Below, in pieces: positions 1-64,000 of a stretch of DNA of 64,000 nucleotides. How positions within the stretch are numbered: the stretch's first letter is position 1; the number at the start of each line of letters is the position of its first letter. Both the position numbers and the translations under genes were made by a program. This stretch comes from Selenomonadaceae bacterium (lineage in GTDB: Bacteria; Bacillota; Negativicutes; Selenomonadales; Selenomonadaceae), in the NCBI GenBank assembly GCA_030523645.1, contig JAUNIB010000001.1, forward strand, positions 62,001 to 126,000, written 5' to 3'. The notes beneath the pieces are model-generated. The model was not told the origin of the DNA and did not search any database. It was given only the letters and a program-made list of their open reading frames with translations.

Positions 1-1403
1 TGGGCAGAGTAACCGTCCGGGCAGCCGACCGGGGTGAGCGGGAGCCTATCGTCATTGCCGGCGGTCCCTGTGCGACCTTCAATCCGTCGGTGCTGTCTCC
101 CTTTATTGATGCTTTCGTCATCGGCGAGGGTGAGGAGACGGTAGGGGAAATCGTAGATGCCGTCCAGCAGGCGAGGGCAGAGAAGCTGTCCCGCCGGGAG
201 ACGATTCGGCGGCTGGCGGCGGTGCCGGGTGTCTTTGTGCCGTCCCTGTACGAGTGGCAGTACGATGAAGAGGGCCGGGTGTCCGGTGTCAGCCCCACCG
301 CGGAGGCGGCAGGAGTGCCGGAGCGGATAAGCCGCCGTTGGGTGAAGAAGCTTGATGACTATCCGGCGCACACCGTGGTGGTCACTGAGGATACGGAGTT
401 TAATCTCTATCTTGTAGAGACAGGCCGGGGCTGCGGCCGTCATTGCCGCTTCTGCATGGCAGGGTATGCTTTCCGCCGTCCCCGCAGCCGCTCACTGGCG
501 GTGCTGAAGCAGGAGATAGAAGAGGCGAAGAAATTTGGCAAGCGTTTCGGTCTCATGGGGGCAGCCATTTCCGATTATCCGGAGATAGATGCGCTTTGCG
601 AGTATATCCGGGGTGAGGGGCAGACTATGTCGGTGGCTTCCTTCCGGGCGGATTCTGTGACGCCTACGCTGGTAAAGGCACTGGCAGACAGCGGGATGCA
701 GACTATCACCATCGCTCCCGAGGCAGGCAGCGCCGACATGCGATCGGTGATAAACAAGGGCATTGAGGAGGAGCATCTCTACAATACCATTCGTCTCGGT
801 GTAGCGGCAGGAATCCGTCACTTCCGTATGTATATAATGGTGGGACTGCCTTGGGAGAAGCCGGAGGATATTGATGCTATAGCCGAGCTGACTCATCGGC
901 TGAAGGATTTCATGGAGGCCGAAGGGAGCAGAGGAACATTCACCCTCAGCGTAAATCCGTTTATTCCCAAGCCTTTTACTCCCTTCCAGTGGTTGCCCAT
1001 GGCGGAGAAAAAAACGGTGGAGGAGTCGCTGAAGCGGCTGGCTGCCGGACTGAAGAAACGCAGGGGCATAGAGCTGAAGACGGAATCACTGAAGGAAGCG
1101 TACATTCAGGGCGTATTGTCCCGAGGCGACAGCCGGATAGGTGAGCTGCTCTGTCGGGCATACGAGGCAAGGGGAGCTGAGGCGCCGAAGGCGTTCCTGC
1201 GTACTATGAAGGATGAAGGCATTGATGCCGATTTCTATCTCTATCGGGAGAGAGAAGCAGAAGAAATCTTCCCGTGGGATATGATAGACATCGGTGTGCG
1301 CCGCGAGTATCTTCGGGCGGAGCTGGAGAATGCCCGTCAGAGAAAATTCACAAAAATGTGTTTTGATGGATGCAGGCGCTGCGGTGTATGCGCTCAGAAT
1401 TGA
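1..1403 (+). CDS. B12-binding-type radical SAM protein, 5' end cut off
   Basis: The frame is open from the left edge (codons from base 3), so the gene starts outside the window; the GTG at 90 is internal. The visible N-terminus contains IVIAGGPCATFNPS and FVIGEGEE, as in the end of a cobalamin-binding (Rossmann) domain. The radical SAM cluster motif CGRHCRFC (CX3CX2C) follows, then a TIM-barrel-like region with IAPEAGS and MVGLPWE. The last residues hold a second cysteine set, CFDGCRRCGVC, which may bind an additional Fe-S cluster. It resembles the uncharacterised radical SAM family with a fused B12 domain found beside cell-envelope and translation genes in Firmicutes; the substrate is not known. 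pgeF follows after 19 bases, so they are probably co-transcribed. Confidence 0.85.
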   Translation, partial: GRVTVRAADRGEREPIVIAGGPCATFNPSVLSPFIDAFVIGEGEETVGEIVDAVQQARAEKLSRRETIRRLAAVPGVFVPSLYEWQYDEEGRVSGVSPTAEAAGVPERISRRWVKKLDDYPAHTVVVTEDTEFNLYLVETGRGCGRHCRFCMAGYAFRRPRSRSLAVLKQEIEEAKKFGKRFGLMGAAISDYPEIDALCEYIRGEGQTMSVASFRADSVTPTLVKALADSGMQTITIAPEAGSADMRSVINKGIEEEHLYNTIRLGVAAGIRHFRMYIMVGLPWEKPEDIDAIAELTHRLKDFMEAEGSRGTFTLSVNPFIPKPFTPFQWLPMAEKKTVEESLKRLAAGLKKRRGIELKTESLKEAYIQGVLSRGDSRIGELLCRAYEARGAEAPKAFLRTMKDEGIDADFYLYREREAEEIFPWDMIDIGVRREYLRAELENARQRKFTKMCFDGCRRCGVCAQN

Positions 1404-1422
1404 GCTTTTGAAAGGATAAATT

Positions 1423-2256
1423 ATGTTCTGCTTGAAAAACGGTGCGGATGCGCTGGCAAATCTCTGGTACGGAGAATTTTCCATTTTCCCCAAGACTATG
1501 GTTACGGCTGCGGTGAGTGCCAGACAGGGCGGTGTCAGCGAGGGCGTATATCGCTCACTGAACCTTGCCCTTCATGTAGGTGACAGGCCGGATGCGGTCA
1601 TTGAAAATCGCCGCCGGTTTCTCTCTGCTCTGGAGTTGGATTTTGATCGGCTGGTGACTGCTCAGCAGACTCACAGCGACCGGGTGGCGGTGGTTACCGC
1701 TTCCGATGCGGGCCGGGGAAATACGGTGTATGCGGATGCTTTGGATAATACCGATGCCATGGTCACGAATGTGCCGGGGCTGCCGCTGATGGTCTTTGTG
1801 GCGGACTGTACGCCGGTGCTGCTCTTCGATCCGATAAAGAGGGCAGTTGGTGCCGTCCATGCCGGCTGGCGGGGGAGCTACGACTCTATCGCTGCCCGGG
1901 CAGTAGAAACGATGACGGCTGCCTACGGCTCCAGACCGGAAGATATTCTCGCCTCTATCGGCCCTTCCATAAACGGTGCCGATTATGAGGTAGGCCGGGA
2001 GCTGGCGGATATGTTTACCGCCCGCTTCGGTGAGGCGGTGACGAAGGAGCGGGGCTTTGTTCTCACGGAGGGCTATGCGAAGGAGCATCTCGACCTGTGG
2101 TCGGTAAATCAGTATGTGCTGGAGCAGGCCGGAGTGCCGGCGGAAAACATCTGTAATGCCAATGTATCTACAGACAGCAACCATGAGCTGTTTTTCTCCT
2201 TCCGTCATGATGATGGGGCAACCGGCCGTCTGGCGGCAGTCATTGCTTTGAAGTAA
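1423..2256 (+). CDS. pgeF: Peptidoglycan editing factor PgeF (YfiH/laccase-domain family)
   Basis: A 277-aa protein of the YfiH/DUF152 family, cytoplasmic enzymes first described as multicopper polyphenol oxidases and later as factors that remove wrongly incorporated L-Ser from peptidoglycan precursors (purine nucleosidase activity is also reported). The three metal ligands are visible: His in TAQQTHSD (about residue 85), Cys in VADCTPVLL (about 128) and His in HAGWRG (about 145). Length is normal for the family. ATG 1423 is preceded by GAAAGGATAA. It sits between the radical SAM gene and the lar genes, reading the same way. Confidence 0.9.
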   Translation: MFCLKNGADALANLWYGEFSIFPKTMVTAAVSARQGGVSEGVYRSLNLALHVGDRPDAVIENRRRFLSALELDFDRLVTAQQTHSDRVAVVTASDAGRGNTVYADALDNTDAMVTNVPGLPLMVFVADCTPVLLFDPIKRAVGAVHAGWRGSYDSIAARAVETMTAAYGSRPEDILASIGPSINGADYEVGRELADMFTARFGEAVTKERGFVLTEGYAKEHLDLWSVNQYVLEQAGVPAENICNANVSTDSNHELFFSFRHDDGATGRLAAVIALK

Positions 2257-2307
2257 GTTGATAGGGCGGCCCGGTCAGAGAAGAAGCTGTGCCGCAGGGT
2301 AAGTGAT

Positions 2308-3057
2308 ATGCAAACAAGAGAACTGCTGGAGGCAGTCCGCTCCGGGGCTGTTTCCGTGGAGGAGGCGGAGTCGATTCTCCGTAAGCCTCCGGTAGAGGAT
2401 ATCGGCTGCGCCAAGCTGGATTTGAACAGAGCTGTCCGCTCCGGGTACCCGGAGGTGGTGTTCTGTCAGGGCAAGGCCGACGAACATCTGATAAAAATTT
2501 TCCAAAAGCTGTACGAGGCTAACGGTGAGGTGCTGGGGACAAGAGCCACGGCAGAGCAGTATGAACTGGTGAAGGCGGCTATGCCCTCGGTGCCTGTGCA
2601 GTACGACGAGCTGGCCCGGATAATGAAGATAGAGAAGCCCGGCAGGGCGAAGAAGGGGCTTATAGCCGTATGCACAGCTGGAACGGCTGACATTCCCGTG
2701 GCAGAGGAAGCTGCACAGACGGCGGAATTCTTCGGCAACTATGTGGAGCGGGTCTACGATGTGGGCGTCAGCGGGATTCACCGTCTGCTGGCAAGAGCCG
2801 AACTGATTCAGAAGGCCAACTGCGTAATCGCCATCGCGGGAATGGAGGGGGCGCTGGCCAGTGTCATTGGCGGTCTGGTGGACAAGCCGGTGATTGCGGT
2901 GCCTACTTCCGTTGGATACGGAGCCAGCTTCAGCGGTCTGTCGGCCTTGCTGACCATGATAAATTCCTGCGCCAACGGCATTGCAGTGGTAAATATTGAC
3001 AATGGCTACGGTGCCGGCTATATTGCCGGGCAGATAAACAGTCTGGGAGTGAAATAA
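2308..3057 (+). CDS. larB: LarB, pyridinium-3,5-biscarboxylate mononucleotide synthase
   Basis: This 249-aa protein has a C-terminal PurE-like domain with GISGIHRLL and AIAGMEGALASVIGGL, plus PVIAVPTSVGYGASF, the signature of LarB. LarB carboxylates and hydrolyses nicotinic acid adenine dinucleotide in the first step of nickel pincer nucleotide (NPN) synthesis, the cofactor of lactate racemase LarA and related racemases/epimerases. The stop codon abuts the larC start (TAA then ATG), indicating one transcript. The N-terminus (residues 1-40) is a helical region typical of the family. Confidence 0.93.
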   Translation: MQTRELLEAVRSGAVSVEEAESILRKPPVEDIGCAKLDLNRAVRSGYPEVVFCQGKADEHLIKIFQKLYEANGEVLGTRATAEQYELVKAAMPSVPVQYDELARIMKIEKPGRAKKGLIAVCTAGTADIPVAEEAAQTAEFFGNYVERVYDVGVSGIHRLLARAELIQKANCVIAIAGMEGALASVIGGLVDKPVIAVPTSVGYGASFSGLSALLTMINSCANGIAVVNIDNGYGAGYIAGQINSLGVK

Positions 3058-4404
3058 ATGAGCGGAAGAAGTCTCTATCTCGAATGTGAAACGGGAATAA
3101 GCGGCGATATGACGGTGGCCGCTCTCCTCGATTTGGGAGCAGACAGGCAGGTGCTGGAGAAGGTGCTGGCGGGGATACCGGCTGATGGTTTCTCCGTAAA
3201 TATCTCCAGGGTGAAGAAGGCCGGCCTCGACCTCTGCGACTTCGATGTCATTCTGGACAGCGAGCATGAAAATCACGACCACGACATGAATTATCTGTAT
3301 GGAAGTGAACATCATCACGACCATGAGCATGGCCACGACCATAATCACGAACATGGGCATGAACATCATCACAATCATCACCATGACCACGACCATCAGC
3401 ATACTCCTCATGAGCATCATCATGCTCACGCTCACCGGGGTCTGCCGGAGATAATTGATATTCTTGACCGGACTCCCATGACTGAGGGCGCAAGAAAGCT
3501 GGCCAAGAAGATTTTCGACATTATTGCCGATGCTGAGTCGAAGGCTCACGGCGTTCCGAGAGATGAAGTTCACTTCCATGAAGTAGGAGCCATTGACTCC
3601 ATTGTCGATATCACGGCTGCGGCGGTATGCCTTGACAATCTGGGCTACCCCGACAAGCTGGGCTGTGTGGTGAGAGAACTGTGCGAGGGTACAGGCTCCA
3701 TCCGCTGCCAGCATGGTATGCTGCCGGTGCCGGTGCCGGCGGTGGCCAATATAGCTGCGGCTTCCGGCCTGAAGCTGCGGATAACGGATATGAAGGGCGA
3801 ACTGGTAACGCCTACCGGTGCGGCCATTGCGGCAGCTATCCGCACCACAGACAGACTTCCTTCTTCCTTCCGCATTGAGCGGGTAGGACTGGGGGCAGGG
3901 AAGCGGGCCTACGAGAGACCGTCCTTCCTGCGAACGATGATTATCGAGGAGGATGAGCCGTCGGCTGCCGGCACATCGGATGAGATAATTGAATTGGAAA
4001 CGAATGTTGACGATGCCACCGGTGAAGCAATGGGCTTCACGCTCGATAAGCTTATGAAGGCCGGGGCAAGAGATGCGTTTTTCCAGTCTGTCTATATGAA
4101 GAAAAATCGTCCGGCGTTTCTCTTGACTGTCATCTGTGATGAGGAGAAGCAGGGAGAACTGGAAGATATTATCTTCCGGGAAACTACGACCATCGGCATC
4201 CGCAGCCGGAAGATGAAAAGGCATATTCTTCCCAGAGAAATCATCACGGTGATGACGGAGCTGGGAGAGGCGAAGGTGAAGGAAGTCCGGGGAAAGGATT
4301 TCTGCCGCCGGGTTCCGGAGTATGAGAGTGTGGCCGAGCTGGCCAGGAAGTCCGGCCGTCCCTTTGGGGAGGTATATGAGATTGTCAGAGTGGCAGGGAA
4401 TTAA
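3058..4404 (+). CDS. larC: LarC, nickel insertion protein (CTP-dependent cyclometallase), unsplit form
   Basis: A 448-aa protein with N-terminal YLECETGISGDMTVAALLDLG, typical of LarC/DUF111. LarC inserts nickel into the organic pincer cofactor. In Lactiplantibacillus plantarum larC is read through a programmed frameshift as LarC1/LarC2; here one uninterrupted frame covers both parts. Residues about 75-133 are extremely rich in histidine (more than 25 His, mixed with Asp/Glu), a probable nickel-storage or delivery segment that in the family varies in length. The C-terminal half has the conserved ELETNVDDATGE and FLLTVIC elements. The gene directly follows larB and overlaps larE by 29 bases. 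Confidence 0.93.
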   Translation: MSGRSLYLECETGISGDMTVAALLDLGADRQVLEKVLAGIPADGFSVNISRVKKAGLDLCDFDVILDSEHENHDHDMNYLYGSEHHHDHEHGHDHNHEHGHEHHHNHHHDHDHQHTPHEHHHAHAHRGLPEIIDILDRTPMTEGARKLAKKIFDIIADAESKAHGVPRDEVHFHEVGAIDSIVDITAAAVCLDNLGYPDKLGCVVRELCEGTGSIRCQHGMLPVPVPAVANIAAASGLKLRITDMKGELVTPTGAAIAAAIRTTDRLPSSFRIERVGLGAGKRAYERPSFLRTMIIEEDEPSAAGTSDEIIELETNVDDATGEAMGFTLDKLMKAGARDAFFQSVYMKKNRPAFLLTVICDEEKQGELEDIIFRETTTIGIRSRKMKRHILPREIITVMTELGEAKVKEVRGKDFCRRVPEYESVAELARKSGRPFGEVYEIVRVAGN

Positions 4405-5215
4405 AAGGCTGTTTGCCGACTACGCCGTGGAGTACGACAATATCGTCACGGCATATTCCGGCGGGGTAGATTCGGCGGTTGTCCTGCGGCTGGCGGTGGA
4501 GGCTGCTGCAGGAAGCGGCGTGAAGGTCTTTGCCGTTACGGCCCGTACTCTGCTGCATCCCGCGGGGGAGTGGCAGGAGGCACAGCGGTCGGCGGCGGAG
4601 CTGGGGGCAATCCATCGGCTGGTGGATGTGGACGAGCTGCGGGAAGCCGGGATTGAAAATAATCCGGTGAACCGCTGTTACCTCTGCAAGAAGACGATAT
4701 TCGAGAAGATAAAGGATGCAGTTCTCGCTGAGCTGCCGGAGACGGGGAAGACTCTGTTCCTTGACGGCACGAATGCCGATGACCTGAAGGAGTACCGCCC
4801 GGGGCTGAAGGCTGTGGCGGAGCTGGGGATAGTGAGTCCGCTGGCAGCTGCCGGCTTGACGAAGGCTGCTGTCCGGCGGCTGGCGGCCGAGTACGGACTG
4901 TCTGCGGCGCAGAAGCCGTCGGCTCCCTGTCTGATTACCAGAATCCCATACGGTCAGAAGGTGGATTATGAACTTCTCCGTCGCATTGATGACGGCGAGC
5001 GTTTCATCCGCAGCCGGGGCTTCTGCAATGTCCGTCTGCGGTGTCATGGGAGCATCGCCCGACTGGAAGTGGACGCGATAGATTTGCCGAAACTGGCTCT
5101 GCCGGAAGAGCGCAGCGCGGTCATCGGGTATCTGAAGAGTCTTGGCTTTGACTACATAACTTTGGATTTAGAGGGCTTCCGTTCCGGAAGCATGGATATT
5201 TCCTTAAAAAATTAG
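4376..5215 (+). CDS. larE: LarE, sulfur transferase for the nickel pincer cofactor
   Basis: An ATP-pyrophosphatase-fold enzyme that adenylates the LarB product and transfers sulfur to make the thiocarboxylates of the NPN cofactor. The PP-loop motif YSGGVDSAV lies near residue 25. ATG 4376 is chosen because GGGGAGG lies just upstream and the protein then has the usual length (279 aa); a start at 4322 would be wholly inside larC. Three cysteines stand out: CYLC (two, in NRCYLCKK) and APCL. Some LarE proteins use a single sacrificial Cys, whereas others with three Cys are reported to hold a [4Fe-4S] cluster; this pattern fits the second type (inference). larA is not in the window. Confidence 0.92.
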   Translation: MRLSEWQGIKRLFADYAVEYDNIVTAYSGGVDSAVVLRLAVEAAAGSGVKVFAVTARTLLHPAGEWQEAQRSAAELGAIHRLVDVDELREAGIENNPVNRCYLCKKTIFEKIKDAVLAELPETGKTLFLDGTNADDLKEYRPGLKAVAELGIVSPLAAAGLTKAAVRRLAAEYGLSAAQKPSAPCLITRIPYGQKVDYELLRRIDDGERFIRSRGFCNVRLRCHGSIARLEVDAIDLPKLALPEERSAVIGYLKSLGFDYITLDLEGFRSGSMDISLKN

Positions 5216-5244
5216 GCGGAATAAAAATATATACGGAAAAGTTA

Positions 5245-5273
5245 TTGACAGGACATACTCGAGGTGGTATGAT
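5245..5273 (+). promoter_or_regulatory. Sigma-70 type promoter of rpoBC
   Basis: TTGACA at 5245-5250 and TATGAT at 5268-5273 are separated by 17 bases, close to a perfect vegetative promoter. It lies 150 bases before rpoB and just after larE, so rpoBC has its own promoter rather than depending on an rplJL operon, which is not upstream here. Confidence 0.85.
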
Positions 5274-5299
5274 TTACAATTGCATAAAGTAGCGGCATT

Positions 5300-5339
5300 G
5301 TGCGTTGTGGGCAGATGGTGTCTGCCCCTGCACTTTTTT
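5300..5339 (+). terminator. Hairpin with T-run in the rpoB leader (possible attenuator)
   Basis: GGGCAGA (5309-5315) pairs with TCTGCCC (5321-5327), extended by outer GTGC/GCAC pairing, followed by TTTTTT (5334-5339). It lies downstream of the promoter at 5245-5273 and upstream of rpoB, so it would act inside the leader RNA. Confidence 0.65.
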
Positions 5340-5423
5340 ATATAGATGGCGGAAAGAAATTGGAAAGAGTCCTGTTTTTTCCGTTTTTTAGTGTCACTAA
5401 ATTTGGCTAAGGGGTGAAGGTCT

Positions 5424-8400
5424 TTGTTTAATCCTGTGCCGGTTGGTAAGAGAACCAGGTATAGCTATGCCAAGATTAAAGAAGTCATGGAGATGCCGAA
5501 TCTGCTCGACATCCAGAAGAATTCCTACAAGTGGTTCCTTGAGGAAGGCTTGGCAGAAATCTTCCGCGATATTTCTCCTATTTCCGACTTCACTGGTAAC
5601 TATGAGCTTTCTTTCGGCGATTTCCATCTTGGTGAGCCGAAGTATGAGCTCGATGAATGTAAGGAACTAGATGTCACCATGGCAGCTCCGCTGCGGGTGA
5701 ATGTTAGACTTGTAAATAAGCAACGGTCAGACGAAATTATCGAGAATGAAGTCTTCATGGGCGATTTCCCCATGATGACCGATACCGGTACTTTCATCAT
5801 CAACGGTGCCGAGCGCGTAATCGTAAGTCAGCTTGTACGCTCTCCCGGTGCCTATTATGAAGAAGAAATTGATACCTCGGGCAAGAAACTCTACAAGGCT
5901 ACGGTTATTCCTAACCGCGGTGCCTGGATTGAGCTGGAGACCGATGCAAGCGACATGATCAATGTCCGCATTGACCGTACCCGCCGTCTGCCGGTTTCTA
6001 TTTTCCTCCGTGCTTTGGGCTTTGCCAGAAACGAGGATATTGCGGCTCTCTTCGATGAGGATCCGCGCATTATGACCATTCTGGAGCGTGACAGCACTAC
6101 CTCCAGAGAGGAAGCTCTTATTGAGATTTACCGCCGCCTCCGTCCGGGCGAGCCGCCCACGGTCGACAATTCCGAGCAGCTCCTGCGTGCTCTGTTCTTC
6201 GACCCGAAGCGCTATGACCTGGCTACCGTAGGCCGCTATAAGATTACTAAGAAGCTGGGCTGGCGCCGCCGTATCATCGGTCAGGTGCTGGCTGATCCTA
6301 TCGTGGATCGGGAGACCGGGGAGGTCGTACTGCCGGCTGATACCGTAATCGACCGCAGCATGGTTGATGCTATTCCCGACGGCCGTGAGGATGCTCTCTT
6401 CGGTGCCGAGGGTCCCGTTGTTGTATATGTAAAGGCCGTACCGGGCGATGATTCTTCCCGCATGAAGATGATCTGCTCCCGTACCCTCGACTACTACAGC
6501 CGCACCATCACCCATGAGGATATTATTGCTTCCATCAGCTATCTGCTGAATCTGATGAACGGTGTCGGCAAGACCGATGATATCGACCATCTGGGCAACC
6601 GCCGTGTTCGTTCCGTCGGCGAGCTGCTGCAGAACCAGTATCGAATCGGCCTTTCCCGTGTAGAGCGCGTCGTTCGTGAGCGTATGTCCACCTCTGATTC
6701 TGAGAATCTCAACCCTTCAACCCTTATTAATATTCGTCCGATTGTGGCAGCCGTTAAGGAATTCTTCGGTTCCTCCCAGCTGTCCCAGTTCATGGATCAG
6801 CACAACCCGCTGTCTGAGCTGACTCACAAGCGCCGTCTTTCCGCATTGGGACCCGGCGGTCTTTCCCGTGAGCGCGCAGGCTTCGAGGTTCGCGACGTTC
6901 ACAACTCCCATTACGGCCGTATGTGCCCCATTGAGACTCCGGAAGGTCCGAACATCGGTCTTATCGGTTCTCTCTCCAACTATGCAAAGGTAAACCGCTT
7001 CGGCTTCATGGAGACTCCGTACCGCCGTGTCGATAAAGAGACCGGCGTTGTTACCGAGGATGTCAGCTATCTGACTGCCGATGAGGAAGAAGATATCGTA
7101 ATCGCTCAGGCAAACGAACCGCTGGATGAGAACGGCAACTTCGTTCATCCCCGTGTTACTGCCCGCTATCATCAGGATACCATGCTGGTACCGAAAGAGC
7201 GCGTAGATTACATGGACGTATCGCCTAAGCAGGTTGTTTCCATTGCTACCGCAATGATTCCGTTCCTTGAGAACGATGACGCCAACCGTGCCCTCATGGG
7301 TGCGAACATGCAGCGTCAGGCTGTACCTCTGCTCCGTACCCAGGCTCCGCTTGTCGGTACCGGTATGGAGTATAAGGCTGCCTGCGACTCCGGCGTCATG
7401 ATTTTGGCTAAGCATGCCGGTGAGGTCATCTATGTCACTGCGGATATGATTAAGATTCGCACCGACAACGGTGATATCGACAGCTACAAGCTCCAGAAGT
7501 TCCTGCGTTCCAACCAGGGCACCTGCATCAATCAGGTACCTATCGTATACAAGGGTGACCGCGTATTCGCCAAGCAGCCTATCGCCGACGGTCCGGCAAC
7601 CGACCACGGTGAGCTTGCTCTCGGCTACAACATCATCGTTGCCTATATGCCCTGGGAAGGCTACAACTACGAGGACGCTGTTCTTCTTAACGAAAACCTC
7701 GTAAAGCGTGACCTCTACACATCCATTCATATTGAGGAATATGAGTGCGATGCTCGTGATACAAAGCTCGGTCCCGAGGAAATCACCCGCGAGATTCCCA
7801 ATGTTTCCGATGAAGCACTGAAGGATCTCGACAATGAGGGTATTATCCGCATCGGTGCCGAGGTTCGCCCCGGCGATATTCTGGTCGGTAAGGTTACTCC
7901 CAAGGGAGAGACCGAGCTTACCAATGAGGAGCAGCTCCTCCGGGCAATCTTTGGTGAGAAGGCCCGTGAAGTCCGTGATACCTCTCTGAGAGTTCCTCAC
8001 GGTGAAGCCGGTAAGATTGTCGATGTAAAGATTTTCTCCCGCGACAACAACGATGAGCTGCCGCCGGGCGTAAATCGTCTTGTCCGCGTCTATATCGCTC
8101 AGAAGCGTAAGATTTCTGTCGGCGATAAGATGTCCGGTCGTCATGGTAACAAGGGTGTCGTTTCCCGCATTATGCGTCAGGAGGATATGCCCTTCCTGCC
8201 GGATGGTACTCCGGTAGATATCGTGCTCAATCCGTTGGGCGTTCCGAGCCGTATGAACATCGGTCAGATTCTCGAGACTCATCTCGGTATGGCAGTTCGT
8301 GAGCTCGGTATTCAGATTAAGAACGGTGATCCCACCGTTGAGCAACGTCTCCGTGATGTAGGCTACAACTTCGATAAGAACGGTATGCCGATTCCGGATG

Positions 8401-9158
8401 TTGCCGGTATTCATATTGCTACTCCGGTATTCGACGGTGCCGGTGAGTCTGAAGTATTCGGTACTATCCGTGCTTCCGGACTCCCCGAGGACGGCAAGAC
8501 TGTCCTGTACGACGGCCGTACCGGTGAGCCTTTCGAGAACCGAGTAACTGTCGGCTGCGTTTACATGCTGAAGCTGCATCATCTCGTTGATGATAAGATT
8601 CATGCCCGTTCTACCGGTCCGTACTCCCTCGTTACTCAGCAGCCGCTGGGTGGTAAGGCGCAGTTCGGCGGTCAGCGCTTCGGTGAAATGGAAGTTTGGG
8701 CACTGGAAGCCTACGGTGCCGCTCATACTCTCCAGGAAATTCTTACCGTTAAGTCCGATGATGTCGTCGGTCGTGTCAAGACCTACGAGTCCATCGTTAA
8801 GGGTGAAAATATTCCCGAGCCGGGTGTTCCTGAGTCCTTCAAGGTTCTCATCAAGGAGCTCCAGTCCATCGGTCTCGATATTAAGGTTCTCTCTGAGGAT
8901 GCCAAGGAAATCGAAATCCGTGATGAGGAAGATGAGGATACCGTCGATACCGCCGGCGACCTCGGCCTTGATGTCCGCGGCGTAGCACCGTCTGTTGCTG
9001 CACCGGCAGAAACTGAGGATGGCGAAGCGCCGGATACCGGCGATCTCGATGGAGATGACCTCATTGCCCAGTTCAGCTCGCTTGACGAGATGGCTGAGGC
9101 AGAGCAGCAAAGCTCCAATGATTATGATGCCGCCGATGACGGTCTGTATGATGAATAA
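5424..9158 (+). CDS. rpoB: DNA-directed RNA polymerase subunit beta
   Basis: A 1244-aa beta subunit of the core RNA polymerase. The TTG start ([10 protein letters not shown]) is preceded by GGGGTGAAGG and matches the usual Negativicutes N-terminus. The rifampicin region reads [20 protein letters not shown] and then [19 protein letters not shown]; the residues equivalent to E. coli D516, H526 and S531 are wild type, so a susceptible genotype is expected. The C-terminal region has the conserved [29 protein letters not shown] and [16 protein letters not shown] blocks, followed by an acidic tail ([11 protein letters not shown], then to GLYDE) common in Firmicutes. rpoC follows after 18 bases. Confidence 0.98.
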
Positions 9159-9176
9159 GAAGGGAGTGCTGGTCCC

Positions 9177-12100
9177 TTGTTGGATGTAAATAATTTTGAT
9201 AGTATGCGCATCGCTCTGGCCTCTCCGGAGAAAATCCGCGAGTGGTCAAAGGGCGAGGTCAAAAAGCCGGAAACCATCAATTACCGCACCTTGAAGCCGG
9301 AGCGGGATGGTCTTTTCTGCGAGCGCATTTTCGGACCTACCCGTGACTGGGAGTGCCATTGCGGTAAGTACAAGCGCATTCGCTATAAGGGCGTAATCTG
9401 CGACCGCTGCGGTGTCGAAGTTACCAAGGCTAAGGTTCGCCGTGAGCGTATGGGTCACATAGAGCTTGCTGCTCCTGTTTCCCATATCTGGTATTTCAAG
9501 GGTATTCCCAGCCGCATGGGTCTTATCCTTGACATTTCTCCCCGCTCTCTAGAAAAGGTTCTGTATTTTGCTTCTTATATCGTACTTGATCCCGGCACCT
9601 CTCCGCTTGCAAAGTGCCAGCTCCTGTCCGAGAACGAGTACCATGAGGCCCGTCAGAAGTACGGTGCTGATTTCCGCGTAGGTATGGGCGCCGAGGCAAT
9701 CAAGGAATTGCTGGTGGAGCTTGACCTCGAGACCATGAGCAAGGAGCTCCGCGAGGAGCTTGCCGGCTCCAGCGGACAGAAGCGCATCAGAGCTATCCGT
9801 CGTCTGGAAGTCGTCGAGGCTTTCCGCAAGTCCGGCAACAAGCCCTCCTGGATGATTATGGATGTTGTGCCGGTTATTCCGCCGGAGCTTCGTCCTATGG
9901 TTCAGCTGGACGGCGGCCGCTTCGCTACCAGTGACCTGAACGACCTCTACCGTCGTGTTATCAATCGAAATAACCGCCTCAAGCGCCTTTTGGAGCTTGG
10001 TGCCCCCGATATTATCGTCCGCAATGAGAAGCGTATGCTGCAGGAAGCAGTAGATGCTCTCATTGATAACGGCCGCCGCGGCCGTCCGGTTGCCGGCCCG
10101 GGCAATCGTCCCCTGAAGTCCCTCTCCGATATGTTGAAGGGTAAGCAGGGCCGCTTCCGTCAGAACCTTCTCGGTAAGCGTGTCGACTATTCCGGCCGTT
10201 CCGTTATCGTCGTTGGTCCTGAGCTTAAGCTCCATCAGTGCGGTCTGCCGAAGGAAATGGCTCTCGAGCTGTTCAAGCCCTTCGTCATGAAGACCCTCTG
10301 CAAGAGCGGTGCCGCAGGCAACATCAAGACTGCAAAGCGCATGGTAGAGCGCATGAAGCCTGAGGTTTGGGATTGCCTAGAAGAGGTAATCAAGGAGCAT
10401 CCGGTTCTCCTGAACCGCGCACCGACGCTCCATCGCCTCGGTATTCAGGCTTTCGAGCCGGTTCTCACCGAGGGTCGCGCTCTGAAGCTCCATCCGCTGG
10501 CTTGTACCGCATACAATGCGGACTTCGACGGCGACCAGATGGCTATCCATCTTCCGCTGTCCGCAGAGGCACAGGCTGAGGCTCGTATCCTCATGCTTGC
10601 TGCCAACCACATCCTTGCTCCGAAGGATGGTCATCCGATCATTGTTCCGACTCAGGATATGGTTCTCGGTTCCTACTACCTCACCATTCTCCGTCCCGGT
10701 GCAAAGGGTGAGGGCCGTGTAGTAACCGGTATTCAGGAAGCTCTCCTGGCTTATCAGCAGGGTGAGCTTGACCTGCAGGCCGAAATCCGCACCCGTATCG
10801 AGGGCTACGGCATGGTTCGTACCTCCCTCGGCCGGATGATTTTCAATGAAATTCTTCCTCCGGAAATCCGCTACTTCGAGAAGGACAAGGAGACCGGTGA
10901 GTGGTCTCTGGGTATCCGGATGGGCAAGAAGCAGCTTGGTCAGCTTGTTGCTAACTGCTTCGAGAAGTTCGGTGCTTCCAAGACGGCAGTCGTAATCGAC
11001 CAGGTTAAGAACCTCGGCTATCACTACGCCTGCATCGCCGGTATGACCGTAGCTATTTCCGATGTTATCGTACCGCCGAAGAAGAAGGTCATCATCAGCG
11101 AGACCGAGAAGAAGGTCGGCGAGATTGAGCGCCTCTTCAACCGTGGTCTCATCACCGATGATGAGCGCTACACCAAGGTCTGCGCCCTCTGGAGCGATGC
11201 TACCGATAAGGTCGGCGCAGCTATGATGGAGCACATGGATCCCTTCAACCCCATCTTCATGATGGCCAACTCCGGTGCCCGCGGTAACGAAAAGCAGATG
11301 CGTCAGCTTGCCGGTATGCGTGGTCTTATGGCTGACCCGTCCGGTAAAACTATCGAGGTTCCTATCACGGCAAACTTCCGCGAAGGCCTCACCGTATCCG
11401 ATTACTTCATTTCCTCTCACGGCGCTCGAAAGGGTCTCGCCGATACTGCACTCCGTACCGCAGACTCCGGTTATCTGACCCGCCGTCTCGTCGATGTCGC
11501 ACAGGATGTAATCGTCCGTGAAGAGGACTGCGATATTATCACCATCAACCTCATTCGTGCCCGTGCCCGTCTGGCTGAGTCCACTCCGGACGCTCTGGAG
11601 CATCTTTACGATCTGCTCCTCGGCCGCGTTCTCGGTGCCGATGCCGTTTCTGTCAACAAGGAGACCGGCGAGAAAGAGGTTATTATCCCGAAGGATACCG
11701 TTATTTCCGAGCCGGACTTCGAGGCACTGGCTGAGAATGATGTCCGTGAGATTGTCATTCGCGGCACCCTTGCCTTCAGCGAGGCTGTTATCGGCAATGC
11801 AATGGTTTCCGAGACTGTTATCCTCGGTACTCCGGATGAGACCGAGCGGGCTGAGGCTCAGAAGACCGTCATCAAGGAGATGGCCGGCAAGAAGATTACT
11901 TCCCCGGTTCTCGACTCCGAGGGTCAGGTCGTTCTGGAGGCTGATACCGTTCTGGACGAGGAGAACATCCTCAAGGTTCTCGAGAGCGATGCCCGCGAAC
12001 TGAAGTTCCGCAACAACAATGTCCGCGGTATCGAAGTTCAGGTCATCACCGACGGCGTAGGCGTCGTAGAGCCTCTGAAGGATCGTATCGTTGGCCGCGT

Positions 12101-13193
12101 ACTGGCTGAGGACATCATCAACGAGGAGACCGGCGAAGTCATCGCCCGCGTCAACGACGATATTGATGAGGCATTGGCTGACCGCATCGTTGCAGTTCGC
12201 GATACCGTTACCATCCGCAGCGTACTTACCTGTAAGTCTCAGTACGGCGTCTGCATTAAGTGCTATGGCCGTGATCTGGCTAACGCTTCCGAGGTCGAGG
12301 TCGGTGAGGCTGTCGGTATCATCGCCGCTCAGTCCATCGGTGAGCCGGGTACCCAGCTTACCATGCGTACCTTCCACTCCGGCGGTGTTGCCGGTGATGA
12401 TATCACCCAGGGTCTTCCCCGTGTTGAGGAACTTTTCGAGGCACGCAAGCCGAAGGGATATGCCATCATTTCCGAGGTCGGCGGTCATGCCGTTGTCACC
12501 AACGAGGAGGGTTCCCGCAAGGTTACCATCACTCCGGCTGTCGGCGAAGCCAAGGAATACATCATCCCCTACGGTGCGCATCTGGCCAAGATTGACGGCA
12601 AGGACATCAAGGCCGGTGACAAGATTACCGAAGGTTCCGTTAATCCCCATGATATTCTCCGCATCTGCGGCTTGAAGGACACTCAGCGGTACATCGTTTA
12701 CGAAGTACAGAAGGTTTACAAGTCTCAGGGTGTTGAAATTAACGATAAGCACATCGAGGTCATGGTTCGTCAGATGCTTCACAAGGTGAAGATTGAGGAA
12801 TCCGGTGACACCGATTATCTGCCGGGCGAGTATGCCGACATCAATTCCTTTGAGGCTGCAAATGCCAAGGTTATTGAGAACGGCGGCGAGCCGGCTGTTG
12901 CCAAGCCGATTCTTCTCGGTATTACCAAGGCTTCTCTTGCTACCGATTCCTTCCTGTCGGCAGCCTCCTTCCAGGAGACCACTCGTGTTCTTACGGATGC
13001 TGCCATCAAGGGTAAGGTCGATCCTCTTATCGGTCTTAAAGAGAATGTTATCATCGGTAAGCTCATCAAGGCCGGTACTGGTATGGGCCGCTACCGCAGC
13101 CTGAAGGTATATGATCCCGATGCTCCGGAGACGGATGCTGTCGAGGATGATATCATTGATGATGTTGTGGCCGAGGATATCGCTCAGTCCTGA
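9177..13193 (+). CDS. rpoC: DNA-directed RNA polymerase subunit beta'
   Basis: A 1338-aa beta-prime subunit with TTG start ([10 protein letters not shown]) and GGGAG about ten bases before it. The N-terminal zinc finger [19 protein letters not shown], the clamp and the catalytic [14 protein letters not shown] (Mg-binding aspartates) are intact. The second zinc site includes [11 protein letters not shown], followed by the [18 protein letters not shown] trigger/bridge region. Residues about 815-1000 contain repeated short modules with GRVL and VNxETGE, that is, sandwich-hybrid-like insertions between the trigger helices and the second zinc site. The C-terminus is acidic. Confidence 0.98.
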
Positions 13194-13215
13194 CAAGTAA
13201 ATAAATAAAATTCAA

Positions 13216-13246
13216 AAGGAGCAGCTGCAGGGCTGCTCCTTTTTTC
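13216..13246 (+). terminator. Rho-independent terminator of rpoBC
   Basis: AAGGAGCAGC (13216-13225) pairs with GCTGCTCCTT (13232-13241) across a 6-base loop and is followed by a T-run. It starts 22 bases after the rpoC stop codon. Confidence 0.9.
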
Positions 13247-13302
13247 AGCTCTGATAGTGTGTATTCATCGGGGAATATTTGCAGCGATATGAGAAAAATA
13301 CC

Positions 13303-13332
13303 TTGACAGCAGGGGCGTCCCCATGGTATTAT
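13303..13332 (+). promoter_or_regulatory. Promoter of the rplU operon
   Basis: TTGACA at 13303-13308 and TATTAT at 13327-13332, 18 bases apart. It would drive rplU-prp-rpmA and probably the genes behind them. Confidence 0.75.
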
Positions 13333-13339
13333 TTCTCGG

Positions 13340-13543
13340 ATGAAAAATTCGTGCAGTTTTTGTGCGTCTTTTTCGGTGTGTGAAGACCAGAAAGGATAAG
13401 GGCAGTCGGAAACGACGCGCGAAATCCGGTCTTTCCCCAACCGCACGGCGAGGCTCCAGAATTGGCAGGTCATGAAAGGCTTTGCTATTCATGACAGGTC
13501 AGCCATAGTCGGCGAGTTCACAGACAGGGAGGTGTATTTAAGG
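13340..13543 (+). ncRNA. Structured 5' leader before rplU (candidate L21 leader)
   Basis: About 200 untranslated bases lie between the promoter and rplU. They contain several hairpins, one clear: GTCATGAA (13469-13476) pairing with TTCATGAC (13488-13495). Firmicutes commonly carry an autoregulatory L21 leader RNA at this place (Rfam family L21_leader). Assignment here rests on position and hairpins, not on a covariance match. Confidence 0.5.
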
Positions 13544-13852
13544 ATGTACGCAATCATTAAAACCGGCGGCAAGCAGTACAAGGTCGCTGAGGGTGATGTG
13601 ATTTTCGTCGAGAAGCTCGAAGGCGAGGAGGGCGCAGAGGTCGTATTCGACCAGGTTCTCACCGTCGTTGGTGACAGCGTGACCGTTGGTCAGCCGCTGG
13701 TGGCCGGTGCAAAGGTAACCGGCAAGGTAGTAGCTCAGGGCAAGGCAAAGAAGATTCTTGTCTTCAAGTACAAGGCTAAGGCAAACTACCGTCGTCGTCA
13801 GGGTCATCGTCAGCCCTACACTAAGGTTTCCATTGAGAAGATCGAGGCTTAA
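13544..13852 (+). CDS. rplU: 50S ribosomal protein L21
   Basis: The 102-aa protein [14 protein letters not shown]... is L21 of the large ribosomal subunit, which contacts 23S rRNA near L20. ATG 13544 is chosen over an earlier in-frame ATG at 13472 because homologues begin with [11 protein letters not shown] and AGGGAGG lies 11 bases before it; the upstream stretch belongs to the leader. The C-terminal [11 protein letters not shown] region is the conserved rRNA-binding tail (here [14 protein letters not shown]). First gene of the L21-Prp-L27 cluster. Confidence 0.96.
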
Positions 13853-13858
13853 TAGCCT

Positions 13859-14182
13859 ATGATTAAAATAGAGCTCCGAAGGAACTCAGACGGGATGATA
13901 TCTGCCCTGCATGTGTCAGGTCACAGCGGCACGGCAGAAAAGGGCAGTGATATAGTCTGTGCGGGAATTTCGGTTTTGGCACAGTCTGCTATCGTGGGCT
14001 TGAGTGAGCATCTGCATCGGGAAATTGATTATTCAATAGACCCGAGCGGTGACTTGCGACTGCAGCTCATAGGCAGTCCCGATGACCTCACAGAGGCCAT
14101 TCTCGAGACGGTGCATTTGGGATTTATCGGCGTTGCCGAGTCAAGCCCCGGAGCCGTCCGAATCAAAGAAATTAGGGCGTAA
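13859..14182 (+). CDS. prp: Ribosomal-processing cysteine protease Prp
   Basis: This 107-aa protein of the YsxB family lies between rplU and rpmA, its typical place. The catalytic His in VSGHSGTAEKG and Cys in DIVCAGISVLAQS are both present. Prp removes an N-terminal extension from L27 in Firmicutes and relatives; the L27 encoded next has exactly such an extension, so the pair is consistent. ATG 13859 lies six bases after the rplU stop. Confidence 0.93.
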   Translation: MIKIELRRNSDGMISALHVSGHSGTAEKGSDIVCAGISVLAQSAIVGLSEHLHREIDYSIDPSGDLRLQLIGSPDDLTEAILETVHLGFIGVAESSPGAVRIKEIRA

Positions 14183-14218
14183 GCCTTTACGAAAGAAAGT
14201 CACAGGGGGTGAACCACC

Positions 14219-14500
14219 TTGATTAAATTTGATCTTCAGCTTTTTGCTCATAAGAAAGGCGTATCCAGCACCCGTAACGGCCGCGACAGCGAGTCCAAGC
14301 GTCTGGGCGTCAAGGAGCATCAGGGCACGATCGTTACCGCCGGCAGCATTCTCGTTCGCCAGCGCGGTACGCACTTCCACCCGGGCAACAATGTAGGCAT
14401 CGGCAAGGATGATACTCTTTTCGCCAAGATTGCCGGCAAGGTCCAGTTCGAGCGGAAAGGCCGCGACAAGCGTCAGATCAGCGTTTACGCGGTTGAGTAA
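14219..14500 (+). CDS. rpmA: 50S ribosomal protein L27 with Prp-cleaved N-terminal extension
   Basis: A 93-aa L27 precursor, TTG start preceded by CAGGGGGTG. The N-terminus [17 protein letters not shown] carries the leader that Prp cuts after Phe, leaving mature [15 protein letters not shown]; the mature N-terminus reaches the peptidyl transferase centre. The SKRLGVK and [10 protein letters not shown] blocks are conserved. It belongs to the rplU-prp-rpmA operon and obgE follows. Confidence 0.96.
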
Positions 14501-14580
14501 TTCGACATTTGAAAAGGGGCGGATCAGTGCTTTGGCAGTGATTCGCCCTTTCTTTTACTATGCAATAGGAGGAAACCACC

Positions 14581-15870
14581 GTGCAATTTATCGATCGCAC
14601 AAAAGTCCATGTAAAGGCCGGCGACGGCGGCGATGGCAAGGCTGCTTTCCGTCGGGAAAAATTCGTGCCTAACGGCGGTCCCTCCGGCGGAGACGGAGGC
14701 CGGGGTGCGGATATTATTTTCGTTGTAGACGAAAATCTAAACACCTTGCTTGATTTCCGCTTCCATCGCAAATTCTCCGGTGCCAAGGGCGAAAACGGAG
14801 ATATAAAGAATCAGTACGGCGCAAATGCCGAGCCGTGCCTTGTCCGTGTTCCGCCCGGAACTATCGTTAAGGATGAGGCTACCGGAGATATTCTGGCCGA
14901 CCTGACGGAAGTAGGTCAGCGGGCCGTTATCGCCAAGGGCGGCCGCGGCGGCCGCGGCAACGCAAAGTTTTCCAACAGCGCCAACAGAGCGCCGTCCTTT
15001 GCGGAGTTCGGCGAGCCGGGCGAGGCGAAGGACCTTATTCTGGAATTGAAGGTGCTGGCCGATGTAGGTCTGGTAGGCTATCCCTCCGTGGGTAAGTCCA
15101 GCCTGATTGCAGCTGTCAGTGCGGCTCGGCCGGAGATTGCCGAGTATCATTTCACCACCCTTACTCCTGTATTGGGCGTAGTTCGGGTGGAGGAGGACAA
15201 GAGCTTCGTAATGGCCGATATTCCCGGTCTTATTGACGGAGCGGCCGAGGGCGTCGGCCTGGGTCACGATTTCCTTCGTCACATTGAGCGTACTAAGCTC
15301 ATTCTCCACATTGTCGATGCTTCCGGCATTGAGGGCAGAGACCCGGTAGAGGATTACCGCCGCATTAATGAAGAGCTGGCAAAGTACAGTGCCAAGCTCT
15401 CAAAGAAAAAGCAGATACTTGTAGCCAATAAGATTGACCTGCCCAGCGCTCAGGACCATCTCGATGATTTGCGGACGCTGGCACTCTCTGAGGGCATTGA
15501 ATTCTTCGAGATTTCCGCCGCTGCTCATCAGGGGCTGAAGGCCCTTATCGACCATGTAGCCACCGAGCTTGACAACTATGTGGAGGAGCCGGAGGAGGAG
15601 CAGGACGGCGTAAAGAATTACGATTTGGACAGCGCCATTGCCGATGCGGATGCGGTGACAATTACCCGCAACGATCACGCAGACTTTATTGTTCACAACA
15701 AGAATATTGAGAAGATTGTGGCGATGACGAATTTTGGCAATAAGGATGCACTTCGCCGCTTCCAGTATATCTGGCGCATGAAGGGACTGGATGCGAAGCT
15801 CCGGGCCAGAGGTGTCAAGGAAGGCGACACCGTTCATGTGGGCGATATGGAATTTGAGTGGCACGAATAA
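14581..15870 (+). CDS. obgE: Obg-family GTPase ObgE/CgtA
   Basis: A 429-aa ribosome-associated GTPase. The GTG start follows AGGAGG. The glycine-rich Obg fold (residues 1-158, with GGPSGGDGGRGADI and GGRGGRGNAKF) is followed by the G domain: G1 GYPSVGKSS (about residues 165-173), G3 DIPGLIDGAAEG, and G4 NKIDLP. The C-terminal OCT domain ends with VHVGDMEFEWHE. Obg acts in large-subunit maturation and the stress response. Position after rpmA is conserved in Firmicutes. Confidence 0.97.
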   Translation: MQFIDRTKVHVKAGDGGDGKAAFRREKFVPNGGPSGGDGGRGADIIFVVDENLNTLLDFRFHRKFSGAKGENGDIKNQYGANAEPCLVRVPPGTIVKDEATGDILADLTEVGQRAVIAKGGRGGRGNAKFSNSANRAPSFAEFGEPGEAKDLILELKVLADVGLVGYPSVGKSSLIAAVSAARPEIAEYHFTTLTPVLGVVRVEEDKSFVMADIPGLIDGAAEGVGLGHDFLRHIERTKLILHIVDASGIEGRDPVEDYRRINEELAKYSAKLSKKKQILVANKIDLPSAQDHLDDLRTLALSEGIEFFEISAAAHQGLKALIDHVATELDNYVEEPEEEQDGVKNYDLDSAIADADAVTITRNDHADFIVHNKNIEKIVAMTNFGNKDALRRFQYIWRMKGLDAKLRARGVKEGDTVHVGDMEFEWHE

Positions 15871-15879
15871 GGTGGTAAC

Positions 15880-16188
15880 ATGATAAGAAATACTTTAACC
15901 GGAAAGCAGAAGGCTTTTCTCCGTTCACAGGGTATGACTCTTGACCCGGTGGTCAACATCGGCAAGGAAGGCATTACTCCCACTGTTGTAAGTGCCGCTA
16001 CCGAGGCTATCGCCAAGCGTGAGCTTATCAAGGTGCGGGTGCTGCAGAACTGCCCGGAGGAGCCGGGTGACGCCATCGAAATGCTGGCAGAGCGCGTAGA
16101 CTGTGACCTCGTTCAGAAAATCGGTCACAATGCACTGCTTTTCCGCAAGAATCCGAAGCTGAAAAAGCCTGCGGTGGAACTGCCGTGA
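15880..16188 (+). CDS. yhbY: YhbY-family ribosome assembly RNA-binding protein
   Basis: A 102-aa CRM-domain protein: LTGKQKAFLRSQGMTLDPVV and VNIGKEGIT, then IKVRVLQNC, and IGHNALLFRKNP with a basic end. YhbY binds pre-50S particles. The gene starts nine bases after obgE and overlaps proB by four bases, so all three are translationally close. Confidence 0.93.
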   Translation: MIRNTLTGKQKAFLRSQGMTLDPVVNIGKEGITPTVVSAATEAIAKRELIKVRVLQNCPEEPGDAIEMLAERVDCDLVQKIGHNALLFRKNPKLKKPAVELP

Positions 16189-17315
16189 GCGGGGAGCGTG
16201 AGCGGCTGACCAAGGCCAGCCGCATCGTTGTGAAGGTCGGCACCTCTACCATCACCTACAAGAACGGTCAGCTGAACCTGAACCGTCTTGAGAAGCTGGT
16301 AAGAGAGCTGAGCGACCTAAAAAACAGCGGTCATCAGGTCATCCTCGTTACCTCCGGCGCTGTCGGTGCCGGTATGGCCCGCCTGGGCTACAGTGAGAGG
16401 CCAAAGGATGTGGCAGAGAAGCAGGCACTGGCGGCGGTAGGGCAGGGAATACTGCTCCGTATTTATGAGCGTCTTTTTGACGAATACGGTCAGACGGTAG
16501 CTCAGGTACTTCTTACGAAGGAAAACGCCGTTCATCACAATCTCTATGCCAACTCCCGCCGGACGCTGGGTCGTCTGCTTGAGCTGGGTGTTGTTCCCAT
16601 CATCAATGAAAATGATGCCGTGTCCGCTGATGAGCTGAAAATCGGCGATAACGATAATCTGTCGGCGATGGTCGCCACTCTCGTAGAGGCAGAGCTGCTC
16701 ATTATCCTCAGCGATATTGACGGCCTCTATACGGCAAATCCCTCCAGCGACCCGACGGCGACGCTGATTCATCGGGTGGAGGAGATTACCCCTGATATAG
16801 AGCGTATTGCCGGCGGTGCCGGCTCCTCTATGGGAACCGGCGGAATGATGACGAAGATAGATGCTGCGAAGATTGCAATGTCTGCAGGTGTGGCAATGGT
16901 CATTGCCAAGGGCGAGACGGACGGCGTCCTGCACAGCGTCGTTGAGGGCGAAGAAATAGGAACTCTCTTTGCGCCGAAGGAAGCCCGCCTGAAGCTGCGG
17001 AAGCGGTGGATTGCCTTCGGTCGTCGCCTTGACGGTGCCATCACCGTAGACGACGGCTGTGCGGAAGCTCTCAGAGTTCACGGCAAGAGCCTCCTGGCTG
17101 CCGGTGTGAAGTCTGTGGAGGGCTGCTTCAAGACGGGAGCGACTGTCCGCATCATCGACCTGCTGGGACGGGAGATTGCTCGTGGTATCGTAAGGTATGA
17201 CAGCGAGACAATCCAGACGATTGCCGGCTTGTCCAGCAGCGAGATTGCTGCACGACTACCGGCAAGCGAGGGTCAGCCGGTAGTCCATCGGGATGACATG
17301 GTAATCATCGCCTGA
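16185..17315 (+). CDS. proB: Glutamate 5-kinase
   Basis: A 376-aa glutamate 5-kinase, first step of proline synthesis (ATP plus L-glutamate to glutamyl 5-phosphate). It starts with GTG overlapping the yhbY stop (GTGA). The amino-acid-kinase domain shows VVKVGTSTIT, VTSGAVGAGMARLG, INENDAVSADE and GTGGMMTKIDAAKIA; residues about 280-376 form the PUA domain of the long ProB class. proA is not next to it. A strong hairpin (17397-17432) follows. Confidence 0.96.
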   Translation: MSGERERLTKASRIVVKVGTSTITYKNGQLNLNRLEKLVRELSDLKNSGHQVILVTSGAVGAGMARLGYSERPKDVAEKQALAAVGQGILLRIYERLFDEYGQTVAQVLLTKENAVHHNLYANSRRTLGRLLELGVVPIINENDAVSADELKIGDNDNLSAMVATLVEAELLIILSDIDGLYTANPSSDPTATLIHRVEEITPDIERIAGGAGSSMGTGGMMTKIDAAKIAMSAGVAMVIAKGETDGVLHSVVEGEEIGTLFAPKEARLKLRKRWIAFGRRLDGAITVDDGCAEALRVHGKSLLAAGVKSVEGCFKTGATVRIIDLLGREIARGIVRYDSETIQTIAGLSSSEIAARLPASEGQPVVHRDDMVIIA

Positions 17316-17396
17316 GACCGAAAAAATATTGAATCATTGCGAGCCTCATGTTATACCGTGTATAGAAATCGATATAGTCATTGACTAACTAAATGA

Positions 17397-17432
17397 AAAC
17401 TCCCCTACGGCTGGTTACCGTGGGGGAGTTTT
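17397..17432. terminator. Bidirectional terminator after proB
   Basis: AACTCCCCTACGG pairs with CCGTGGGGGAGTT around a short loop. A T-run follows on the plus strand and an A-run precedes it, so it can also end the minus-strand peptide gene at 17457-17576. Confidence 0.88.
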
Positions 17433-17456
17433 CTTGTGTGGGTGGTTAGGCCACAC

Positions 17457-17576
17457 CTAGCTGGCTGCCACATGATGGAATGCTTGCTGCCATCCCAGCA
17501 GCTGCAAGATAATTGCCCCGAGAATGCTTCCGAGAACATTAATCAGCAGCGAAAGCAGAAAATCGATAATAGCCAT
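17457..17576 (-). CDS. Small hydrophobic peptide (39 aa), divergent from the AAA+ regulator
   Basis: On the minus strand an ATG at 17576 is preceded by a very strong ribosome site, GGGAGGAGG (revcomp of about 17585-17593), nine bases away. The 39-codon frame begins MAIIDFLLSLLINVLGSILG and continues AIILQLLGWQQAFHHVAAS, ending in TAG at 17457. Residues 2-27 form one uncharged transmembrane-length helix except for Asp5; the tail is polar with two His. It is followed by the hairpin at 17397-17432, which serves as its terminator. I do not recognise a family. Options are a small membrane regulator, a type I toxin-like peptide, or a secreted signal. Confidence 0.6.
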   Translation of the reverse strand: MAIIDFLLSLLINVLGSILGAIILQLLGWQQAFHHVAAS

Positions 17577-17743
17577 TAGACTTAACCTCCTCCCATGCCT
17601 GATTAGCTGGTGAGGCTGTGGCAGAAATATTATTCCATAGTGACAGCAGTATCAGTCGATTTTCGATACACACCTTTTGTGCGAATCGTAACTGTAACAC
17701 TAATCTGCATACTGGCATTGCTTTACAAAAAAGTTAATGAAAA

Positions 17744-17759
17744 CTGTAACTTTTTACAG
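17744..17759. promoter_or_regulatory. Palindromic site CTGTAA-N4-TTACAG before the AAA+ regulator
   Basis: CTGTAA (17744-17749) and TTACAG (17754-17759) form a perfect inverted repeat between the divergent peptide and regulator genes. A further CTGTAA is at 17692-17697 and a TTTACA at 17722-17727. The half site resembles TyrR boxes (TGTAAA/TTTACA), which is notable because the adjacent regulator, like TyrR, lacks GAFTGA. Confidence 0.45.
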
Positions 17760-17870
17760 GTATTTATTGCATAATAATAGGATGACTGTTAAAATGTATG
17801 AGGAAAATTCTGAAATTTTTTGCCGTCAGACTGTATATATGTAAAGGAATAAGACAGTTGGAGGTTTGCT

Positions 17871-19790
17871 ATGATAAGAGAGAACCGCAGCAGGAATAAA
17901 CTCTACGGCTACTATAGAAAGTTCGTTGATGAAGGGATAATTGATCCTAATGTTCATCCCTGGGTGGCTCAGTCCTGGGAGGAGAGCCGGATGCAGGGAA
18001 TATCTCCTTCGGGGAGTTTCCAGATAAAGAAGGTCACCCGGGAGAACCTGCAGCTTCGGCAGGAGCGTCACCGGAAGGCCATTGAATATGTGGCTTCCAT
18101 GGTGGCGGACGTGCGGGAATTTTTCCGTAAGTTCCGTCTGTCTCTGCTGCTGCTGGACGAGGATAATGTAGTTCTTCGGAGCTTTGCTCAGCCGTTTTTC
18201 CTCATGAACTCCGACGATACAATCGAGGGAGCGATGATGGGGCAGGAGGTAATCGGCAGCAGCAGTATTGCGCTGGCTTCCCGGCATAAGGTTCCTTTTT
18301 GGCTTTACGGCCCGGAGATTTGGATTGAAGAGTGTCAGGAGATGGACACCTGCTCGGCTCCGGTAATTGTAGGCGGTCATCGCCGCTACACCCTTACAAT
18401 TAATGTGAATACTCCCGAGGCTAAGCCGCAGGAAGCGGTAATGGCAATGCTTATGACTCTGCGTAGGGCCCTTACCGATGAGCTTGCAAATTATGAGCTG
18501 ATAAAGGCGCAGGAGGCAATTCTCGATGCCACTCCCTTTGCCGTATATCATGTAATGCCCAGTGGGCAGGTGGCCTATACAAATAAGCTGGGCGTCAGCC
18601 GTCTGGCGGCTATTGATGCCGGCAAGCCCGGTGACGGTGCGAAGCCGATAAATCTCAGCGATGTGGTGCTGAATTATCATCATACGCCTATCTATAAGGG
18701 CTTTGACGGAATCCCTTCACACAACAAGGAAGTAACCTGGATAACCGAGGCAAAGACCTACGAGGACATAACCACGGTAGTTCCGATAAAGGACAAGACG
18801 GATAAGAATGTTTCCAGCGTCGTGGTAGTGTCCATGCCTATTGAAGACCTGCGGACACTGGTGGCTCACGCGGCCGGCTATACGGCGAAGTACAGCCTGT
18901 CCTCCATGGTGGGTGACGGCACCGGCTTCCGGACAATGCAGGAGAAGGCGGCAAGAGTAGCGAAGAACCGTCATCACATTCTTCTGCAGGGTGAGTCCGG
19001 TACCGGCAAGCAGCGGATGGCCCACGGTATCCACCGGGCAAGTCCCCGGGCGGCAGGGCCGCTCATCACCATGCGTTGCGGAGATACCACGCCGGAGCTG
19101 CTGGAGCAGGAGCTGTTCGGCGTAGCGGTGTCCGGGGATGTGAGTCATCCCGGCCGACTGGAGCTGGCTCTGGGCGGTACACTGTTCCTTGACGAGATTG
19201 AGAGTCTGCCGAAAAATCTGGCGGCGAAGCTGGCAGCCAATCTTCTGAGAGGCGCGAGCCAGCGGGTAAATGAGGATGTATACCGTCCCATTGATGTGAG
19301 AATTATTGCGGCCTGCGACAGCGACCTGAAGCGGCTGACCGAGCGTGGTCTCTTTGACCGGGACCTCTATGAAATCGTAGCCCGGAGCATCATCCGGGTA
19401 CCGCCTCTCCGCTCCCGCCGGGAGGATATACCGGAGCTGGTAAGACACATTATTGCCGAGCAGGCAGAGCTGCACCAGCTTCCGGTGAAGAAGATTTCCG
19501 ATGATACGCTGAGACTGCTGGAGTCCTACGACTGGCCGGGCAATATCAAGCAGCTCCAGCATGTAGTGGAGCAGGCTTTCTTCAATACGGCCGGTATGGT
19601 AATCGAGCCGTCGGATATCAATCTGATGGGTGATATCCAGCCGGATACGAAGTGGAAGGAAGACCGGGATATATTTGTGAAGGCATGGCAGGCTGCCGGC
19701 GGCAATGTAAGCCGTCTGGCCAATATGCTGAATGTGAGCCGCGTTACTCTGTACCGTTATCTGAAGAAGTACGGTCTGGAGAAGAATTGA
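17871..19790 (+). CDS. NtrC/AcoR-like AAA+ regulator lacking the GAFTGA loop
   Basis: A 639-aa protein. Residues about 20-215 look like the AcoR-type GAF sensor region (HPWVAQSWEESR near the start); residues about 215-330 hold a PAS domain (AILDATPFAVYHV). The AAA+ domain begins near 345 with Walker A GESGTGK (about 374-380) and Walker B TLFLDEIESLP. Between them the sigma-54-contacting GAFTGA motif is missing: the region reads LFGVAVSGDVSHPGRLE. A Fis-type helix-turn-helix ends the protein (SRLANMLNVSRVTLYRYLKK). Without GAFTGA it is unlikely to open sigma-54 complexes and may act with sigma-70 like TyrR. Effector unknown. It is divergent from the 39-aa peptide gene. Confidence 0.85.
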   Translation: MIRENRSRNKLYGYYRKFVDEGIIDPNVHPWVAQSWEESRMQGISPSGSFQIKKVTRENLQLRQERHRKAIEYVASMVADVREFFRKFRLSLLLLDEDNVVLRSFAQPFFLMNSDDTIEGAMMGQEVIGSSSIALASRHKVPFWLYGPEIWIEECQEMDTCSAPVIVGGHRRYTLTINVNTPEAKPQEAVMAMLMTLRRALTDELANYELIKAQEAILDATPFAVYHVMPSGQVAYTNKLGVSRLAAIDAGKPGDGAKPINLSDVVLNYHHTPIYKGFDGIPSHNKEVTWITEAKTYEDITTVVPIKDKTDKNVSSVVVVSMPIEDLRTLVAHAAGYTAKYSLSSMVGDGTGFRTMQEKAARVAKNRHHILLQGESGTGKQRMAHGIHRASPRAAGPLITMRCGDTTPELLEQELFGVAVSGDVSHPGRLELALGGTLFLDEIESLPKNLAAKLAANLLRGASQRVNEDVYRPIDVRIIAACDSDLKRLTERGLFDRDLYEIVARSIIRVPPLRSRREDIPELVRHIIAEQAELHQLPVKKISDDTLRLLESYDWPGNIKQLQHVVEQAFFNTAGMVIEPSDINLMGDIQPDTKWKEDRDIFVKAWQAAGGNVSRLANMLNVSRVTLYRYLKKYGLEKN

Positions 19791-19821
19791 GTGCAGGATT
19801 AGTCGAAAGGAAGATATAGAT

Positions 19822-20481
19822 TTGCGTCTGAGAAACAAGCCATGGGTCAGTGAGGCCATTGCCGAGTATGATTTCGTTTATCCCAAGGAGAAGCCGGCGG
19901 ATGAAACCCAGCGTGGTCGCTGGCGTGAGGTGATGGGGGTGTCCCCGGATACCCGGCTCTATGTGGAGCTTGGCACCGGCAAGGGTGATTTCATCACCCA
20001 GCTGGCAGCAAGAGATCCGGAGGCTGTATTCATCGGTATCGAGGCTCAGCAGGTAGTCCTTTATTCGGCGGCCAAGAAGCTGAAGGCAATGGAGCCGCCG
20101 CTGACGAATGTACGGCTTCTTGTTTTTGACATCAATAATCTTGAAAAGATATTCGCTCCGGGAGAGGTAAGCGGATTTTACATCAATTTCTGCGACCCCT
20201 GGCCGAAGGCCCGCCATGCGAAGCACCGTCTGACTCATCGCAGCTTCCTGGCCCGCTACGGTGAAATTCTGGCTCCGGGAGGAAAAATCTGCTTCAAGAC
20301 GGACAATCGGCCCCTGTTTGATTTCTCTTTGGAGGAGTTCAGAGAGACAGGTCTTCGGGTGGAGGATGTCTCCTACGACCTTCATGCGGAGAACCGGCCG
20401 GATAATATTGAGACGGAGTATGAGCGAAAGTTCTCCCGCTTCGGTGAGAAGATAAATCGCTGTGAGGTGTATTTCCCATGA
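19822..20481 (+). CDS. trmB: tRNA (guanine-N7-)-methyltransferase
   Basis: A 219-aa SAM-dependent enzyme that makes m7G46 in tRNA. TTG start with GAAAGGAAG upstream. Motifs: VELGTGKGDFITQLA (SAM site), INFCDPWPKARHAKHRLTH (family signature) and GGKICFKTDNRPLFDFSLEE. The stop overlaps the start of the RodA gene (ATGA), the first of several tight joins in the 19.8-26.9 kb run. Confidence 0.95.
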   Translation: MRLRNKPWVSEAIAEYDFVYPKEKPADETQRGRWREVMGVSPDTRLYVELGTGKGDFITQLAARDPEAVFIGIEAQQVVLYSAAKKLKAMEPPLTNVRLLVFDINNLEKIFAPGEVSGFYINFCDPWPKARHAKHRLTHRSFLARYGEILAPGGKICFKTDNRPLFDFSLEEFRETGLRVEDVSYDLHAENRPDNIETEYERKFSRFGEKINRCEVYFP

Positions 20482-21707
20482 GAGAAAGCTCCAGGGGAGC
20501 AAGTGAAATACTTGCTGAGAGGAAGGCGCGGGGGGAGAGTCCCCGCAGCTTCTGGCTTAGTGACCGGGAAGCAATGCTCGGAGTCGTATTTTGCCTGCTT
20601 GTCTTTGGGACTATCAATATTTTCAGTTCCAGCTTCTTTCTCGGTATAACGGATTTCGACTCGCCTTATTTCTTCCTGAAGAAGCACCTTATCAATGTGG
20701 CTGTGGGTATGGTTGCCTTCGGGATATTCCAGCATCTTGATTATCACAAGCTGCGAAATCTCGTTACGCCGGGAGCCGTGGCGGTCATCGCCATGCTGGT
20801 GCTGGTCTTCATTCTCGGCGAGGAGATAAACGGTGCAAAGCGCTGGCTGAAGCTGGGGCCTGTCACCCTGCAGCCCTCGGAGTTTGCCAAGCTCCTTACG
20901 ATACTGATTGCTGCTGCGGTAGCGGCTCAGGGCGAGCGGCTGGCTGAGTGGAAGAAATATTGGGGACAGGGCGGACTGGTGCTGGCCATGGCGGCGCTGG
21001 TAGAGTTTGAGCCGGACGGTGCGACGGCAGCCATTGTGGCCGGTATACCGGCGGTGATGCTTCTCTGCTCGGCCCTGCCTTCCCCGGTGAAGAAAAATCT
21101 CATGCTGATGGGTGTGGGAATGGCCGGTATCATTCTCATTATGCAGCCCTACAGAATAAAGAGGTTTATCTCGTTCCTTGACCCCTGGTCAGACCCGGAT
21201 GATGCCGGCTATCAGATAATCCAGTCCATGTCGGCTATCGGCTCCGGCGGCTGGATGGGTATGGGTGTCGGTCAGGGCATAAGCAAGTACAAGTATCTGC
21301 CGGAGGCCCATACGGACTTTGCCTTCTCCATCTGGTGTCAGGAGCAGGGCTTCCTGGGAGCTGTTCTGGTATTTATCTGCTTCCTGGCGTTGGCCTACTA
21401 CGGGCAGCGCATATCCTACAAGGCGAAGGATTTGTTCGGACAATTCCTGGCTGCGGGGATAACCTTCCTGTTGGTAGGTCAGGGCGTAGTAAATATGCTG
21501 ATGATTGCCGGTTTTTTCCCGGTAGTAGGCGTGCCGCTTCCTTTCATCAGCTACGGCGGCACATCGCTGATGGTGACAATGACGGCAGTAGGAATGCTGT
21601 CGAACATCAGCGTATACAGTGAGAAAAAAGAGAAAGAAAATCGCCAACCGGCGGGGCGTCCCTCGCTGAAGCTGGTGTACAGCAGGAATACCCGACGGGA
21701 GGTATAA
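20478..21707 (+). CDS. rodA: FtsW/RodA/SpoVE-family protein, probably RodA
   Basis: A 409-aa SEDS glycosyltransferase that polymerises lipid II in the inner membrane together with a class B PBP. About ten transmembrane segments are visible after a 30-residue polar N-terminus. Family marks: INGAKRWLKLGPVTLQPSEF, KYLPEAHTDFAFSIWCQEQG and VPLPFISYGGTSLM. RodA fits better than FtsW because no division genes are near, but this is not decisive. The gene lies between trmB and a two-component system. Confidence 0.88.
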   Translation: MRESSRGASEILAERKARGESPRSFWLSDREAMLGVVFCLLVFGTINIFSSSFFLGITDFDSPYFFLKKHLINVAVGMVAFGIFQHLDYHKLRNLVTPGAVAVIAMLVLVFILGEEINGAKRWLKLGPVTLQPSEFAKLLTILIAAAVAAQGERLAEWKKYWGQGGLVLAMAALVEFEPDGATAAIVAGIPAVMLLCSALPSPVKKNLMLMGVGMAGIILIMQPYRIKRFISFLDPWSDPDDAGYQIIQSMSAIGSGGWMGMGVGQGISKYKYLPEAHTDFAFSIWCQEQGFLGAVLVFICFLALAYYGQRISYKAKDLFGQFLAAGITFLLVGQGVVNMLMIAGFFPVVGVPLPFISYGGTSLMVTMTAVGMLSNISVYSEKKEKENRQPAGRPSLKLVYSRNTRREV

Positions 21708-22414
21708 TGATGTCGGAGACCGCTAAGAAAGTAAAAATCATGATTGTCGAGGATGAGCAGCGAATTGCCCGCTTCATCCAGATGCAGCTTGAGCATGAGG
21801 GCTTCCTGACGGAGATGGAGCCAAACGGCCGCCGGGCCTATGAGCGGATTGCTCAGGGGCACTATGACCTTGTGCTGCTGGATGTCATGCTGCCGGAGAT
21901 GAACGGCTTTGAAATCTGCACCGCTGTGCGGAAGCTGTCGGATATACCCATCATCATGCTGACAGCCCGGGATGACCTTGACGATAAGGTAAACGGTCTT
22001 GACTGCGGGGCGAACGACTATCTGACGAAGCCTTTCGAGCCGAAGGAGCTGCTGGCCCGCATCAGAGCCACTCTACGCAATTACCATCCGGCAAATGACG
22101 GAGACGGCCACGGCGGTCCCCGGCTCGTCTGCCGTGAACTGGTGATGTACACGGACAGCTACGAGGTCACGCTGAAGGGTGAGAAGATAGAGCTGACCAA
22201 GAAGGAGTATCTCCTGCTGGAGTATCTGCTCCGCAATAAGCGTACAGTCCTGAGCCGCAATCAGATACTTCAGGAGGTCTGGGGCTACGACTACATCGGC
22301 GATACAAATGTGGTAGATGTCTACATCCGCTATCTGCGGTCAAAGATTGATGATGTGGCAGAGGATAAGTACATTCATACCATGAGAGGAATCGGCTATG
22401 TTATCAGGGATTAA
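21707..22414 (+). CDS. OmpR/PhoB-family response regulator
   Basis: A 235-aa regulator. The receiver domain (about 10-125) has the acidic pair DE in IVEDEQR, the phospho-acceptor Asp in LVLLDVMLPEMNG, and the Lys in LTKPFEPKE. The C-terminal winged helix (about 140-232) has ELTKKEYLLLEYLL and GYDYIGDTNVVDVYIRYLRSK. The start codon overlaps the rodA stop (TAATG) and the kinase gene overlaps its end, so it pairs with that kinase. Targets are unknown; the co-transcribed symporter and condensation protein are possible ones. Confidence 0.93.
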   Translation: MMSETAKKVKIMIVEDEQRIARFIQMQLEHEGFLTEMEPNGRRAYERIAQGHYDLVLLDVMLPEMNGFEICTAVRKLSDIPIIMLTARDDLDDKVNGLDCGANDYLTKPFEPKELLARIRATLRNYHPANDGDGHGGPRLVCRELVMYTDSYEVTLKGEKIELTKKEYLLLEYLLRNKRTVLSRNQILQEVWGYDYIGDTNVVDVYIRYLRSKIDDVAEDKYIHTMRGIGYVIRD

Positions 22415-24011
22415 ATCCCGACTGCAGCATTTGCGGATTTCTACCAAGCTGACGCTGGTACATGTTGCAATACTGGCTGTCATCCTGTTCATAACCCAGA
22501 TGATAACTACGGCGGGAATATATTTCACCGTGTATCATCAGGCCTGGTCAGAGCTGGAGCAGACAATAGAGAATACCCTGCTGGCCATAGAGCTGGCCGA
22601 CCCGGAGAAAATGCCGAAGTCCGGGCCGCCGCTGCCGGAAATGCGGCGGGGCAGACACCGGGGGCAGAGCATGAGCCATCATGCCTCGGTAATCGACAGC
22701 TATAAGGCGCAGGGCAATCAGCAGAATGCGAATATACCCGAAAACAAGCGGGCAAGATTCCTCCGCAACCTGAGAGACGAGGGTGCCATCATTCCCGGCG
22801 TAGTTCTCCGTGTCGTCAATGAGGACGGTATGCTGGTCTATGATGGAGCGCAGAACTTTCCTACGCTGGAGGAAGTCCGCACAAATATCGTGAAGCAGAG
22901 GCCGATGTGGGTGAGCAGTGATACTACCCGGGAAGTGTCGGCCTTTGAAAATTATTACCTTTATTACGATGTCCGAAAAGTAGTCTGGGACGGTGTCGGC
23001 TATGAGCTGCACTTCCTGCGGACGATTACGGCGGAGCGGCAGTTCCTCCTGAGACTGCAGCACATCGTTTTCATTGCCTGCCTTATCGGACTGGGCATTG
23101 CCGTCATTGCGGGAATCATCGTCAGCAAGCGGACGCTGAAGCCCATTGCCACCATTACCCGTACCGCCCGGGAGATGGAGATAGGGGATCTGTCAAAGAG
23201 AATCCCTGCATCAGAGGTACATGACGAGCTGTCGGAGCTTATCGACACCTTTAATCACATGCTGGAAAGGCTGGAGCATGGCTTCGAGCATGAGCGGGCC
23301 TTTGTCTCCGATGCCTCCCATGAGCTGAGGACGCCGGTGACGGTCATCCGGGGCTATGTGGATATGCTGAAGAGCTGGGGCGCCTCCGACCCCGATACTA
23401 TGAAGGAGTGCGTGGAGGCCATAAGCTCCGAGGCAGAGAATATGCAGCACCTGCTGGAAAATCTGCTGTTCCTGGCCAGAGCCGACCTGAAGCGTCAGGT
23501 AGTGAAGCTGGTACCGGTGGATATGGAGGAGCTGTTGACGGAAATCGGCAAGAAGGCACAGCTGGTAACGGAATCACATACGGTTGTGCTGAAGCAGAAC
23601 GCCCCGGCTATCGTGGAGGCCGATGAGTTCATGCTGAAGGAGCTGCTCCGGGTCTTCTTGGAGAATGCTATCAAGTATACTCCCGAGGGCGGGTGCATAG
23701 AGCTTGGCTCGGTACGGACAGGCGACTGGGTTACCGTCTTTGTTTCCGATAACGGAATAGGCATTGACAAGGCTGACCAGCCGAAGGTCTTTGACCGGTT
23801 CTTCCGGGTGGACAAAGCAAGAAGCCACAGCAGCGGCGAAGGATCCGGCAAGCCGGGTACGGGGCTTGGTCTGTCCATTGCTCGGGAGATTGCCCGCATT
23901 CACGGCTTCGAGCTGATGCTGGAGAGCAGCCTCGGCAAGGGGACGAAAATCAGCTTCACCATGCCCTGCCTTGATACGGAAGAGGCAGTCAGAGCTATGG
24001 AGGAAGGCTAA
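22398..24011 (+). CDS. Sensor histidine kinase with HAMP domain
   Basis: A 537-aa membrane kinase: transmembrane segment near 15-42, an extracytoplasmic region of about 170 residues with a basic Gly/His-rich patch (PEMRRGRHRGQSMSHHA), a second membrane segment near 220-240, HAMP, HisKA with phospho-His in FVSDASHELRTPVTVI, and HATPase with NAIKYTP, DNGIGI and GTGLGLSIARE. It overlaps the response regulator by 17 bases. The symporter gene follows after 11 bases, consistent with one operon. Confidence 0.93.
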   Translation: MLSGIKSRLQHLRISTKLTLVHVAILAVILFITQMITTAGIYFTVYHQAWSELEQTIENTLLAIELADPEKMPKSGPPLPEMRRGRHRGQSMSHHASVIDSYKAQGNQQNANIPENKRARFLRNLRDEGAIIPGVVLRVVNEDGMLVYDGAQNFPTLEEVRTNIVKQRPMWVSSDTTREVSAFENYYLYYDVRKVVWDGVGYELHFLRTITAERQFLLRLQHIVFIACLIGLGIAVIAGIIVSKRTLKPIATITRTAREMEIGDLSKRIPASEVHDELSELIDTFNHMLERLEHGFEHERAFVSDASHELRTPVTVIRGYVDMLKSWGASDPDTMKECVEAISSEAENMQHLLENLLFLARADLKRQVVKLVPVDMEELLTEIGKKAQLVTESHTVVLKQNAPAIVEADEFMLKELLRVFLENAIKYTPEGGCIELGSVRTGDWVTVFVSDNGIGIDKADQPKVFDRFFRVDKARSHSSGEGSGKPGTGLGLSIAREIARIHGFELMLESSLGKGTKISFTMPCLDTEEAVRAMEEG

Positions 24012-24022
24012 GGTAAACGCTC

Positions 24023-25594
24023 TTGAAGAATCATATTTCTGAGTATGTCCTTAATGCGGAAAATATCGATGCGATATCTGAAAGTATCAGCAGCTTTATC
24101 CTCGGCGGGAAATACTATGAAGGTATCGCGCTGAAGACAAGGCTGTCGGCGGAGACAATTCTCCTTCATTGGCTGGATAATGCCCCTGAGGGAGCAACCG
24201 TCTCTTTGGAGTATATAAAGCGCTTTGGACGACTGCATGTGCGGCTCAGACTTAAGGGAGAGGCTATCGGCAACCCGCTGGAAAGCAGCGAGGACGATTT
24301 CCAAAGCACCCTGCTGACCAATATGGAGACGACATACAGCTACACCTTCACCAAGGGAGAAAATGTCGTCGACTTTAAGCTGCCGATGCTTCCTGTAAGC
24401 AATATGGCGCAGGTTTTCATCGCTGCCGCGCTGGCTCTGGTGCTGGGCTATGCCATGGGTATCATGCTGCCGGCGGATGTGAACCTTATGGTCAGCACTA
24501 ACTATGTTACGCCGCTGTTTAAGACTATCCTCGGTATTCTCAGTACCTTTGCCTGCTTTATGGTCTTTTTCTCCATCCTTTCCAGCGTAGCCAGTATGGG
24601 AAATGTGGCAACGCTGAAAAGTATGGGTAAGGAATATCTGAAGCAGATTATAAGCAGTACCGCTGTCTGTGGTGTAATCTCTATGGCAATAGGTACGCTG
24701 GTGTTCGATGTTGTCAGCCTTGATAAAGGCTCCGGTGTCAGCGTCTTTGATAAGATTTTCGCGATGCTGGTGGACACTATTCCGGTGAATGTTTTTGGCG
24801 CCTTTTATAAGGGAAATATGCTGCAAATCGCTGTATTATCCTTATTTGTCGGTGTCATTATGCTGATGCTGGGGGATGAGGTGGCTGCCGTCAGGAAGCA
24901 GATTGGCGAGTACAACAAGCTGTTTCAGTACGCCATACGCATTATCTGTAAATGCACGCCGCTGCTTATCTTCCTGAGCCTGCTGAAGCTGATTCTGAGC
25001 AATACTATAAGCGTGGCTCTGGCCAGCTGGAAGATTCTGGCCATGAACAATATCTGCTATATTCTTGTGCTGGTGAGTGTTACGGTGGCTACCTGCATAC
25101 ATTGCAGGATTCCCCTGACGGAGCATATAAAGAAGAGCATTCCACTGTATCTGCTGGGATTCTCTGCCGGCTCCAGCGTTCCCTGTCTGCCGGCTATACG
25201 CAAGCAGCTTGAGTCATACCGTGTAGACCCGGGGATTATAGACTTTGCCCTGCCTATCGGTGTTGTCATCTCGAAGCGGGCAAGGGTGGTTTACTACATA
25301 ATTCTGGTACTGGGTATTTCCTCGGTCTTTGGCAAGACGATTGCTTCAAGCCAGCTGATTGTCCTGCTGTTTTCCAGTCTGCTGCTGGCCAATGCGACAC
25401 CTTCTATTCCAGGCGGCCCGCTGGCGATTGTTTCTCTTCTTTTGGAGCAGTACGGTCTGCCCTTGGAGGCCGTGGGCGTAGCCATTTCCCTGAGTTTGCT
25501 GGATGCTATGCCGGCGGGGGCTGTCAAGGTGGTAACGGTTTTTGATGATGTTCTGTATTTACAGGGTACAGTAGACAGAGAAAAAATAGGGTGA
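24023..25594 (+). CDS. Dicarboxylate/amino acid:cation symporter with N-terminal GHKL-like domain
   Basis: A 523-aa protein, TTG start. Residues 1-125 are soluble and resemble a degenerate GHKL (anti-sigma/histidine-kinase-like) ATPase: a helix RLSAETILLHWLDN, then strands SLEYIKRFGRLHVRLRLKGE and a GNPLE segment, without a clear N-box Asn. Residues about 130-520 are a DAACS (SDF) transporter with about eight hydrophobic segments, AGSSVPCLPAIRKQLE in hairpin 1, and NATPSIPGGPLAI as the family's conserved C-terminal substrate region. It probably imports an acidic or neutral amino acid with Na+ or H+. Located between the kinase and the condensation-domain gene (6 bases apart). Confidence 0.82.
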   Translation: MKNHISEYVLNAENIDAISESISSFILGGKYYEGIALKTRLSAETILLHWLDNAPEGATVSLEYIKRFGRLHVRLRLKGEAIGNPLESSEDDFQSTLLTNMETTYSYTFTKGENVVDFKLPMLPVSNMAQVFIAAALALVLGYAMGIMLPADVNLMVSTNYVTPLFKTILGILSTFACFMVFFSILSSVASMGNVATLKSMGKEYLKQIISSTAVCGVISMAIGTLVFDVVSLDKGSGVSVFDKIFAMLVDTIPVNVFGAFYKGNMLQIAVLSLFVGVIMLMLGDEVAAVRKQIGEYNKLFQYAIRIICKCTPLLIFLSLLKLILSNTISVALASWKILAMNNICYILVLVSVTVATCIHCRIPLTEHIKKSIPLYLLGFSAGSSVPCLPAIRKQLESYRVDPGIIDFALPIGVVISKRARVVYYIILVLGISSVFGKTIASSQLIVLLFSSLLLANATPSIPGGPLAIVSLLLEQYGLPLEAVGVAISLSLLDAMPAGAVKVVTVFDDVLYLQGTVDREKIG

Positions 25595-25600
25595 TATCAA

Positions 25601-26935
25601 ATGGTTTTGAAGGACATAGATGAGCTAAGACGAATAAACGATGAGGAATTGTATCGGCCGCATCCGCTGACTCCCTATCAGATTAAGGTGCTGGATAATC
25701 AGCTGGCATCTGTTCACTCCACCATGTGGAATGTACCGTTGGGCATCAAGCTGAAGGCGGATGTTGTTGACCCTCAGCAGTTTCTTGAGGCGGCAACAAG
25801 AGTGATAGAGGCACATCCTGTGCTGAATACCCGCATTTTTGTTGATGTTGACGGTACTTTCAAGCAGCAGATATGTCCGGGCTTTGCAAAATGTCAGCTG
25901 AAGCATGTCTCCGAGCAGGAGATGAAGGACATAATAGGTCAATATCCTAAGCCTTTTGACCTGATAAATTCACATCTTTCTTTGGTTGATATTTATGCGA
26001 CCGAGGAAAATGTATATGTTTTCATTGATGCCCATCATATTATTTATGACGGAAGTACCGCAAGGGTCGTATTCACTGAGCTGGTCAGCCTGTATGAAGA
26101 CCTTGACTGCAGCATGGAAGATGATTTGTTCCCGGGTTTTAGTGTTCTTGAACAGCGATATCTGGAGACCGAAGAGTGCCAGGCTGATAGGGCGTACTAT
26201 GAGGAAACATACGGCGGCTGCAGCTGGTGCAATATGCCGGAGCCGGATTTCCCATTAGAGGATGTAACTGCCGGGAATTATCGGCTCAGCATGGGAGTAA
26301 GCATTGATGAGATGAAGGAGGCCGAAAGGCGCTGCCATACTACCCGGGCGCGTCTTGCCAATGCTGCCGGCCTTCTGGCACTGGCCAAGCATGCCGGGCA
26401 GAAGGATGTAATGATAACCTGGATTTTCCATAACCGCAGTGAGAAGTGGAAGGCTAACATGGTGGGAATGCTTATCCGGGAGCTGCCGATAGGCATTCAT
26501 ATTTCTGAGCTGGATACGCTGGATGACCTGTACAAATCAATGAACAAGCAGATGAAAGAGAGTACAAAGCGCTGCAGCTATCAGTACATGGTTAATCATG
26601 AGGAGGCTCTCATAAACGACAGCATGGAGGTAAATTATAAGGGGAGCGGTATCAGGTTTGAAAATGCGCTGCCGTGCCTTGGAGATTTGGGGCAGGGAGC
26701 GGAAATGCTTTCGCTGGATGAGCTGATTGACGAGAGTGAAGCTCGGATGGAGATTGATGTATTCGAAGCTCCTGAAGCCGAACCGGATGAGCAGATATAC
26801 ATATCTGCTCTGTATATTGCCTCCTTATACAAGGAAGAGACTATAAAGGGCTTCTTTGAGCTGTACCGTACGATGTTCCAACGACTGGTGAAGGCAGAGA
26901 AGACTATGACTATAGCAGAGCTGATGGCAGATTGA
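25601..26935 (+). CDS. Stand-alone NRPS condensation-domain protein
   Basis: A 444-aa protein consisting only of a condensation/acyltransferase fold. N-terminal YRPHPLTPYQIKVLDNQL resembles C-domain motif C1, and the catalytic motif HHxxxDG is intact as DAHHIIYDGS (about residues 144-153). Adenylation, carrier and thioesterase domains are absent here and nearby. Such lone C domains join two activated acyl/aminoacyl groups, or acylate a carrier-bound substrate, supplied in trans. It sits six bases behind the fused symporter, last gene of a possible six-gene run from trmB; a terminator follows at 26992-27026. Function is not known. Confidence 0.8.
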   Translation: MVLKDIDELRRINDEELYRPHPLTPYQIKVLDNQLASVHSTMWNVPLGIKLKADVVDPQQFLEAATRVIEAHPVLNTRIFVDVDGTFKQQICPGFAKCQLKHVSEQEMKDIIGQYPKPFDLINSHLSLVDIYATEENVYVFIDAHHIIYDGSTARVVFTELVSLYEDLDCSMEDDLFPGFSVLEQRYLETEECQADRAYYEETYGGCSWCNMPEPDFPLEDVTAGNYRLSMGVSIDEMKEAERRCHTTRARLANAAGLLALAKHAGQKDVMITWIFHNRSEKWKANMVGMLIRELPIGIHISELDTLDDLYKSMNKQMKESTKRCSYQYMVNHEEALINDSMEVNYKGSGIRFENALPCLGDLGQGAEMLSLDELIDESEARMEIDVFEAPEAEPDEQIYISALYIASLYKEETIKGFFELYRTMFQRLVKAEKTMTIAELMAD

Positions 26936-26991
26936 CGAGATGTGTTTTGGTCGGTGAAAAGTAACACTATATAGGAATAAATGGGACAACG

Positions 26992-27026
26992 AAAGCCGCT
27001 GTGCAGACGATGCACGGCGGCTTTTT
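26992..27026 (+). terminator. Terminator after the condensation-domain gene
   Basis: AAGCCGCTGTGCA pairs with TGCACGGCGGCTT around GACGA, followed by TTTTT. The core is closely similar to the hairpin at 33681-33714, so both may derive from one mobile hairpin repeat. Confidence 0.85.
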
Positions 27027-27159
27027 GTATGAAGAAAAGTGTGAATGATTTGTGATAATAGCACTGTGTACATAAAAATGAACAATCAATGTGTTATTCT
27101 GAAGGTACAATATGAAGGGACAGGGTAACATGAGTGGCTGTGAGTAAGGGAGGATGATT

Positions 27160-27714
27160 ATGAGTAGCTTCTGCTTTTTTACTGGAGCGAACAAGGGGAC
27201 ACTGGTATTGATTAAGACAGGTGCCAGACTGCCGGGGGATTCTATTTCTGACAAGTACCTAAGGTTGGCAGAATTGGTTAGAAGCAGCACCGACTTTTCA
27301 GTATTGGTGCAGCTTACGATTCAATCAACGCCGGTACATCAGAGCATGGAAGAGCTGATGGAGGCAGCAAGGGAACTGGCACCAGAGGCAGACAGGATAT
27401 ATTACATCGGAATATCAAAAGGAGCCTCAATCGGAGCGATACAGGCATTCAAATATCCCTCCATTGTCGGTATGCTGCTGGTAAATCCAACCCTGATGAT
27501 TAACTGGCTGAAAATAAAACGGGGGCTTGAGCTTTTTTCGTCGGGAAGGATATCTATACTGATTGGAAAGCAAGATCCGAGTATTAATCTTATAGGATTT
27601 TTGGAGGTGGTTGACAATCGCAACCTTGAAGTACTCGTGGAAAAGGGGCAAGGACACAGCCTTGAAGAAGAATGCTTAAAAGATGCGGTGATTCGGTACC
27701 TGAACATAATGTAA
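27160..27714 (+). CDS. Small alpha/beta hydrolase
   Basis: 184 aa; ATG 27160 is preferred over ATG 27154 because AGGGAGG then lies six bases away. The nucleophile elbow is GISKGAS (GxSxG), with Asp in IGKQDPSIN and His in GQGHSLEEE completing a likely triad. The protein is short, so the cap is minimal. It could be an esterase or a peptidase-like hydrolase; the substrate is unknown. It is the first gene of the AT-richer stretch and precedes the HExxH protein by 38 bases in the same direction. Confidence 0.7.
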   Translation: MSSFCFFTGANKGTLVLIKTGARLPGDSISDKYLRLAELVRSSTDFSVLVQLTIQSTPVHQSMEELMEAARELAPEADRIYYIGISKGASIGAIQAFKYPSIVGMLLVNPTLMINWLKIKRGLELFSSGRISILIGKQDPSINLIGFLEVVDNRNLEVLVEKGQGHSLEEECLKDAVIRYLNIM

Positions 27715-27752
27715 TCGAACAATGTAAATAGTTAATGTTTGGAGGTATTATA

Positions 27753-29330
27753 ATGTTAATCAGTAGAGTGTATAGAATGAATTTGAACAGCCATTTGAAA
27801 GTAAGTGATTACGGAAATTGGTTAAAGGTTATAAGCTTCTGCCTGGATAATCCTGCTGACCAAAAGCTGGTGCTGGGTTGGGGCGGAATATATAAGCAAT
27901 ACCAGATAGATGATTACGCTTCGTTTGCTGAAGCAGCAAGGGAGAACGATAGAAAACAAGGAAAAAAGGCGAATCGAGCATTAACATACTTTGGTGAACT
28001 GAAAAAGGATGACTTGGTTTGGACACGAGATGCTGAGGACAACTGGTGGCTGTGCAGAGTCCTGGCTCCGGCTGAGTCATTTTGCAGGCCAGACTTGGAT
28101 ATCGGTGCGGCAGTGGGAGTAGAGGCTTACTGTGCCGGGCATGTTGATATAAGCAAGTTTTGCAAAATGTTTTTTAATGAAACGATGTCAAAGCTTGAGG
28201 AATTGGATTTTGTAGCGTTTTCCCGCTATATGTTCAATCTGCTTGCCCGCCGTAGAGAATATCGAGGTATGCGCGGGACGGGGAATGGAGCTCCAAGTAT
28301 ATTCTCGCCGTATGAGAAAAAAGAGCTGCCAAAACGGAAGGCTGACATGAATGTGAAATTTTACCCCAAAAGTAAGGCTGTCATGCCCGAAGGGGGTGTG
28401 ATGGAAGATTTAAGATTTCATTTTAGTTACAGGGTTGAAGGCGAAAGCAATGATTTGACGGTCGCTGACTGTATGCGGATGAATGAGTATCTCGAGAAAG
28501 CCATGTTTATTGGGTTTGAATCTGATAAGACAGGCATACTTGTAGAAATACCGGTCATCCTGTCGGAAGACAGTGGGACCAATCATATAGACGACCAAAA
28601 TCGAGAGCTTGGAAAGCTCATCGAGAGATTAAGAAACAAGGCAAAGGAGGGAAATCGCTATTCAGACAGATTGAATGACCTCATTGATTGTATAGAACGT
28701 GAACTGTCTACAGCAACGACTGACGGATTGTACGACAGAATTAGACAGAAGACAGATAAATGCTTAGGCAATATTTTACGAGGGATTGGCGCTGAATGGT
28801 TTGAAAGAGAATACAGAGAAAATGCAGCATGGATTTATCAGGTGAATAATATCTTGATTGAATTGCTGAACATCACGAGAGCGATGACAGGCGTTCTGGG
28901 TTTATTCCGGCATTCGGGTAATTCGCCGGAGGGGATAGTACTCTATATCAATGAGATAAAGAAAGCGGCGACGAAAGAGGGAATAGACTATAGAGAGTAT
29001 TTGATGACGGTTCTCTGCCATGAAATGTACCACTTCAGGCACTTCATGGCTGTGCTTGCCAAGCATGGACATTGGGAACCTGATGAGAATATCATTTACG
29101 GGGGATATGTGTCCGAAGCACTGGCTAAGTATGGCGAGCTCTATTATACAGATGACAATAATTATGTGGATATTTTTGAAAGTGAATATAATGCGCAGAA
29201 AACCGCAGGTAATAATGGCGGCTATAGTGCTGGCGTAAAAATATACGATAACGGAGAGCACCATAAATTCCTGGCCATGTCCATGGACAATATGGATAGA
29301 GCGAATGAAGAAATCTATAATATGTGCTAA
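27753..29330 (+). CDS. Uncharacterised protein with a HExxH metallopeptidase-like motif
   Basis: 525 aa from ATG 27753, which has TTTGGAGG at the right distance; an earlier ATG at 27735 has none. I do not recognise the family. Near residues 85-105 a segment LKKDDLVWTRDAEDNWWLCRV looks like a small SH3/Tudor-type barrel strand pattern. The C-terminal part has VLCHEMYHFRHF: His423, Glu424 and His427 fit a zinc HExxH site, and Glu455 in YVSEALAKY is placed like the third ligand of gluzincins. No signal peptide or membrane segment is seen, so it is probably cytoplasmic. Neighbours are the small hydrolase and, beyond a shared terminator, a convergent unknown gene. Confidence 0.65.
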   Translation: MLISRVYRMNLNSHLKVSDYGNWLKVISFCLDNPADQKLVLGWGGIYKQYQIDDYASFAEAARENDRKQGKKANRALTYFGELKKDDLVWTRDAEDNWWLCRVLAPAESFCRPDLDIGAAVGVEAYCAGHVDISKFCKMFFNETMSKLEELDFVAFSRYMFNLLARRREYRGMRGTGNGAPSIFSPYEKKELPKRKADMNVKFYPKSKAVMPEGGVMEDLRFHFSYRVEGESNDLTVADCMRMNEYLEKAMFIGFESDKTGILVEIPVILSEDSGTNHIDDQNRELGKLIERLRNKAKEGNRYSDRLNDLIDCIERELSTATTDGLYDRIRQKTDKCLGNILRGIGAEWFEREYRENAAWIYQVNNILIELLNITRAMTGVLGLFRHSGNSPEGIVLYINEIKKAATKEGIDYREYLMTVLCHEMYHFRHFMAVLAKHGHWEPDENIIYGGYVSEALAKYGELYYTDDNNYVDIFESEYNAQKTAGNNGGYSAGVKIYDNGEHHKFLAMSMDNMDRANEEIYNMC

Positions 29331-29383
29331 CATCTGTCCTGTATCATCATAAAATCAACTCATCTATGGGGAATGATTGCAAC

Positions 29384-29421
29384 AATAAAACGACCTTCAT
29401 TTTTGAAGGTCGTTTTATTGT
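29384..29421. terminator. Bidirectional terminator between convergent genes
   Basis: AATAAAACGACCTTC pairs with GAAGGTCGTTTTATT over a six-base loop. A/T runs on both sides allow it to serve the HExxH gene on plus and the 153-aa gene on minus. Confidence 0.85.
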
Positions 29422-29467
29422 TATGCTTCGTCAAATAACTCCTGAGGTAGCGTATTTTCCTTTGAAA

Positions 29468-29929
29468 TTATTCATTCTTAGCAACCGAATAAACAGTCTT
29501 GGTAAAGTTCTTTAGGATGGAATCTACACGAGATATGTCATTCACACAGTCAAGTCCATAAGCCAATGCACGAGACATTTTCTTAGCATTTGACTCCTTC
29601 ATTTCAGCACTCTCATATACGTACTTCACCTTCGTATTAGGATCAGTGAAGTAGACTCTGATGAATGCTCCGAAATGAGGATGCTTACCAGTGATCAGTA
29701 TATCCATGTCACTCAGGCTAGTAGACCTGCTGATTATAGCCTTATACCCTGAGGGAAGTAGCTCTGTCTCAGGATATTTAGCCTGATCTTCCTTAGATAC
29801 CTGATAAAAATTGAGTGGTGTCATAGCTTTAGAGATTGTTACGGCTGTAAAATCATCCAACCCTAGAAGTCTTACGAGTTGTAATGTTCCTGGATCTACT
29901 ACTTTCAACTGATCTTCTACCATACCCAT
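29468..29929 (-). CDS. Conserved-looking hypothetical protein (153 aa)
   Basis: Minus-strand frame starting MGMVEDQLKVVDPGTLQ, with AAGGAGGT nine bases before the ATG, which supports a real gene. It has no membrane segment or signal peptide. A segment STSLSDMDILITGKHPHFGA followed by FIRVYFTDPNTKVKYVYESA suggests alternating beta strands, and the C-terminus (NAKKMSRALAYGLDCVNDIS) is helical. I do not recognise it. It converges with the HExxH gene and is divergent from the WYL regulator gene, with about 310 bases between. Confidence 0.6.
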   Translation of the reverse strand: MGMVEDQLKVVDPGTLQLVRLLGLDDFTAVTISKAMTPLNFYQVSKEDQAKYPETELLPSGYKAIISRSTSLSDMDILITGKHPHFGAFIRVYFTDPNTKVKYVYESAEMKESNAKKMSRALAYGLDCVNDISRVDSILKNFTKTVYSVAKNE

Positions 29930-30243
29930 GATGTGATGACCTCCTTCAACTGGCTAAAATAAAGCGGAATGATACAACATTTTTAGGTGTACGCAAGTTG
30001 ATTTCTACAATAAGAGTCTAAGGAAAAACCTTCAGTCTTCTTGAAGTTTTGATTTCTTTTTACAACCAACCTGTTTGCTAAAAAGTATACAGATAGCTTA
30101 GTGCAAAAATATGTCCAATTTGCTATTGCAATTTACCGATATGAATAAAATAGACCTAAATTGGAAAATGGATTATAATGAAAACAGTACGGATAGGGAT
30201 TGGGTCGGAAACATTTAAGTTCTACGATATGGGGGAATAGCGC

Positions 30244-31230
30244 ATGTTCGGAACAGGTGCAAAAAAAGGGCGAATTATGCTGGTTCTTGATATCCTGAAA
30301 TCATATTCGGATGAGGGACACCAACTTACACAACAGGAAATATTGCGGATTCTGAAGAGTCAATACGGAACGGAATGTGACAGAAGGTCGGTAAAAAGTT
30401 ACATTGATTCCCTGATTGGGCTTGGTTATGAAATTTCGTATGAAAAAGGGTATTACCTTGGTTCAAGGGATTTTGATGATACAGAATTAAGGATGCTGAT
30501 TGACAGTGTCCTTTTCTCAAAAACACTGTCAGAGAGTCAGACAAAATCCCTGATAGAAAAGCTGAAATCTCTTGGGAATAATTATTTTTCCGCCAAAGTG
30601 TCATATATAAGCAGTCTTCACGAACTGCAACATGCGGATAATAAGCAGATGATGATATCTCTTGATAAGATTAACGACGCGATCGACGGGAAAAAGAAAA
30701 TCAGCTTTGTCTATAATGAATACGGAGATGATTTGAAACTTCATCCAAAACGGGACGGCTTGGAGTATATTGTTAATCCTTACCAGATAGTAGCCAATAA
30801 TGGTTTCTTCTATCTGGTCGGGAACTATGATAAATATGACAACATTGGTCACTACAGAATCGATAAAATGACAGATGTTGAAATCCTTAAAGACAAGGTA
30901 AAACCTAAAAAGAAGGTTGCGGAATTCCGGCAGGGGTACAGTCTCCCAAAACACATGGCTGAGCATATCTACATGTTCAGCGGGCCGAGTGTCTATGCTA
31001 AATTCTTGATTGACAAAGACATGGTAGGAACATTAATTGATTGGTTTGGCAGTGGCTTCAAAATTCTGGGAAAAGGAGATGAAAAGATAACAGTCCTTGT
31101 GTCATGCAATGAAAGTGCAATTTTTTACTGGGCATTGCAGTACGGACCTTATGTAGAAGTCTTGGAACCAGCCTCTTTACGGCAGAAGATAAGTGATGCT
31201 GTCTGTGGAATGAAAGAAAAATACTCGTGA
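30244..31230 (+). CDS. WYL-domain transcriptional regulator
   Basis: A 328-aa regulator: an N-terminal winged helix (about 8-75, with TQQEILRILKSQYGTECDRR), a linker, and a WYL domain (about 140-220) with VNPYQIVANNGFFYLVGNYD and HYRIDKM, then the C-terminal WCX-like region. WYL proteins bind nucleic-acid-type ligands and often control defence or DNA-damage genes. A TATAAT at 30174-30179 lies upstream with a poor -35 region. Its targets may be the divergent 153-aa gene or the genes downstream (inference). Confidence 0.85.
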   Translation: MFGTGAKKGRIMLVLDILKSYSDEGHQLTQQEILRILKSQYGTECDRRSVKSYIDSLIGLGYEISYEKGYYLGSRDFDDTELRMLIDSVLFSKTLSESQTKSLIEKLKSLGNNYFSAKVSYISSLHELQHADNKQMMISLDKINDAIDGKKKISFVYNEYGDDLKLHPKRDGLEYIVNPYQIVANNGFFYLVGNYDKYDNIGHYRIDKMTDVEILKDKVKPKKKVAEFRQGYSLPKHMAEHIYMFSGPSVYAKFLIDKDMVGTLIDWFGSGFKILGKGDEKITVLVSCNESAIFYWALQYGPYVEVLEPASLRQKISDAVCGMKEKYS

Positions 31231-31471
31231 ATTGCAATAATATTTATTGCTCTGTTTAGACTTATTTTATCGTCACAGAAGATAAAATAACCCCATAGCC
31301 TGTCAGCCATGATGGTTTCTGTTCCCGAAAGTAACATCCGATACTTCTGATTCGTGCTCAGCGTATCGTGTTGAAACAAGAAATACAACATAATATTATT
31401 AGCCAAGGAGTAATCCTGTCAAAGTAAGTGTGTATGATATTATATAATTTTATATAGGGGAGGCACTTTAT

Positions 31472-32301
31472 ATGAAAAAAATACTTATTAATGATTTACT
31501 TAGAATACCTGATAGCGAAATTCCAAATGTAAGAATCAAACTGAACATAGACAACGGTTATACCGATCCGTTGGAAGAATACAAAGCTAATCCTGATTTA
31601 GTAAATATAAATTGGTTCCTTTGGCATAATAAGCGAAGGTATTTTCACGCTGGAAATATTGCGATTTGTTTACTGTATCTTTATAATGATGAGTGGCTAC
31701 TAACAACTATAAAGAGAATTACTAAAGAACTGGATGTTACTGATAAGATAGGTTATGAAGCCGAGGAAAAAACAGAATATGGCAACTACTTTGGTAGATT
31801 GGTAATAAAGTTCCATAACACAGAACGGTCAATGGGCAGAACTTACGAATCATTAATGAATGATTTAGAGGTGTTAAAGGTATTAGAATCCACTTATGAT
31901 GGGGATGATTTTCCAGGATACGAGAATATCAGAGTATCATACTCACAACTAAAGACGATTATTGACCGCAAAAAAGTGGATGGTTGGCAGCGTTGAACAA
32001 TCAGAAGGCTGTTTATTTAATTACTGATACAAACACAGGGAAACTGTATGTTGGTTCCGCTACTGCACAATATGGAATGTTGCTGCAAAGATGGTCAGAA
32101 TATATAAGCAATGGACATGGCGGGAATATTGAACTGAAAAACCTAGTAGATGCAAAAGGTTTTGATTATGTGAAAAAGCATTTCCAATATTCTGTGTTAG
32201 AGAACTATAATGCACGAATGGATGATAAGTATATATTGAATAGAGAGTCTTGGTGGAAAGAAACGTTATGTTCGCGTACACATGGGTATAATGCAAACTG
32301 A
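31472..32301 (+). pseudogene. GIY-YIG nuclease-family protein, broken by a frameshift
   Basis: Two abutting frames make one known-looking protein. The first (31472-31996, 174 aa, ATG with GGGGAGG upstream) ends SYSQLKTIIDRKKVDGWQR. The second frame continues ALNNQKAVYLITDTNTGKLYVGSA to 32301, the GIY-YIG catalytic domain with the YVGSA, HGGN and WWKETL elements. Relatives carry the two parts in a single chain with W..AL..VKGVYLI. Loss of one base near 31990-31993 explains the break. The only start for the second half is a TTG inside the first frame, without a ribosome site. It may be a pseudogene, a sequencing error, or programmed frameshifting. Confidence 0.75.
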
Positions 32302-32321
32302 TAGATACGCTTAAAAGTTTG

Positions 32322-32362
32322 AAAAGTGTGTCAATTGGGACTTCTCATTGACACACTTTTGG
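32322..32362 (+). terminator. Terminator after the GIY-YIG gene
   Basis: AAAAGTGTGTCAAT (32322-32335) pairs with ATTGACACACTTTT (32347-32360). Confidence 0.8.
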
Positions 32363-32403
32363 GTTGATAATGAGTTAAATAACACAGCCGTCCAGTGACA
32401 CGC

Positions 32404-32480
32404 AAACAGACCCGGGACTCACACCGTGAGTCCCGGGCCTGTTTTTAGGGATACCGTTATTATATTTTAGGAAAATGGAT
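32404..32480 (+). repeat. Hairpin repeat, copy 1 of 3
   Basis: A GC-rich hairpin (CCCGGGACTCAC pairing with GTGAGTCCCGGG, flanked by ACAG and CTGT) followed by a T-run and a tail TAGGGATACCGTTATT. Hairpin and tail recur at 34347-34425 and 35650-35727, in the same orientation and each just after a gene. Confidence 0.8.
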
Positions 32481-32516
32481 GTGTGCCTGCCTGGAACAGT
32501 GAAGCAATAAAAATTG

Positions 32517-33125
32517 TTATTTCACGACCATATCCACGAAATCGCTTTCGCTGTGGTTCTGGTTTGCGGAAACGAAGTTCAGGCAGATTTTGTATCTTCC
32601 TGCCGGTAGCGGTTTGTTCTTTATTATCGGCTGTCCCTTTATTGTAAAGGTCTCTATATCATGCAGCGTTGCCGATTCATTTCGTTCTACCATTTGAGTT
32701 GTCACCACATCGCCCGGCTGCAGCTTGTACAGGTTTTCCTGATTGTAGCTTGCATATCCCAGAACATCCGTAACGCCGATAATCTCAATGGCTTTCTTAT
32801 CATCGTCAGCCCGGTAGCATAGGACACCGGCTTTGCCATTTACTTTCACCGGACAGGCGAAGATTGTCGAATCATCTCTTATATCAGCGATGTGCCCCGG
32901 CAGGATATGACCGTCCAGAGCGAACCAGCTGCTGGGCAGCTCGTAAGAGATTTCGCCGGTTTCCCAGTTGGTATCTATCCGTGCATCACCGCCGATGAAG
33001 TAGAATTTTCCATCATCACCTACGAGGTTGAGACGGCCATCAATCATAATCAGCTGGCTGAGCTCATCTTTTGAGAGCTTTGCGGTCAGTATGTTGTTTT
33101 GCAGTGAGACAGGATGATTCTTCAA
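32517..33125 (-). pseudogene. C-terminal fragment resembling clostripain-family (C11) proteins
   Basis: About 200 aa on minus. Segments such as DTNWETGEISYE, SWFALDGHIL, CPVKVNGKAGVL and LQPGDVVTTQ match, from memory, the beta-rich C-terminal domain that follows the peptidase in clostripain-like secreted proteins. The peptidase part is missing. The frame runs on past the only start codon (TTG at 33125) without a ribosome site and meets a stop inside the head-to-head ricin fragment, so the 5' portion appears to be lost at a junction near 33115-33125. Confidence 0.55.
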
Positions 33126-33630
33126 CGCATTGGCTCTTTTCGGTGCAGGAGCCGGTTTATCTACGGCTGAGGCGGCCTTGGTGCCTGCTTATCCGGAGGA
33201 AGGAACCTATGCCCTGTCTCCTATCTTTGCCGATAATATGGAGTTGGCAGTAAAGAATGCAGGAGTGTCAGACCATACCAGAATCGTCATTGATGTATCG
33301 GCCGAGCGCATTAATCAGGACTGGATACTGCGCCGCGTACCGGGAACCCCCTGGTACTTTATCATTTCTGCTCATTCCGGTAAGGCTATTGACAACTTCG
33401 AGGGTCGGGCACAGGAAGGAAATGTAATCAGCCTGTGGAATCCGGAAAACAGCTGCCAGATGTGGCGCTTCTGGGAGAGCGGTGACGGTGCTTACTTCAT
33501 TCAGGCCAATACCGGCGGTACTTTTGTACTTGATGTAGATAATGCTCAGAGCAGGCCGGGTACCAAGGTTCACCTTTGGAGCTACAACGGTACCGTTGCG
33601 CAGAAGTGGCTTCTGAGAGCACTGCGTTAA
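33118..33630 (+). pseudogene. Ricin-type beta-trefoil lectin protein lacking its start
   Basis: The frame opens after a stop at 33115 and reads FFNALALFGAGAGLSTAEAA, which looks like the hydrophobic and cleavage parts of a signal peptide whose first Met and basic residues are missing. Then come ricin-B lectin repeats: SGKAIDNFEGRAQEGNVI with CQMWRFW, and GTFVLDVDNAQSRPGTKV with AQKWLL (QxW-like ends). No ATG/GTG/TTG with a ribosome site exists at the 5' end. It probably was a secreted or surface carbohydrate-binding protein now truncated, head to head with the clostripain fragment. Confidence 0.6.
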
Positions 33631-33680
33631 TGGACAGGCGGCTGCAAAAAAGAGTGAATAAGAAAAACGAATAATAAATT

Positions 33681-33714
33681 ATCCGCCGTGCAGATGATGC
33701 ACGGCGGATTTTTA
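33681..33714 (+). terminator. Terminator after the lectin fragment
   Basis: ATCCGCCGTGCA (33681-33692) pairs with TGCACGGCGGAT (33698-33709) and TTTTTA follows. Its core resembles the terminator at 26992-27026. Confidence 0.85.
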
Positions 33715-33716
33715 TA

Positions 33717-33812
33717 ATGCGACTGGCATGGGCGAACTCTAACAGTCGAAAGTCCCTAGCCAGCCCTGAAAGCGGGGACAGCACAGCCGAACAGCAAGGG
33801 TGTCCATCTTTG
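33717..33812 (+). mobile_element. Possible group II intron RNA fragment
   Basis: The stretch holds GGGCGAACTCTAACAG, then TCGAAAGTCC, and further on AGCAAGGGTGTCCATC, spaced as in the RNA part of bacterial group II introns upstream of the maturase gene. No reverse transcriptase frame follows; the similarity stops near 33812. I judge it by memory of the motif only. Confidence 0.4.
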
Positions 33813-33839
33813 AAAAAGCGAGCAATGACGAATAAAAAT

Positions 33840-33894
33840 ATTCTCATTTGAGAATTTATTTTCAATTTCTAGAAATAAATTCTCAAATGAGAAT
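33840..33894. repeat. Long perfect inverted repeat with 22-base arms
   Basis: The left arm 33840-33861 and right arm 33873-33894 are exact reverse complements around an 11-base loop. Each arm itself contains the palindrome TTCTCATTTGAGAA or TTCTCAAATGAGAA, so there are four half sites. The right arm runs into the truncated ATPase frame. Confidence 0.85.
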
Positions 33895-34333
33895 TTTTGA
33901 GGCCTTTATATTTTATCCGGTTGAGCGTTTCGATATCAATGGGAAGCAGCTTCTTAAGGTAAATCGGAAATGGTATATAGTCGACCTTGGTCTGCGTAAT
34001 CATATCCTGCCGAAGAAGCAATATGATCTAGGCTTCTCTTTGGAGAATATTGTTTACTTTGAACTTCTCAGAAGAGGTTATAAAGTTAATGTCGGAAAAA
34101 ATGGTAATTCCGAAGTGGATTTCGTGGCGCAGAAGCAGGGCTCTTTGAAGTATTATCAGGTAACCGCAGACATGACAAATGAGGATACCTTTAATCGGGA
34201 GATAAGGCCGCTGCGAGCTATCAATGACAATTACGAGAAAGTTGTACTCACATTGGATAGATTGACGGTTGGCGATTATGAGGGAATTAAGGTAGTCAAT
34301 TTACTGGATTGGTTGACGGAGAAAAGTGAATAA
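33887..34333 (+). pseudogene. C-terminal (DUF4143) part of an AAA+ ATPase
   Basis: About 148 codons read FYPVERFDINGKQLLKVNRK, then YIVDLGLRNHILP, LGFSLENIVYFELLRRGYKV and GNSEVDFVAQKQG. This is the C-terminal nuclease-like DUF4143 domain (with the EVDF motif of PD-(D/E)XK folds) of a common family of about 400-aa ATP-binding proteins. The whole N-terminal AAA+ domain with its Walker motifs is missing; the reading frame begins inside the inverted repeat at 33840-33894 and has no ribosome site. It is a remnant. Confidence 0.75.
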
Positions 34334-34346
34334 GAATGGTTATACA

Positions 34347-34425
34347 AAAACAGGCCCGGGGCTCACATCGTGAGCCTCGGGCCTGTCTTTAGAGGTAACG
34401 ATATTGCATATTGGGAAAACTGATT
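34347..34425 (+). repeat. Hairpin repeat, copy 2 of 3
   Basis: CAGGCCCGGGGCTCAC pairs with GTGAGCCTCGGGCCTG, then a CTTTAGAGGTAACGATATTG tail. Closest to copy 3 at 35650-35727. Confidence 0.85.
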
Positions 34426-34454
34426 GCTATTATATCCTTTTAATTTAATCATGT

Positions 34455-34562
34455 TCAATTCAATTTAGTCATTTTCCATAACAATGACTAAATTGAATTG
34501 ATTTTTGATGTAGTTGATGCTATTATGCAATTACATCAAAATATACATAAATGACTAAATTG
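34455..34562. promoter_or_regulatory. Inverted-repeat operator before the Fic gene
   Basis: Arms 34455-34473 and 34483-34501 (19 bases each, perfect) share the half site AATGACTAAATTG; a third, direct copy of that 13-mer lies at 34550-34562, only 22 bases before the Fic ATG. The arrangement suggests autoregulation by a DNA-binding protein, possibly the C-terminal helix-turn-helix of the Fic protein itself. Confidence 0.6.
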
Positions 34563-34583
34563 CAATCAAAATGAGGAATATAA

Positions 34584-35642
34584 ATGAGACACTTTGATTA
34601 TAGGAAAGAATATAACGGACTGCTTACACCTGACATTGTTACGCTGCTAACACGGCTCCACGAGCAAAAAGGACAACAGAACTTATTTATAGAGGCACAG
34701 AAGGATGCTTTGTCTGAATTGTTGGAAATTGCAAGGATTCAGAGTACCGAAGCATCCAACCGTATTGAGGGTATTATCACTACAGAAGAGCGATTGAGGA
34801 AAATCGTCCGTGATAAGACTACACCTAAGAATCGCAGTGAACGGGAAATTGCAGGCTATCGTGATGTACTTGCGACGATTCATGAGAATTATGACTATAT
34901 TCCGGTTAGAACGGGAATGATTCTCCAACTGCATAGAGACTTATACAAGTATAGTGGCAGTTCTATCGGCGGTAATTACAAGAATAGTGATAATGTGATT
35001 GCAGAGGAGCTTCCGGACGGAACAAGACATGTGAGATTTCAACCTGTTTCGGCGTGGGAAACAGCAGAGACAATGACTAACCTTTGCGATGCATTTACTG
35101 AAGCATTAAATGATAAGGATATAGATCCTATTCTCTTAATCCCAGTATTTATATTGGATTTTCTCTGTGTACATCCTTTTAACGATGGTAACGGCAGAAT
35201 GAGCCGACTGCTCACATTATTGCTGCTCTATCGTTCAGGCTGCATTGTTGGTAAATACATCAGTATTGAGAAAATGATTGCAGACAGTAAAGAGACCTAT
35301 TATGAGGTGCTGCAGGAATCGTCGGCAAATTGGCATGAAGAAGAAAATGATTACGCGCCGTTTGTGCGTTATATGCTTGGTGTAATTATAGCTGCATATC
35401 GTGATTTTTCGTCCCGCATAGAATACCTGACAACACGCGGCTTTTCTAAGCCAGCCAGAGTCAGAGAGATAATCAGAAACAATACTGGGAAAATAACAAA
35501 AAAAGAAATCCTGGAAAGGTGTCCGGATATCAGTCAGATAACAGTACAACGTGCACTGAATGATTTGATTAAAAGCAATGCGATTGTCAAAATCGGCGGA
35601 GGAAGGTACACATCCTATATTTGGAATTGGGAAGCAGAGTGA
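34584..35642 (+). CDS. Fic-family protein (class II, with inhibitory motif and HTH)
   Basis: 352 aa. The Fic_N part (1-85) has the inhibitory helix SNRIEG (Ser58, Glu62, Gly63; [ST]xxxE[GN]), placing it in class II. The Fic core has the catalytic motif HPFNDGNGRMSR with His197. Residues about 285-350 form a winged-helix-like region (KITKKEILERCPDISQITVQ). Fic proteins transfer AMP or other nucleotides to hydroxyl groups of target proteins. The gene stands alone in the accessory stretch, preceded by a palindromic operator and followed by hairpin repeat copy 3. The target is unknown. Confidence 0.9.
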   Translation: MRHFDYRKEYNGLLTPDIVTLLTRLHEQKGQQNLFIEAQKDALSELLEIARIQSTEASNRIEGIITTEERLRKIVRDKTTPKNRSEREIAGYRDVLATIHENYDYIPVRTGMILQLHRDLYKYSGSSIGGNYKNSDNVIAEELPDGTRHVRFQPVSAWETAETMTNLCDAFTEALNDKDIDPILLIPVFILDFLCVHPFNDGNGRMSRLLTLLLLYRSGCIVGKYISIEKMIADSKETYYEVLQESSANWHEEENDYAPFVRYMLGVIIAAYRDFSSRIEYLTTRGFSKPARVREIIRNNTGKITKKEILERCPDISQITVQRALNDLIKSNAIVKIGGGRYTSYIWNWEAE

Positions 35643-35649
35643 AAGACCT

Positions 35650-35727
35650 AAAGACAGGCCCGGGGCTCACATCGTGAGCCTCGGGCCTGTCTATAGGGAT
35701 ACCATTATTGCATTTTCGGAATATTGA
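35650..35727 (+). repeat. Hairpin repeat, copy 3 of 3
   Basis: ACAGGCCCGGGGCTCAC pairs with GTGAGCCTCGGGCCTGT; the tail is TAGGGATACCATTATTGCAT. Follows the Fic stop codon by about ten bases and may act as its terminator. Confidence 0.85.
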
Positions 35728-36290
35728 GCGTAATTGCCATTTGACGGGATGGACTGTGGAGCCTCGGTTTTGCACATGAGAGGTCTACAAGGAAACATCG
35801 ATTAATGAGCCGTATCAGATTGATGCAGATTGTGCGTACAGCGACGGGCGACAAATACGCAGTGTGGTAGCTCCCACATAAGGATTTGTCAACTGTTGAT
35901 GGACGCAGAAGATGCATCAAAGATGAACGGCGCAATTATATCGATGGTTCCTTGCGCCACATACGAGCAATGCAGCAGGAACACAGATATACCGTACTTG
36001 GCTTTTCGCTTTGACTTCCTTTGCTAACCCGATGGGTGCCTTTGTGTCGGGTTATAGACACTCAGCATCCCTAGCTGCTGAGCATCCTCCGATACATCAG
36101 CACCCACCGGGGAGAAGAGCGCTTCTTCGCTCACGCCGAAGCGGTGAAGCAGCGAAGCCGATACCTTCTAGGGCAGATATCAGCTTCGCTGCCGCGCTCC
36201 GACGCTTGCAGCCGATTTGCTCTTCTCACTGGCGATATGGCGGATGTGTGACATTTTGAAATAGGTTTACGACATTGTTTATGCAAAGAA
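35728..36290. other. Stretch without a recognisable gene
   Basis: About 560 bases. Short open frames have no ribosome sites and no family resemblance. One hairpin (AACCCGA near 36024 with TCGGGTT near 36050) and a run of GAAGCG/CGCTTC-type repeats at 36115-36200 are visible. It looks like degraded repeat DNA at the right end of the accessory island. Confidence 0.5.
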
Positions 36291-36291
36291 T

Positions 36292-36321
36292 TTCACAAAA
36301 GACAGCAAAAGATGTTATAAT
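36292..36321 (+). promoter_or_regulatory. Promoter of the helicase gene
   Basis: TTCACA at 36292-36297 and TATAAT at 36316-36321, 18 bases apart, about 60 bases before the ATG. Confidence 0.65.
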
Positions 36322-36379
36322 AATTTGTTAAGATTTAGAATTTATTGATTTTGAATAGGCGAATGAGAGGAAATAGATT

Positions 36380-37498
36380 ATGGAAAAATGGACAGCCCTG
36401 AATGTGGCTGATGAATTTGTATTTGCCATGAAGGAGCTTGGACTGGCAGAGCCGACTCCCGTACAGGAGACGGCCATCCCCCGTCAGCTGGCCGGGGACA
36501 ATCTGGTAGTGACAGCGCCTACCGGTACCGGCAAGACACTGGCTTTCCTTGCTCCGCTGTTCAGCCGGCTGGACAGCAGCCGGGAGGAGACGCAGGCTGT
36601 CATTCTCGCCCCAACATACGAGCTGTGCATTCAGATTTCCGGTGTGCTGCAGAAGCTGTCCGAGGCGGGGGCAAACTCCCTGAAGGTGCAGCAGCTCATC
36701 GGCGGGGCCAATATCGCCCGTCAGATAGAGAAGCTGAAGAAGAAGCCCCACATTATCGTCGGCTCTCCCGGCCGGATTATCGAGCTGGCCCGGATGAAGA
36801 AGCTGAAGCTGGGGTCGGTAAAGGTTCTTATCCTTGATGAGTTTGACCGGATGCTGGATGACCAGAATCTGGCAATCCTTGCGGATATGATGAAGCTGCT
36901 GCCGTCTGTGGAGAAGCTGCAGACTCTCTGCTTCTCTGCCACCGCCTCACCGAAGGCGCTGGAGCGGGTGAGCTTCCTTGGTGAGCCGGAGCATCTGACA
37001 GTCGGCGGCAGGCTGGCAATGCCGGAGGGGATAGACCACTACATCCGTCAATGCTCCTTCCGGGAGAAAATCGACAATATCCGCCGTCTGGCCCGAAGCC
37101 TTGAGGTGAAGCGGGGACTTGTTTTCATCGGACGAAGCTCCAATGTTGACTGGGTTTCCGGCAAGCTCACCTATGAGGGGCTGAAGATAGCTTCCCTCAT
37201 CGGGCGGCAGGACAAGCAGGAGCGTCAGTCGGCGGTAGCCTCGCTGAAGTCAGGCAAGGCGAGACTGCTGCTCACCACCGATATCGCGGCTCGCGGACTG
37301 GATATCCCGGATGTGGATGTAGTGTTCAATCTGGATATTCCCGATACGGCGGCTATGTATCTCCACCGGGCAGGGCGTACCGGACGGGCCGGTGCCAAGG
37401 GCATGGTGGTAACGATGGTTGACCCGCGGGAAAAGGAGAAATTCCAGACTATCACCCGGAAGCTGAATATCCGCCCGCAGCTGCTGAAGGGTAATTGA
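36380..37498 (+). CDS. DEAD-box-family RNA helicase, short form
   Basis: 372 aa, close to a minimal helicase core. Q motif region PTPVQETAIP, Walker A APTGTGKT (about residues 50-57), motif II LDEFDRM (DEFD instead of DEAD), motif III SATAS, and in the second RecA domain TDIAARGLDIPDVDVV and HRAGRTGRAGAKG. There is no extra C-terminal RNA-binding domain, so the partner RNA cannot be guessed. The CorC-type gene follows after 25 bases in the same direction. Confidence 0.93.
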   Translation: MEKWTALNVADEFVFAMKELGLAEPTPVQETAIPRQLAGDNLVVTAPTGTGKTLAFLAPLFSRLDSSREETQAVILAPTYELCIQISGVLQKLSEAGANSLKVQQLIGGANIARQIEKLKKKPHIIVGSPGRIIELARMKKLKLGSVKVLILDEFDRMLDDQNLAILADMMKLLPSVEKLQTLCFSATASPKALERVSFLGEPEHLTVGGRLAMPEGIDHYIRQCSFREKIDNIRRLARSLEVKRGLVFIGRSSNVDWVSGKLTYEGLKIASLIGRQDKQERQSAVASLKSGKARLLLTTDIAARGLDIPDVDVVFNLDIPDTAAMYLHRAGRTGRAGAKGMVVTMVDPREKEKFQTITRKLNIRPQLLKGN

Positions 37499-37523
37499 TT
37501 GATGAAAGAAGAAAGGGATTCCT

Positions 37524-38885
37524 GTGGATCTGTTTGAGATTCTGTTTGATGCACTGGTAATAATCTTCCTGATTTTTATGAACGGCTTTTTCGTAGCGGC
37601 GGAGTTCGCTGTGGCGAAGGTCCGTCCCAGCCAGCTGGAGATGCTCTGTCAGCAGGGCAACAAACAGGCTGAGTATGCGAAAAATCTGGTAGAGCATATA
37701 GATGTATCTCTGTCGGTGACTCAGCTTGGTATCACCTTCACCTCCCTCGGCCTCGGCTGGGTGGGTGAGCCTATGGTAGCCGCATGGATAATGCCGATTT
37801 GCCTCAGCTTCGGACTGAGTGAGGCGGTAGGGCATACTGTGTCCTTCACCCTTGCCTTTGCCGTAATCACCGCTTCTCATATCGTACTTGGTGAGCTGGT
37901 GCCGAAGAATATGGCCATCCAGTCGGCAGAGCGGGTGACATTGGCCATTGCAGCACCGCTGCTGCTGTTTCAGAAGCTCACCTATCCCTTTGTCTGGTTC
38001 CTTAATCATGTAGCCAATACTGTGGCCGGATGGATGGGTCTGTCGGTGGTGACGGAGACAGAGGAGGCTCACTCCGAGGATGAAATCCGCATTCTGATGG
38101 AGGAGAGTCACAAGCAGGGCTTCATTGACAAGACGGAGTTCGACTTCGTTGACAATGTATTCGAGTTTGCCGATACGGATGTCCGGGATATAATGACTCC
38201 CCGTACCGAGATGACCTGCCTCTATCTGGAGGACAGTATAGAAGAAAACATCCGGGTCGCCGTGAGAGAGCAGCGTACCCGCTATCCTATCTGCCGTGAG
38301 GGCAAGGATGACATTATCGGCTTCCTGCACACGAAGGATTTGCTGGATGCCATCACCCACGGCCGACGGCCGAACCTGCGCCGTCTGGCCCGCCGGGCGC
38401 TGGTGGTGCCGGAGTCAATGTCGGTATCAAGACTGCTGAAGACGATGCAGAAGACCCGCTCTCAGCTGGCTATCGTGGTGGACGAGTACGGCGGTACCGC
38501 CGGTATGGCCACTATCGAGGACATTATCGAGGAGCTTGTGGGCGAGATTCAGGACGAGTTCGACAACGAGCGGGCCAGCGTAGAGGAGAAGGGACCTGGT
38601 CTGTATTCGGTCTGGGGCCGTCTTTCCATAGAGGAGGTAAACGAGGAATTTGACCTCCATATTGATGATGAAAATGTCGATACTCTGGGCGGCTGGCTCT
38701 ACAGTCAGATAGAGGCGCCGCCGGTGGTGGGAGCTTGTGCCGTCACCGATGAAGCCGAGTACACCGTAGAAGAGGTGGAGCGGATGAGCATTACCCGAGT
38801 GACTGTCCGGGTAAAGGAGAAGTTCTCCGGCAATCCCCCCGAAGTCGAAACGGGGGAGGAAATCTCCGCAAAGGAGGATAACTGA
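37524..38885 (+). CDS. CorC/HlyC-family membrane protein (CNNM domain, CBS pair)
   Basis: 453 aa, GTG start with AAAGGGA upstream. The N-terminal CNNM (DUF21) domain has three to four membrane segments (LVIIFLIFMNGFFVAAEFAV and later SHIVLGELVPKNMAIQ); two CBS domains follow (DIMTPRTEM, and DEYGGTAGMATIEDIIEELV), then the CorC_HlyC transporter-associated domain near 365-440. The family is linked to Mg2+/Co2+ efflux or homeostasis, although often named hemolysin. The hexokinase start overlaps its stop codon. Confidence 0.92.
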   Translation: MDLFEILFDALVIIFLIFMNGFFVAAEFAVAKVRPSQLEMLCQQGNKQAEYAKNLVEHIDVSLSVTQLGITFTSLGLGWVGEPMVAAWIMPICLSFGLSEAVGHTVSFTLAFAVITASHIVLGELVPKNMAIQSAERVTLAIAAPLLLFQKLTYPFVWFLNHVANTVAGWMGLSVVTETEEAHSEDEIRILMEESHKQGFIDKTEFDFVDNVFEFADTDVRDIMTPRTEMTCLYLEDSIEENIRVAVREQRTRYPICREGKDDIIGFLHTKDLLDAITHGRRPNLRRLARRALVVPESMSVSRLLKTMQKTRSQLAIVVDEYGGTAGMATIEDIIEELVGEIQDEFDNERASVEEKGPGLYSVWGRLSIEEVNEEFDLHIDDENVDTLGGWLYSQIEAPPVVGACAVTDEAEYTVEEVERMSITRVTVRVKEKFSGNPPEVETGEEISAKEDN

Positions 38886-40219
38886 TGGCTGCTGTAATTG
38901 ATACCCGGGTTATTCAAACCGCCATCGGCAGCTTTGTCATTGGTACCGACAGGCTTCGGCGGGTGGAGTCGGCCTTCATCTATGATTTGGAGGGCGGTGT
39001 CAGCGGAGACGACCAGTCGTCACTGAAAATGCTGCCGGCTTTCATTGATTTGCCTACCGGCAGGGAAGAGGGAGATGCACTGGCCCTTGACTTCGGCGGG
39101 ACAAATGTGCGGGCGCGTCTGTACCATTTGGAAAAGGGAATCGCCACCATCCTTGGCGAAGCAGCCAGACCGCTGCGGGAGACCGACCGGGAAAATAATG
39201 TCTGCTATGACTATACCACGGCAGAAACAAAGCCGGAGGAGCTGTTTGATTTCATCGCCGGAATAGTGGGAGAGGCCGTAGGAGGCAATAACAGAAAGTC
39301 TTACAGTCTCGGCTGGACCTTCTCATTCCCGGCCCGGCAGGACAGGCTGGATCATGCAGAGCTGATTGTCTGGGCGAAGGAAATCGCTGTCCCCGGTGTG
39401 GAGGGGCAGGATGTTGTGAGACTGCTCCGGGAGGCGCTGGATCGCCGTGACCTGAAGAATATCACGGTGAAAGCGGTAATAAACGATACGATAGCTACCC
39501 TGATAGCGGCGGCCTACAGTGATGACAAGGTGACAGCCGCCACCATCTACGGAACCGGACACAATACCGGCTGTCGGGAAATGTATGTCGGGGAGAACCG
39601 GCCGGCTCAGCTCATAAATCTGGAGTCCGGGGGCTTTTCCAAGCTGATGCAGACCGCCTGCGATGCGGAGGTGGATGCCCGGTCTGACCGACCGGGGACA
39701 CAGCTGCTGGAGAAGATGGTCTCGGGCCGTTATCTCGGTGAACTTTTCACCAATGTAGTGGCATCGGCTGTCAGGGGAGACCGGGACGAGGTGCCGGCGG
39801 ATTTGGAGGACAGGCTTTCCTTTACCGCAAGGGATATGTCTCAGCTTCTGTCAGCAGAGACTGTTCCGCAGCAGTTCAATGTGCTGGCGGAGAAGCTGGC
39901 TCCGGTAATGGGAGACAGGTTTTCTCTTGGCCGGGCGGAGATAGCTGCCCTGAAGGGACTGGCGGAGGCAATCAGCCGCCGGTCGGCCCGGCTGGTAGCG
40001 GCTACCCTGTCTGCGATAGTGAAGCACAACAGTAAGGCCGGGGAAATACAGCCCCAGACAATCGCCTTTGACGGCAGCGTGTACGCCAATATGCCGGGAG
40101 TCGCCCCGGCGGTGCGGGCCGCACTCGACGAGCTGCTGGGCGAGGACGGAAAGAAGATAGAACTTCGCAGCCTCATGGAAGGAAGCGGATTCGGTGCTGC
40201 CATTGCAGCAATAATGTAA
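38885..40219 (+). CDS. Hexokinase of the eukaryotic type
   Basis: A 444-aa sugar kinase with the large hexokinase architecture rather than the short ROK or Glk form. Phosphate-1 loop ALDFGGTNVRARL (about 67-79), sugar-binding region SLGWTFSFPARQ, connect/phosphate-2 region VINDTIATLIAAAY and GTGHNTGC, and C-terminal ESGGF and FDGSVYANMPG. Phosphorylates glucose or a related hexose with ATP in the cytoplasm. The ATG shares a base with the preceding TGA, indicating co-translation with the CorC-type gene. Such hexokinases are uncommon in bacteria but occur in several Firmicutes lineages. Confidence 0.85.
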   Translation: MAAVIDTRVIQTAIGSFVIGTDRLRRVESAFIYDLEGGVSGDDQSSLKMLPAFIDLPTGREEGDALALDFGGTNVRARLYHLEKGIATILGEAARPLRETDRENNVCYDYTTAETKPEELFDFIAGIVGEAVGGNNRKSYSLGWTFSFPARQDRLDHAELIVWAKEIAVPGVEGQDVVRLLREALDRRDLKNITVKAVINDTIATLIAAAYSDDKVTAATIYGTGHNTGCREMYVGENRPAQLINLESGGFSKLMQTACDAEVDARSDRPGTQLLEKMVSGRYLGELFTNVVASAVRGDRDEVPADLEDRLSFTARDMSQLLSAETVPQQFNVLAEKLAPVMGDRFSLGRAEIAALKGLAEAISRRSARLVAATLSAIVKHNSKAGEIQPQTIAFDGSVYANMPGVAPAVRAALDELLGEDGKKIELRSLMEGSGFGAAIAAIM

Positions 40220-40236
40220 AAATAGGAGTGGTAATC

Positions 40237-41433
40237 ATGGTCGCACAGAAAATGTATGAATTGGGAACAAAGCGTTCCGGCATCCGGGAAATTTTTGAGT
40301 TTGCGATGAAGCGCGCCAAAGAGGTAGGCCCGGAGAATGTCTACGACTTCAGCCTCGGCAATCCCAACGTCCCGGCTCCGGAGTATATCAAGGAGGCAAT
40401 CATTGATATTATTACCAATATGCCGCCTGCTGCCGTTCACAGCTACACGGTAGCTCCCGGTGCAATGGAGGTGCGTGAGACTCTGGCTGCGAGCATCAAT
40501 GAGCGCTTCGGCATGAATATCACCGGAAACAATCTCTTTATGACCTCCGGTGCCGCTGCGGCTATTACCATCACATTCAAGGCACTGACTGAGGCTGATG
40601 ATGAAATCGTCGCTTTTGCTCCTTACTTTCCGGAGTACAAGGTTTTCGTAGAGAATGTGGGATCGAAGCTGGTTGTGGTGCCGGCAAAGGTTGACGATTT
40701 CCAGATTGATTTCGAGGCCTTCAAGTCCATCATCAATCCCCATACTAAGGCGGTAATCGTCAATTCTCCCAACAATCCCAGCGGCGTTATCTACTCCGAG
40801 GAGACGATAAAGGAGCTGTCGGCTATCCTGAAGGAGAAGTCTGCGGAATACGGTCATCCTATTTTCATCATTGCCGATGAGCCGTACCGTGAGATTGCCT
40901 ATGACGGGCTGAATGTTCCTTATATCCCCAAGTATTACAACAATACCATCGTCTGCTATTCCTACTCCAAGTCCTTCTCCCTGCCGGGCGAGCGTATCGG
41001 CTATATCGTTGTCCCCAATGAGGTGGAGGACTTCGGGGCTGTGTACGGCGCTGTTGCCGGTGCTGCCCGGGTGCTGACTCATGTCAATGCGTCCTCTCTC
41101 TTCCAGCTGGTTGTTGCCCGCTGTGCCGGGAAGCCATCCGATATCAGCCAGTACGAGAAGAACGGCAAGCTGCTGTACGACGGACTGACTGCTGCCGGTA
41201 TCAAGTGCCTGAAGCCGCAAGGGGCCTTCTATCTGTTCCCGCAGGCTTTGGAAGAGGACGATGTGGCTTTCTGCGAGAAGGCCAAGAAGTATGACCTGCT
41301 TTTCGTCCCCGGCTCCGGCTTCGGCTGCCCGGGCTTCGTCCGTCTGGCTTACTGCATAAGCGAGGAGACTATTCGCCGCAGCCTGCCGGTACTGAAGAAG
41401 TTTGCAAAGGAAGAATACGGTATTGATTGCTGA
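40237..41433 (+). CDS. Pyridoxal-phosphate-dependent aminotransferase (class I/II)
   Basis: 398 aa from ATG 40237, eight bases after AGGAG; a GTG at 40228 lies too close to that site. Fold type I signatures are FSLGNPNVPAPEYI, VNSPNNPSGVIYSEE, IADEPYREIAYDG and the PLP lysine in SYSKSFSLPGERIGY. It is close to aspartate-type aminotransferases; the substrate cannot be fixed. A terminator follows at 41444-41488. Confidence 0.92.
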   Translation: MVAQKMYELGTKRSGIREIFEFAMKRAKEVGPENVYDFSLGNPNVPAPEYIKEAIIDIITNMPPAAVHSYTVAPGAMEVRETLAASINERFGMNITGNNLFMTSGAAAAITITFKALTEADDEIVAFAPYFPEYKVFVENVGSKLVVVPAKVDDFQIDFEAFKSIINPHTKAVIVNSPNNPSGVIYSEETIKELSAILKEKSAEYGHPIFIIADEPYREIAYDGLNVPYIPKYYNNTIVCYSYSKSFSLPGERIGYIVVPNEVEDFGAVYGAVAGAARVLTHVNASSLFQLVVARCAGKPSDISQYEKNGKLLYDGLTAAGIKCLKPQGAFYLFPQALEEDDVAFCEKAKKYDLLFVPGSGFGCPGFVRLAYCISEETIRRSLPVLKKFAKEEYGIDC

Positions 41434-41443
41434 ATGATGCAAT

Positions 41444-41488
41444 AAAACGGCCGTCGGCGGGGGAGTATCCCCGGCCGGCGGCCGTTTG
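41444..41488 (+). terminator. Terminator after the aminotransferase
   Basis: AAACGGCCGTCGGC and GGGG pair with CCCC and GCCGGCGGCCGTTT; T-rich sequence follows. Confidence 0.8.
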
Positions 41489-41871
41489 GCGTTTTGCATT
41501 ATAAGTCTGGCTGCATTGAGAATACGGGCTGACGAACTTCATCCGCCTTGTTTCGTGAGCCGCCTTCTACAAACATGCTAAGTTCATCCTTCGCTGCGCT
41601 CGGATATCACTAAGCAGTTTGCATGGCTATCACTAAATACGTAAGCTCATTAAGTGCTTATGTACATTCAGGGGGAAGGTCATCACCCCTCCGACCTCGC
41701 TTTGCTCGGCCACCTCCCCTATAGGGGAGGCGTTCAGGTGTCAGCGGCTCTTCAAAGGCTCCCATCGAGGGGAGCTGTCAGCGAAGCTGACTGAGGGGTG
41801 TGTGTCCTCCATGGCATCCAGGGAGAAGGAATCGGCGCAGACGATTGGTGAGGTTGGAACAGACGGTTACT
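41489..41871. repeat. Intergenic repeat region with an ACCCCTC...GAGGGGT element
   Basis: No gene. Around 41535-41575 is a CATCCGCCTTGTTTCGTGAG unit related to 44826-44925. At 41685-41803 lies an element with ends ACCCCTCCGACC and CTGAGGGGT, internal CACCTCCCCTATAGGGGAGG and CAGCGAAGCTGACTGAGG. Related copies lie at 57385-57475 and 62949-62990. Confidence 0.7.
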
Positions 41872-42204
41872 TTATTTATGCTCAGGAACAACTGCGAAGA
41901 ACTCCAGATTGTCCGGGCCTTCATTCACCAGCTGGTGGGTGCTTCCCTTGGGACAGTAGTGAGCGACACCGGGGACGAGGATTTCCTTCTCTCCGTCGCA
42001 GATGGCGTAGCCGGCACCGGCGGTAATGAAGATGATTTCGCTGCTGGTGTCGTGACGATGCTCGCCTACGGTGTGGCCGGGGGCAAGGCAGCCGAAGAGG
42101 ATTTTGTTGTCCGCATCCACATTCATGTGAGCCAGCAGCTCTCCCTCGCCTCCCTTGAAGTGGGCAAGGTGCTGGGCCTGGATATTTTCCTTCTTAATCA
42201 GCAT
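41872..42204 (-). CDS. Cupin-domain protein
   Basis: A 110-aa single-domain cupin. Motif 1 reads PGHTVGEHRHDTSSEIIFI with the metal-binding His residues and Glu; motif 2 is PKGSTHQLVNEGPD with the last His. ATG 42204 is preceded by CAGGAGGAAT. Small cupins of this type bind a metal and may isomerise or sense small molecules; no substrate can be inferred. mnmA lies upstream on the same strand with a 66-base gap. Confidence 0.85.
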   Translation of the reverse strand: MLIKKENIQAQHLAHFKGGEGELLAHMNVDADNKILFGCLAPGHTVGEHRHDTSSEIIFITAGAGYAICDGEKEILVPGVAHYCPKGSTHQLVNEGPDNLEFFAVVPEHK

Positions 42205-42270
42205 GGTAATTCCTCCTGTATTTTATCTGTTCGTTATTGTCTGTATCTGTCGGGGTGAAGCCACTGTTCA

Positions 42271-43338
42271 TCAGCGGATTATGCCGCCGCCGAGGACTGT
42301 GTCGCCGTCATAGAATACTACGGACTGTCCCGGGGTAACGGCCCGCACCGGTTCATCGAAGACTACATTTACCCGGTTGTCAGGAAGTATCGTCACCGTG
42401 GCGGGACTGCCGGCATGGCCGTAGCGGATTTTGGCGGTGACCTTTAAGGGGCCGGTGGGGGAAACGGAGGAAGTCCAGTTTACACCCTCGGCCGTCAGCT
42501 CCAGGGAGAATACGCTGCCCGCTCCGCCGACAACGACTCGGCGTCTTTCTATATCAAGGGCCTTGACGAAAAGCGGCTCGCTGTAGGCGATGCCGAGACC
42601 CTTTCGCTGGCCTATCGTGTAGAGGGGGACACCCTCGTGGCGGCCAAGCACCTGACCGTCCTCGTGGACTATCTCACCGGGCTTCAGGCAGGCGGGGCAG
42701 TGAGCCCTGATGAAAGCGTGGTAGTCATCGTCGGGGATGAAGCATATCTCCTGACTTTCTTTCTTCTGTGCGACCGGCAGGCCAAATTTTTCGGCCATCT
42801 CTCTGACCTGCGGCTTTGAGTAGTCACCGAGGGGAAGGTGGATGGTATCAAGAGCTTCCTGACTCAGCTGATAGAGCATATAGGACTGATCCTTCTTTAC
42901 ATCCACTGCTTTAATCAGTCGATGGTGGCCGCTGTCATCCCGGATGATTCGGGCGTAGTGACCGGTGGCCATGTGACTGCAGCCAAAGTCGGCAGCGATG
43001 CGGCGGAACTCGCCGAATTTTATTTGTCTGTTGCAGAGTACGCAGGGATTGGGGGTCAGACCTTTGCTGTACTGCTGAACGAAAGGCTTGATTACATCAG
43101 CTGTGAATTTTTCTCTGAGGTCTACTGCCTTATGTTCAATGCCGAGAATGTCACAGACCCGGCGGGCATCATCAACCGCCGAGGTTTTTTCACCGTCCGG
43201 CGTCATTATGGGTCGGCTCTCGTTGGTAAGCACCAGTGTGATGCCCATTACTTCATGTCCCTGCTCCTTCAGCAGGGTAGCCGTGACCGAGCTGTCAACG
43301 CCGCCGGACATGGCGACGGCTATTTTATACTTTTCCAT
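42271..43338 (-). CDS. mnmA: tRNA-specific 2-thiouridylase MnmA
   Basis: 355 aa. Forms the 2-thio group of wobble uridine (s2U34) in tRNA-Lys, -Glu and -Gln with ATP. PP-loop motif AMSGGVDSSVTA (residues 9-20), catalytic Cys in NPCVLCNRQIKFGEF and second Cys in SQEICFIPDDDYHAF. The C-terminal beta barrel (GQSVVFYDGDTVLGGGII) is complete. AGGAG lies before the ATG. It is divergent from the MATE gene. Confidence 0.96.
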   Translation of the reverse strand: MEKYKIAVAMSGGVDSSVTATLLKEQGHEVMGITLVLTNESRPIMTPDGEKTSAVDDARRVCDILGIEHKAVDLREKFTADVIKPFVQQYSKGLTPNPCVLCNRQIKFGEFRRIAADFGCSHMATGHYARIIRDDSGHHRLIKAVDVKKDQSYMLYQLSQEALDTIHLPLGDYSKPQVREMAEKFGLPVAQKKESQEICFIPDDDYHAFIRAHCPACLKPGEIVHEDGQVLGRHEGVPLYTIGQRKGLGIAYSEPLFVKALDIERRRVVVGGAGSVFSLELTAEGVNWTSSVSPTGPLKVTAKIRYGHAGSPATVTILPDNRVNVVFDEPVRAVTPGQSVVFYDGDTVLGGGIIR

Positions 43339-43476
43339 AATTACATACTACTCCTATAGGTTTTTCATCCCACATTGTATAAAAGAAATGTGCTTATTGC
43401 AATAGAAAAAGTTTACAAGGCCACTAAAGGGTGCAATAATAACGGGAGAAATACAGAGAAGAAGTGATTTGAAAAA

Positions 43477-44814
43477 ATGGCTGCAAAGCATGTGGTCTCC
43501 ATGACGGAAGGCAACATTACCGGTCAGCTGATGACGGTGGCGTGGCCACTGGTCATCTGCGACCTTATTCAACAGCTGTATAATACGGTAGACTCCTATG
43601 TGCTGGCGCGATTTGTAGGGCAGGACTCCTTTGCCGCTCTTGGTGTGGCCGAGACCTTTGTAAATCTTTTTGTGTTCATCCTGCTGGGAGCCTGCACCGG
43701 TATCTCGGTCATTCTGGCCACTCACTTCGGCGGAGGCAGCGAGAAGCTGTTCCGTCGGGGCTTGTTTCTTGCTTTGATGGCTGGCGGAGCGGTGACGCTG
43801 TTTTTCTCCGGACTGGGAATGTTCTTCACGGAGTGGGGACTTGGCCTCATCAATACCCCGGCAGAGCTGATGGAAGAGTCGGCGGCATATCTCCGGATAG
43901 TCTGCGGCGGACTGATATTCTGCTATATCTACAATCTGGGGGCGGCGGCTCTCCGGGCGGTAGGCAACACAAGAGTGGCGGCAGTGATACTCTTCGGCAG
44001 TCTGCTGGTGAAGTCGGTGCTGTCGTATCTCCTGTCGGTATCCGTGGGCTGGGGGATAAGCGGTGCGGCGACAGCAACGGTAATGACGCAGGTTCTTGCC
44101 TGCACAGCCTTTTATGCCTATGGGCGGAGATACCTGCCCATGCTGCTCTTTACTCGGGAGGATATGGTTTTTGACCGGGAGGAGCTTCGGAAGATTTTTG
44201 ACTACTCATCTATGACGGCTCTGCAGCAGTCCAGCATCCAAATCGGCAAGGTGCTGATACAGGGATCCATTAACAGTTTGGGAGCGGCGGGTATTGCCGC
44301 CTATGCGGCGGCAGCCCGACTGGAGAGCTTCGTCAATACCTTCAGTCAGAGTCTGGCGGCGGCGGTGTCTGTCTTCGTAGCGCAGAATCTGGGGGCAAAG
44401 AATCCTGTCCGGACGAAGGAGGGCTTCAAGAGAGGCCGCAGCATATCTGCTATGTGCGGTTTGGTAACGGTGGTAATAATGTACGGCTTTGCTCCATTGG
44501 GCATAAGCTGGTTTATTGATTCTGCCGCCGGAGATAATGCGGCCATGGCGGCGGGCGTTGCCTATCTGCGGACAGTATCGTTCTTTTATCTGATTTGCTT
44601 TTGGGGAGCCATCTATCAGGGGTACCTCCGGGGTGCCGGAATTCTGGATATTCAGTATTACGGCACGACCATGCAGATAGCATCCCGGGTAATCATTACC
44701 TGGCTGCTCATTGATACACTGGGGCTGGAGGCAGTGGCGTGGGCTACCGGCTTCGGCTGGATATTTATTACGACATATCAGCTTATCTACTGGCATCGCC
44801 ATGGGCTGAATTGA
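43477..44814 (+). CDS. MATE-family efflux transporter
   Basis: 445 aa with about twelve membrane segments in two six-helix halves. N-terminal TEGNITGQLMTVAWPLVICD and NTVDSYVLARFVGQDSFAALG match MATE; the second half has SLGAAGIAAYAAAARLES and FVAQNLGAKNPVRTKEG. Likely Na+ or H+ driven export of cationic compounds. Start ATG with GAGAAGAAGTG upstream. Confidence 0.92.
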   Translation: MAAKHVVSMTEGNITGQLMTVAWPLVICDLIQQLYNTVDSYVLARFVGQDSFAALGVAETFVNLFVFILLGACTGISVILATHFGGGSEKLFRRGLFLALMAGGAVTLFFSGLGMFFTEWGLGLINTPAELMEESAAYLRIVCGGLIFCYIYNLGAAALRAVGNTRVAAVILFGSLLVKSVLSYLLSVSVGWGISGAATATVMTQVLACTAFYAYGRRYLPMLLFTREDMVFDREELRKIFDYSSMTALQQSSIQIGKVLIQGSINSLGAAGIAAYAAAARLESFVNTFSQSLAAAVSVFVAQNLGAKNPVRTKEGFKRGRSISAMCGLVTVVIMYGFAPLGISWFIDSAAGDNAAMAAGVAYLRTVSFFYLICFWGAIYQGYLRGAGILDIQYYGTTMQIASRVIITWLLIDTLGLEAVAWATGFGWIFITTYQLIYWHRHGLN

Positions 44815-44825
44815 GAAGAATTTGA

Positions 44826-44925
44826 ACCTCATCCGTCTCGCTTCGCGAGCCACCTTCCCCAAGGGGGAAGGTTATTAGATGGATTAATAGTTGCTCATCC
44901 GTCTCGCTTCGCCGGTGGGAGCGGT
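44826..44925. repeat. Tandem partial copies of a CTCATCCGTCTCGCTTCG repeat
   Basis: CTCATCCGTCTCGCTTCG occurs at about 44827 and again at about 44896. The first copy leads into CCTTCCCCAAGGGGGAAGG, a hairpin that may terminate the MATE gene. Related to the unit near 41535. Confidence 0.7.
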
Positions 44926-44954
44926 TAGTATGTTGGCTATAAAGGAGAATGAAT

Positions 44955-45425
44955 ATGGCAATCGAAAGAGTAAGAGAATATTTCCGGGCCTTTGATATGG
45001 AGTCCAGAATCATCGAGTTCGCTGTTTCTTCGGAGACGGTGGAGCTGGCAGCGGTGGCGGCCGGCTGTGAGCCGAAGCGGATAGCCAAGACAATGGCCTT
45101 CATGGTAGGGGAGCAGCCTATCCTCGTGGTGATGGCCGGTGACGCCCGCATATCAAACCCGAAGTTCAAGGCAGAATTCGGCACGAAGCCGAAGATGATC
45201 GCTCCGCCGGAGCTGCCTGTATTGATTGGTCACGAGATGGGCGGCGTCTGCCCCTTCGGAATAAATGACGGGGTGAAGGTATATCTCGACGAGTCACTGC
45301 GGAGATTTGAGACGGTATTCCCGGCAGCCGGCAGCGGCAACAGCGCCATCGAGCTGAACCTGGAAGAGCTGGAGAAATACTCCAACAGTCTTAAATGGGT
45401 GGATATCGGAAAAGATTGGGAATAA
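44955..45425 (+). CDS. YbaK/EbsC-family (aminoacyl-tRNA deacylase-like) protein
   Basis: 156 aa. ATG 44955 is used rather than 44949 because AAAGGAG is then seven bases away. The fold marks are KRIAKTMAFMVGEQPILVV (with the conserved Lys), NPKFKAEFG, IGHEMGGVCPFG and KVYLDESLRRF. Such proteins hydrolyse mischarged tRNAs such as Cys- or Ala-tRNA-Pro. A terminator follows at 45446. The last 27 codons have a diverged second copy at 47152-47233. Confidence 0.9.
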   Translation: MAIERVREYFRAFDMESRIIEFAVSSETVELAAVAAGCEPKRIAKTMAFMVGEQPILVVMAGDARISNPKFKAEFGTKPKMIAPPELPVLIGHEMGGVCPFGINDGVKVYLDESLRRFETVFPAAGSGNSAIELNLEELEKYSNSLKWVDIGKDWE

Positions 45426-45445
45426 ATACTTAATTGTAATTCTGT

Positions 45446-45469
45446 GGGGCGGCTGTGCCGCCCCTTTTT
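45446..45469 (+). terminator. Terminator of the YbaK-family gene
   Basis: GGGGCGGC (45446-45453) pairs with GCCGCCCC (45457-45464), followed by TTTTT. Confidence 0.9.
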
Positions 45470-45534
45470 CTATAGGTTTGTTTTGAGCTGTCCGAAAAAC
45501 ATAGTCATATTATATTTATAGCTTTGGTTGGTTT

Positions 45535-45609
45535 ACTTCAAGATAATTTGAAGTTTGTTTGAAGTGATGTTGAAGTTGACATTGAAGTTGCTTTGAAGTA
45601 TCATTGAAG
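45535..45609. promoter_or_regulatory. Iteron-like array of TTGAAGT before the AlbA_2 regulator gene
   Basis: TTGAAGT starts at 45548, 45559, 45570, 45582 and 45593, and TTGAAG at 45604 (last base changed): spacings of 11, 11, 12, 11 and 11 bases, about one helical turn. An exact inverted copy, ACTTCAA, lies at 45535-45541. The array ends 26 bases before the gene's start codon, so a bound protein would cover promoter and start region. Confidence 0.85.
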
Positions 45610-45635
45610 CAGTTCGAGAATAGAGGTGACTTACC

Positions 45636-47078
45636 GTGTATTTGGAAGAAATAGTCGAAGGCGTACAGCTGGAGAATGATAAATTCGAGGCGAAATCTAT
45701 CTTAAACCGGGATGATGTTGTCGGTTGGCTTAAGAGTATTGCAGGATTTGCCAATGCTTCCGGCGGAGAATTTTATATTGGCGTAGAAGATAAAACAAAT
45801 AAATTGATTGGTTTTGACAGGAAAGCTGCGGATAACGAAAGGAATTATTTTAATAATCAGGTCAATGAACATTTGACGCCGAGACCGGGAATGAAGATTT
45901 CCTTTCTGCGGTATAAGATAAATGAGAATGAACGGTTTGTCATAAAGGTAAGCGTAGAAGAATCAGCTGTAAAACCGGTTATTCTAAAGTATAAAAATAT
46001 CCCGTCTATTTTCATGAGACGAGATGGTTTTACTAATGGAGCAACTTACGAAGAAATTATTGATATGAGTGTCAAAAGTAAGAAAACTCAGTATGATGTT
46101 TTAGTTTCGGATGTAAGATATAATCCGGATAAGCTGAGAGACCTGCGAGCCTTTTATGAAAGGCACAATGAGGGAGCAACGCTGAAGGAGAAGGCTCTGC
46201 AGTCATTGGGCTTCGTAAATGAAGATGGATATTTATTAAATGGTGCAGTCCTCTTTCTGGATGATTACGGCGGAAAGAAAACAGAAGTACAATGTTCAGT
46301 TTTCTCAGGTTTTAATAAAGGAAGCGAAAGAATTGTTACAATAAACAAATTCAACGGGAATATCACATCGACCATCGAGTATATAATGGACTTTGTGAAG
46401 CAGAGAATGAATCATTCGATGATAAAACGAGATGATGAACGAATTAATATAGATTCGTATCCTGTAAGAGCAATATTTGAAGGTGTGATAAATGCTGTAG
46501 CCCATAGGGATTATTATTTGGATGGGACACAGATTCAGGTGGATATATTCAGGGACAGATTAGAGATATCATCACCGGGAGGCTTTTATAGAGGGGAAAA
46601 GATGGGGAAAACTTATGACCTGTCGGGAATAATCTCCAAGAGAAGAAATGAACTTGTTACGGGTGTGTTGGTTGCCTGTAATGTAATGGAGGCAGCGGGA
46701 ACCGGATTTGATAAAATTACAGAAGAGTATGCGTTTGCCGATGATAAGCATAAACCCTATATTTATTCATCGTCAGATCACTTCACTCTGGTTCTGCCAG
46801 ATTTGACCTATGAAAATGGAGTCGAGGATAAAACTCTGCCGGTGCTGAACTTCGTGCCAGTTTCAGGCGGGACAGAGTTTGATGCCAAAGTGCTGTCGTT
46901 TTGTTATTTGAAAGCGCACAAAGTATCTGAGATTGCCGAGCATCTTGGAATCAGTAATTCGACATATCTCAGGAAGCAGATTCTTGAGAACATGGAAAAG
47001 AATGGATATTTAGAGAAGAGCAAGGTTTCAAGAGCGTATTTTTATAAAACGAATCCGGGTATGGTTACCGCAATATAG
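45636..47078 (+). CDS. AlbA_2 (Schlafen-type) domain regulator with HATPase_c_4-like region
   Basis: 480 aa, GTG start with GAGGTGA upstream. Residues 10-130 are the AlbA_2/Schlafen AAA_4 domain (DKFEAKSILNR, IAGFANASGGEFYIGV); the middle has AVAHRDYYLDGTQIQVDIF, the HATPase_c_4-like block; residues about 405-480 are a winged-helix-like region (HKVSEIAEHLGISNSTYLRK). Members are poorly understood putative transcriptional regulators, often in variable islands. The TTGAAGT array directly upstream suggests autoregulation. AT-richer than neighbours, and placed between the YbaK gene and a partial copy of that gene's end, which suggests insertion. Confidence 0.82.
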   Translation: MYLEEIVEGVQLENDKFEAKSILNRDDVVGWLKSIAGFANASGGEFYIGVEDKTNKLIGFDRKAADNERNYFNNQVNEHLTPRPGMKISFLRYKINENERFVIKVSVEESAVKPVILKYKNIPSIFMRRDGFTNGATYEEIIDMSVKSKKTQYDVLVSDVRYNPDKLRDLRAFYERHNEGATLKEKALQSLGFVNEDGYLLNGAVLFLDDYGGKKTEVQCSVFSGFNKGSERIVTINKFNGNITSTIEYIMDFVKQRMNHSMIKRDDERINIDSYPVRAIFEGVINAVAHRDYYLDGTQIQVDIFRDRLEISSPGGFYRGEKMGKTYDLSGIISKRRNELVTGVLVACNVMEAAGTGFDKITEEYAFADDKHKPYIYSSSDHFTLVLPDLTYENGVEDKTLPVLNFVPVSGGTEFDAKVLSFCYLKAHKVSEIAEHLGISNSTYLRKQILENMEKNGYLEKSKVSRAYFYKTNPGMVTAI

Positions 47079-47151
47079 TGTGCTGCCAGGGGAATTGTTA
47101 TTGACAGACGGGTGTTGACTAAATGCTTTTTTTATAATAGTCAGAAGTTTA

Positions 47152-47233
47152 TTCCATCGAGATGAACATGGAGGAGCTGGAAAAGTATTCCAACAGCGTT
47201 AAATTGGTGAATATGGGTAAAGACTGGGAGTAA
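47152..47233 (+). pseudogene. Diverged copy of the 3' end of the YbaK-family gene
   Basis: The bases from CCATCGAG to the TAA at about 47233 translate SIEMNMEELEKYSNSVKLVN then MGKDWE, matching the end of the gene at 44955 (AIELNLEELEKYSNSLKWVD then IGKDWE). By eye about 14 of 80 bases differ, many at third positions. No upstream part of the gene is present. It is either a remnant of a second YbaK-family gene or a flank duplicated when the intervening AlbA_2 gene arrived. Confidence 0.75.
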
Positions 47234-47254
47234 GATATCATAGGCGTTTATATA

Positions 47255-47284
47255 AAAAGCTCAGCGTTTGTGCTGAGCTTTTTA
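47255..47284. terminator. Terminator hairpin
   Basis: AAAAAGCTCAGC pairs with GCTGAGCTTTTT. It follows the YbaK tail copy and is symmetric in A/T runs. Confidence 0.85.
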
Positions 47285-47311
47285 TATTGAGATGTTCTTT
47301 TTTCTGCTCAA

Positions 47312-47347
47312 TATATATTAAAATTTATCGATAAATTTTAATATATA
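47312..47347. repeat. Perfect 36-base AT-rich palindrome
   Basis: Centred on CG at 47329/47330 within TTTATCGATAAA; all 18 pairs match. It lies between the two AlbA_2 genes. Confidence 0.9.
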
Positions 47348-47359
47348 AAGGTGGCAAAA

Positions 47360-47390
47360 ACAGCCTTGGGAGATTTCCTGGGGCGGTCTG
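47360..47390. repeat. ACAGCCTTGGGAGATTTCC repeat, left copy
   Basis: ACAGCCTTGGGAGATTTCC recurs exactly at 49079-49097 on the other side of the minus-strand AlbA_2 gene; this copy has a damaged 3' hairpin arm. Confidence 0.75.
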
Positions 47391-47434
47391 TGCCTCACTT
47401 GTGCACATTATGATAGATGGCTGATACCAATTTT

Positions 47435-48877
47435 TTATTGCACGGTATAGTATTTTTGATGTGTGCTCTTTGGCTTGTCAGGCAATGTCATTTTTAGTTT
47501 GCCATTGGCAATAAGAGGATTAATCCACTTGGTCATGGTGTAATACCTTGACTTACCTGTGAGTCCCAAGAGCTCATTTCTTGACCGCGGGATTGTGCAA
47601 AAGCTGAGTATTGCATCCTCCATATTTACTTTAGTTGGTTTTTCTACATTGTAATACATATTATTTTTGAATATTACGGTAAAATCACCCCGCACTACCT
47701 TGAATTCAGGTTTTGGCAGTCCCGCCTTTTCACATTCCCTGTATATTGTGGGAATGCCGGAGTACCTATTCTCCGTAACTTTTAGAATTTCGAGAATATT
47801 TGCTAGTGCGGCGTTTCTGGTTTCTGGCCGGCTTTTTCCCAATGTATCAACAGAGAAATTTCCGTATAGGCCGCCGCTGCTCTTTATTTCCATGCGGTCT
47901 CTGTACATCTCTATGCTTATAGGCGTGTTTTCAGTATGCAAACTGTAATCCCTATGTACGAGCGCGTTTAGAATAGCTTCCCTGACAGCTTTCATCGGAT
48001 ATTCCGTTTTATCATGCCGCATGCCATCCTCTCCAATGATGGTTTTGGTTCGGCTGTTTTTTCTGACAAAAGCAGTTGCTTCTTCAAGCATATTGGAAAT
48101 AGAGCCCTGTATTCGCTGATTATCAATGAAGCGTTCACCATCATTTCCCAGTTCACCGATTTCGGTTCCGGGAATAACGACGGCAGTAATGCATAATTGG
48201 GGAAAGAAAATCTGAGGGAAACGGATGAATACCATTGTGCCAGCTAAAGTGGGTTTTCTTCCATCGGTAATGCCCATTAATTCCAGAATATCAGAATCAG
48301 GAACATTTCCGGTCAAGTTCCCCTTATCTTGCTTGACGGATTTCAAATAGGCTTCAATCTTCTCATTGTCAAACATTTCAGCCTTGGCCCTGTCAACAAC
48401 TCTAAGGTCGTCACGAACCCTTCTCCTGAACGCTTCGTAACTATACACTTCATACTCATTCATTGGCTCATCTGCATCGCCGATGCGAATGTAGGAGCCT
48501 TTTATCCTGCCAACTCCAGCATAATACACAGGACGATAAACCGTTTCTACTCCCGGTATTTCGGCGGCAACAATCATCTTTCCGTTAATTTCGCACATGG
48601 TGATCAGTGCTCTGACTTCAGGAAACATTTGCTTGCAGTTTTCCATTATTTTCTTTTGGACATCTTCTGGGTCGTATACTCCGCATATTTCGTATGAAGG
48701 TTTATCCGTCATCCCGAAGATGATTACGCCACCGCTGTCCTGATTGGAGAATGATGAGAGTGTATCGTAAATTCGTTTTGGGAATCCGCCATTGCAAGAT
48801 TTTAGTTCAATATTCTGTCTTTCGCTTTTCTGCCGTTGGACTTCGTTGACCAGTTCCTTTAGGGCTTCAATCTCCAT
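47435..48877 (-). CDS. Second AlbA_2 (Schlafen-type) domain regulator
   Basis: 480 aa on minus, AAGGAGCG just before the ATG. N-terminal AlbA_2 domain with SERQNIELKSCNGGFPKRIY and FSNQDSGGVIIFGMTD, central YPMKAVREAILNALVHRDYS (HATPase_c_4-like) and DRMEIKSSGGLYG, and a C-terminal winged-helix-like stretch (RSRNELLGLTGKSRYYTMTK). Same length and architecture as the neighbour at 45636 but clearly divergent, so not a recent duplicate. Its upstream region has CGCAACAA repeats twelve bases apart. It is flanked by direct copies of a 19-base sequence. Confidence 0.82.
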   Translation of the reverse strand: MEIEALKELVNEVQRQKSERQNIELKSCNGGFPKRIYDTLSSFSNQDSGGVIIFGMTDKPSYEICGVYDPEDVQKKIMENCKQMFPEVRALITMCEINGKMIVAAEIPGVETVYRPVYYAGVGRIKGSYIRIGDADEPMNEYEVYSYEAFRRRVRDDLRVVDRAKAEMFDNEKIEAYLKSVKQDKGNLTGNVPDSDILELMGITDGRKPTLAGTMVFIRFPQIFFPQLCITAVVIPGTEIGELGNDGERFIDNQRIQGSISNMLEEATAFVRKNSRTKTIIGEDGMRHDKTEYPMKAVREAILNALVHRDYSLHTENTPISIEMYRDRMEIKSSGGLYGNFSVDTLGKSRPETRNAALANILEILKVTENRYSGIPTIYRECEKAGLPKPEFKVVRGDFTVIFKNNMYYNVEKPTKVNMEDAILSFCTIPRSRNELLGLTGKSRYYTMTKWINPLIANGKLKMTLPDKPKSTHQKYYTVQ

Positions 48878-48919
48878 TTTGCGCTCCTTAATAATAGATT
48901 TGCGTTAATTATATAAAAT

Positions 48920-49024
48920 CGCAACAAAACTCGCAACAACTTGCTTAAAATTTTAGATATTTGTGAAAAAAGCAGAGGTGTTAGGGGATGTTTTGTGAAT
49001 TGAGCAACCAGTTGCGATTGTTTT
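48920..49024 (-). promoter_or_regulatory. CGCAACAA repeats upstream of the second AlbA_2 gene
   Basis: CGCAACAA at 48920-48927 and 48932-48939 (12-base spacing), a related inverted GTTGCGATTGTTTTGC at about 49009-49024. They occupy the promoter region of the minus-strand gene. Confidence 0.55.
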
Positions 49025-49078
49025 GCTGAATTATATCTAGGAAAATTCATGATTTTGAGAATTATATTTCAGAAAAAG

Positions 49079-49111
49079 ACAGCCTTGGGAGATTTCCCGG
49101 GGCTGTTTTTC
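49079..49111 (+). terminator. ACAGCCTTGGGAGATTTCC repeat, right copy, forming a terminator hairpin
   Basis: ACAGCC and TTGGG pair with CCCGG and GGCTGT, followed by TTTTT. The first 19 bases are identical to 47360-47378. It lies beyond the 5' end of the minus-strand AlbA_2 gene and before the LuxR gene. Confidence 0.7.
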
Positions 49112-49113
49112 GT

Positions 49114-49132
49114 TTGGCGGGATTACGACCCC
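49114..49132 (+). repeat. 19-base direct repeat left of the LuxR gene
   Basis: TTGGCGGGATTACGACCCC, repeated exactly at 50952-50970. Confidence 0.9.
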
Positions 49133-49223
49133 CTTGAAATCTAGTAATATGCCATTATATATGGTATGGTTTCATCGGATTAGTCTGCTCAAAATATCAA
49201 AATACTACAATCGGGGTGTCACT

Positions 49224-50828
49224 TTGCGAAATAATGTTATTTCAGCGATTTGGCGACAGAAACGCATTGTCTGCCTTTTTGCCTTTTATGCTTTTGTTTT
49301 TCTGCTGACAGAAATAAATGTAAATATCAGGGCTGGCGAACTGTGGGGCAGTTCTGCTGTCACCGGCGTTTATGCCATCGGACTTCTCTGTACCGGCAGC
49401 GGCTACCTGTCCTACAATTGGGCACAGATGCGCTTCGGCAGCGAAAGCAGCCGAAAGGCAATCCTGCTGGGGAACGGTTTGCTGGCTATGGTCAGTCAAT
49501 ATCTGCTGCTTTTGGGGCCGGAGACGATTGCCGTGTACAGCGGCTGGGTTGCTCTCTTTGCCATGGGCTTTTTGGCCGCGGCCATATACTACTACACGGC
49601 CTGTGCTCTTAGCGGGAGTAAAACCATGGGGCGGCTGGTCGGAGTCGGTATGTTTCTGGCGGTGCTGCTGCAGTATGCTGCGATGCATATTGGGAGCGGA
49701 AAACTTGTCACCTGCGGCGTTCTTGTTTTGGCAGGGCTTGGCATTTGTCATCTCGTTTGGCAGCCTCCCGCCGACTGGTGCTTTGAAAATCCTCTGCCCT
49801 ACGAAAAAAATCCGCCCGATTGGCCGAAAACCGGCCTGCTGGCCATGGCGATGGTCGGATTAATGACCTTCGGCTTTGGCTTCAGTGATGAATGTGTCAC
49901 CGCTCTCGATGCCAGAGGGGAGCTGGATGTGGCGGCCTGGCCCCGTCTCTTTTACGGCCTTGGTCTCCTGCTGTCCGGCTGGCTGGTGGATTTGGACAAG
50001 CGACGCCATATATACACCATCACGGCAGTGGCCTTTTCTCTGTCTCTGCTCTCTCCCGCCTTGCTGGTGCCAAAGCTGTACAATGCCAGCCTGAGCATCA
50101 TGTACCTCTACAGCGGCTTCTATGTCATGTTCCTGACTACGGCCTTTCTGGAGCTGGCACCCCGTACCTCCCGTCCGTGGCTTTGGGCAGGCATGGGCAG
50201 GATTGTCCGGTCATTTACCACTGCCGCCGTCATTGTTCCTGCCGAGCTGGTAATGGAGCATTTTGATATTCTGGGCGTTATCGGCGCTAATGTAGTTGCC
50301 GCGATGGGAGTGTTTCTTCTGAGCTGGTATGCCAAAGAGGAGCAGCGCAGACTGGATACAAGTCTGCTTCAGGAGCAGAGCTCAGCCCAGATCTCCAGCC
50401 TGAGCAGGGAATCACAGGCGCAGCTGCAAAGCACCAGGGAACAGCTCCGTCAGGCGGCCAAAGAAAAAGAAACCGCGGCTCAGGAGCGCCTTCGTCAGGC
50501 GCAGATGATCGCAGGGCGAGCTTTGCAGGAGCTGGAGGAAGCCAGAAGTACCTTGGAAAATCTGCAGAGCCATGTACAGGAGCTGGAGAGACAGCAAAGC
50601 AGCGCCCCGGACTTAGAAGCATTTGCCAAACTCCACGAGCTTACACCGCGGGAAAAAGATGTGCTGACCCTGATTCTCACCCGGGACGGCACCACCAAGG
50701 AGCTGGCAAAAGAACTGCTCATTTCCGAAAGAGTCTGCCAGCGATATTTGACGAGTATCTACGACAAGACCGGCTGCAATTCCAAGGTGGGTTTGATTCT
50801 GCTTTTCTATGGGGCGAAGCATGATTGA
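49224..50828 (+). CDS. Membrane-bound LuxR-type regulator with MFS-like N-terminus
   Basis: 534 aa from TTG 49224, which has GGGGTG upstream (earlier in-frame starts lack a ribosome site). Residues about 10-390 make about ten to twelve membrane segments (CLFAFYAFVFLLTEI, GVYAIGLLCTGSGYL and others) resembling a transporter core. Residues about 400-475 form a Gln/Glu-rich coiled coil, and the end is a LuxR helix-turn-helix (LTPREKDVLTLILTRDGTTK, then ISERVCQRYLTSIYDKTGC). Such membrane LuxR proteins are frequent in gut anaerobes and are thought to sense an extracellular solute and regulate nearby genes. The autotransporter gene directly downstream is the natural candidate target. Confidence 0.85.
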   Translation: MRNNVISAIWRQKRIVCLFAFYAFVFLLTEINVNIRAGELWGSSAVTGVYAIGLLCTGSGYLSYNWAQMRFGSESSRKAILLGNGLLAMVSQYLLLLGPETIAVYSGWVALFAMGFLAAAIYYYTACALSGSKTMGRLVGVGMFLAVLLQYAAMHIGSGKLVTCGVLVLAGLGICHLVWQPPADWCFENPLPYEKNPPDWPKTGLLAMAMVGLMTFGFGFSDECVTALDARGELDVAAWPRLFYGLGLLLSGWLVDLDKRRHIYTITAVAFSLSLLSPALLVPKLYNASLSIMYLYSGFYVMFLTTAFLELAPRTSRPWLWAGMGRIVRSFTTAAVIVPAELVMEHFDILGVIGANVVAAMGVFLLSWYAKEEQRRLDTSLLQEQSSAQISSLSRESQAQLQSTREQLRQAAKEKETAAQERLRQAQMIAGRALQELEEARSTLENLQSHVQELERQQSSAPDLEAFAKLHELTPREKDVLTLILTRDGTTKELAKELLISERVCQRYLTSIYDKTGCNSKVGLILLFYGAKHD

Positions 50829-50849
50829 AGATTTCCGATAAAGTTATTC

Positions 50850-50880
50850 AAAGAGACTGCTATTTGGCAGTCTCTTTTTT
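50850..50880 (+). terminator. Terminator of the LuxR gene
   Basis: AAAGAGACTGC (50850-50860) pairs with GCAGTCTCTTT, followed by TTT. Confidence 0.88.
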
Positions 50881-50951
50881 GTTGTTCGGTTTTATGCCGT
50901 TGTTATTTGGATTTCTGACTACATCTGTTGATTTTCCTGTGAGTGTTCCTG

Positions 50952-50970
50952 TTGGCGGGATTACGACCCC
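50952..50970 (+). repeat. 19-base direct repeat right of the LuxR gene
   Basis: TTGGCGGGATTACGACCCC, identical to 49114-49132. Confidence 0.9.
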
Positions 50971-51078
50971 TGTGATTAGTGGAATGTTAGTATTTCCTGT
51001 GGTATGTTAAGTTTGAACAGTTGGAGTTCATCATTTGAGAATGGTAAACCCAAAATATAAACAACGGAGGTTTTAGGC

Positions 51079-53079
51079 ATGACGAAAAGAAGAATGAAAT
51101 CCTTAACCCGGCAGATATTGCTGGGGATGATGGCGGCAGGGGTACTGTGGGGTGGCTTTGCTGCGCAGGTTGAGGCGAAAACAATATCAGGTGAAATCTC
51201 CGGGGACGTGGCAGCCGGTAGCACTGATACACTAGGTGATAATGTTAATGCCAGCAACAAAACACTGGATGTCGTAGATGGTGCTTATACCAATGGCCCT
51301 GGCTACACACTCTATGGTGGAAAGAATGAAAGTACCGGCGTGGCTAATAGCAATACCGTCAACATTACAGGCGGTTCCTTTGAGCATACGGTCAACTTTA
51401 ATGGTGGTTTTTCTCAGGAAGGAAATGTTTCGAGTAATATCGTAAATGTATCCGGCGGTACTTTTAATAAAGCTGTGACCATTTATGGCGGCAATGCCTT
51501 TGGTAGCACTGCTAAGGCTGAAGGGAATAAAGTAATCGTTACCGGTGGCACTTTTAAAGAGGGTGCCCAAATTTGCGGTGGTTCAAGCACGAGCATGACT
51601 GAAGGAGATGTTGATAATAACACTGTCACTATAAAAGGTGGCACCTTTGAAGGTGACATCATGCTGCATGGTTCAATGAATCCTGGCACAAAAAACACCG
51701 TCAGCATTGAGGGCGGTGATTTCAGCGCAGCTAACGTCACAGTTAATAGTGATATCATTAATATTAAAGTCGCCTCTCTTACACTAGCTAAAATTGCTGA
51801 CCCGTATGACGGTACCCAACCATCGGTAAATCTGAGGCAGCTCAATTTCTACATCCCCAATACCGTAACCGCAGACAGCACTATTCTTACCATCAACGGT
51901 GGTGAGGCCACCAATCTTACCAACACCAAGGTCAGTGCAGGTGTAGCAAATGGCAGTCCGCTTACCAAAGGCGACAAGGTTACCTTGCTCTATAACGAAA
52001 ACACCATTACCACCACCGGCATGACCACCGGCAAGCTGACCGATGCCGGTTTCCTGAATTATGATTTAACTATCGCTAAATCTGCAGATGAAAAATCCCT
52101 TATTGCCACCATCGGCAGCGCCTCCGGACTTTCTGCCGACTCCAAATCTATCGCCGAAACCCGTGCCGGAGGTATCGCTATCCTGAATGACGGCGCAACC
52201 CTGATGGCGGGTACCAGCCTCCTCAATGCCAAGGCTGCCGCACATGCTGCTAATCTTTCTGCTCAGGGTGGGGAGGGAGCTCCCGCGCCTGCCGGGTTTA
52301 CTCCCTTTGCGGCTGTCGGTGCCAACAATATGCGATATAATACCGGCTCTCATGTAGACTCCAAGGGCTGGGGCATCAATGTTGGTATGGCTCGTGAGCT
52401 CACCTATAAGAAGAGCGTACTCACCATTGCTCCCCTAATCGAGTACGGACGCTCCAGCTATGACAGCTATCTGGATAGCGGCACCCACGGCTCCGGCAAG
52501 CAGCAGTTCCTCGGAGTAGGTGCTGTTGTCCGTCAGGATTTTGCCAAGGGCGCTTATGTAGAGGGCAGCCTCCGTGCCGGTCGAATGAAAGGTGACTACA
52601 ACAGCGGCGACCTGAATGCCAGCTATGATACCGCCTCAAACTATCTGGGACTGCACTTGGGCGTGGGAAAAATCCTCAAACTGGACAAGAAGAACAAGCT
52701 GGATATCTACGGCAAGCTGTTCTATACGAAACAGGGAAGCGATGATGTAACATTATCCACCGGTGCAGTGTACAATCTGGAATCTATCGACTCCTTCCGT
52801 ACCCGTCTGGGTGCCCGCTGGACGGCAGAGCTGGCAAAGAATTCAAACCTTTATGTGGGGCTGGCCTGGGATCACGAATTTGACAGCAATGCCCGTGCCA
52901 CATATAAGGGCTTCAGTACACCGACGCCCAGTATGAAGGGCGACAGCGGTCTCTTGGAGCTGGGCTGGCAGGTAAAGCCGAAGGAGACAAGCCCGCTGAG
53001 CATCAATCTTAATCTCACCGGCTGGTGCGGCAAGCAGAAGGGTGTGCAGTTCGGAGCTGGCTTCGAGTGGGGCTTCTAA
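51079..53079 (+). CDS. Autotransporter with beta-helix passenger and outer-membrane barrel
   Basis: 666 aa. Residues 1-33 are a signal peptide (basic MTKRRMKSLTRQ, hydrophobic ILLGMMAAGVLWGGF, cleavage near QVEA-K). Residues about 60-240 repeat a unit like N-V-ISGG(T/S)F...I-GG (VNVSGGTFNKAVTIYGG, VIVTGGTFKEGAQICGG, VTIKGGTFEGDIMLHGS), a right-handed beta-helix passenger. Residues about 395-666 are an autotransporter beta-barrel of alternating strands ending GAGFEWGF with terminal Phe, the BamA recognition feature. It shows the host has an outer membrane. Low-complexity, Thr/Asn-rich passenger suggests a surface adhesin-like role (inference). GGAGG precedes the ATG; a terminator follows. Confidence 0.92.
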   Translation: MTKRRMKSLTRQILLGMMAAGVLWGGFAAQVEAKTISGEISGDVAAGSTDTLGDNVNASNKTLDVVDGAYTNGPGYTLYGGKNESTGVANSNTVNITGGSFEHTVNFNGGFSQEGNVSSNIVNVSGGTFNKAVTIYGGNAFGSTAKAEGNKVIVTGGTFKEGAQICGGSSTSMTEGDVDNNTVTIKGGTFEGDIMLHGSMNPGTKNTVSIEGGDFSAANVTVNSDIINIKVASLTLAKIADPYDGTQPSVNLRQLNFYIPNTVTADSTILTINGGEATNLTNTKVSAGVANGSPLTKGDKVTLLYNENTITTTGMTTGKLTDAGFLNYDLTIAKSADEKSLIATIGSASGLSADSKSIAETRAGGIAILNDGATLMAGTSLLNAKAAAHAANLSAQGGEGAPAPAGFTPFAAVGANNMRYNTGSHVDSKGWGINVGMARELTYKKSVLTIAPLIEYGRSSYDSYLDSGTHGSGKQQFLGVGAVVRQDFAKGAYVEGSLRAGRMKGDYNSGDLNASYDTASNYLGLHLGVGKILKLDKKNKLDIYGKLFYTKQGSDDVTLSTGAVYNLESIDSFRTRLGARWTAELAKNSNLYVGLAWDHEFDSNARATYKGFSTPTPSMKGDSGLLELGWQVKPKETSPLSINLNLTGWCGKQKGVQFGAGFEWGF

Positions 53080-53115
53080 GGAAAAAGGGAACATATCAAA
53101 GACTGGCAATGAGCA

Positions 53116-53150
53116 AAAAAATCTCGGGAGTAAAACTCCCGAGATTTTTA
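53116..53150. terminator. Bidirectional terminator between autotransporter and zeta-type gene
   Basis: AAAAATCTCGGGAG pairs with CTCCCGAGATTTTT; it overlaps the stop codon of the minus-strand gene. Confidence 0.92.
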
Positions 53151-53708
53151 TATCTCTACCTGCGTGAGGTTTTTGATTCGTTCTTTGGACCAATCTTCAT
53201 TTGCCCAATAAAAGTACATATCCTTTCGCTTTTTGAATATGCGAAAAGGCATTTCGGTGTTGTCATAAATATGGCAGATATCACAGGATTTTAGCAGTCG
53301 TGGAATAAGAGACAAGGCCTTGTGATAACGAGAGACTATCTTGTCCATCGGGACATCGTGTCCGCCGGCAGCGACTCTCGTCATCACGCGGGCAATATTA
53401 ACAGAAGGGTTATCTGTTAATACATAAATGCATCGGACGAAGTATCCCTGAGACTTTGCATACTCGATTAGTTCAAGATTCCTTGTCGTTGAAAGAACGG
53501 TCTCGAAGGTGAAGCCGATTCCTTTGGAGATTGCTTCGTAGCGCAGCTTTCCGGCAATCTCTGCTGCCTCAAGGTTAGTGCAAAGGATAGTGCGCTTTAT
53601 GTCGTCGGCGTTAATGTACGGCTCGATGACTTTTGCCATTTTTGTGATAGTACTTTTTCCGCTGCCATTAGGCCCGGCAAAAACTATCAATTCAGGTTTC
53701 CGCAACAT
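53148..53708 (-). CDS. Zeta-toxin-like P-loop kinase
   Basis: 186 aa from ATG 53708 (MLRKPELIVFAGPNGSGKST), where GGGAG lies eight to nine bases upstream; an ATG at 53723 is further inside the preceding gene. Walker A GPNGSGKST (residues 12-20), INADDI, TFETVLST and RVAAGGHDVPMDKIVSRYHK (lid with Arg residues) follow the zeta toxin/AAA pattern. Zeta kinases phosphorylate UDP-N-acetylglucosamine or related nucleotide sugars and block wall synthesis, but many chromosomal relatives are untested. It overlaps a 68-aa gene, a likely antitoxin or partner. Confidence 0.8.
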   Translation of the reverse strand: MLRKPELIVFAGPNGSGKSTITKMAKVIEPYINADDIKRTILCTNLEAAEIAGKLRYEAISKGIGFTFETVLSTTRNLELIEYAKSQGYFVRCIYVLTDNPSVNIARVMTRVAAGGHDVPMDKIVSRYHKALSLIPRLLKSCDICHIYDNTEMPFRIFKKRKDMYFYWANEDWSKERIKNLTQVEI

Positions 53709-53898
53709 ACTCAACTCTCCCATTGGGATACTTTATATATGCTCGATGGGTATTTCTGTCAAATCCTGCGATTGGCAGGCCCTTTATTTCTTTTATTTCG
53801 TTTTCGATTCGGACTGCTTCGCAAAAACGGTGAGTCAACTCATCATCCGGGATTCCGCACATGCAGTCGAGGGTTTCATCTTTAATCAATTCCTCCAT
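53692..53898 (-). CDS. Small partner (putative antitoxin) of the zeta-type kinase
   Basis: 68 aa, beginning MEELIKDETLDCMCGIPDDE, with AAGGAAGGG upstream of the ATG. It is acidic in the first half and ends IKYPNGRVEYVAET. It overlaps the kinase start by 17 bases, the usual layout of toxin-antitoxin pairs with the small gene first. It is not like the three-helix epsilon antitoxin in length or residues, so pairing is inferred only from order. Confidence 0.6.
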   Translation of the reverse strand: MEELIKDETLDCMCGIPDDELTHRFCEAVRIENEIKEIKGLPIAGFDRNTHRAYIKYPNGRVEYVAET

Positions 53899-54042
53899 GA
53901 TTATGCCCTTCCTTTCTTAATTGATAATTCTATCATAATGGATATAAAAGGGCAACAGAGGCTAAGATTCAACACTGTGATACTGTGATAATGAATGACT
54001 ATTTCGACAGAATAAAGCTGTTTAATATCGGTAAAGATGGAA

Positions 54043-54073
54043 AAACAGCCTCGGGAAAAACCCGAGGCTGTTT
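54043..54073 (-). terminator. Terminator of fba
   Basis: AAACAGCCTCGGG (54043-54055) pairs with CCCGAGGCTGTTT (54061-54073); on minus it runs into TTTTTCC. Confidence 0.88.
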
Positions 54074-54093
54074 GAGTTCATGGAATGTGATAA

Positions 54094-55059
54094 TTATGCC
54101 TGACCGTTGCAGCCGAGGACGCTTACAATCTTGTGCTTTACAAGCTCCTTGATGTAGGCGCGGGCAGGGGAGAGGTATTCGCGGGGGTCGAAGGCAGCGG
54201 GATGAGCGGCCTGATACTCGCGGATGCCGGCAGTCATGGCAAGGCGCAGGTCGGAGTCGATGTTGATTTTGCAGACAGCGGACTTGGCAGCCTTGCGGAG
54301 CTGATCCTCGGGGATGCCGATAGCGTCATCGAGAGCACCGCCGTTGGCGTTGATAATCTTTACATACTTGGGGATAACGGAGGAAGCGCCGTGGAGAACG
54401 ATGGGGAAGTTGGGGAGACGTTTTTCAATCTCGGCGAGAATGTCGAAGCGAAGCTCAGGCGGTACGAGAACGCCATCGGCATTGCGGGTGCACTGCTCGG
54501 GCTTGAACTTGAAGGCACCGTGGCTGGTACCAATAGCGATAGCCAGAGAGTCAACGCCGGTACGGGAGACGAATTCCTCGACTTCTTCCGGACGGGTGTA
54601 GCTGGCATCGGCGGCGCTGACATTGACATCGTCCTCGATGCCGGCCAGCTTGCCCAGCTCGCCTTCGACTACGACGCCGTGAGCGTGAGCGTACTCGACG
54701 ACCTGCTTGGTGAGAGCGATATTGTCTTCGAAGGAATGCTTGGAGCCGTCAATCATGACGGAGGTGAAGCCACCGTCGATGCAGGACTTGCAGATTTCGA
54801 AGTCGGCACCGTGGTCAAGATGGAGAGCGATAGGCAGGTCGGTGTCCTGAAGGGCGGCCTCGACAAGCTTTACCAGATAGGCGTGCTTGGCGTACTTGCG
54901 GGCGCCTGCGCTGACCTGCAGGATGAGGGGAGCCTTCTCCTCGGCTGCGGCCTCGGTGATGCCCTGGATGATTTCCATGTTGTTGACGTTGAAGGCGCCG
55001 ATGGCGTACCCGCCTTCGTAGGCTTTTTTGAACATATCGGTAGTAGTAACGAGTGGCAT
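54094..55059 (-). CDS. fba: Class II fructose-1,6-bisphosphate aldolase
   Basis: 321 aa from ATG 55059 (MPLVTTTDMFKKAYEGGYAI), with GGAGGTATAAC just before it; an in-frame ATG further out lacks a ribosome site. The Zn2+-dependent class II marks are GAFNVNNME, LHLDHGADFE (metal His), VEGELGKLAG, IAIGTSHGAFKF and LHGASSV. Cleaves fructose 1,6-bisphosphate in glycolysis and gluconeogenesis. Divergent from the glutamine synthetase gene. Confidence 0.96.
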   Translation of the reverse strand: MPLVTTTDMFKKAYEGGYAIGAFNVNNMEIIQGITEAAAEEKAPLILQVSAGARKYAKHAYLVKLVEAALQDTDLPIALHLDHGADFEICKSCIDGGFTSVMIDGSKHSFEDNIALTKQVVEYAHAHGVVVEGELGKLAGIEDDVNVSAADASYTRPEEVEEFVSRTGVDSLAIAIGTSHGAFKFKPEQCTRNADGVLVPPELRFDILAEIEKRLPNFPIVLHGASSVIPKYVKIINANGGALDDAIGIPEDQLRKAAKSAVCKINIDSDLRLAMTAGIREYQAAHPAAFDPREYLSPARAYIKELVKHKIVSVLGCNGQA

Positions 55060-55086
55060 TGTTATACCTCCTTCAAATTGTATCAA

Positions 55087-55395
55087 TTAAGATGGGTTCA
55101 TTATATCACAATCAGGGCAAAACCGATAGATAAAAACAGAAAACACTGAGGAAAATTTTGGAAATCTGTCTGTTGTTGAAAAAGTGCGAAAAATGTTGGA
55201 TTTTGATATAAATTTTCAAAAAATCGCCTTTACAAAATAGGAAATGGGTGGTAGTATACTGCTTGTAAAAACGCATAGCATTTTGGCAGCGTTGCCATAC
55301 AGCATTCATCACATCCCAAAGCGTGGCTCTGTGGCGGAGGAGGACTGTATGGTATTTTTTATTATATGAGCATTTTTTTAAAGGTGGTAATGGAA
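55087..55395 (+). promoter_or_regulatory. Divergent control region and leader of the glutamine synthetase gene
   Basis: About 300 bases between fba and the glutamine synthetase. TTTACA (55229-55234) with TAGTAT/TATACT (55252-55260) is a plausible plus promoter. Downstream, TGGCAGCGTTGCCA near 55284 and a GC-rich stretch to 55345 can fold, followed by a T-rich run (55352-55380), so attenuation is possible. No known riboswitch was recognised. Confidence 0.4.
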
Positions 55396-57282
55396 ATGGC
55401 AGATCTTCTTTATGTGATTAAGGCAAATACCCCGAAGGAAGAAATCCTGGCAGCCCTGAAGGCTCACCCGGAAATCAAGTTCGTTTCTCTTGTAGGTATC
55501 GACCTGGCCGGTAATGATACCGATGAAAAGATTCCTATCAGCCTCTTCCTGAAGGACATTGATGAATTCTACGCCGGTACTGCAGTACAGACCGATGGTT
55601 CCTCCGTTGTTCTCCCGGGCATTGCTACCCTGAACAACGCAAAGGTTGATATGCCTATCGACCCGACTGTAAACTGGTTTGTTGATTACAATTACGAGCA
55701 CTGCGACGAGGAGACCGGCCTTCCTATCGGCTCCCTCCGTATCCCGGCTTTCCTCATTCATGAGGGCAAGCGTATCGACTCCCGTGCAATCCTCATGGAT
55801 ACCCTTGAGTTCGTAAAGAAGAACCTGCTCGATATGTTCCAGAAGAACCCGAAGATTTCCGGTCTCGAGCATATCGATGGCAAGGATGTTGTAGACATTC
55901 AGTTCACCAGCGCTACTGAGCTGGAGTTCTGGGTCAAGACCCCGCTGGAAGAAGCCGATATCGCTGAGATGAGCGCTTCTCAGGTAATGCAGGAGCAGTA
56001 CTGGCAGCGTACCCGCGGTGCTGTTCGTACCGCCCTCGAGCAGGCTGTCATCATGCTTGATGAGTACGGCCTCGGCGCTGAGATGGGTCACAAGGAAGTC
56101 GGCGGTATCAAGCCGCATATCGATGAGAACGGCCACATGAACCACGTCTGCGAGCAGTGCGAAATCGACTGGCGCTTTGCCGATGCTCTGCAGGCTGCCG
56201 ATAACGAGCTGATGGTTCGTACCATGGTCAAGGAAATCTTCCGTGAGAACGGCCTGGAAGTAAACTTCAAGGCTAAGCCGATGATTGGTCTGGCCGGCAA
56301 CGGTGAGCATACCCACATCGGTATGGCTGCTGTCCTGAAGAATGGCAAGACCGTAAACCTCTTCAGCCCCACCGTCCTCAGCGAGAACTTCCTCTCCACC
56401 ATCGGCTATGCCGCTATCATGGGTCTCCTGAAGAACTATGAAGTAATCAATCCTATCGTATCCGCTACCAATGACTCTCTCAACCGTCTGAAGCCCGGTT
56501 TCGAGGCTCCGGTCTGCATCGTTACCAGCCTCGGCCACAAGCCGGAGATTCCTTCCCGTAACCGTACCATCCTCGCAGGCCTCGTCCGCGATGCTAAGAA
56601 CCCGTATGCTACCCGCTTCGAGCTCCGCGCCTGCAACCCGTACACCAACACCTATCTCGTACTTGCCGCTATCTACTCCGCTATCCTCGATGGCGTCCTG
56701 AGCACCGTCGGCAAGACCATGGATGAGATGCTGAAGGAAATCTCCAAGCAGGCCGGTGAGCAGGGCTTCTACCTCGAAAAGGATCGTGCATACCGCTCCG
56801 AGGAGAACGTATTCGAAGACTACACCGACGAAGAGCGCAATCGTCTCTTCGGTGCTCCGCCTGCTACCGTTTGGGAGAATATGCAGGGCTTCAAGAACTA
56901 TCCGGAGAAGCTGGCTGCTATCACCGCCGGTGGTGCTATCACCGAGCGTATCATTGAGTCCTTCACTGAGGGCGCACTGCTCCGCTGGAAGACTGAGCTC
57001 ATCAGCCGCATCATTCCGGAGAACCGTGCTCTCGTCATCAAGATGACCGAGATTAAGAATGAGATGACCACCGACCTCGATGCTTACAACTGGACCAAGG
57101 TAAACAACCTCCGCACCAAGCTGGCTAAGGACAGCATCGATGAGAAGTCCATCTTCACTCTCCTGACCAACGCTCTCAACAGCGGCGACTATCAGACTGC
57201 TTCCGGTCTGCAGGTCGAGATGTATGATAAGATGGAAGAACTGAAGGCAACCTACGACGCTTACAAGAAGAACATGATTTAA
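55396..57282 (+). CDS. glnA: Glutamine synthetase, long form
   Basis: 628 aa from ATG 55396, eight bases after AAGGTGG. The catalytic parts are ATELEFWVKT (metal Glu), GAEMGHKEVGGIKPH, GLAGNGEHTHIGM, NRLKPGFEAP and SRNRTILAG (ATP/glutamate Arg). It is much longer than type I enzymes (about 450-470 aa) because of a roughly 130-residue helical C-terminal extension (TEIKNEMTTDLDAYNWTKVN and onward); closer to type III-like enzymes of anaerobes, though shorter than classic GlnN. Codon use is that of a highly expressed gene. Forms glutamine from glutamate and ammonium. Confidence 0.9.
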   Translation: MADLLYVIKANTPKEEILAALKAHPEIKFVSLVGIDLAGNDTDEKIPISLFLKDIDEFYAGTAVQTDGSSVVLPGIATLNNAKVDMPIDPTVNWFVDYNYEHCDEETGLPIGSLRIPAFLIHEGKRIDSRAILMDTLEFVKKNLLDMFQKNPKISGLEHIDGKDVVDIQFTSATELEFWVKTPLEEADIAEMSASQVMQEQYWQRTRGAVRTALEQAVIMLDEYGLGAEMGHKEVGGIKPHIDENGHMNHVCEQCEIDWRFADALQAADNELMVRTMVKEIFRENGLEVNFKAKPMIGLAGNGEHTHIGMAAVLKNGKTVNLFSPTVLSENFLSTIGYAAIMGLLKNYEVINPIVSATNDSLNRLKPGFEAPVCIVTSLGHKPEIPSRNRTILAGLVRDAKNPYATRFELRACNPYTNTYLVLAAIYSAILDGVLSTVGKTMDEMLKEISKQAGEQGFYLEKDRAYRSEENVFEDYTDEERNRLFGAPPATVWENMQGFKNYPEKLAAITAGGAITERIIESFTEGALLRWKTELISRIIPENRALVIKMTEIKNEMTTDLDAYNWTKVNNLRTKLAKDSIDEKSIFTLLTNALNSGDYQTASGLQVEMYDKMEELKATYDAYKKNMI

Positions 57283-57342
57283 TCAGCTTGAGTCAATAAA
57301 GTTTGCCCCCATAATCACCATACCACACCCACCTTTTGTAAG

Positions 57343-57370
57343 AGCGCTCCGGATTTCCGGGGCGCTTTTA
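57343..57370 (+). terminator. Terminator of the glutamine synthetase gene
   Basis: AGCGCTCCGG (57343-57352) and CCGGGGCGCT (57357-57366) with TTTTA after it. Confidence 0.85.
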
Positions 57371-57384
57371 CTGTGGGAATTATT

Positions 57385-57475
57385 ACCCCTCCGCCCTTCG
57401 GGCACCTCCCCTGAAGGGGAGGCTTCTAAGGAGGCTCCCCTTTAGGGGAGCTGGCAGCGAAGCTGTCTGAGGGGT
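57385..57475. repeat. ACCCCTC...GAGGGGT intergenic element (91 bp)
   Basis: Ends ACCCCTCCGCCC and CTGAGGGGT; contains CACCTCCCCTGAAGGGGAGG and GCTCCCCTTTAGGGGAGC hairpins and CAGCGAAGCTGTCTGAGG. Same family as 41685-41803 and 62949-62990. Confidence 0.8.
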
Positions 57476-57476
57476 A

Positions 57477-57520
57477 AAAAAATACTGCTGCATAATCATT
57501 ACGACTGTGCAGCAGTATTC
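57477..57520 (-). terminator. Terminator of the hybrid kinase gene
   Basis: AATACTGCTGCA (57481-57492) pairs with TGCAGCAGTATT (57508-57519); on minus it is followed by a run of T. Confidence 0.85.
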
Positions 57521-57535
57521 TTTGGTGCCTGTAGG

Positions 57536-57603
57536 GCGGAGGGGTAAAAGCTCTTATTTACCCCCCAGTCGCTTTCAGCGACAGCCCCCCTGAATGGGGG
57601 CCT
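57536..57603. repeat. Reverse-oriented partial copy of the intergenic element
   Basis: GGGCGGAGGGGT at the left, then CCCCCCAGTCGCTTTCAGCG and CAGCCCCCCTGAATGGGGG. It resembles the half found at 62859-62902. Confidence 0.65.
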
Positions 57604-57614
57604 TACAGAGATTT

Positions 57615-60473
57615 TTATTTCTGGAGAATCTCCCTCAGAGTGGAGAAGAAGACGGACAAATCAATCGGCTTTGCTATATGAGCGTTCATACCCGCGGCAT
57701 AGGCCTGCTTCTTATCTTCCTCAAAGGCGTTGGCGGTCATGGCCACGATGGGGATGTCAGCCAGCTCCGGCTCGGGAAGCTTCCTGATGCATCTGGTGGC
57801 TTCGTAGCCGTCCATTTCCGGCATCTGAATATCCATAAGTATGACATCATAGAAGCCGGGCTGGGAGGCTTTTACCTTTTCCAGAGCAATTCTGCCGTTT
57901 CCGGCAGTTTCAACGGAGGCTCCGGCCTGCTCGAGTATGGCGCAGGCGATTTCCTGATTCAGCTCGTTGTCTTCGGCGAGGAGAACCCGGATGCCATCAA
58001 GGGAAACTTTTTCCGGCGGAATGCTGTCCGGCTTACCGGCTGCCGGCTCGGCGGCTGCGGTGCCGGCGGCCCGCAGAGCGGCAATCTCATCGTCACCGGC
58101 CAGGGGCATGGTGAGAGTGATAATAATCTGAGTTCCGTTGTTTTGCTCACTGTCTACGCTTATTGTGCCGCCCATCAGCTCCACGAGATTTTTGCAGATG
58201 GTCATGCCGAGACCGGTACCCTGTATACCGCTGACGGTACTGGTACGCTCACGCTCGAAGGGGTCGAAGATGTGAGGCAGGAACTGAGGACTGATACCGA
58301 TTCCGTTATCGCTGATTCTGAATTCGTACTGAGCTTCACCGTTTTTCGCCGCGGTCGTCTGATGGACGGAGAAGCTGACTGTGCCGTTCTCCGGGGTGAA
58401 TTTGATTGAGTTGCCGAGGCAGTTCAGGATTATCTGGTTGAGGCGGAGCAAGTCGCCCCGGACATATTCATCCTGAAGGTCGCAGGAGAAGTCCAGCTTG
58501 AGCTGCTTGGCCCGGGCATCGGTCAGAACCATGTTGTAAATGTCCCGGGTGATGGTAGGCAGAGATATGGGCTGCTGATTTATACTTATCTTTCCGCTTT
58601 CAATGCGGCTCATATCGAGAACATCGTTGATGAGTGAAAGAAGATGGGAGCTGGAGGTCCTTATTTTCTGCAGATGCTCCAGAGACTGCTCCCGGTCGTC
58701 ATTGTCCTTTATGGCCAGATCCGTGAAGCCGATTATAGCATTCATAGGTGTGCGGATATCATGGCTCATATTGTTGAGGAAGTTGGTTTTTGCTCTGCTG
58801 GCGGCATTTGCCTGAGCCAGAGCCTCACGCAGCTCTTCACTGAGCGCAGCCTCCTTCTGTCGTCTCTGATGAGAGATAAAGACGGATGCGGCCAGAATAC
58901 CTATGAGTGCGAGGGCAGAAGCACTCATTAAGGGATGACGGTGGATAAGGGTCAGCACTGTTTCCGGGTCCTGCTTCCGATTGAGGGTAATGAGTGTACG
59001 CATGGTATTGTCGGTGACGGAGAGGGCAAACCGGTTGAGGATTGCATAGAACGCCGGGTCAATACCTTTCCGCACTGCGATACGGAAGCTGGTGAAGTTG
59101 CCGCGGATAGGGGTGTATTCCAGAATGCCCGTGGTATCTCTGGCTACATAGTCAGCTGCGGTGTAGGTGTAGACATAGCAGCAGTCTGCCTTGCCGTCCC
59201 GGACAGCCTGAATGCATTCCTCAACTGAGTCAAAGGGGATAGGAATGCTGGTTCCGTACATATTCCTGTAGACCGGGTTCATGTTCAGGGCGCCCTTCTT
59301 TACGGCGACCGTCTTGATGGCCAGGTTGTTTTTCCGGCGTACTACCGAGAAGTTGCCGTGATAGTATGCCCTTGTGGAGTTGTAGCCCTTTTCCTCTGCA
59401 GAGAAGAGCGTGTTGGGGCTGTCGAAGATGATGTCCGGAATACCGGCAATGGTAGCATCGTTGTATTCCTGTGTGGAATTCAGTATCAACATCTCGTACT
59501 TGAAGCCGATTTGCTTCGCCGCCATTTCCAGCAGGTCGTAGAATATGCCCTGGGCCTTGCCGTTCTTGTTGTAGGCGTAGGGGAAACGGTCAGGGTTTAT
59601 AAGTATCTTCAGCGGCCGCCCCTTATTGATTCTGTTTATTACTTCTTTTTCCTCCGCGGTGAGGGTGAAGCCGGCAGAATTGTTCTGAGGACCGTAATAA
59701 TTATTGCGGAGATTTTCACGCCAGGCGGGTTCGGCGGAGCTGAGCGCGAATATTCCCTTGTTCAGCCTTTGGAGAAGTTCTTTATTGCCCTTTTTGACAA
59801 CAGCGTAGAAGGGAACCTTGTCGAAGTCATCGACGATTCTTAATTCGTGGGTAATGGGGAAGAAGTCGGACACGGCAATCATGTCGACTTTTTTGTCAAA
59901 GAGAGCATGACGAAGCTCGTCCAAAGATTCAAAGTATACCGGGATATAGCTTATGCCCTGCGCTTTGGCATGGCGGTCGAAGCTTTCACCGCGGGAGCTG
60001 TCCTTGATGAAACCGACACGGGCTCCCTGCATAGATGACGGGTCACCGCCGATGATTTGTGTATTGTCGCGGGTGGTAATAACGGTAGTGGCACTGAGAC
60101 CGATGTTCATGGAGGCAAAGTCGTACTTTTCCCGGCGTTCCGGGCTGTCGTCCATCATGGTGAGAAGGTCAATCTCACCACGGTCAAGCATTGCCTGCAT
60201 TTCGCTCCAGGATTTTACATAGCCGAAGTATTCATACTTTATATCGGCGTATGGAGCAATCATCTGGAGAAAATCATAGCCGTAGCCGCTGCGGGAGCTA
60301 TCGATCCGTATTTCATGGTATCTTTCATGCTTGAAAAATCCCACGCGCACCGGCAGCGGGCCGCTTGACTCGGCAGCAGTGGCAGAGGGCTGTCCCGGCA
60401 GGAGGCAGAGAACGGCAAAGACGGCAAGGATTATTGTATAGAAGCGACGCAGAAGTCTTTTCGATGAGTTCAT
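57615..60473 (-). CDS. Hybrid sensor kinase with two solute-binding-protein domains
   Basis: 952 aa from ATG 60473 (GGGAG seven bases before; an ATG three bases earlier is also possible). A signal segment (RRFYTIILAVFAVLCLL) is followed by two SBP_bac_3-type domains (about 44-265 and 275-500), a membrane segment near 512-532, HisKA with NNMSHDIRTPMNAIIGF, HATPase with SDNGIGI and GTGLGMTICKNLVELMGG, and a C-terminal receiver with LMDIQMPEMDGYE. The layout is EvgS-like without the Hpt domain. SBP_bac_3 domains usually bind amino acids, which fits the glutamate/glutamine genes on both sides. The cognate regulator is not adjacent. Confidence 0.9.
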   Translation of the reverse strand: MNSSKRLLRRFYTIILAVFAVLCLLPGQPSATAAESSGPLPVRVGFFKHERYHEIRIDSSRSGYGYDFLQMIAPYADIKYEYFGYVKSWSEMQAMLDRGEIDLLTMMDDSPERREKYDFASMNIGLSATTVITTRDNTQIIGGDPSSMQGARVGFIKDSSRGESFDRHAKAQGISYIPVYFESLDELRHALFDKKVDMIAVSDFFPITHELRIVDDFDKVPFYAVVKKGNKELLQRLNKGIFALSSAEPAWRENLRNNYYGPQNNSAGFTLTAEEKEVINRINKGRPLKILINPDRFPYAYNKNGKAQGIFYDLLEMAAKQIGFKYEMLILNSTQEYNDATIAGIPDIIFDSPNTLFSAEEKGYNSTRAYYHGNFSVVRRKNNLAIKTVAVKKGALNMNPVYRNMYGTSIPIPFDSVEECIQAVRDGKADCCYVYTYTAADYVARDTTGILEYTPIRGNFTSFRIAVRKGIDPAFYAILNRFALSVTDNTMRTLITLNRKQDPETVLTLIHRHPLMSASALALIGILAASVFISHQRRQKEAALSEELREALAQANAASRAKTNFLNNMSHDIRTPMNAIIGFTDLAIKDNDDREQSLEHLQKIRTSSSHLLSLINDVLDMSRIESGKISINQQPISLPTITRDIYNMVLTDARAKQLKLDFSCDLQDEYVRGDLLRLNQIILNCLGNSIKFTPENGTVSFSVHQTTAAKNGEAQYEFRISDNGIGISPQFLPHIFDPFERERTSTVSGIQGTGLGMTICKNLVELMGGTISVDSEQNNGTQIIITLTMPLAGDDEIAALRAAGTAAAEPAAGKPDSIPPEKVSLDGIRVLLAEDNELNQEIACAILEQAGASVETAGNGRIALEKVKASQPGFYDVILMDIQMPEMDGYEATRCIRKLPEPELADIPIVAMTANAFEEDKKQAYAAGMNAHIAKPIDLSVFFSTLREILQK

Positions 60474-60602
60474 CATGTTACTCCCGGTTATATATTCAGA
60501 TTATGGCTCTCAGAGCCTACACATACTCATTATACAGTATAGAATAAATAGGAAAGACATGCAATATTCCTGCAGGATGTAATCCGTTATTGATGCTTTT
60601 TC

Positions 60603-60631
60603 TTGAAACCGTCAGGAAAAACAGATAAAAT
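60603..60631 (+). promoter_or_regulatory. Promoter of the 3-hydroxyisobutyrate dehydrogenase-like gene
   Basis: TTGAAA (60603-60608) and TAAAAT (60626-60631), 17 bases apart. Confidence 0.6.
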
Positions 60632-60663
60632 GACTATACTTGAGAAGTGAAAGGAGCATCCAC

Positions 60664-61530
60664 ATGGAAAGAATAGCATTTATTGGTACAGGCGTAATGG
60701 GCAGGAGCATGGCCGGACATCTGCTGAAGGCCGGCTATGAGCTTACGGTCTACAACCGGACGAAGGAGAAGGCGGCAGAGCTGATAGAGCAGGGTGCCGA
60801 GTGGGCCGACAATCCGGCCGAGGCGGCAGCCGGTGCGGATGTGGTAATCTCCATTGTAGGCTATCCTGCTGATGTGGAGGCCACCTATCTGGGGGAGAAG
60901 GGCGTACTGACTACCATGAAGAAGGGCGGAGTCATCATTGATATGACTACCTCCAGTCCCATTCTCTGGCAGAAAATCGCCAAGGCTGCGGCGGAGAAGG
61001 GCGTCGATGCCATAGATGCTCCTGTCACCGGCGGCGATTTGGGAGCGAAGAATGCCACGCTGGCTATCCTTTGCGGCGGCGATGAAAAGGTATTTGAAAA
61101 GGTGAAGCCAATTCTTGCCGTGATGGGCAAGAACATCGCTCTCTTTGGAGCGGCCGGTGCCGGTCAGTACACGAAGCTGGTAAATCAGATTGCCGTGGCG
61201 GCCACCATGCTGTCCATTACCGAGTCCCTTATCTTTGCGGAGAAGGCCGGTCTCGATACGAAGCTGGTCTACGATACTATCGGTGGCGGTGCGGCCAGCT
61301 CCTGGTCGATGGTGAATTTGCTGCCTCGGGTACTGCGAGGGGATGAGGCGCCGGGCTTCATGGTGAAGCACATGGTGAAGGATCTCCGTCTGTCTCTGGA
61401 GGCTGCCCGGGAAATGAAGCTGGAGCTGCCGGGACTGGTGCTGGCAGAGAAGCTCTATGCGGAGCTGGAGGCGAAGGGGTATGCTGACAAAGGTACTCAG
61501 ACTTTGATTTCCTGGTACAGAAATCAGTGA
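60664..61530 (+). CDS. NAD(P)-dependent oxidoreductase of the 3-hydroxyisobutyrate dehydrogenase family
   Basis: 288 aa from ATG 60664, with AAAGGAG upstream. Rossmann motif FIGTGVMGRSMAGHLLKAGY at the N-terminus, substrate-site DAPVTGGDLGAKN (about 119-131) and the catalytic Lys region GAGQYTKLVNQI (Lys about 170). The family includes tartronate semialdehyde reductase, 3-hydroxyisobutyrate dehydrogenase and glyoxylate/succinic semialdehyde reductases; the substrate cannot be told from the sequence. Single gene with its own promoter and terminator. Confidence 0.92.
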   Translation: MERIAFIGTGVMGRSMAGHLLKAGYELTVYNRTKEKAAELIEQGAEWADNPAEAAAGADVVISIVGYPADVEATYLGEKGVLTTMKKGGVIIDMTTSSPILWQKIAKAAAEKGVDAIDAPVTGGDLGAKNATLAILCGGDEKVFEKVKPILAVMGKNIALFGAAGAGQYTKLVNQIAVAATMLSITESLIFAEKAGLDTKLVYDTIGGGAASSWSMVNLLPRVLRGDEAPGFMVKHMVKDLRLSLEAAREMKLELPGLVLAEKLYAELEAKGYADKGTQTLISWYRNQ

Positions 61531-61579
61531 CCTAAAATATTTAATTGTATCGCCAATTGTTGTATGATTTTTTAAGACG

Positions 61580-61623
61580 GCGCCGTTGGTTTGTGAATTT
61601 TTCACAGCCGACGGCGCTTTTTG
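61580..61623 (+). terminator. Terminator of the oxidoreductase gene
   Basis: GCGCCGTTGG and TTTGTGAA pair with TTCACAG and CCGACGGCGC, followed by TTTTT. Confidence 0.88.
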
Positions 61624-61665
61624 CATCACATATCGCAATAATAATGTATACATCGGCTCAAGTCA

Positions 61666-61694
61666 TTGCCAAACTGTGAGGCAGACTATATATT
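61666..61694 (+). promoter_or_regulatory. Promoter of the DUF4392 gene
   Basis: TTGCCA (61666-61671) and TATATT (61689-61694) with a 17-base spacer. Confidence 0.6.
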
Positions 61695-61740
61695 ATTGAC
61701 TTGTAAAATTCAGTAAAAAATCCTGAAAGGGGTATGAGCA

Positions 61741-62820
61741 ATGGCTTTGACCAAAGAAGAACTTATCGAATACAATGTGGGTGAGAACCTCGATTCTCTG
61801 ATGAATCTTGACCCCCGCGGCTACGGCGTCTGCCGTATTCTCTACAAGGGCAGCCGTGATTATACCGGCGAGCCTCTTTCCATTCATTCCGCAAAAGAGC
61901 TGATGAAGGTTGTTAAGCCCGGTGACCCGGTCTTCATCTTCGTCGGATTTATCCTCATTCCGCACAAGTGCCCCGAGACTGACGGTATGGTCAGCATCAT
62001 GATGCTGGCTCGTGCGCTGGTACAGGCCTTCGGTGCAAAGCCCATCATCGTCTGCCCGGAGGAGAGCGCCCGCGCTGTTGAGCAGTGCGCCGGTGTCGTC
62101 GGCCTCCACTGCTACCGTGACATCAAGACTGTCATGGAGCTTCCCCTCAGCATGGGTGTAGTTGCCTTTACCAAGATTAAAAATCAGGCTCGTCAGCAGG
62201 CTGAGCAGATTTTGTCTCAGGTTACTCCGGCGGCCGCTATCTCCGTAGAGTGCTCCGGCTCCAATGAGGAGGGCGTATATCACACCGCTCTCGGCTTCGA
62301 TGTTACCGATCTGGAAGCAAAGAGCGATATGTTCTGGGAAGTTCTTCGCGAGAAGGGCGTTCCTACCGTCGCAATCGGCGATCTCGGCAACGAGAACGGC
62401 ATGGCCGTCATCGCCGACCACATCAAGAAATATGTTCCCTATACCGATAAAGACCAGTGTCAGGACGGCTGCAAGGGCGGTATCCTCGCCCACACCGGTG
62501 CTGACAATATCATTACCGCTACCTGCTCCGACTGGGGCTGCTATGCACTGATGGCCGCTATCTCCTATCTGAAGCGTGACAAGAAGGTCATGCCGCCTGA
62601 GGAGATGCCGGCTGAGGTTATGCGCGTCCTCTGCCGTCACAACATTGTTGATATGACCGGCTCACTCCTGCCGGGTGTTGATGGCTTTGACATCCGACTG
62701 AATGTCCTCATCATGGACCTCATGCGTCAGGTCACCCGCTATGCAATCCGCTATGAGGATCCCAATGACAACTGGTTCGGCCCCGTTCTGAAGAAGGGCT
62801 TCTTCGAGAATCACAAGTAA
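61741..62820 (+). CDS. DUF4392 protein, D-glutamate cyclase-like
   Basis: 359 aa, ATG with AAAGGGG upstream. The sequence (LIPHKCPETDGMVSIMMLAR, AISVECSGSNEEGVYH, VAIGDLGNENGMAVI, DNIITATCSDWGCYAL) is of the DUF4392 type, whose mitochondrial member is D-glutamate cyclase, forming 5-oxoproline from D-glutamate. The genomic context supports this: 5-oxoprolinase subunits pxpB and pxpC follow on the same strand. Cys residues are frequent (HKCPE, VECSGS, DQCQDGC, ATCSDWGC). No membrane segment. Codon use suggests strong expression. Confidence 0.82.
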   Translation: MALTKEELIEYNVGENLDSLMNLDPRGYGVCRILYKGSRDYTGEPLSIHSAKELMKVVKPGDPVFIFVGFILIPHKCPETDGMVSIMMLARALVQAFGAKPIIVCPEESARAVEQCAGVVGLHCYRDIKTVMELPLSMGVVAFTKIKNQARQQAEQILSQVTPAAAISVECSGSNEEGVYHTALGFDVTDLEAKSDMFWEVLREKGVPTVAIGDLGNENGMAVIADHIKKYVPYTDKDQCQDGCKGGILAHTGADNIITATCSDWGCYALMAAISYLKRDKKVMPPEEMPAEVMRVLCRHNIVDMTGSLLPGVDGFDIRLNVLIMDLMRQVTRYAIRYEDPNDNWFGPVLKKGFFENHK

Positions 62821-62835
62821 TCACGGCATTAAAAG

Positions 62836-63018
62836 AAAGGCTGTTGCACAACAACTAAAGGCCCCCATTTAGGGGGGCTGTCACCGAAGGTGACTGGGGG
62901 GTAATTGAAATAATGCCGACTTTAGCTGATAATGTTGAGCTTATTCAGTCACCCCTCCGCCCTTCGGGCACCTCCCCTGGAGGGGAGGCTTTAGCGTTTG
63001 TTTGTGCAATGGCCTTTT
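62836..63018. mobile_element. MITE-like intergenic element with imperfect inverted ends
   Basis: Ends AAAGGCTGTTGCACAACAAC (from 62836) and, inverted, AAAGGCCATTGCACAAACAA (to 63018). Inside are a reverse half-element (62859-62902, CCCCCATTTAGGGGGGC and GGTGACTGGGGGGT) and ACCCCTCCGCCC with CACCTCCCCTGGAGGGGAGG (62950-62990). No coding frame. It separates the DUF4392 gene from pxpB. Confidence 0.55.
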
Positions 63019-63044
63019 GTTGTTAAGAAGCGCGTGTTTTTGAG

Positions 63045-63809
63045 GTGAGCACCACGAATTTGAACGAAATTACTATAAAGCCGGCGGGAGACACCGCTGT
63101 GCAGGTCTTCTGCGGCAAGGAGATATCAGAGGCAGTAGGAGATAAGGTATCTGCTCTGACTGCCGCTCTCCGTGACTTCTTCGCCGCCGAGAAAATTGCC
63201 GGGATAGGTGAAGTGGTACCGGCTTTTTCTTCTCTTATTGTCCGCTATGATCCCCTTGTGACCGATTATGACGAGGTTGCCTTCCGGGTGGGCCGGGTGG
63301 CAGCCGATATTGAGATTTCTGAGGAAGGCGGCAGCCGGGGAACCATTGTGGAAATTCCTGTCTGCTACGGCGGCGAGTTCGGCGAGGACCTTGCTGATGT
63401 TGCTGCCCACAACGGCATTACGGAGCAGGAGGTCATCGACATTCACAGCGGCGGTCTTTATCGCCTCTACATGATTGGTTTCCTGCCGGGTTTCCCGTAC
63501 CTTGGCGGTCTTGACAAGCGGATATGCTGCCCCCGTCTGAAGTCCCCCCGGACGAAAATTCCCACCGGGGCGGTAGGTATCGGCGGCGAGCAGACCGGCA
63601 TTTACCCCATGGAGTCTCCGGGAGGCTGGCGGCTCATCGGCCGGACGCCGGTGACTCTCTTTGACCCGGAAGGAATACTGCCGCTTCCCTACAAGGCAGG
63701 AGATATGATAAAATTCGTGGCGATTGATAAGGCGGAGTACGACAGAATTGCCGCTGCCGAGGCGAAGCGGAAGGAAAAGCTCCGTCGGGAAAAGGGGGCA
63801 GGGGCATGA
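63045..63809 (+). CDS. pxpB: 5-oxoprolinase subunit PxpB
   Basis: 254 aa if started at GTG 63045; TTG 63060 is an alternative, since GAGGTGA at 63042-63048 would then be its ribosome site. The KipI/allophanate hydrolase subunit 1 fold is clear: IKPAGDTAVQVFCG at the start, IYRVGFLPGFPYLGG-like block here as MIGFLPGFPYLGGLDKR, PTGAVGIGGEQTGIYP and SPGGWRLIGRTP. With PxpA and PxpC it hydrolyses 5-oxoproline to glutamate using ATP. pxpC overlaps it by four bases. Confidence 0.94.
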   Translation: MSTTNLNEITIKPAGDTAVQVFCGKEISEAVGDKVSALTAALRDFFAAEKIAGIGEVVPAFSSLIVRYDPLVTDYDEVAFRVGRVAADIEISEEGGSRGTIVEIPVCYGGEFGEDLADVAAHNGITEQEVIDIHSGGLYRLYMIGFLPGFPYLGGLDKRICCPRLKSPRTKIPTGAVGIGGEQTGIYPMESPGGWRLIGRTPVTLFDPEGILPLPYKAGDMIKFVAIDKAEYDRIAAAEAKRKEKLRREKGAGA

Positions 63810-64000
63810 TAAGGATTATTTCCCCGGGGCCTCTTACCTCGGTACAGGACGGCGGCCGTCAGGGCTGTCAGTCACAAGGCTATCGTGAATGCGGTGCCGC
63901 TGATATGTACTCATTGGCTGCGGCAAATATTATGGTCGGCAACAACGACCTTCACGCGGCGGTGCTGGAGCTGACTCTGGCCGGCGGCGTTATGGAGTTC
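63806..64000 (+). CDS. pxpC: 5-oxoprolinase subunit PxpC, 3' end cut off
   Basis: The first 65 codons are visible: MIRIISPGPLTSVQDGGRQG, then MYSLAAANIMVGNNDL and AVLELTLAGGVMEF, typical of the KipA/allophanate hydrolase subunit 2 (biotin-dependent carboxyltransferase-like) family. It overlaps the pxpB stop (ATGA) and continues beyond the right edge. pxpA would be expected further downstream. Confidence 0.93.
   Translation, partial: MIRIISPGPLTSVQDGGRQGCQSQGYRECGAADMYSLAAANIMVGNNDLHAAVLELTLAGGVMEF

Follow-up and report, generated by a model that had tools for sequence, protein, structure and literature searches.

A Transporter-Fold Protein with a Pseudo-RsbW Domain beside an Orphan Condensation Domain in a Selenomonadaceae Bacterium

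What could link a transporter-like membrane protein that carries an extra soluble domain to a lone condensation (C) domain of the nonribosomal peptide synthetase (NRPS) type? The question is posed by two adjacent genes in the window, a 64,000-nucleotide stretch of a Selenomonadaceae genome. An initial annotation described a DAACS transporter with a degenerate GHKL-like N terminus followed by a gene encoding only a C domain, and proposed that uptake or sensing of an amino acid is coupled to a trans-acting condensation step. An open reading frame check found the pair, its coordinates, and its spacing exactly as described. The SDF gene (24023-25594, 523 aa, TTG start) is separated from the C-domain gene (444 aa, ATG start) by 6 bases from stop to start on the same strand. 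The two genes close a tightly spaced run in the order trmB-rodA-RR-HK-SDF-C, where the SDF gene begins 11 bases after the end of the histidine kinase (HK) gene (Table 1). The two-component system and RodA that had been placed upstream of the pair are confirmed by their Pfam domains. The strong hairpin just 3′ of the C gene is probably the end of transcription of the run.

Table 1. Features of the gene run and of its two terminal proteins (window coordinates)
Feature	Coordinates	Strand	Evidence
trmB, tRNA (guanosine46-N7)-methyltransferase, first in run	19822..20481	+	NCBIfam PRK00121/TIGR00091 above cut-off
rodA/ftsW-type gene	20478..21707	+	PF01098 E 7e-95
OmpR-type response regulator (RR)	21707..22414	+	PF00072 + PF00486
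Membrane histidine kinase, HAMP-HisKA-HATPase_c	22398..24011	+	Pfam
RsbW/SpoIIAB-type HATPase_c_2 domain (predicted), SDF-protein residues 1-125, ATP-site residues lost	24023..24397	+	
N-box equivalent E44-T-I-L-L-H49	24152..24169	+	combined alignment
SDF (SLC1/DAACS-fold) domain, residues 130-496	24410..25510	+	PF00375 E 9e-44
SKRAR at Na+-binding NMDGT position	25271..25285	+	alignment
Stand-alone condensation (C) protein	25601..26935	+	PF00668 E 1e-39
HHIIYDG catalytic motif	26033..26053	+	sequence; alignment of relatives
Intrinsic terminator, ~15-bp stem, U tail	about 26991..27029	+	-27.6 kcal/mol, z -7.0

The two domains of the SDF protein

A Pfam search with the N terminus of the window protein alone gave no matches, and profile-profile and fold comparisons were therefore used. 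The AlphaFold2 model of this domain (pLDDT 88.2, pTM 0.82, from a 35-row alignment) was compared with the PDB using Foldseek, and the top 13 matches were all anti-sigma factors (SpoIIAB, RsbW, and UsfX). Upon realignment with VIA-align, the top ten were likewise anti-sigma factors (SpoIIAB, RsbW, UsfX, and Rv1364c; Z 11.4-12.8), the best with an rmsd of 2.7 over 119 residues at Z 12.8, and histidine kinases fell far below at a Z of about 7. With hhalign, the N termini of 51 fusion proteins matched a set of 8 stand-alone HATPase_c_2 proteins at 98% (E 1.5e-13), and the subgroup containing the window protein matched HATPase_c_2 at 87% (E 4e-6); column-shuffled control profiles scored under 1%. 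One member of the fusion family matches PF13581 directly along its whole length, below the cut-off. As judged from the model and the profiles, the N terminus is an RsbW/SpoIIAB-type (HATPase_c_2) fold without ATP-site residues. The earlier guess of a degenerate GHKL domain for residues 1-125 was thus right, and the predicted structure narrows it to the anti-sigma kinase type.

The losses at the ATP site are extensive. In the combined alignment, the window protein has T and H where an N-box usually has E and N, L in place of the G1 Asp, and D/D/Q in place of the G2 glycines. Across the family, the N-box Asn (His in the window protein) is Arg in 39 of 51 fusions, the G1 Asp is missing in 50 of 51, and the lid glycines are missing too. 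Because these residues are gone, the domain is a pseudo-RsbW domain and not an RsbW Ser kinase. Provided that the SLC1 topology holds, it presumably lies on the cytosolic side.

The designation as a DAACS transporter stands as far as the fold and the Pfam profile are concerned, and Foldseek matches the model of the full-length protein to GltPh/GltTk and EAAT. The residues of a Na+-coupled symporter are a different matter. Alignment to solved aspartate transporters places SKRAR at the NMDGT site of TM7 and shows the loss of the TM8 motif (Arg/Asn/Asp), whose Arg and Asn are gone, the substrate Arg among them; where the window protein reads DAMPAGAVKVVTVFDD, the canonical SDF protein of the same genome, which retains NMDGT, reads DMMRTCVNVTGD. 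Since both NMDGT and the substrate Arg are lost, the window protein is unlikely to be an ordinary amino-acid symporter, and the uptake of an amino acid proposed earlier is not borne out by the alignments. Exact NMDGT occurs in only 1 of 51 aligned SDF-family proteins, and NMDGG with RT..N is found in some. By these motifs, the fusion family spans near-canonical to strongly altered proteins, with the window protein at the altered end.

The C domain and the inventory of the genome

The lone C domain with an intact HHIIYDG motif was confirmed. The Pfam Condensation profile (PF00668) spans the entire protein, and STAS, A, and PCP domains are absent from it. Its nearest relatives, at 35% identity, are the C domains of A-PCP-C proteins encoded next to tail-less MATE exporters. 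A tree groups the window C domain with this type at 98/99 support, although the branches joined are long, and the motif WIF(N/H)NR...VGML is common to both. Both the tree and the motifs assign it to a different subgroup from the C domains of the STAS-C fusions described below.

The initial annotation had suggested looking for adenylation and carrier proteins elsewhere in the genome. A profile search gave no match to the AMP-binding (adenylation) domain PF00501 in the genome, and the sole PF00550 carrier is an ACP-like protein encoded by an 88-codon frame. A cognate A-PCP acting in trans was therefore dropped, none being present in the genome. Without an adenylation domain in the genome, the window C protein would draw an acyl donor from the sole ACP, and with this single ACP-like carrier an acyl transfer is its likeliest chemistry.

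Two further C-like domains are encoded in the genome. The gene for one of them (L034:5094-11330, C5) has a radical SAM gene on one side and a MATE exporter gene on the other, the order being LytR_CpsA_Psr, MATE with a degenerate tail, C domain, radical SAM/SPASM cluster; the tail, strongly degenerate, occupies the same position as the RsbW-like tail of relatives. The other (L035:8619-10553, C11:58921) lacks HHxxxDG, is fused to a cyclic-nucleotide-binding domain, and lies directly behind a hybrid histidine kinase. The sole STAS found in the genome is at C3:39959-44587, together with an intact RsbW-like kinase (HATPase_c_2) and two SpoIIE phosphatases. No partner-switching genes were found in the 19.8-27 kb run or among the neighbors of the genome's two other fusion paralogues. 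Any switching would thus act in trans from the C3 set.

Fusions, STAS-C proteins, and their neighbors in relatives

SDF matches to the window protein occur in most of the sampled family genomes, and many are full-length fusions. Named records put the fusion family in Selenomonadaceae, and a database scan with tight alignment added cases in Synergistaceae, Peptococcaceae, Oscillospiraceae, and Butyrivibrio MAGs. A genome often carries several RsbW-like-SDF fusions, and as many as five can stand in tandem. Five such genes follow one another at L040:6959-14943, with a tRNA methyltransferase/thiolase-type gene (PF03054) on one side and a pyridine-nucleotide oxidoreductase on the other; L039 has three in tandem.

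In neighborhood tables built from simple ORF calls and purpose-built HMMs, STAS, SpoIIE, or HATPase_c_2 domains are encoded by 22 of 254 genes within three genes of a fusion, compared with 4 of 401 genes at greater distance (Fisher p 1e-6); a partner-switching gene lies within three genes at only 12 of 43 fusion loci. Fusions beside partner-switching genes were also seen in Selenomonas, Peptococcaceae, and Oscillospiraceae records. In Selenomonas ruminis (L150/L212) the order is STAS, RsbW-like, fusion, SpoIIE.

The C proteins of relatives have neighbors of a related kind. A MATE exporter is encoded within two genes of 25 of 33 stand-alone C proteins, and many C proteins are STAS-C fusions whose neighboring MATE bears an RsbW-like tail at its C terminus; for STAS-C proteins as a class, a MATE is within two genes in 19 of 20. 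The tail in L178 scores above the Pfam cut-off, and the tails as a set match the RsbW-like profile at 96%. SpoIIE and A-PCP-C proteins neighbor these pairs. The (S/A)SAG motif keeps its serine in every STAS part of the fusions, and we take this residue to be the phosphoacceptor. The catalytic motif of these fusions is FYHAxMDG, with Tyr for the first His of HHxxxDG; since the second His survives and so does DG, the notion that they are dead enzymes was dropped. A wide distribution of STAS-C proteins in the phylum was also dropped, since full-length matches among 299 sampled genomes fall within Selenomonadaceae only.

Some of these loci merit mention for their own sake. At L178:7443-14455, L179, L170, L176, and L119, all from Selenomonadaceae, the order is SpoIIE, (STAS), STAS-C, A-PCP-C, MATE with RsbW-like tail. 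Such loci, with switch domains fused to NRPS and exporter parts, may be of greater interest than the SDF/C pair. At seven others (L116, L120, L166, L167, L173, L174, and L177), the STAS-C/MATE pairs adjoin two DUF6056-like membrane proteins and a protein of ~1030-1075 aa, an RND pump according to Pfam in L116 and L120.

The SDF/C pair itself did not recur. Among the matches listed, up to about 150 per list, it was found at 0 of 35 C-centered and 0 of 42 other SDF-centered loci, and no C domain was found in the one other genome of the genus; rare further cases may exist. The conserved co-occurrence expected of the two genes is hence not seen, and a conserved SDF/C pair was dropped, a second case being absent among the matches listed; the wider pattern of a transporter with an RsbW-like domain beside a C domain does recur, with MATE as the transporter. 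GC3 drops from 0.70 in the kinase gene to 0.59 in the SDF gene and 0.54 in the C gene and continues into a low-G+C stretch. Given this fall in G+C across the pair, the juxtaposition may be recent. The stretch opens with two proteins encoded within 27154-29330 (GC3 0.46-0.49, lower further on): one of 186 aa with a possible alpha/beta-hydrolase GxSxG motif and one of 531 aa that matches nothing in Pfam or NCBIfam and has a zinc-protease-like motif (CHEMYHF).

Readings of the pair and their meaning

Of the explanations considered, we tentatively prefer a membrane node governed by partner switching, with the orphan C enzyme docked to it, although we hold this with less than even confidence. The SLC1-fold protein would be the membrane node of a partner-switching pathway and most likely no Na+-coupled symporter. 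Its pseudo-RsbW domain would bind a STAS protein and phosphorylate nothing, the partner probably being the single STAS of the genome at the C3 locus. The two proteins would be expressed together, with the C protein probably kept at the membrane next to the transporter-like one, by analogy to relatives, which seem to hold STAS-C enzymes at RsbW-tailed MATE exporters. The C protein would then join the acyl group carried by the ACP, the only carrier, to an amine or hydroxyl acceptor. Domain identities, lost sites, neighborhoods in relatives, and the gene inventory are observations; STAS binding, docking, catalysis, and the product are inferred. As the pair was seen nowhere else, a joint function leans on the analogy. 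Also speaking against this reading are the missing STAS domain of the window C protein, the lack of partner-switching genes in the run, at most fusion loci, and beside the two paralogues, the fall in G+C, and the long branches in the C-domain tree.

A serious rival, though a less probable one, is that the two genes are chance neighbors with separate jobs that became adjacent at the border of a low-G+C region gained by acquisition. Their pairing at this locus only among the matches listed (0 of 35 and 0 of 42), the congener genome without a C domain, and the G+C gradient are all as this would predict. The 6-base gap, single strand, and common terminator are less easily accommodated, as is the fact that modules of these two kinds are also paired around MATE, in many relatives and at a second locus of this genome. 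The closeness of the SDF gene to the kinase gene, 11 bases upstream, suggests another arrangement, in which the SDF protein works as a co-sensor for the neighboring histidine kinase, contacting it through the RsbW-like domain, and the C gene belongs to the output. DctA acts in this manner with DcuS, and the lost transport residues are compatible with a sensor. In relatives, however, the fusion adjoins SpoIIE, STAS, and RsbW-like genes, and no histidine kinase is present among the labeled neighbors of the two paralogues (some neighbors being unlabeled), so that we regard a co-sensor as unlikely. The proposal that a working amino-acid symporter feeds a trans-acting C domain, yielding a dipeptide, an acylated amino acid, or a change in the envelope, draws on the SDF fold, the intact HHIIYDG, and rodA within the run. 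It is the least probable of the four: SKRAR has replaced NMDGT, the TM8 Arg and Asn are gone, the genome encodes no adenylation domain, and the pair is unconserved among the matches listed.

The preferred reading, a partner-switched node with a docked C enzyme, combines features of known proteins. The N-terminal domain resembles RsbW/SpoIIAB/UsfX (HATPase_c_2, PF13581) in fold and profile and in the STAS and SpoIIE partners found in relatives but is fused to an SDF membrane domain and lacks the N-box Asn and the G1 Asp; no target sigma factor was identified for it. The membrane domain has the entire fold of the DAACS/SLC1 symporters (GltPh, GltP, and DctA; PF00375) and a profile score above the cut-off but is without NMDGT and the TM8 Arg/Asn, and the protein has the extra cytosolic RsbW-like domain. 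Like stand-alone NRPS C domains and CAT-like acyltransferases (PF00668, PapA5-like), the window C protein is a full C domain with HHxxxDG; it differs in adjoining a transporter-like gene in a genome without an A or PCP partner.

A grouping of NRPS, MATE, and partner-switching genes has a precedent in Methanobrevibacter ruminantium M1, whose NRPS loci are accompanied by serine phosphatases, an anti-sigma-factor antagonist, and MatE and were interpreted in 2010 in terms of sensing and of control over NRPS expression (PMC2812497). In contrast, Selenomonadaceae fuse STAS to the C enzyme and an RsbW-like tail or head to transporters; the window pair has an SDF protein as the transporter and a C domain without STAS. 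SLC26/SulP transporters are similarly fused to one half of a STAS/RsbW pair (PMC8256260), in their case the STAS domain, whereas the window SDF protein carries the RsbW half. A search of the openly accessible literature for the fusions returned the M. ruminantium neighborhood as the only precedent and no paper on a fusion.

The fusions themselves hint that the partner switch could control enzymes and exporters directly and not via transcription. More speculatively, and with appreciable doubt, STAS, RsbW-like, and SpoIIE proteins in Selenomonadaceae may provide post-translational control of C domains and transporters, with pseudo-RsbW domains for docking; the window would then be a reduced form, with an SLC1 fold for MATE and a C domain lacking STAS. 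Partner switching is best known for sigma-factor control. If this view is true, its fusion to transporters (SDF and MATE) and C domains would turn it into a general switch, acting at the protein level, for the synthesis and transport of small molecules. It would also offer a way into the numerous orphan NRPS loci with phosphatase, STAS, and MATE genes in rumen bacteria and methanogens.
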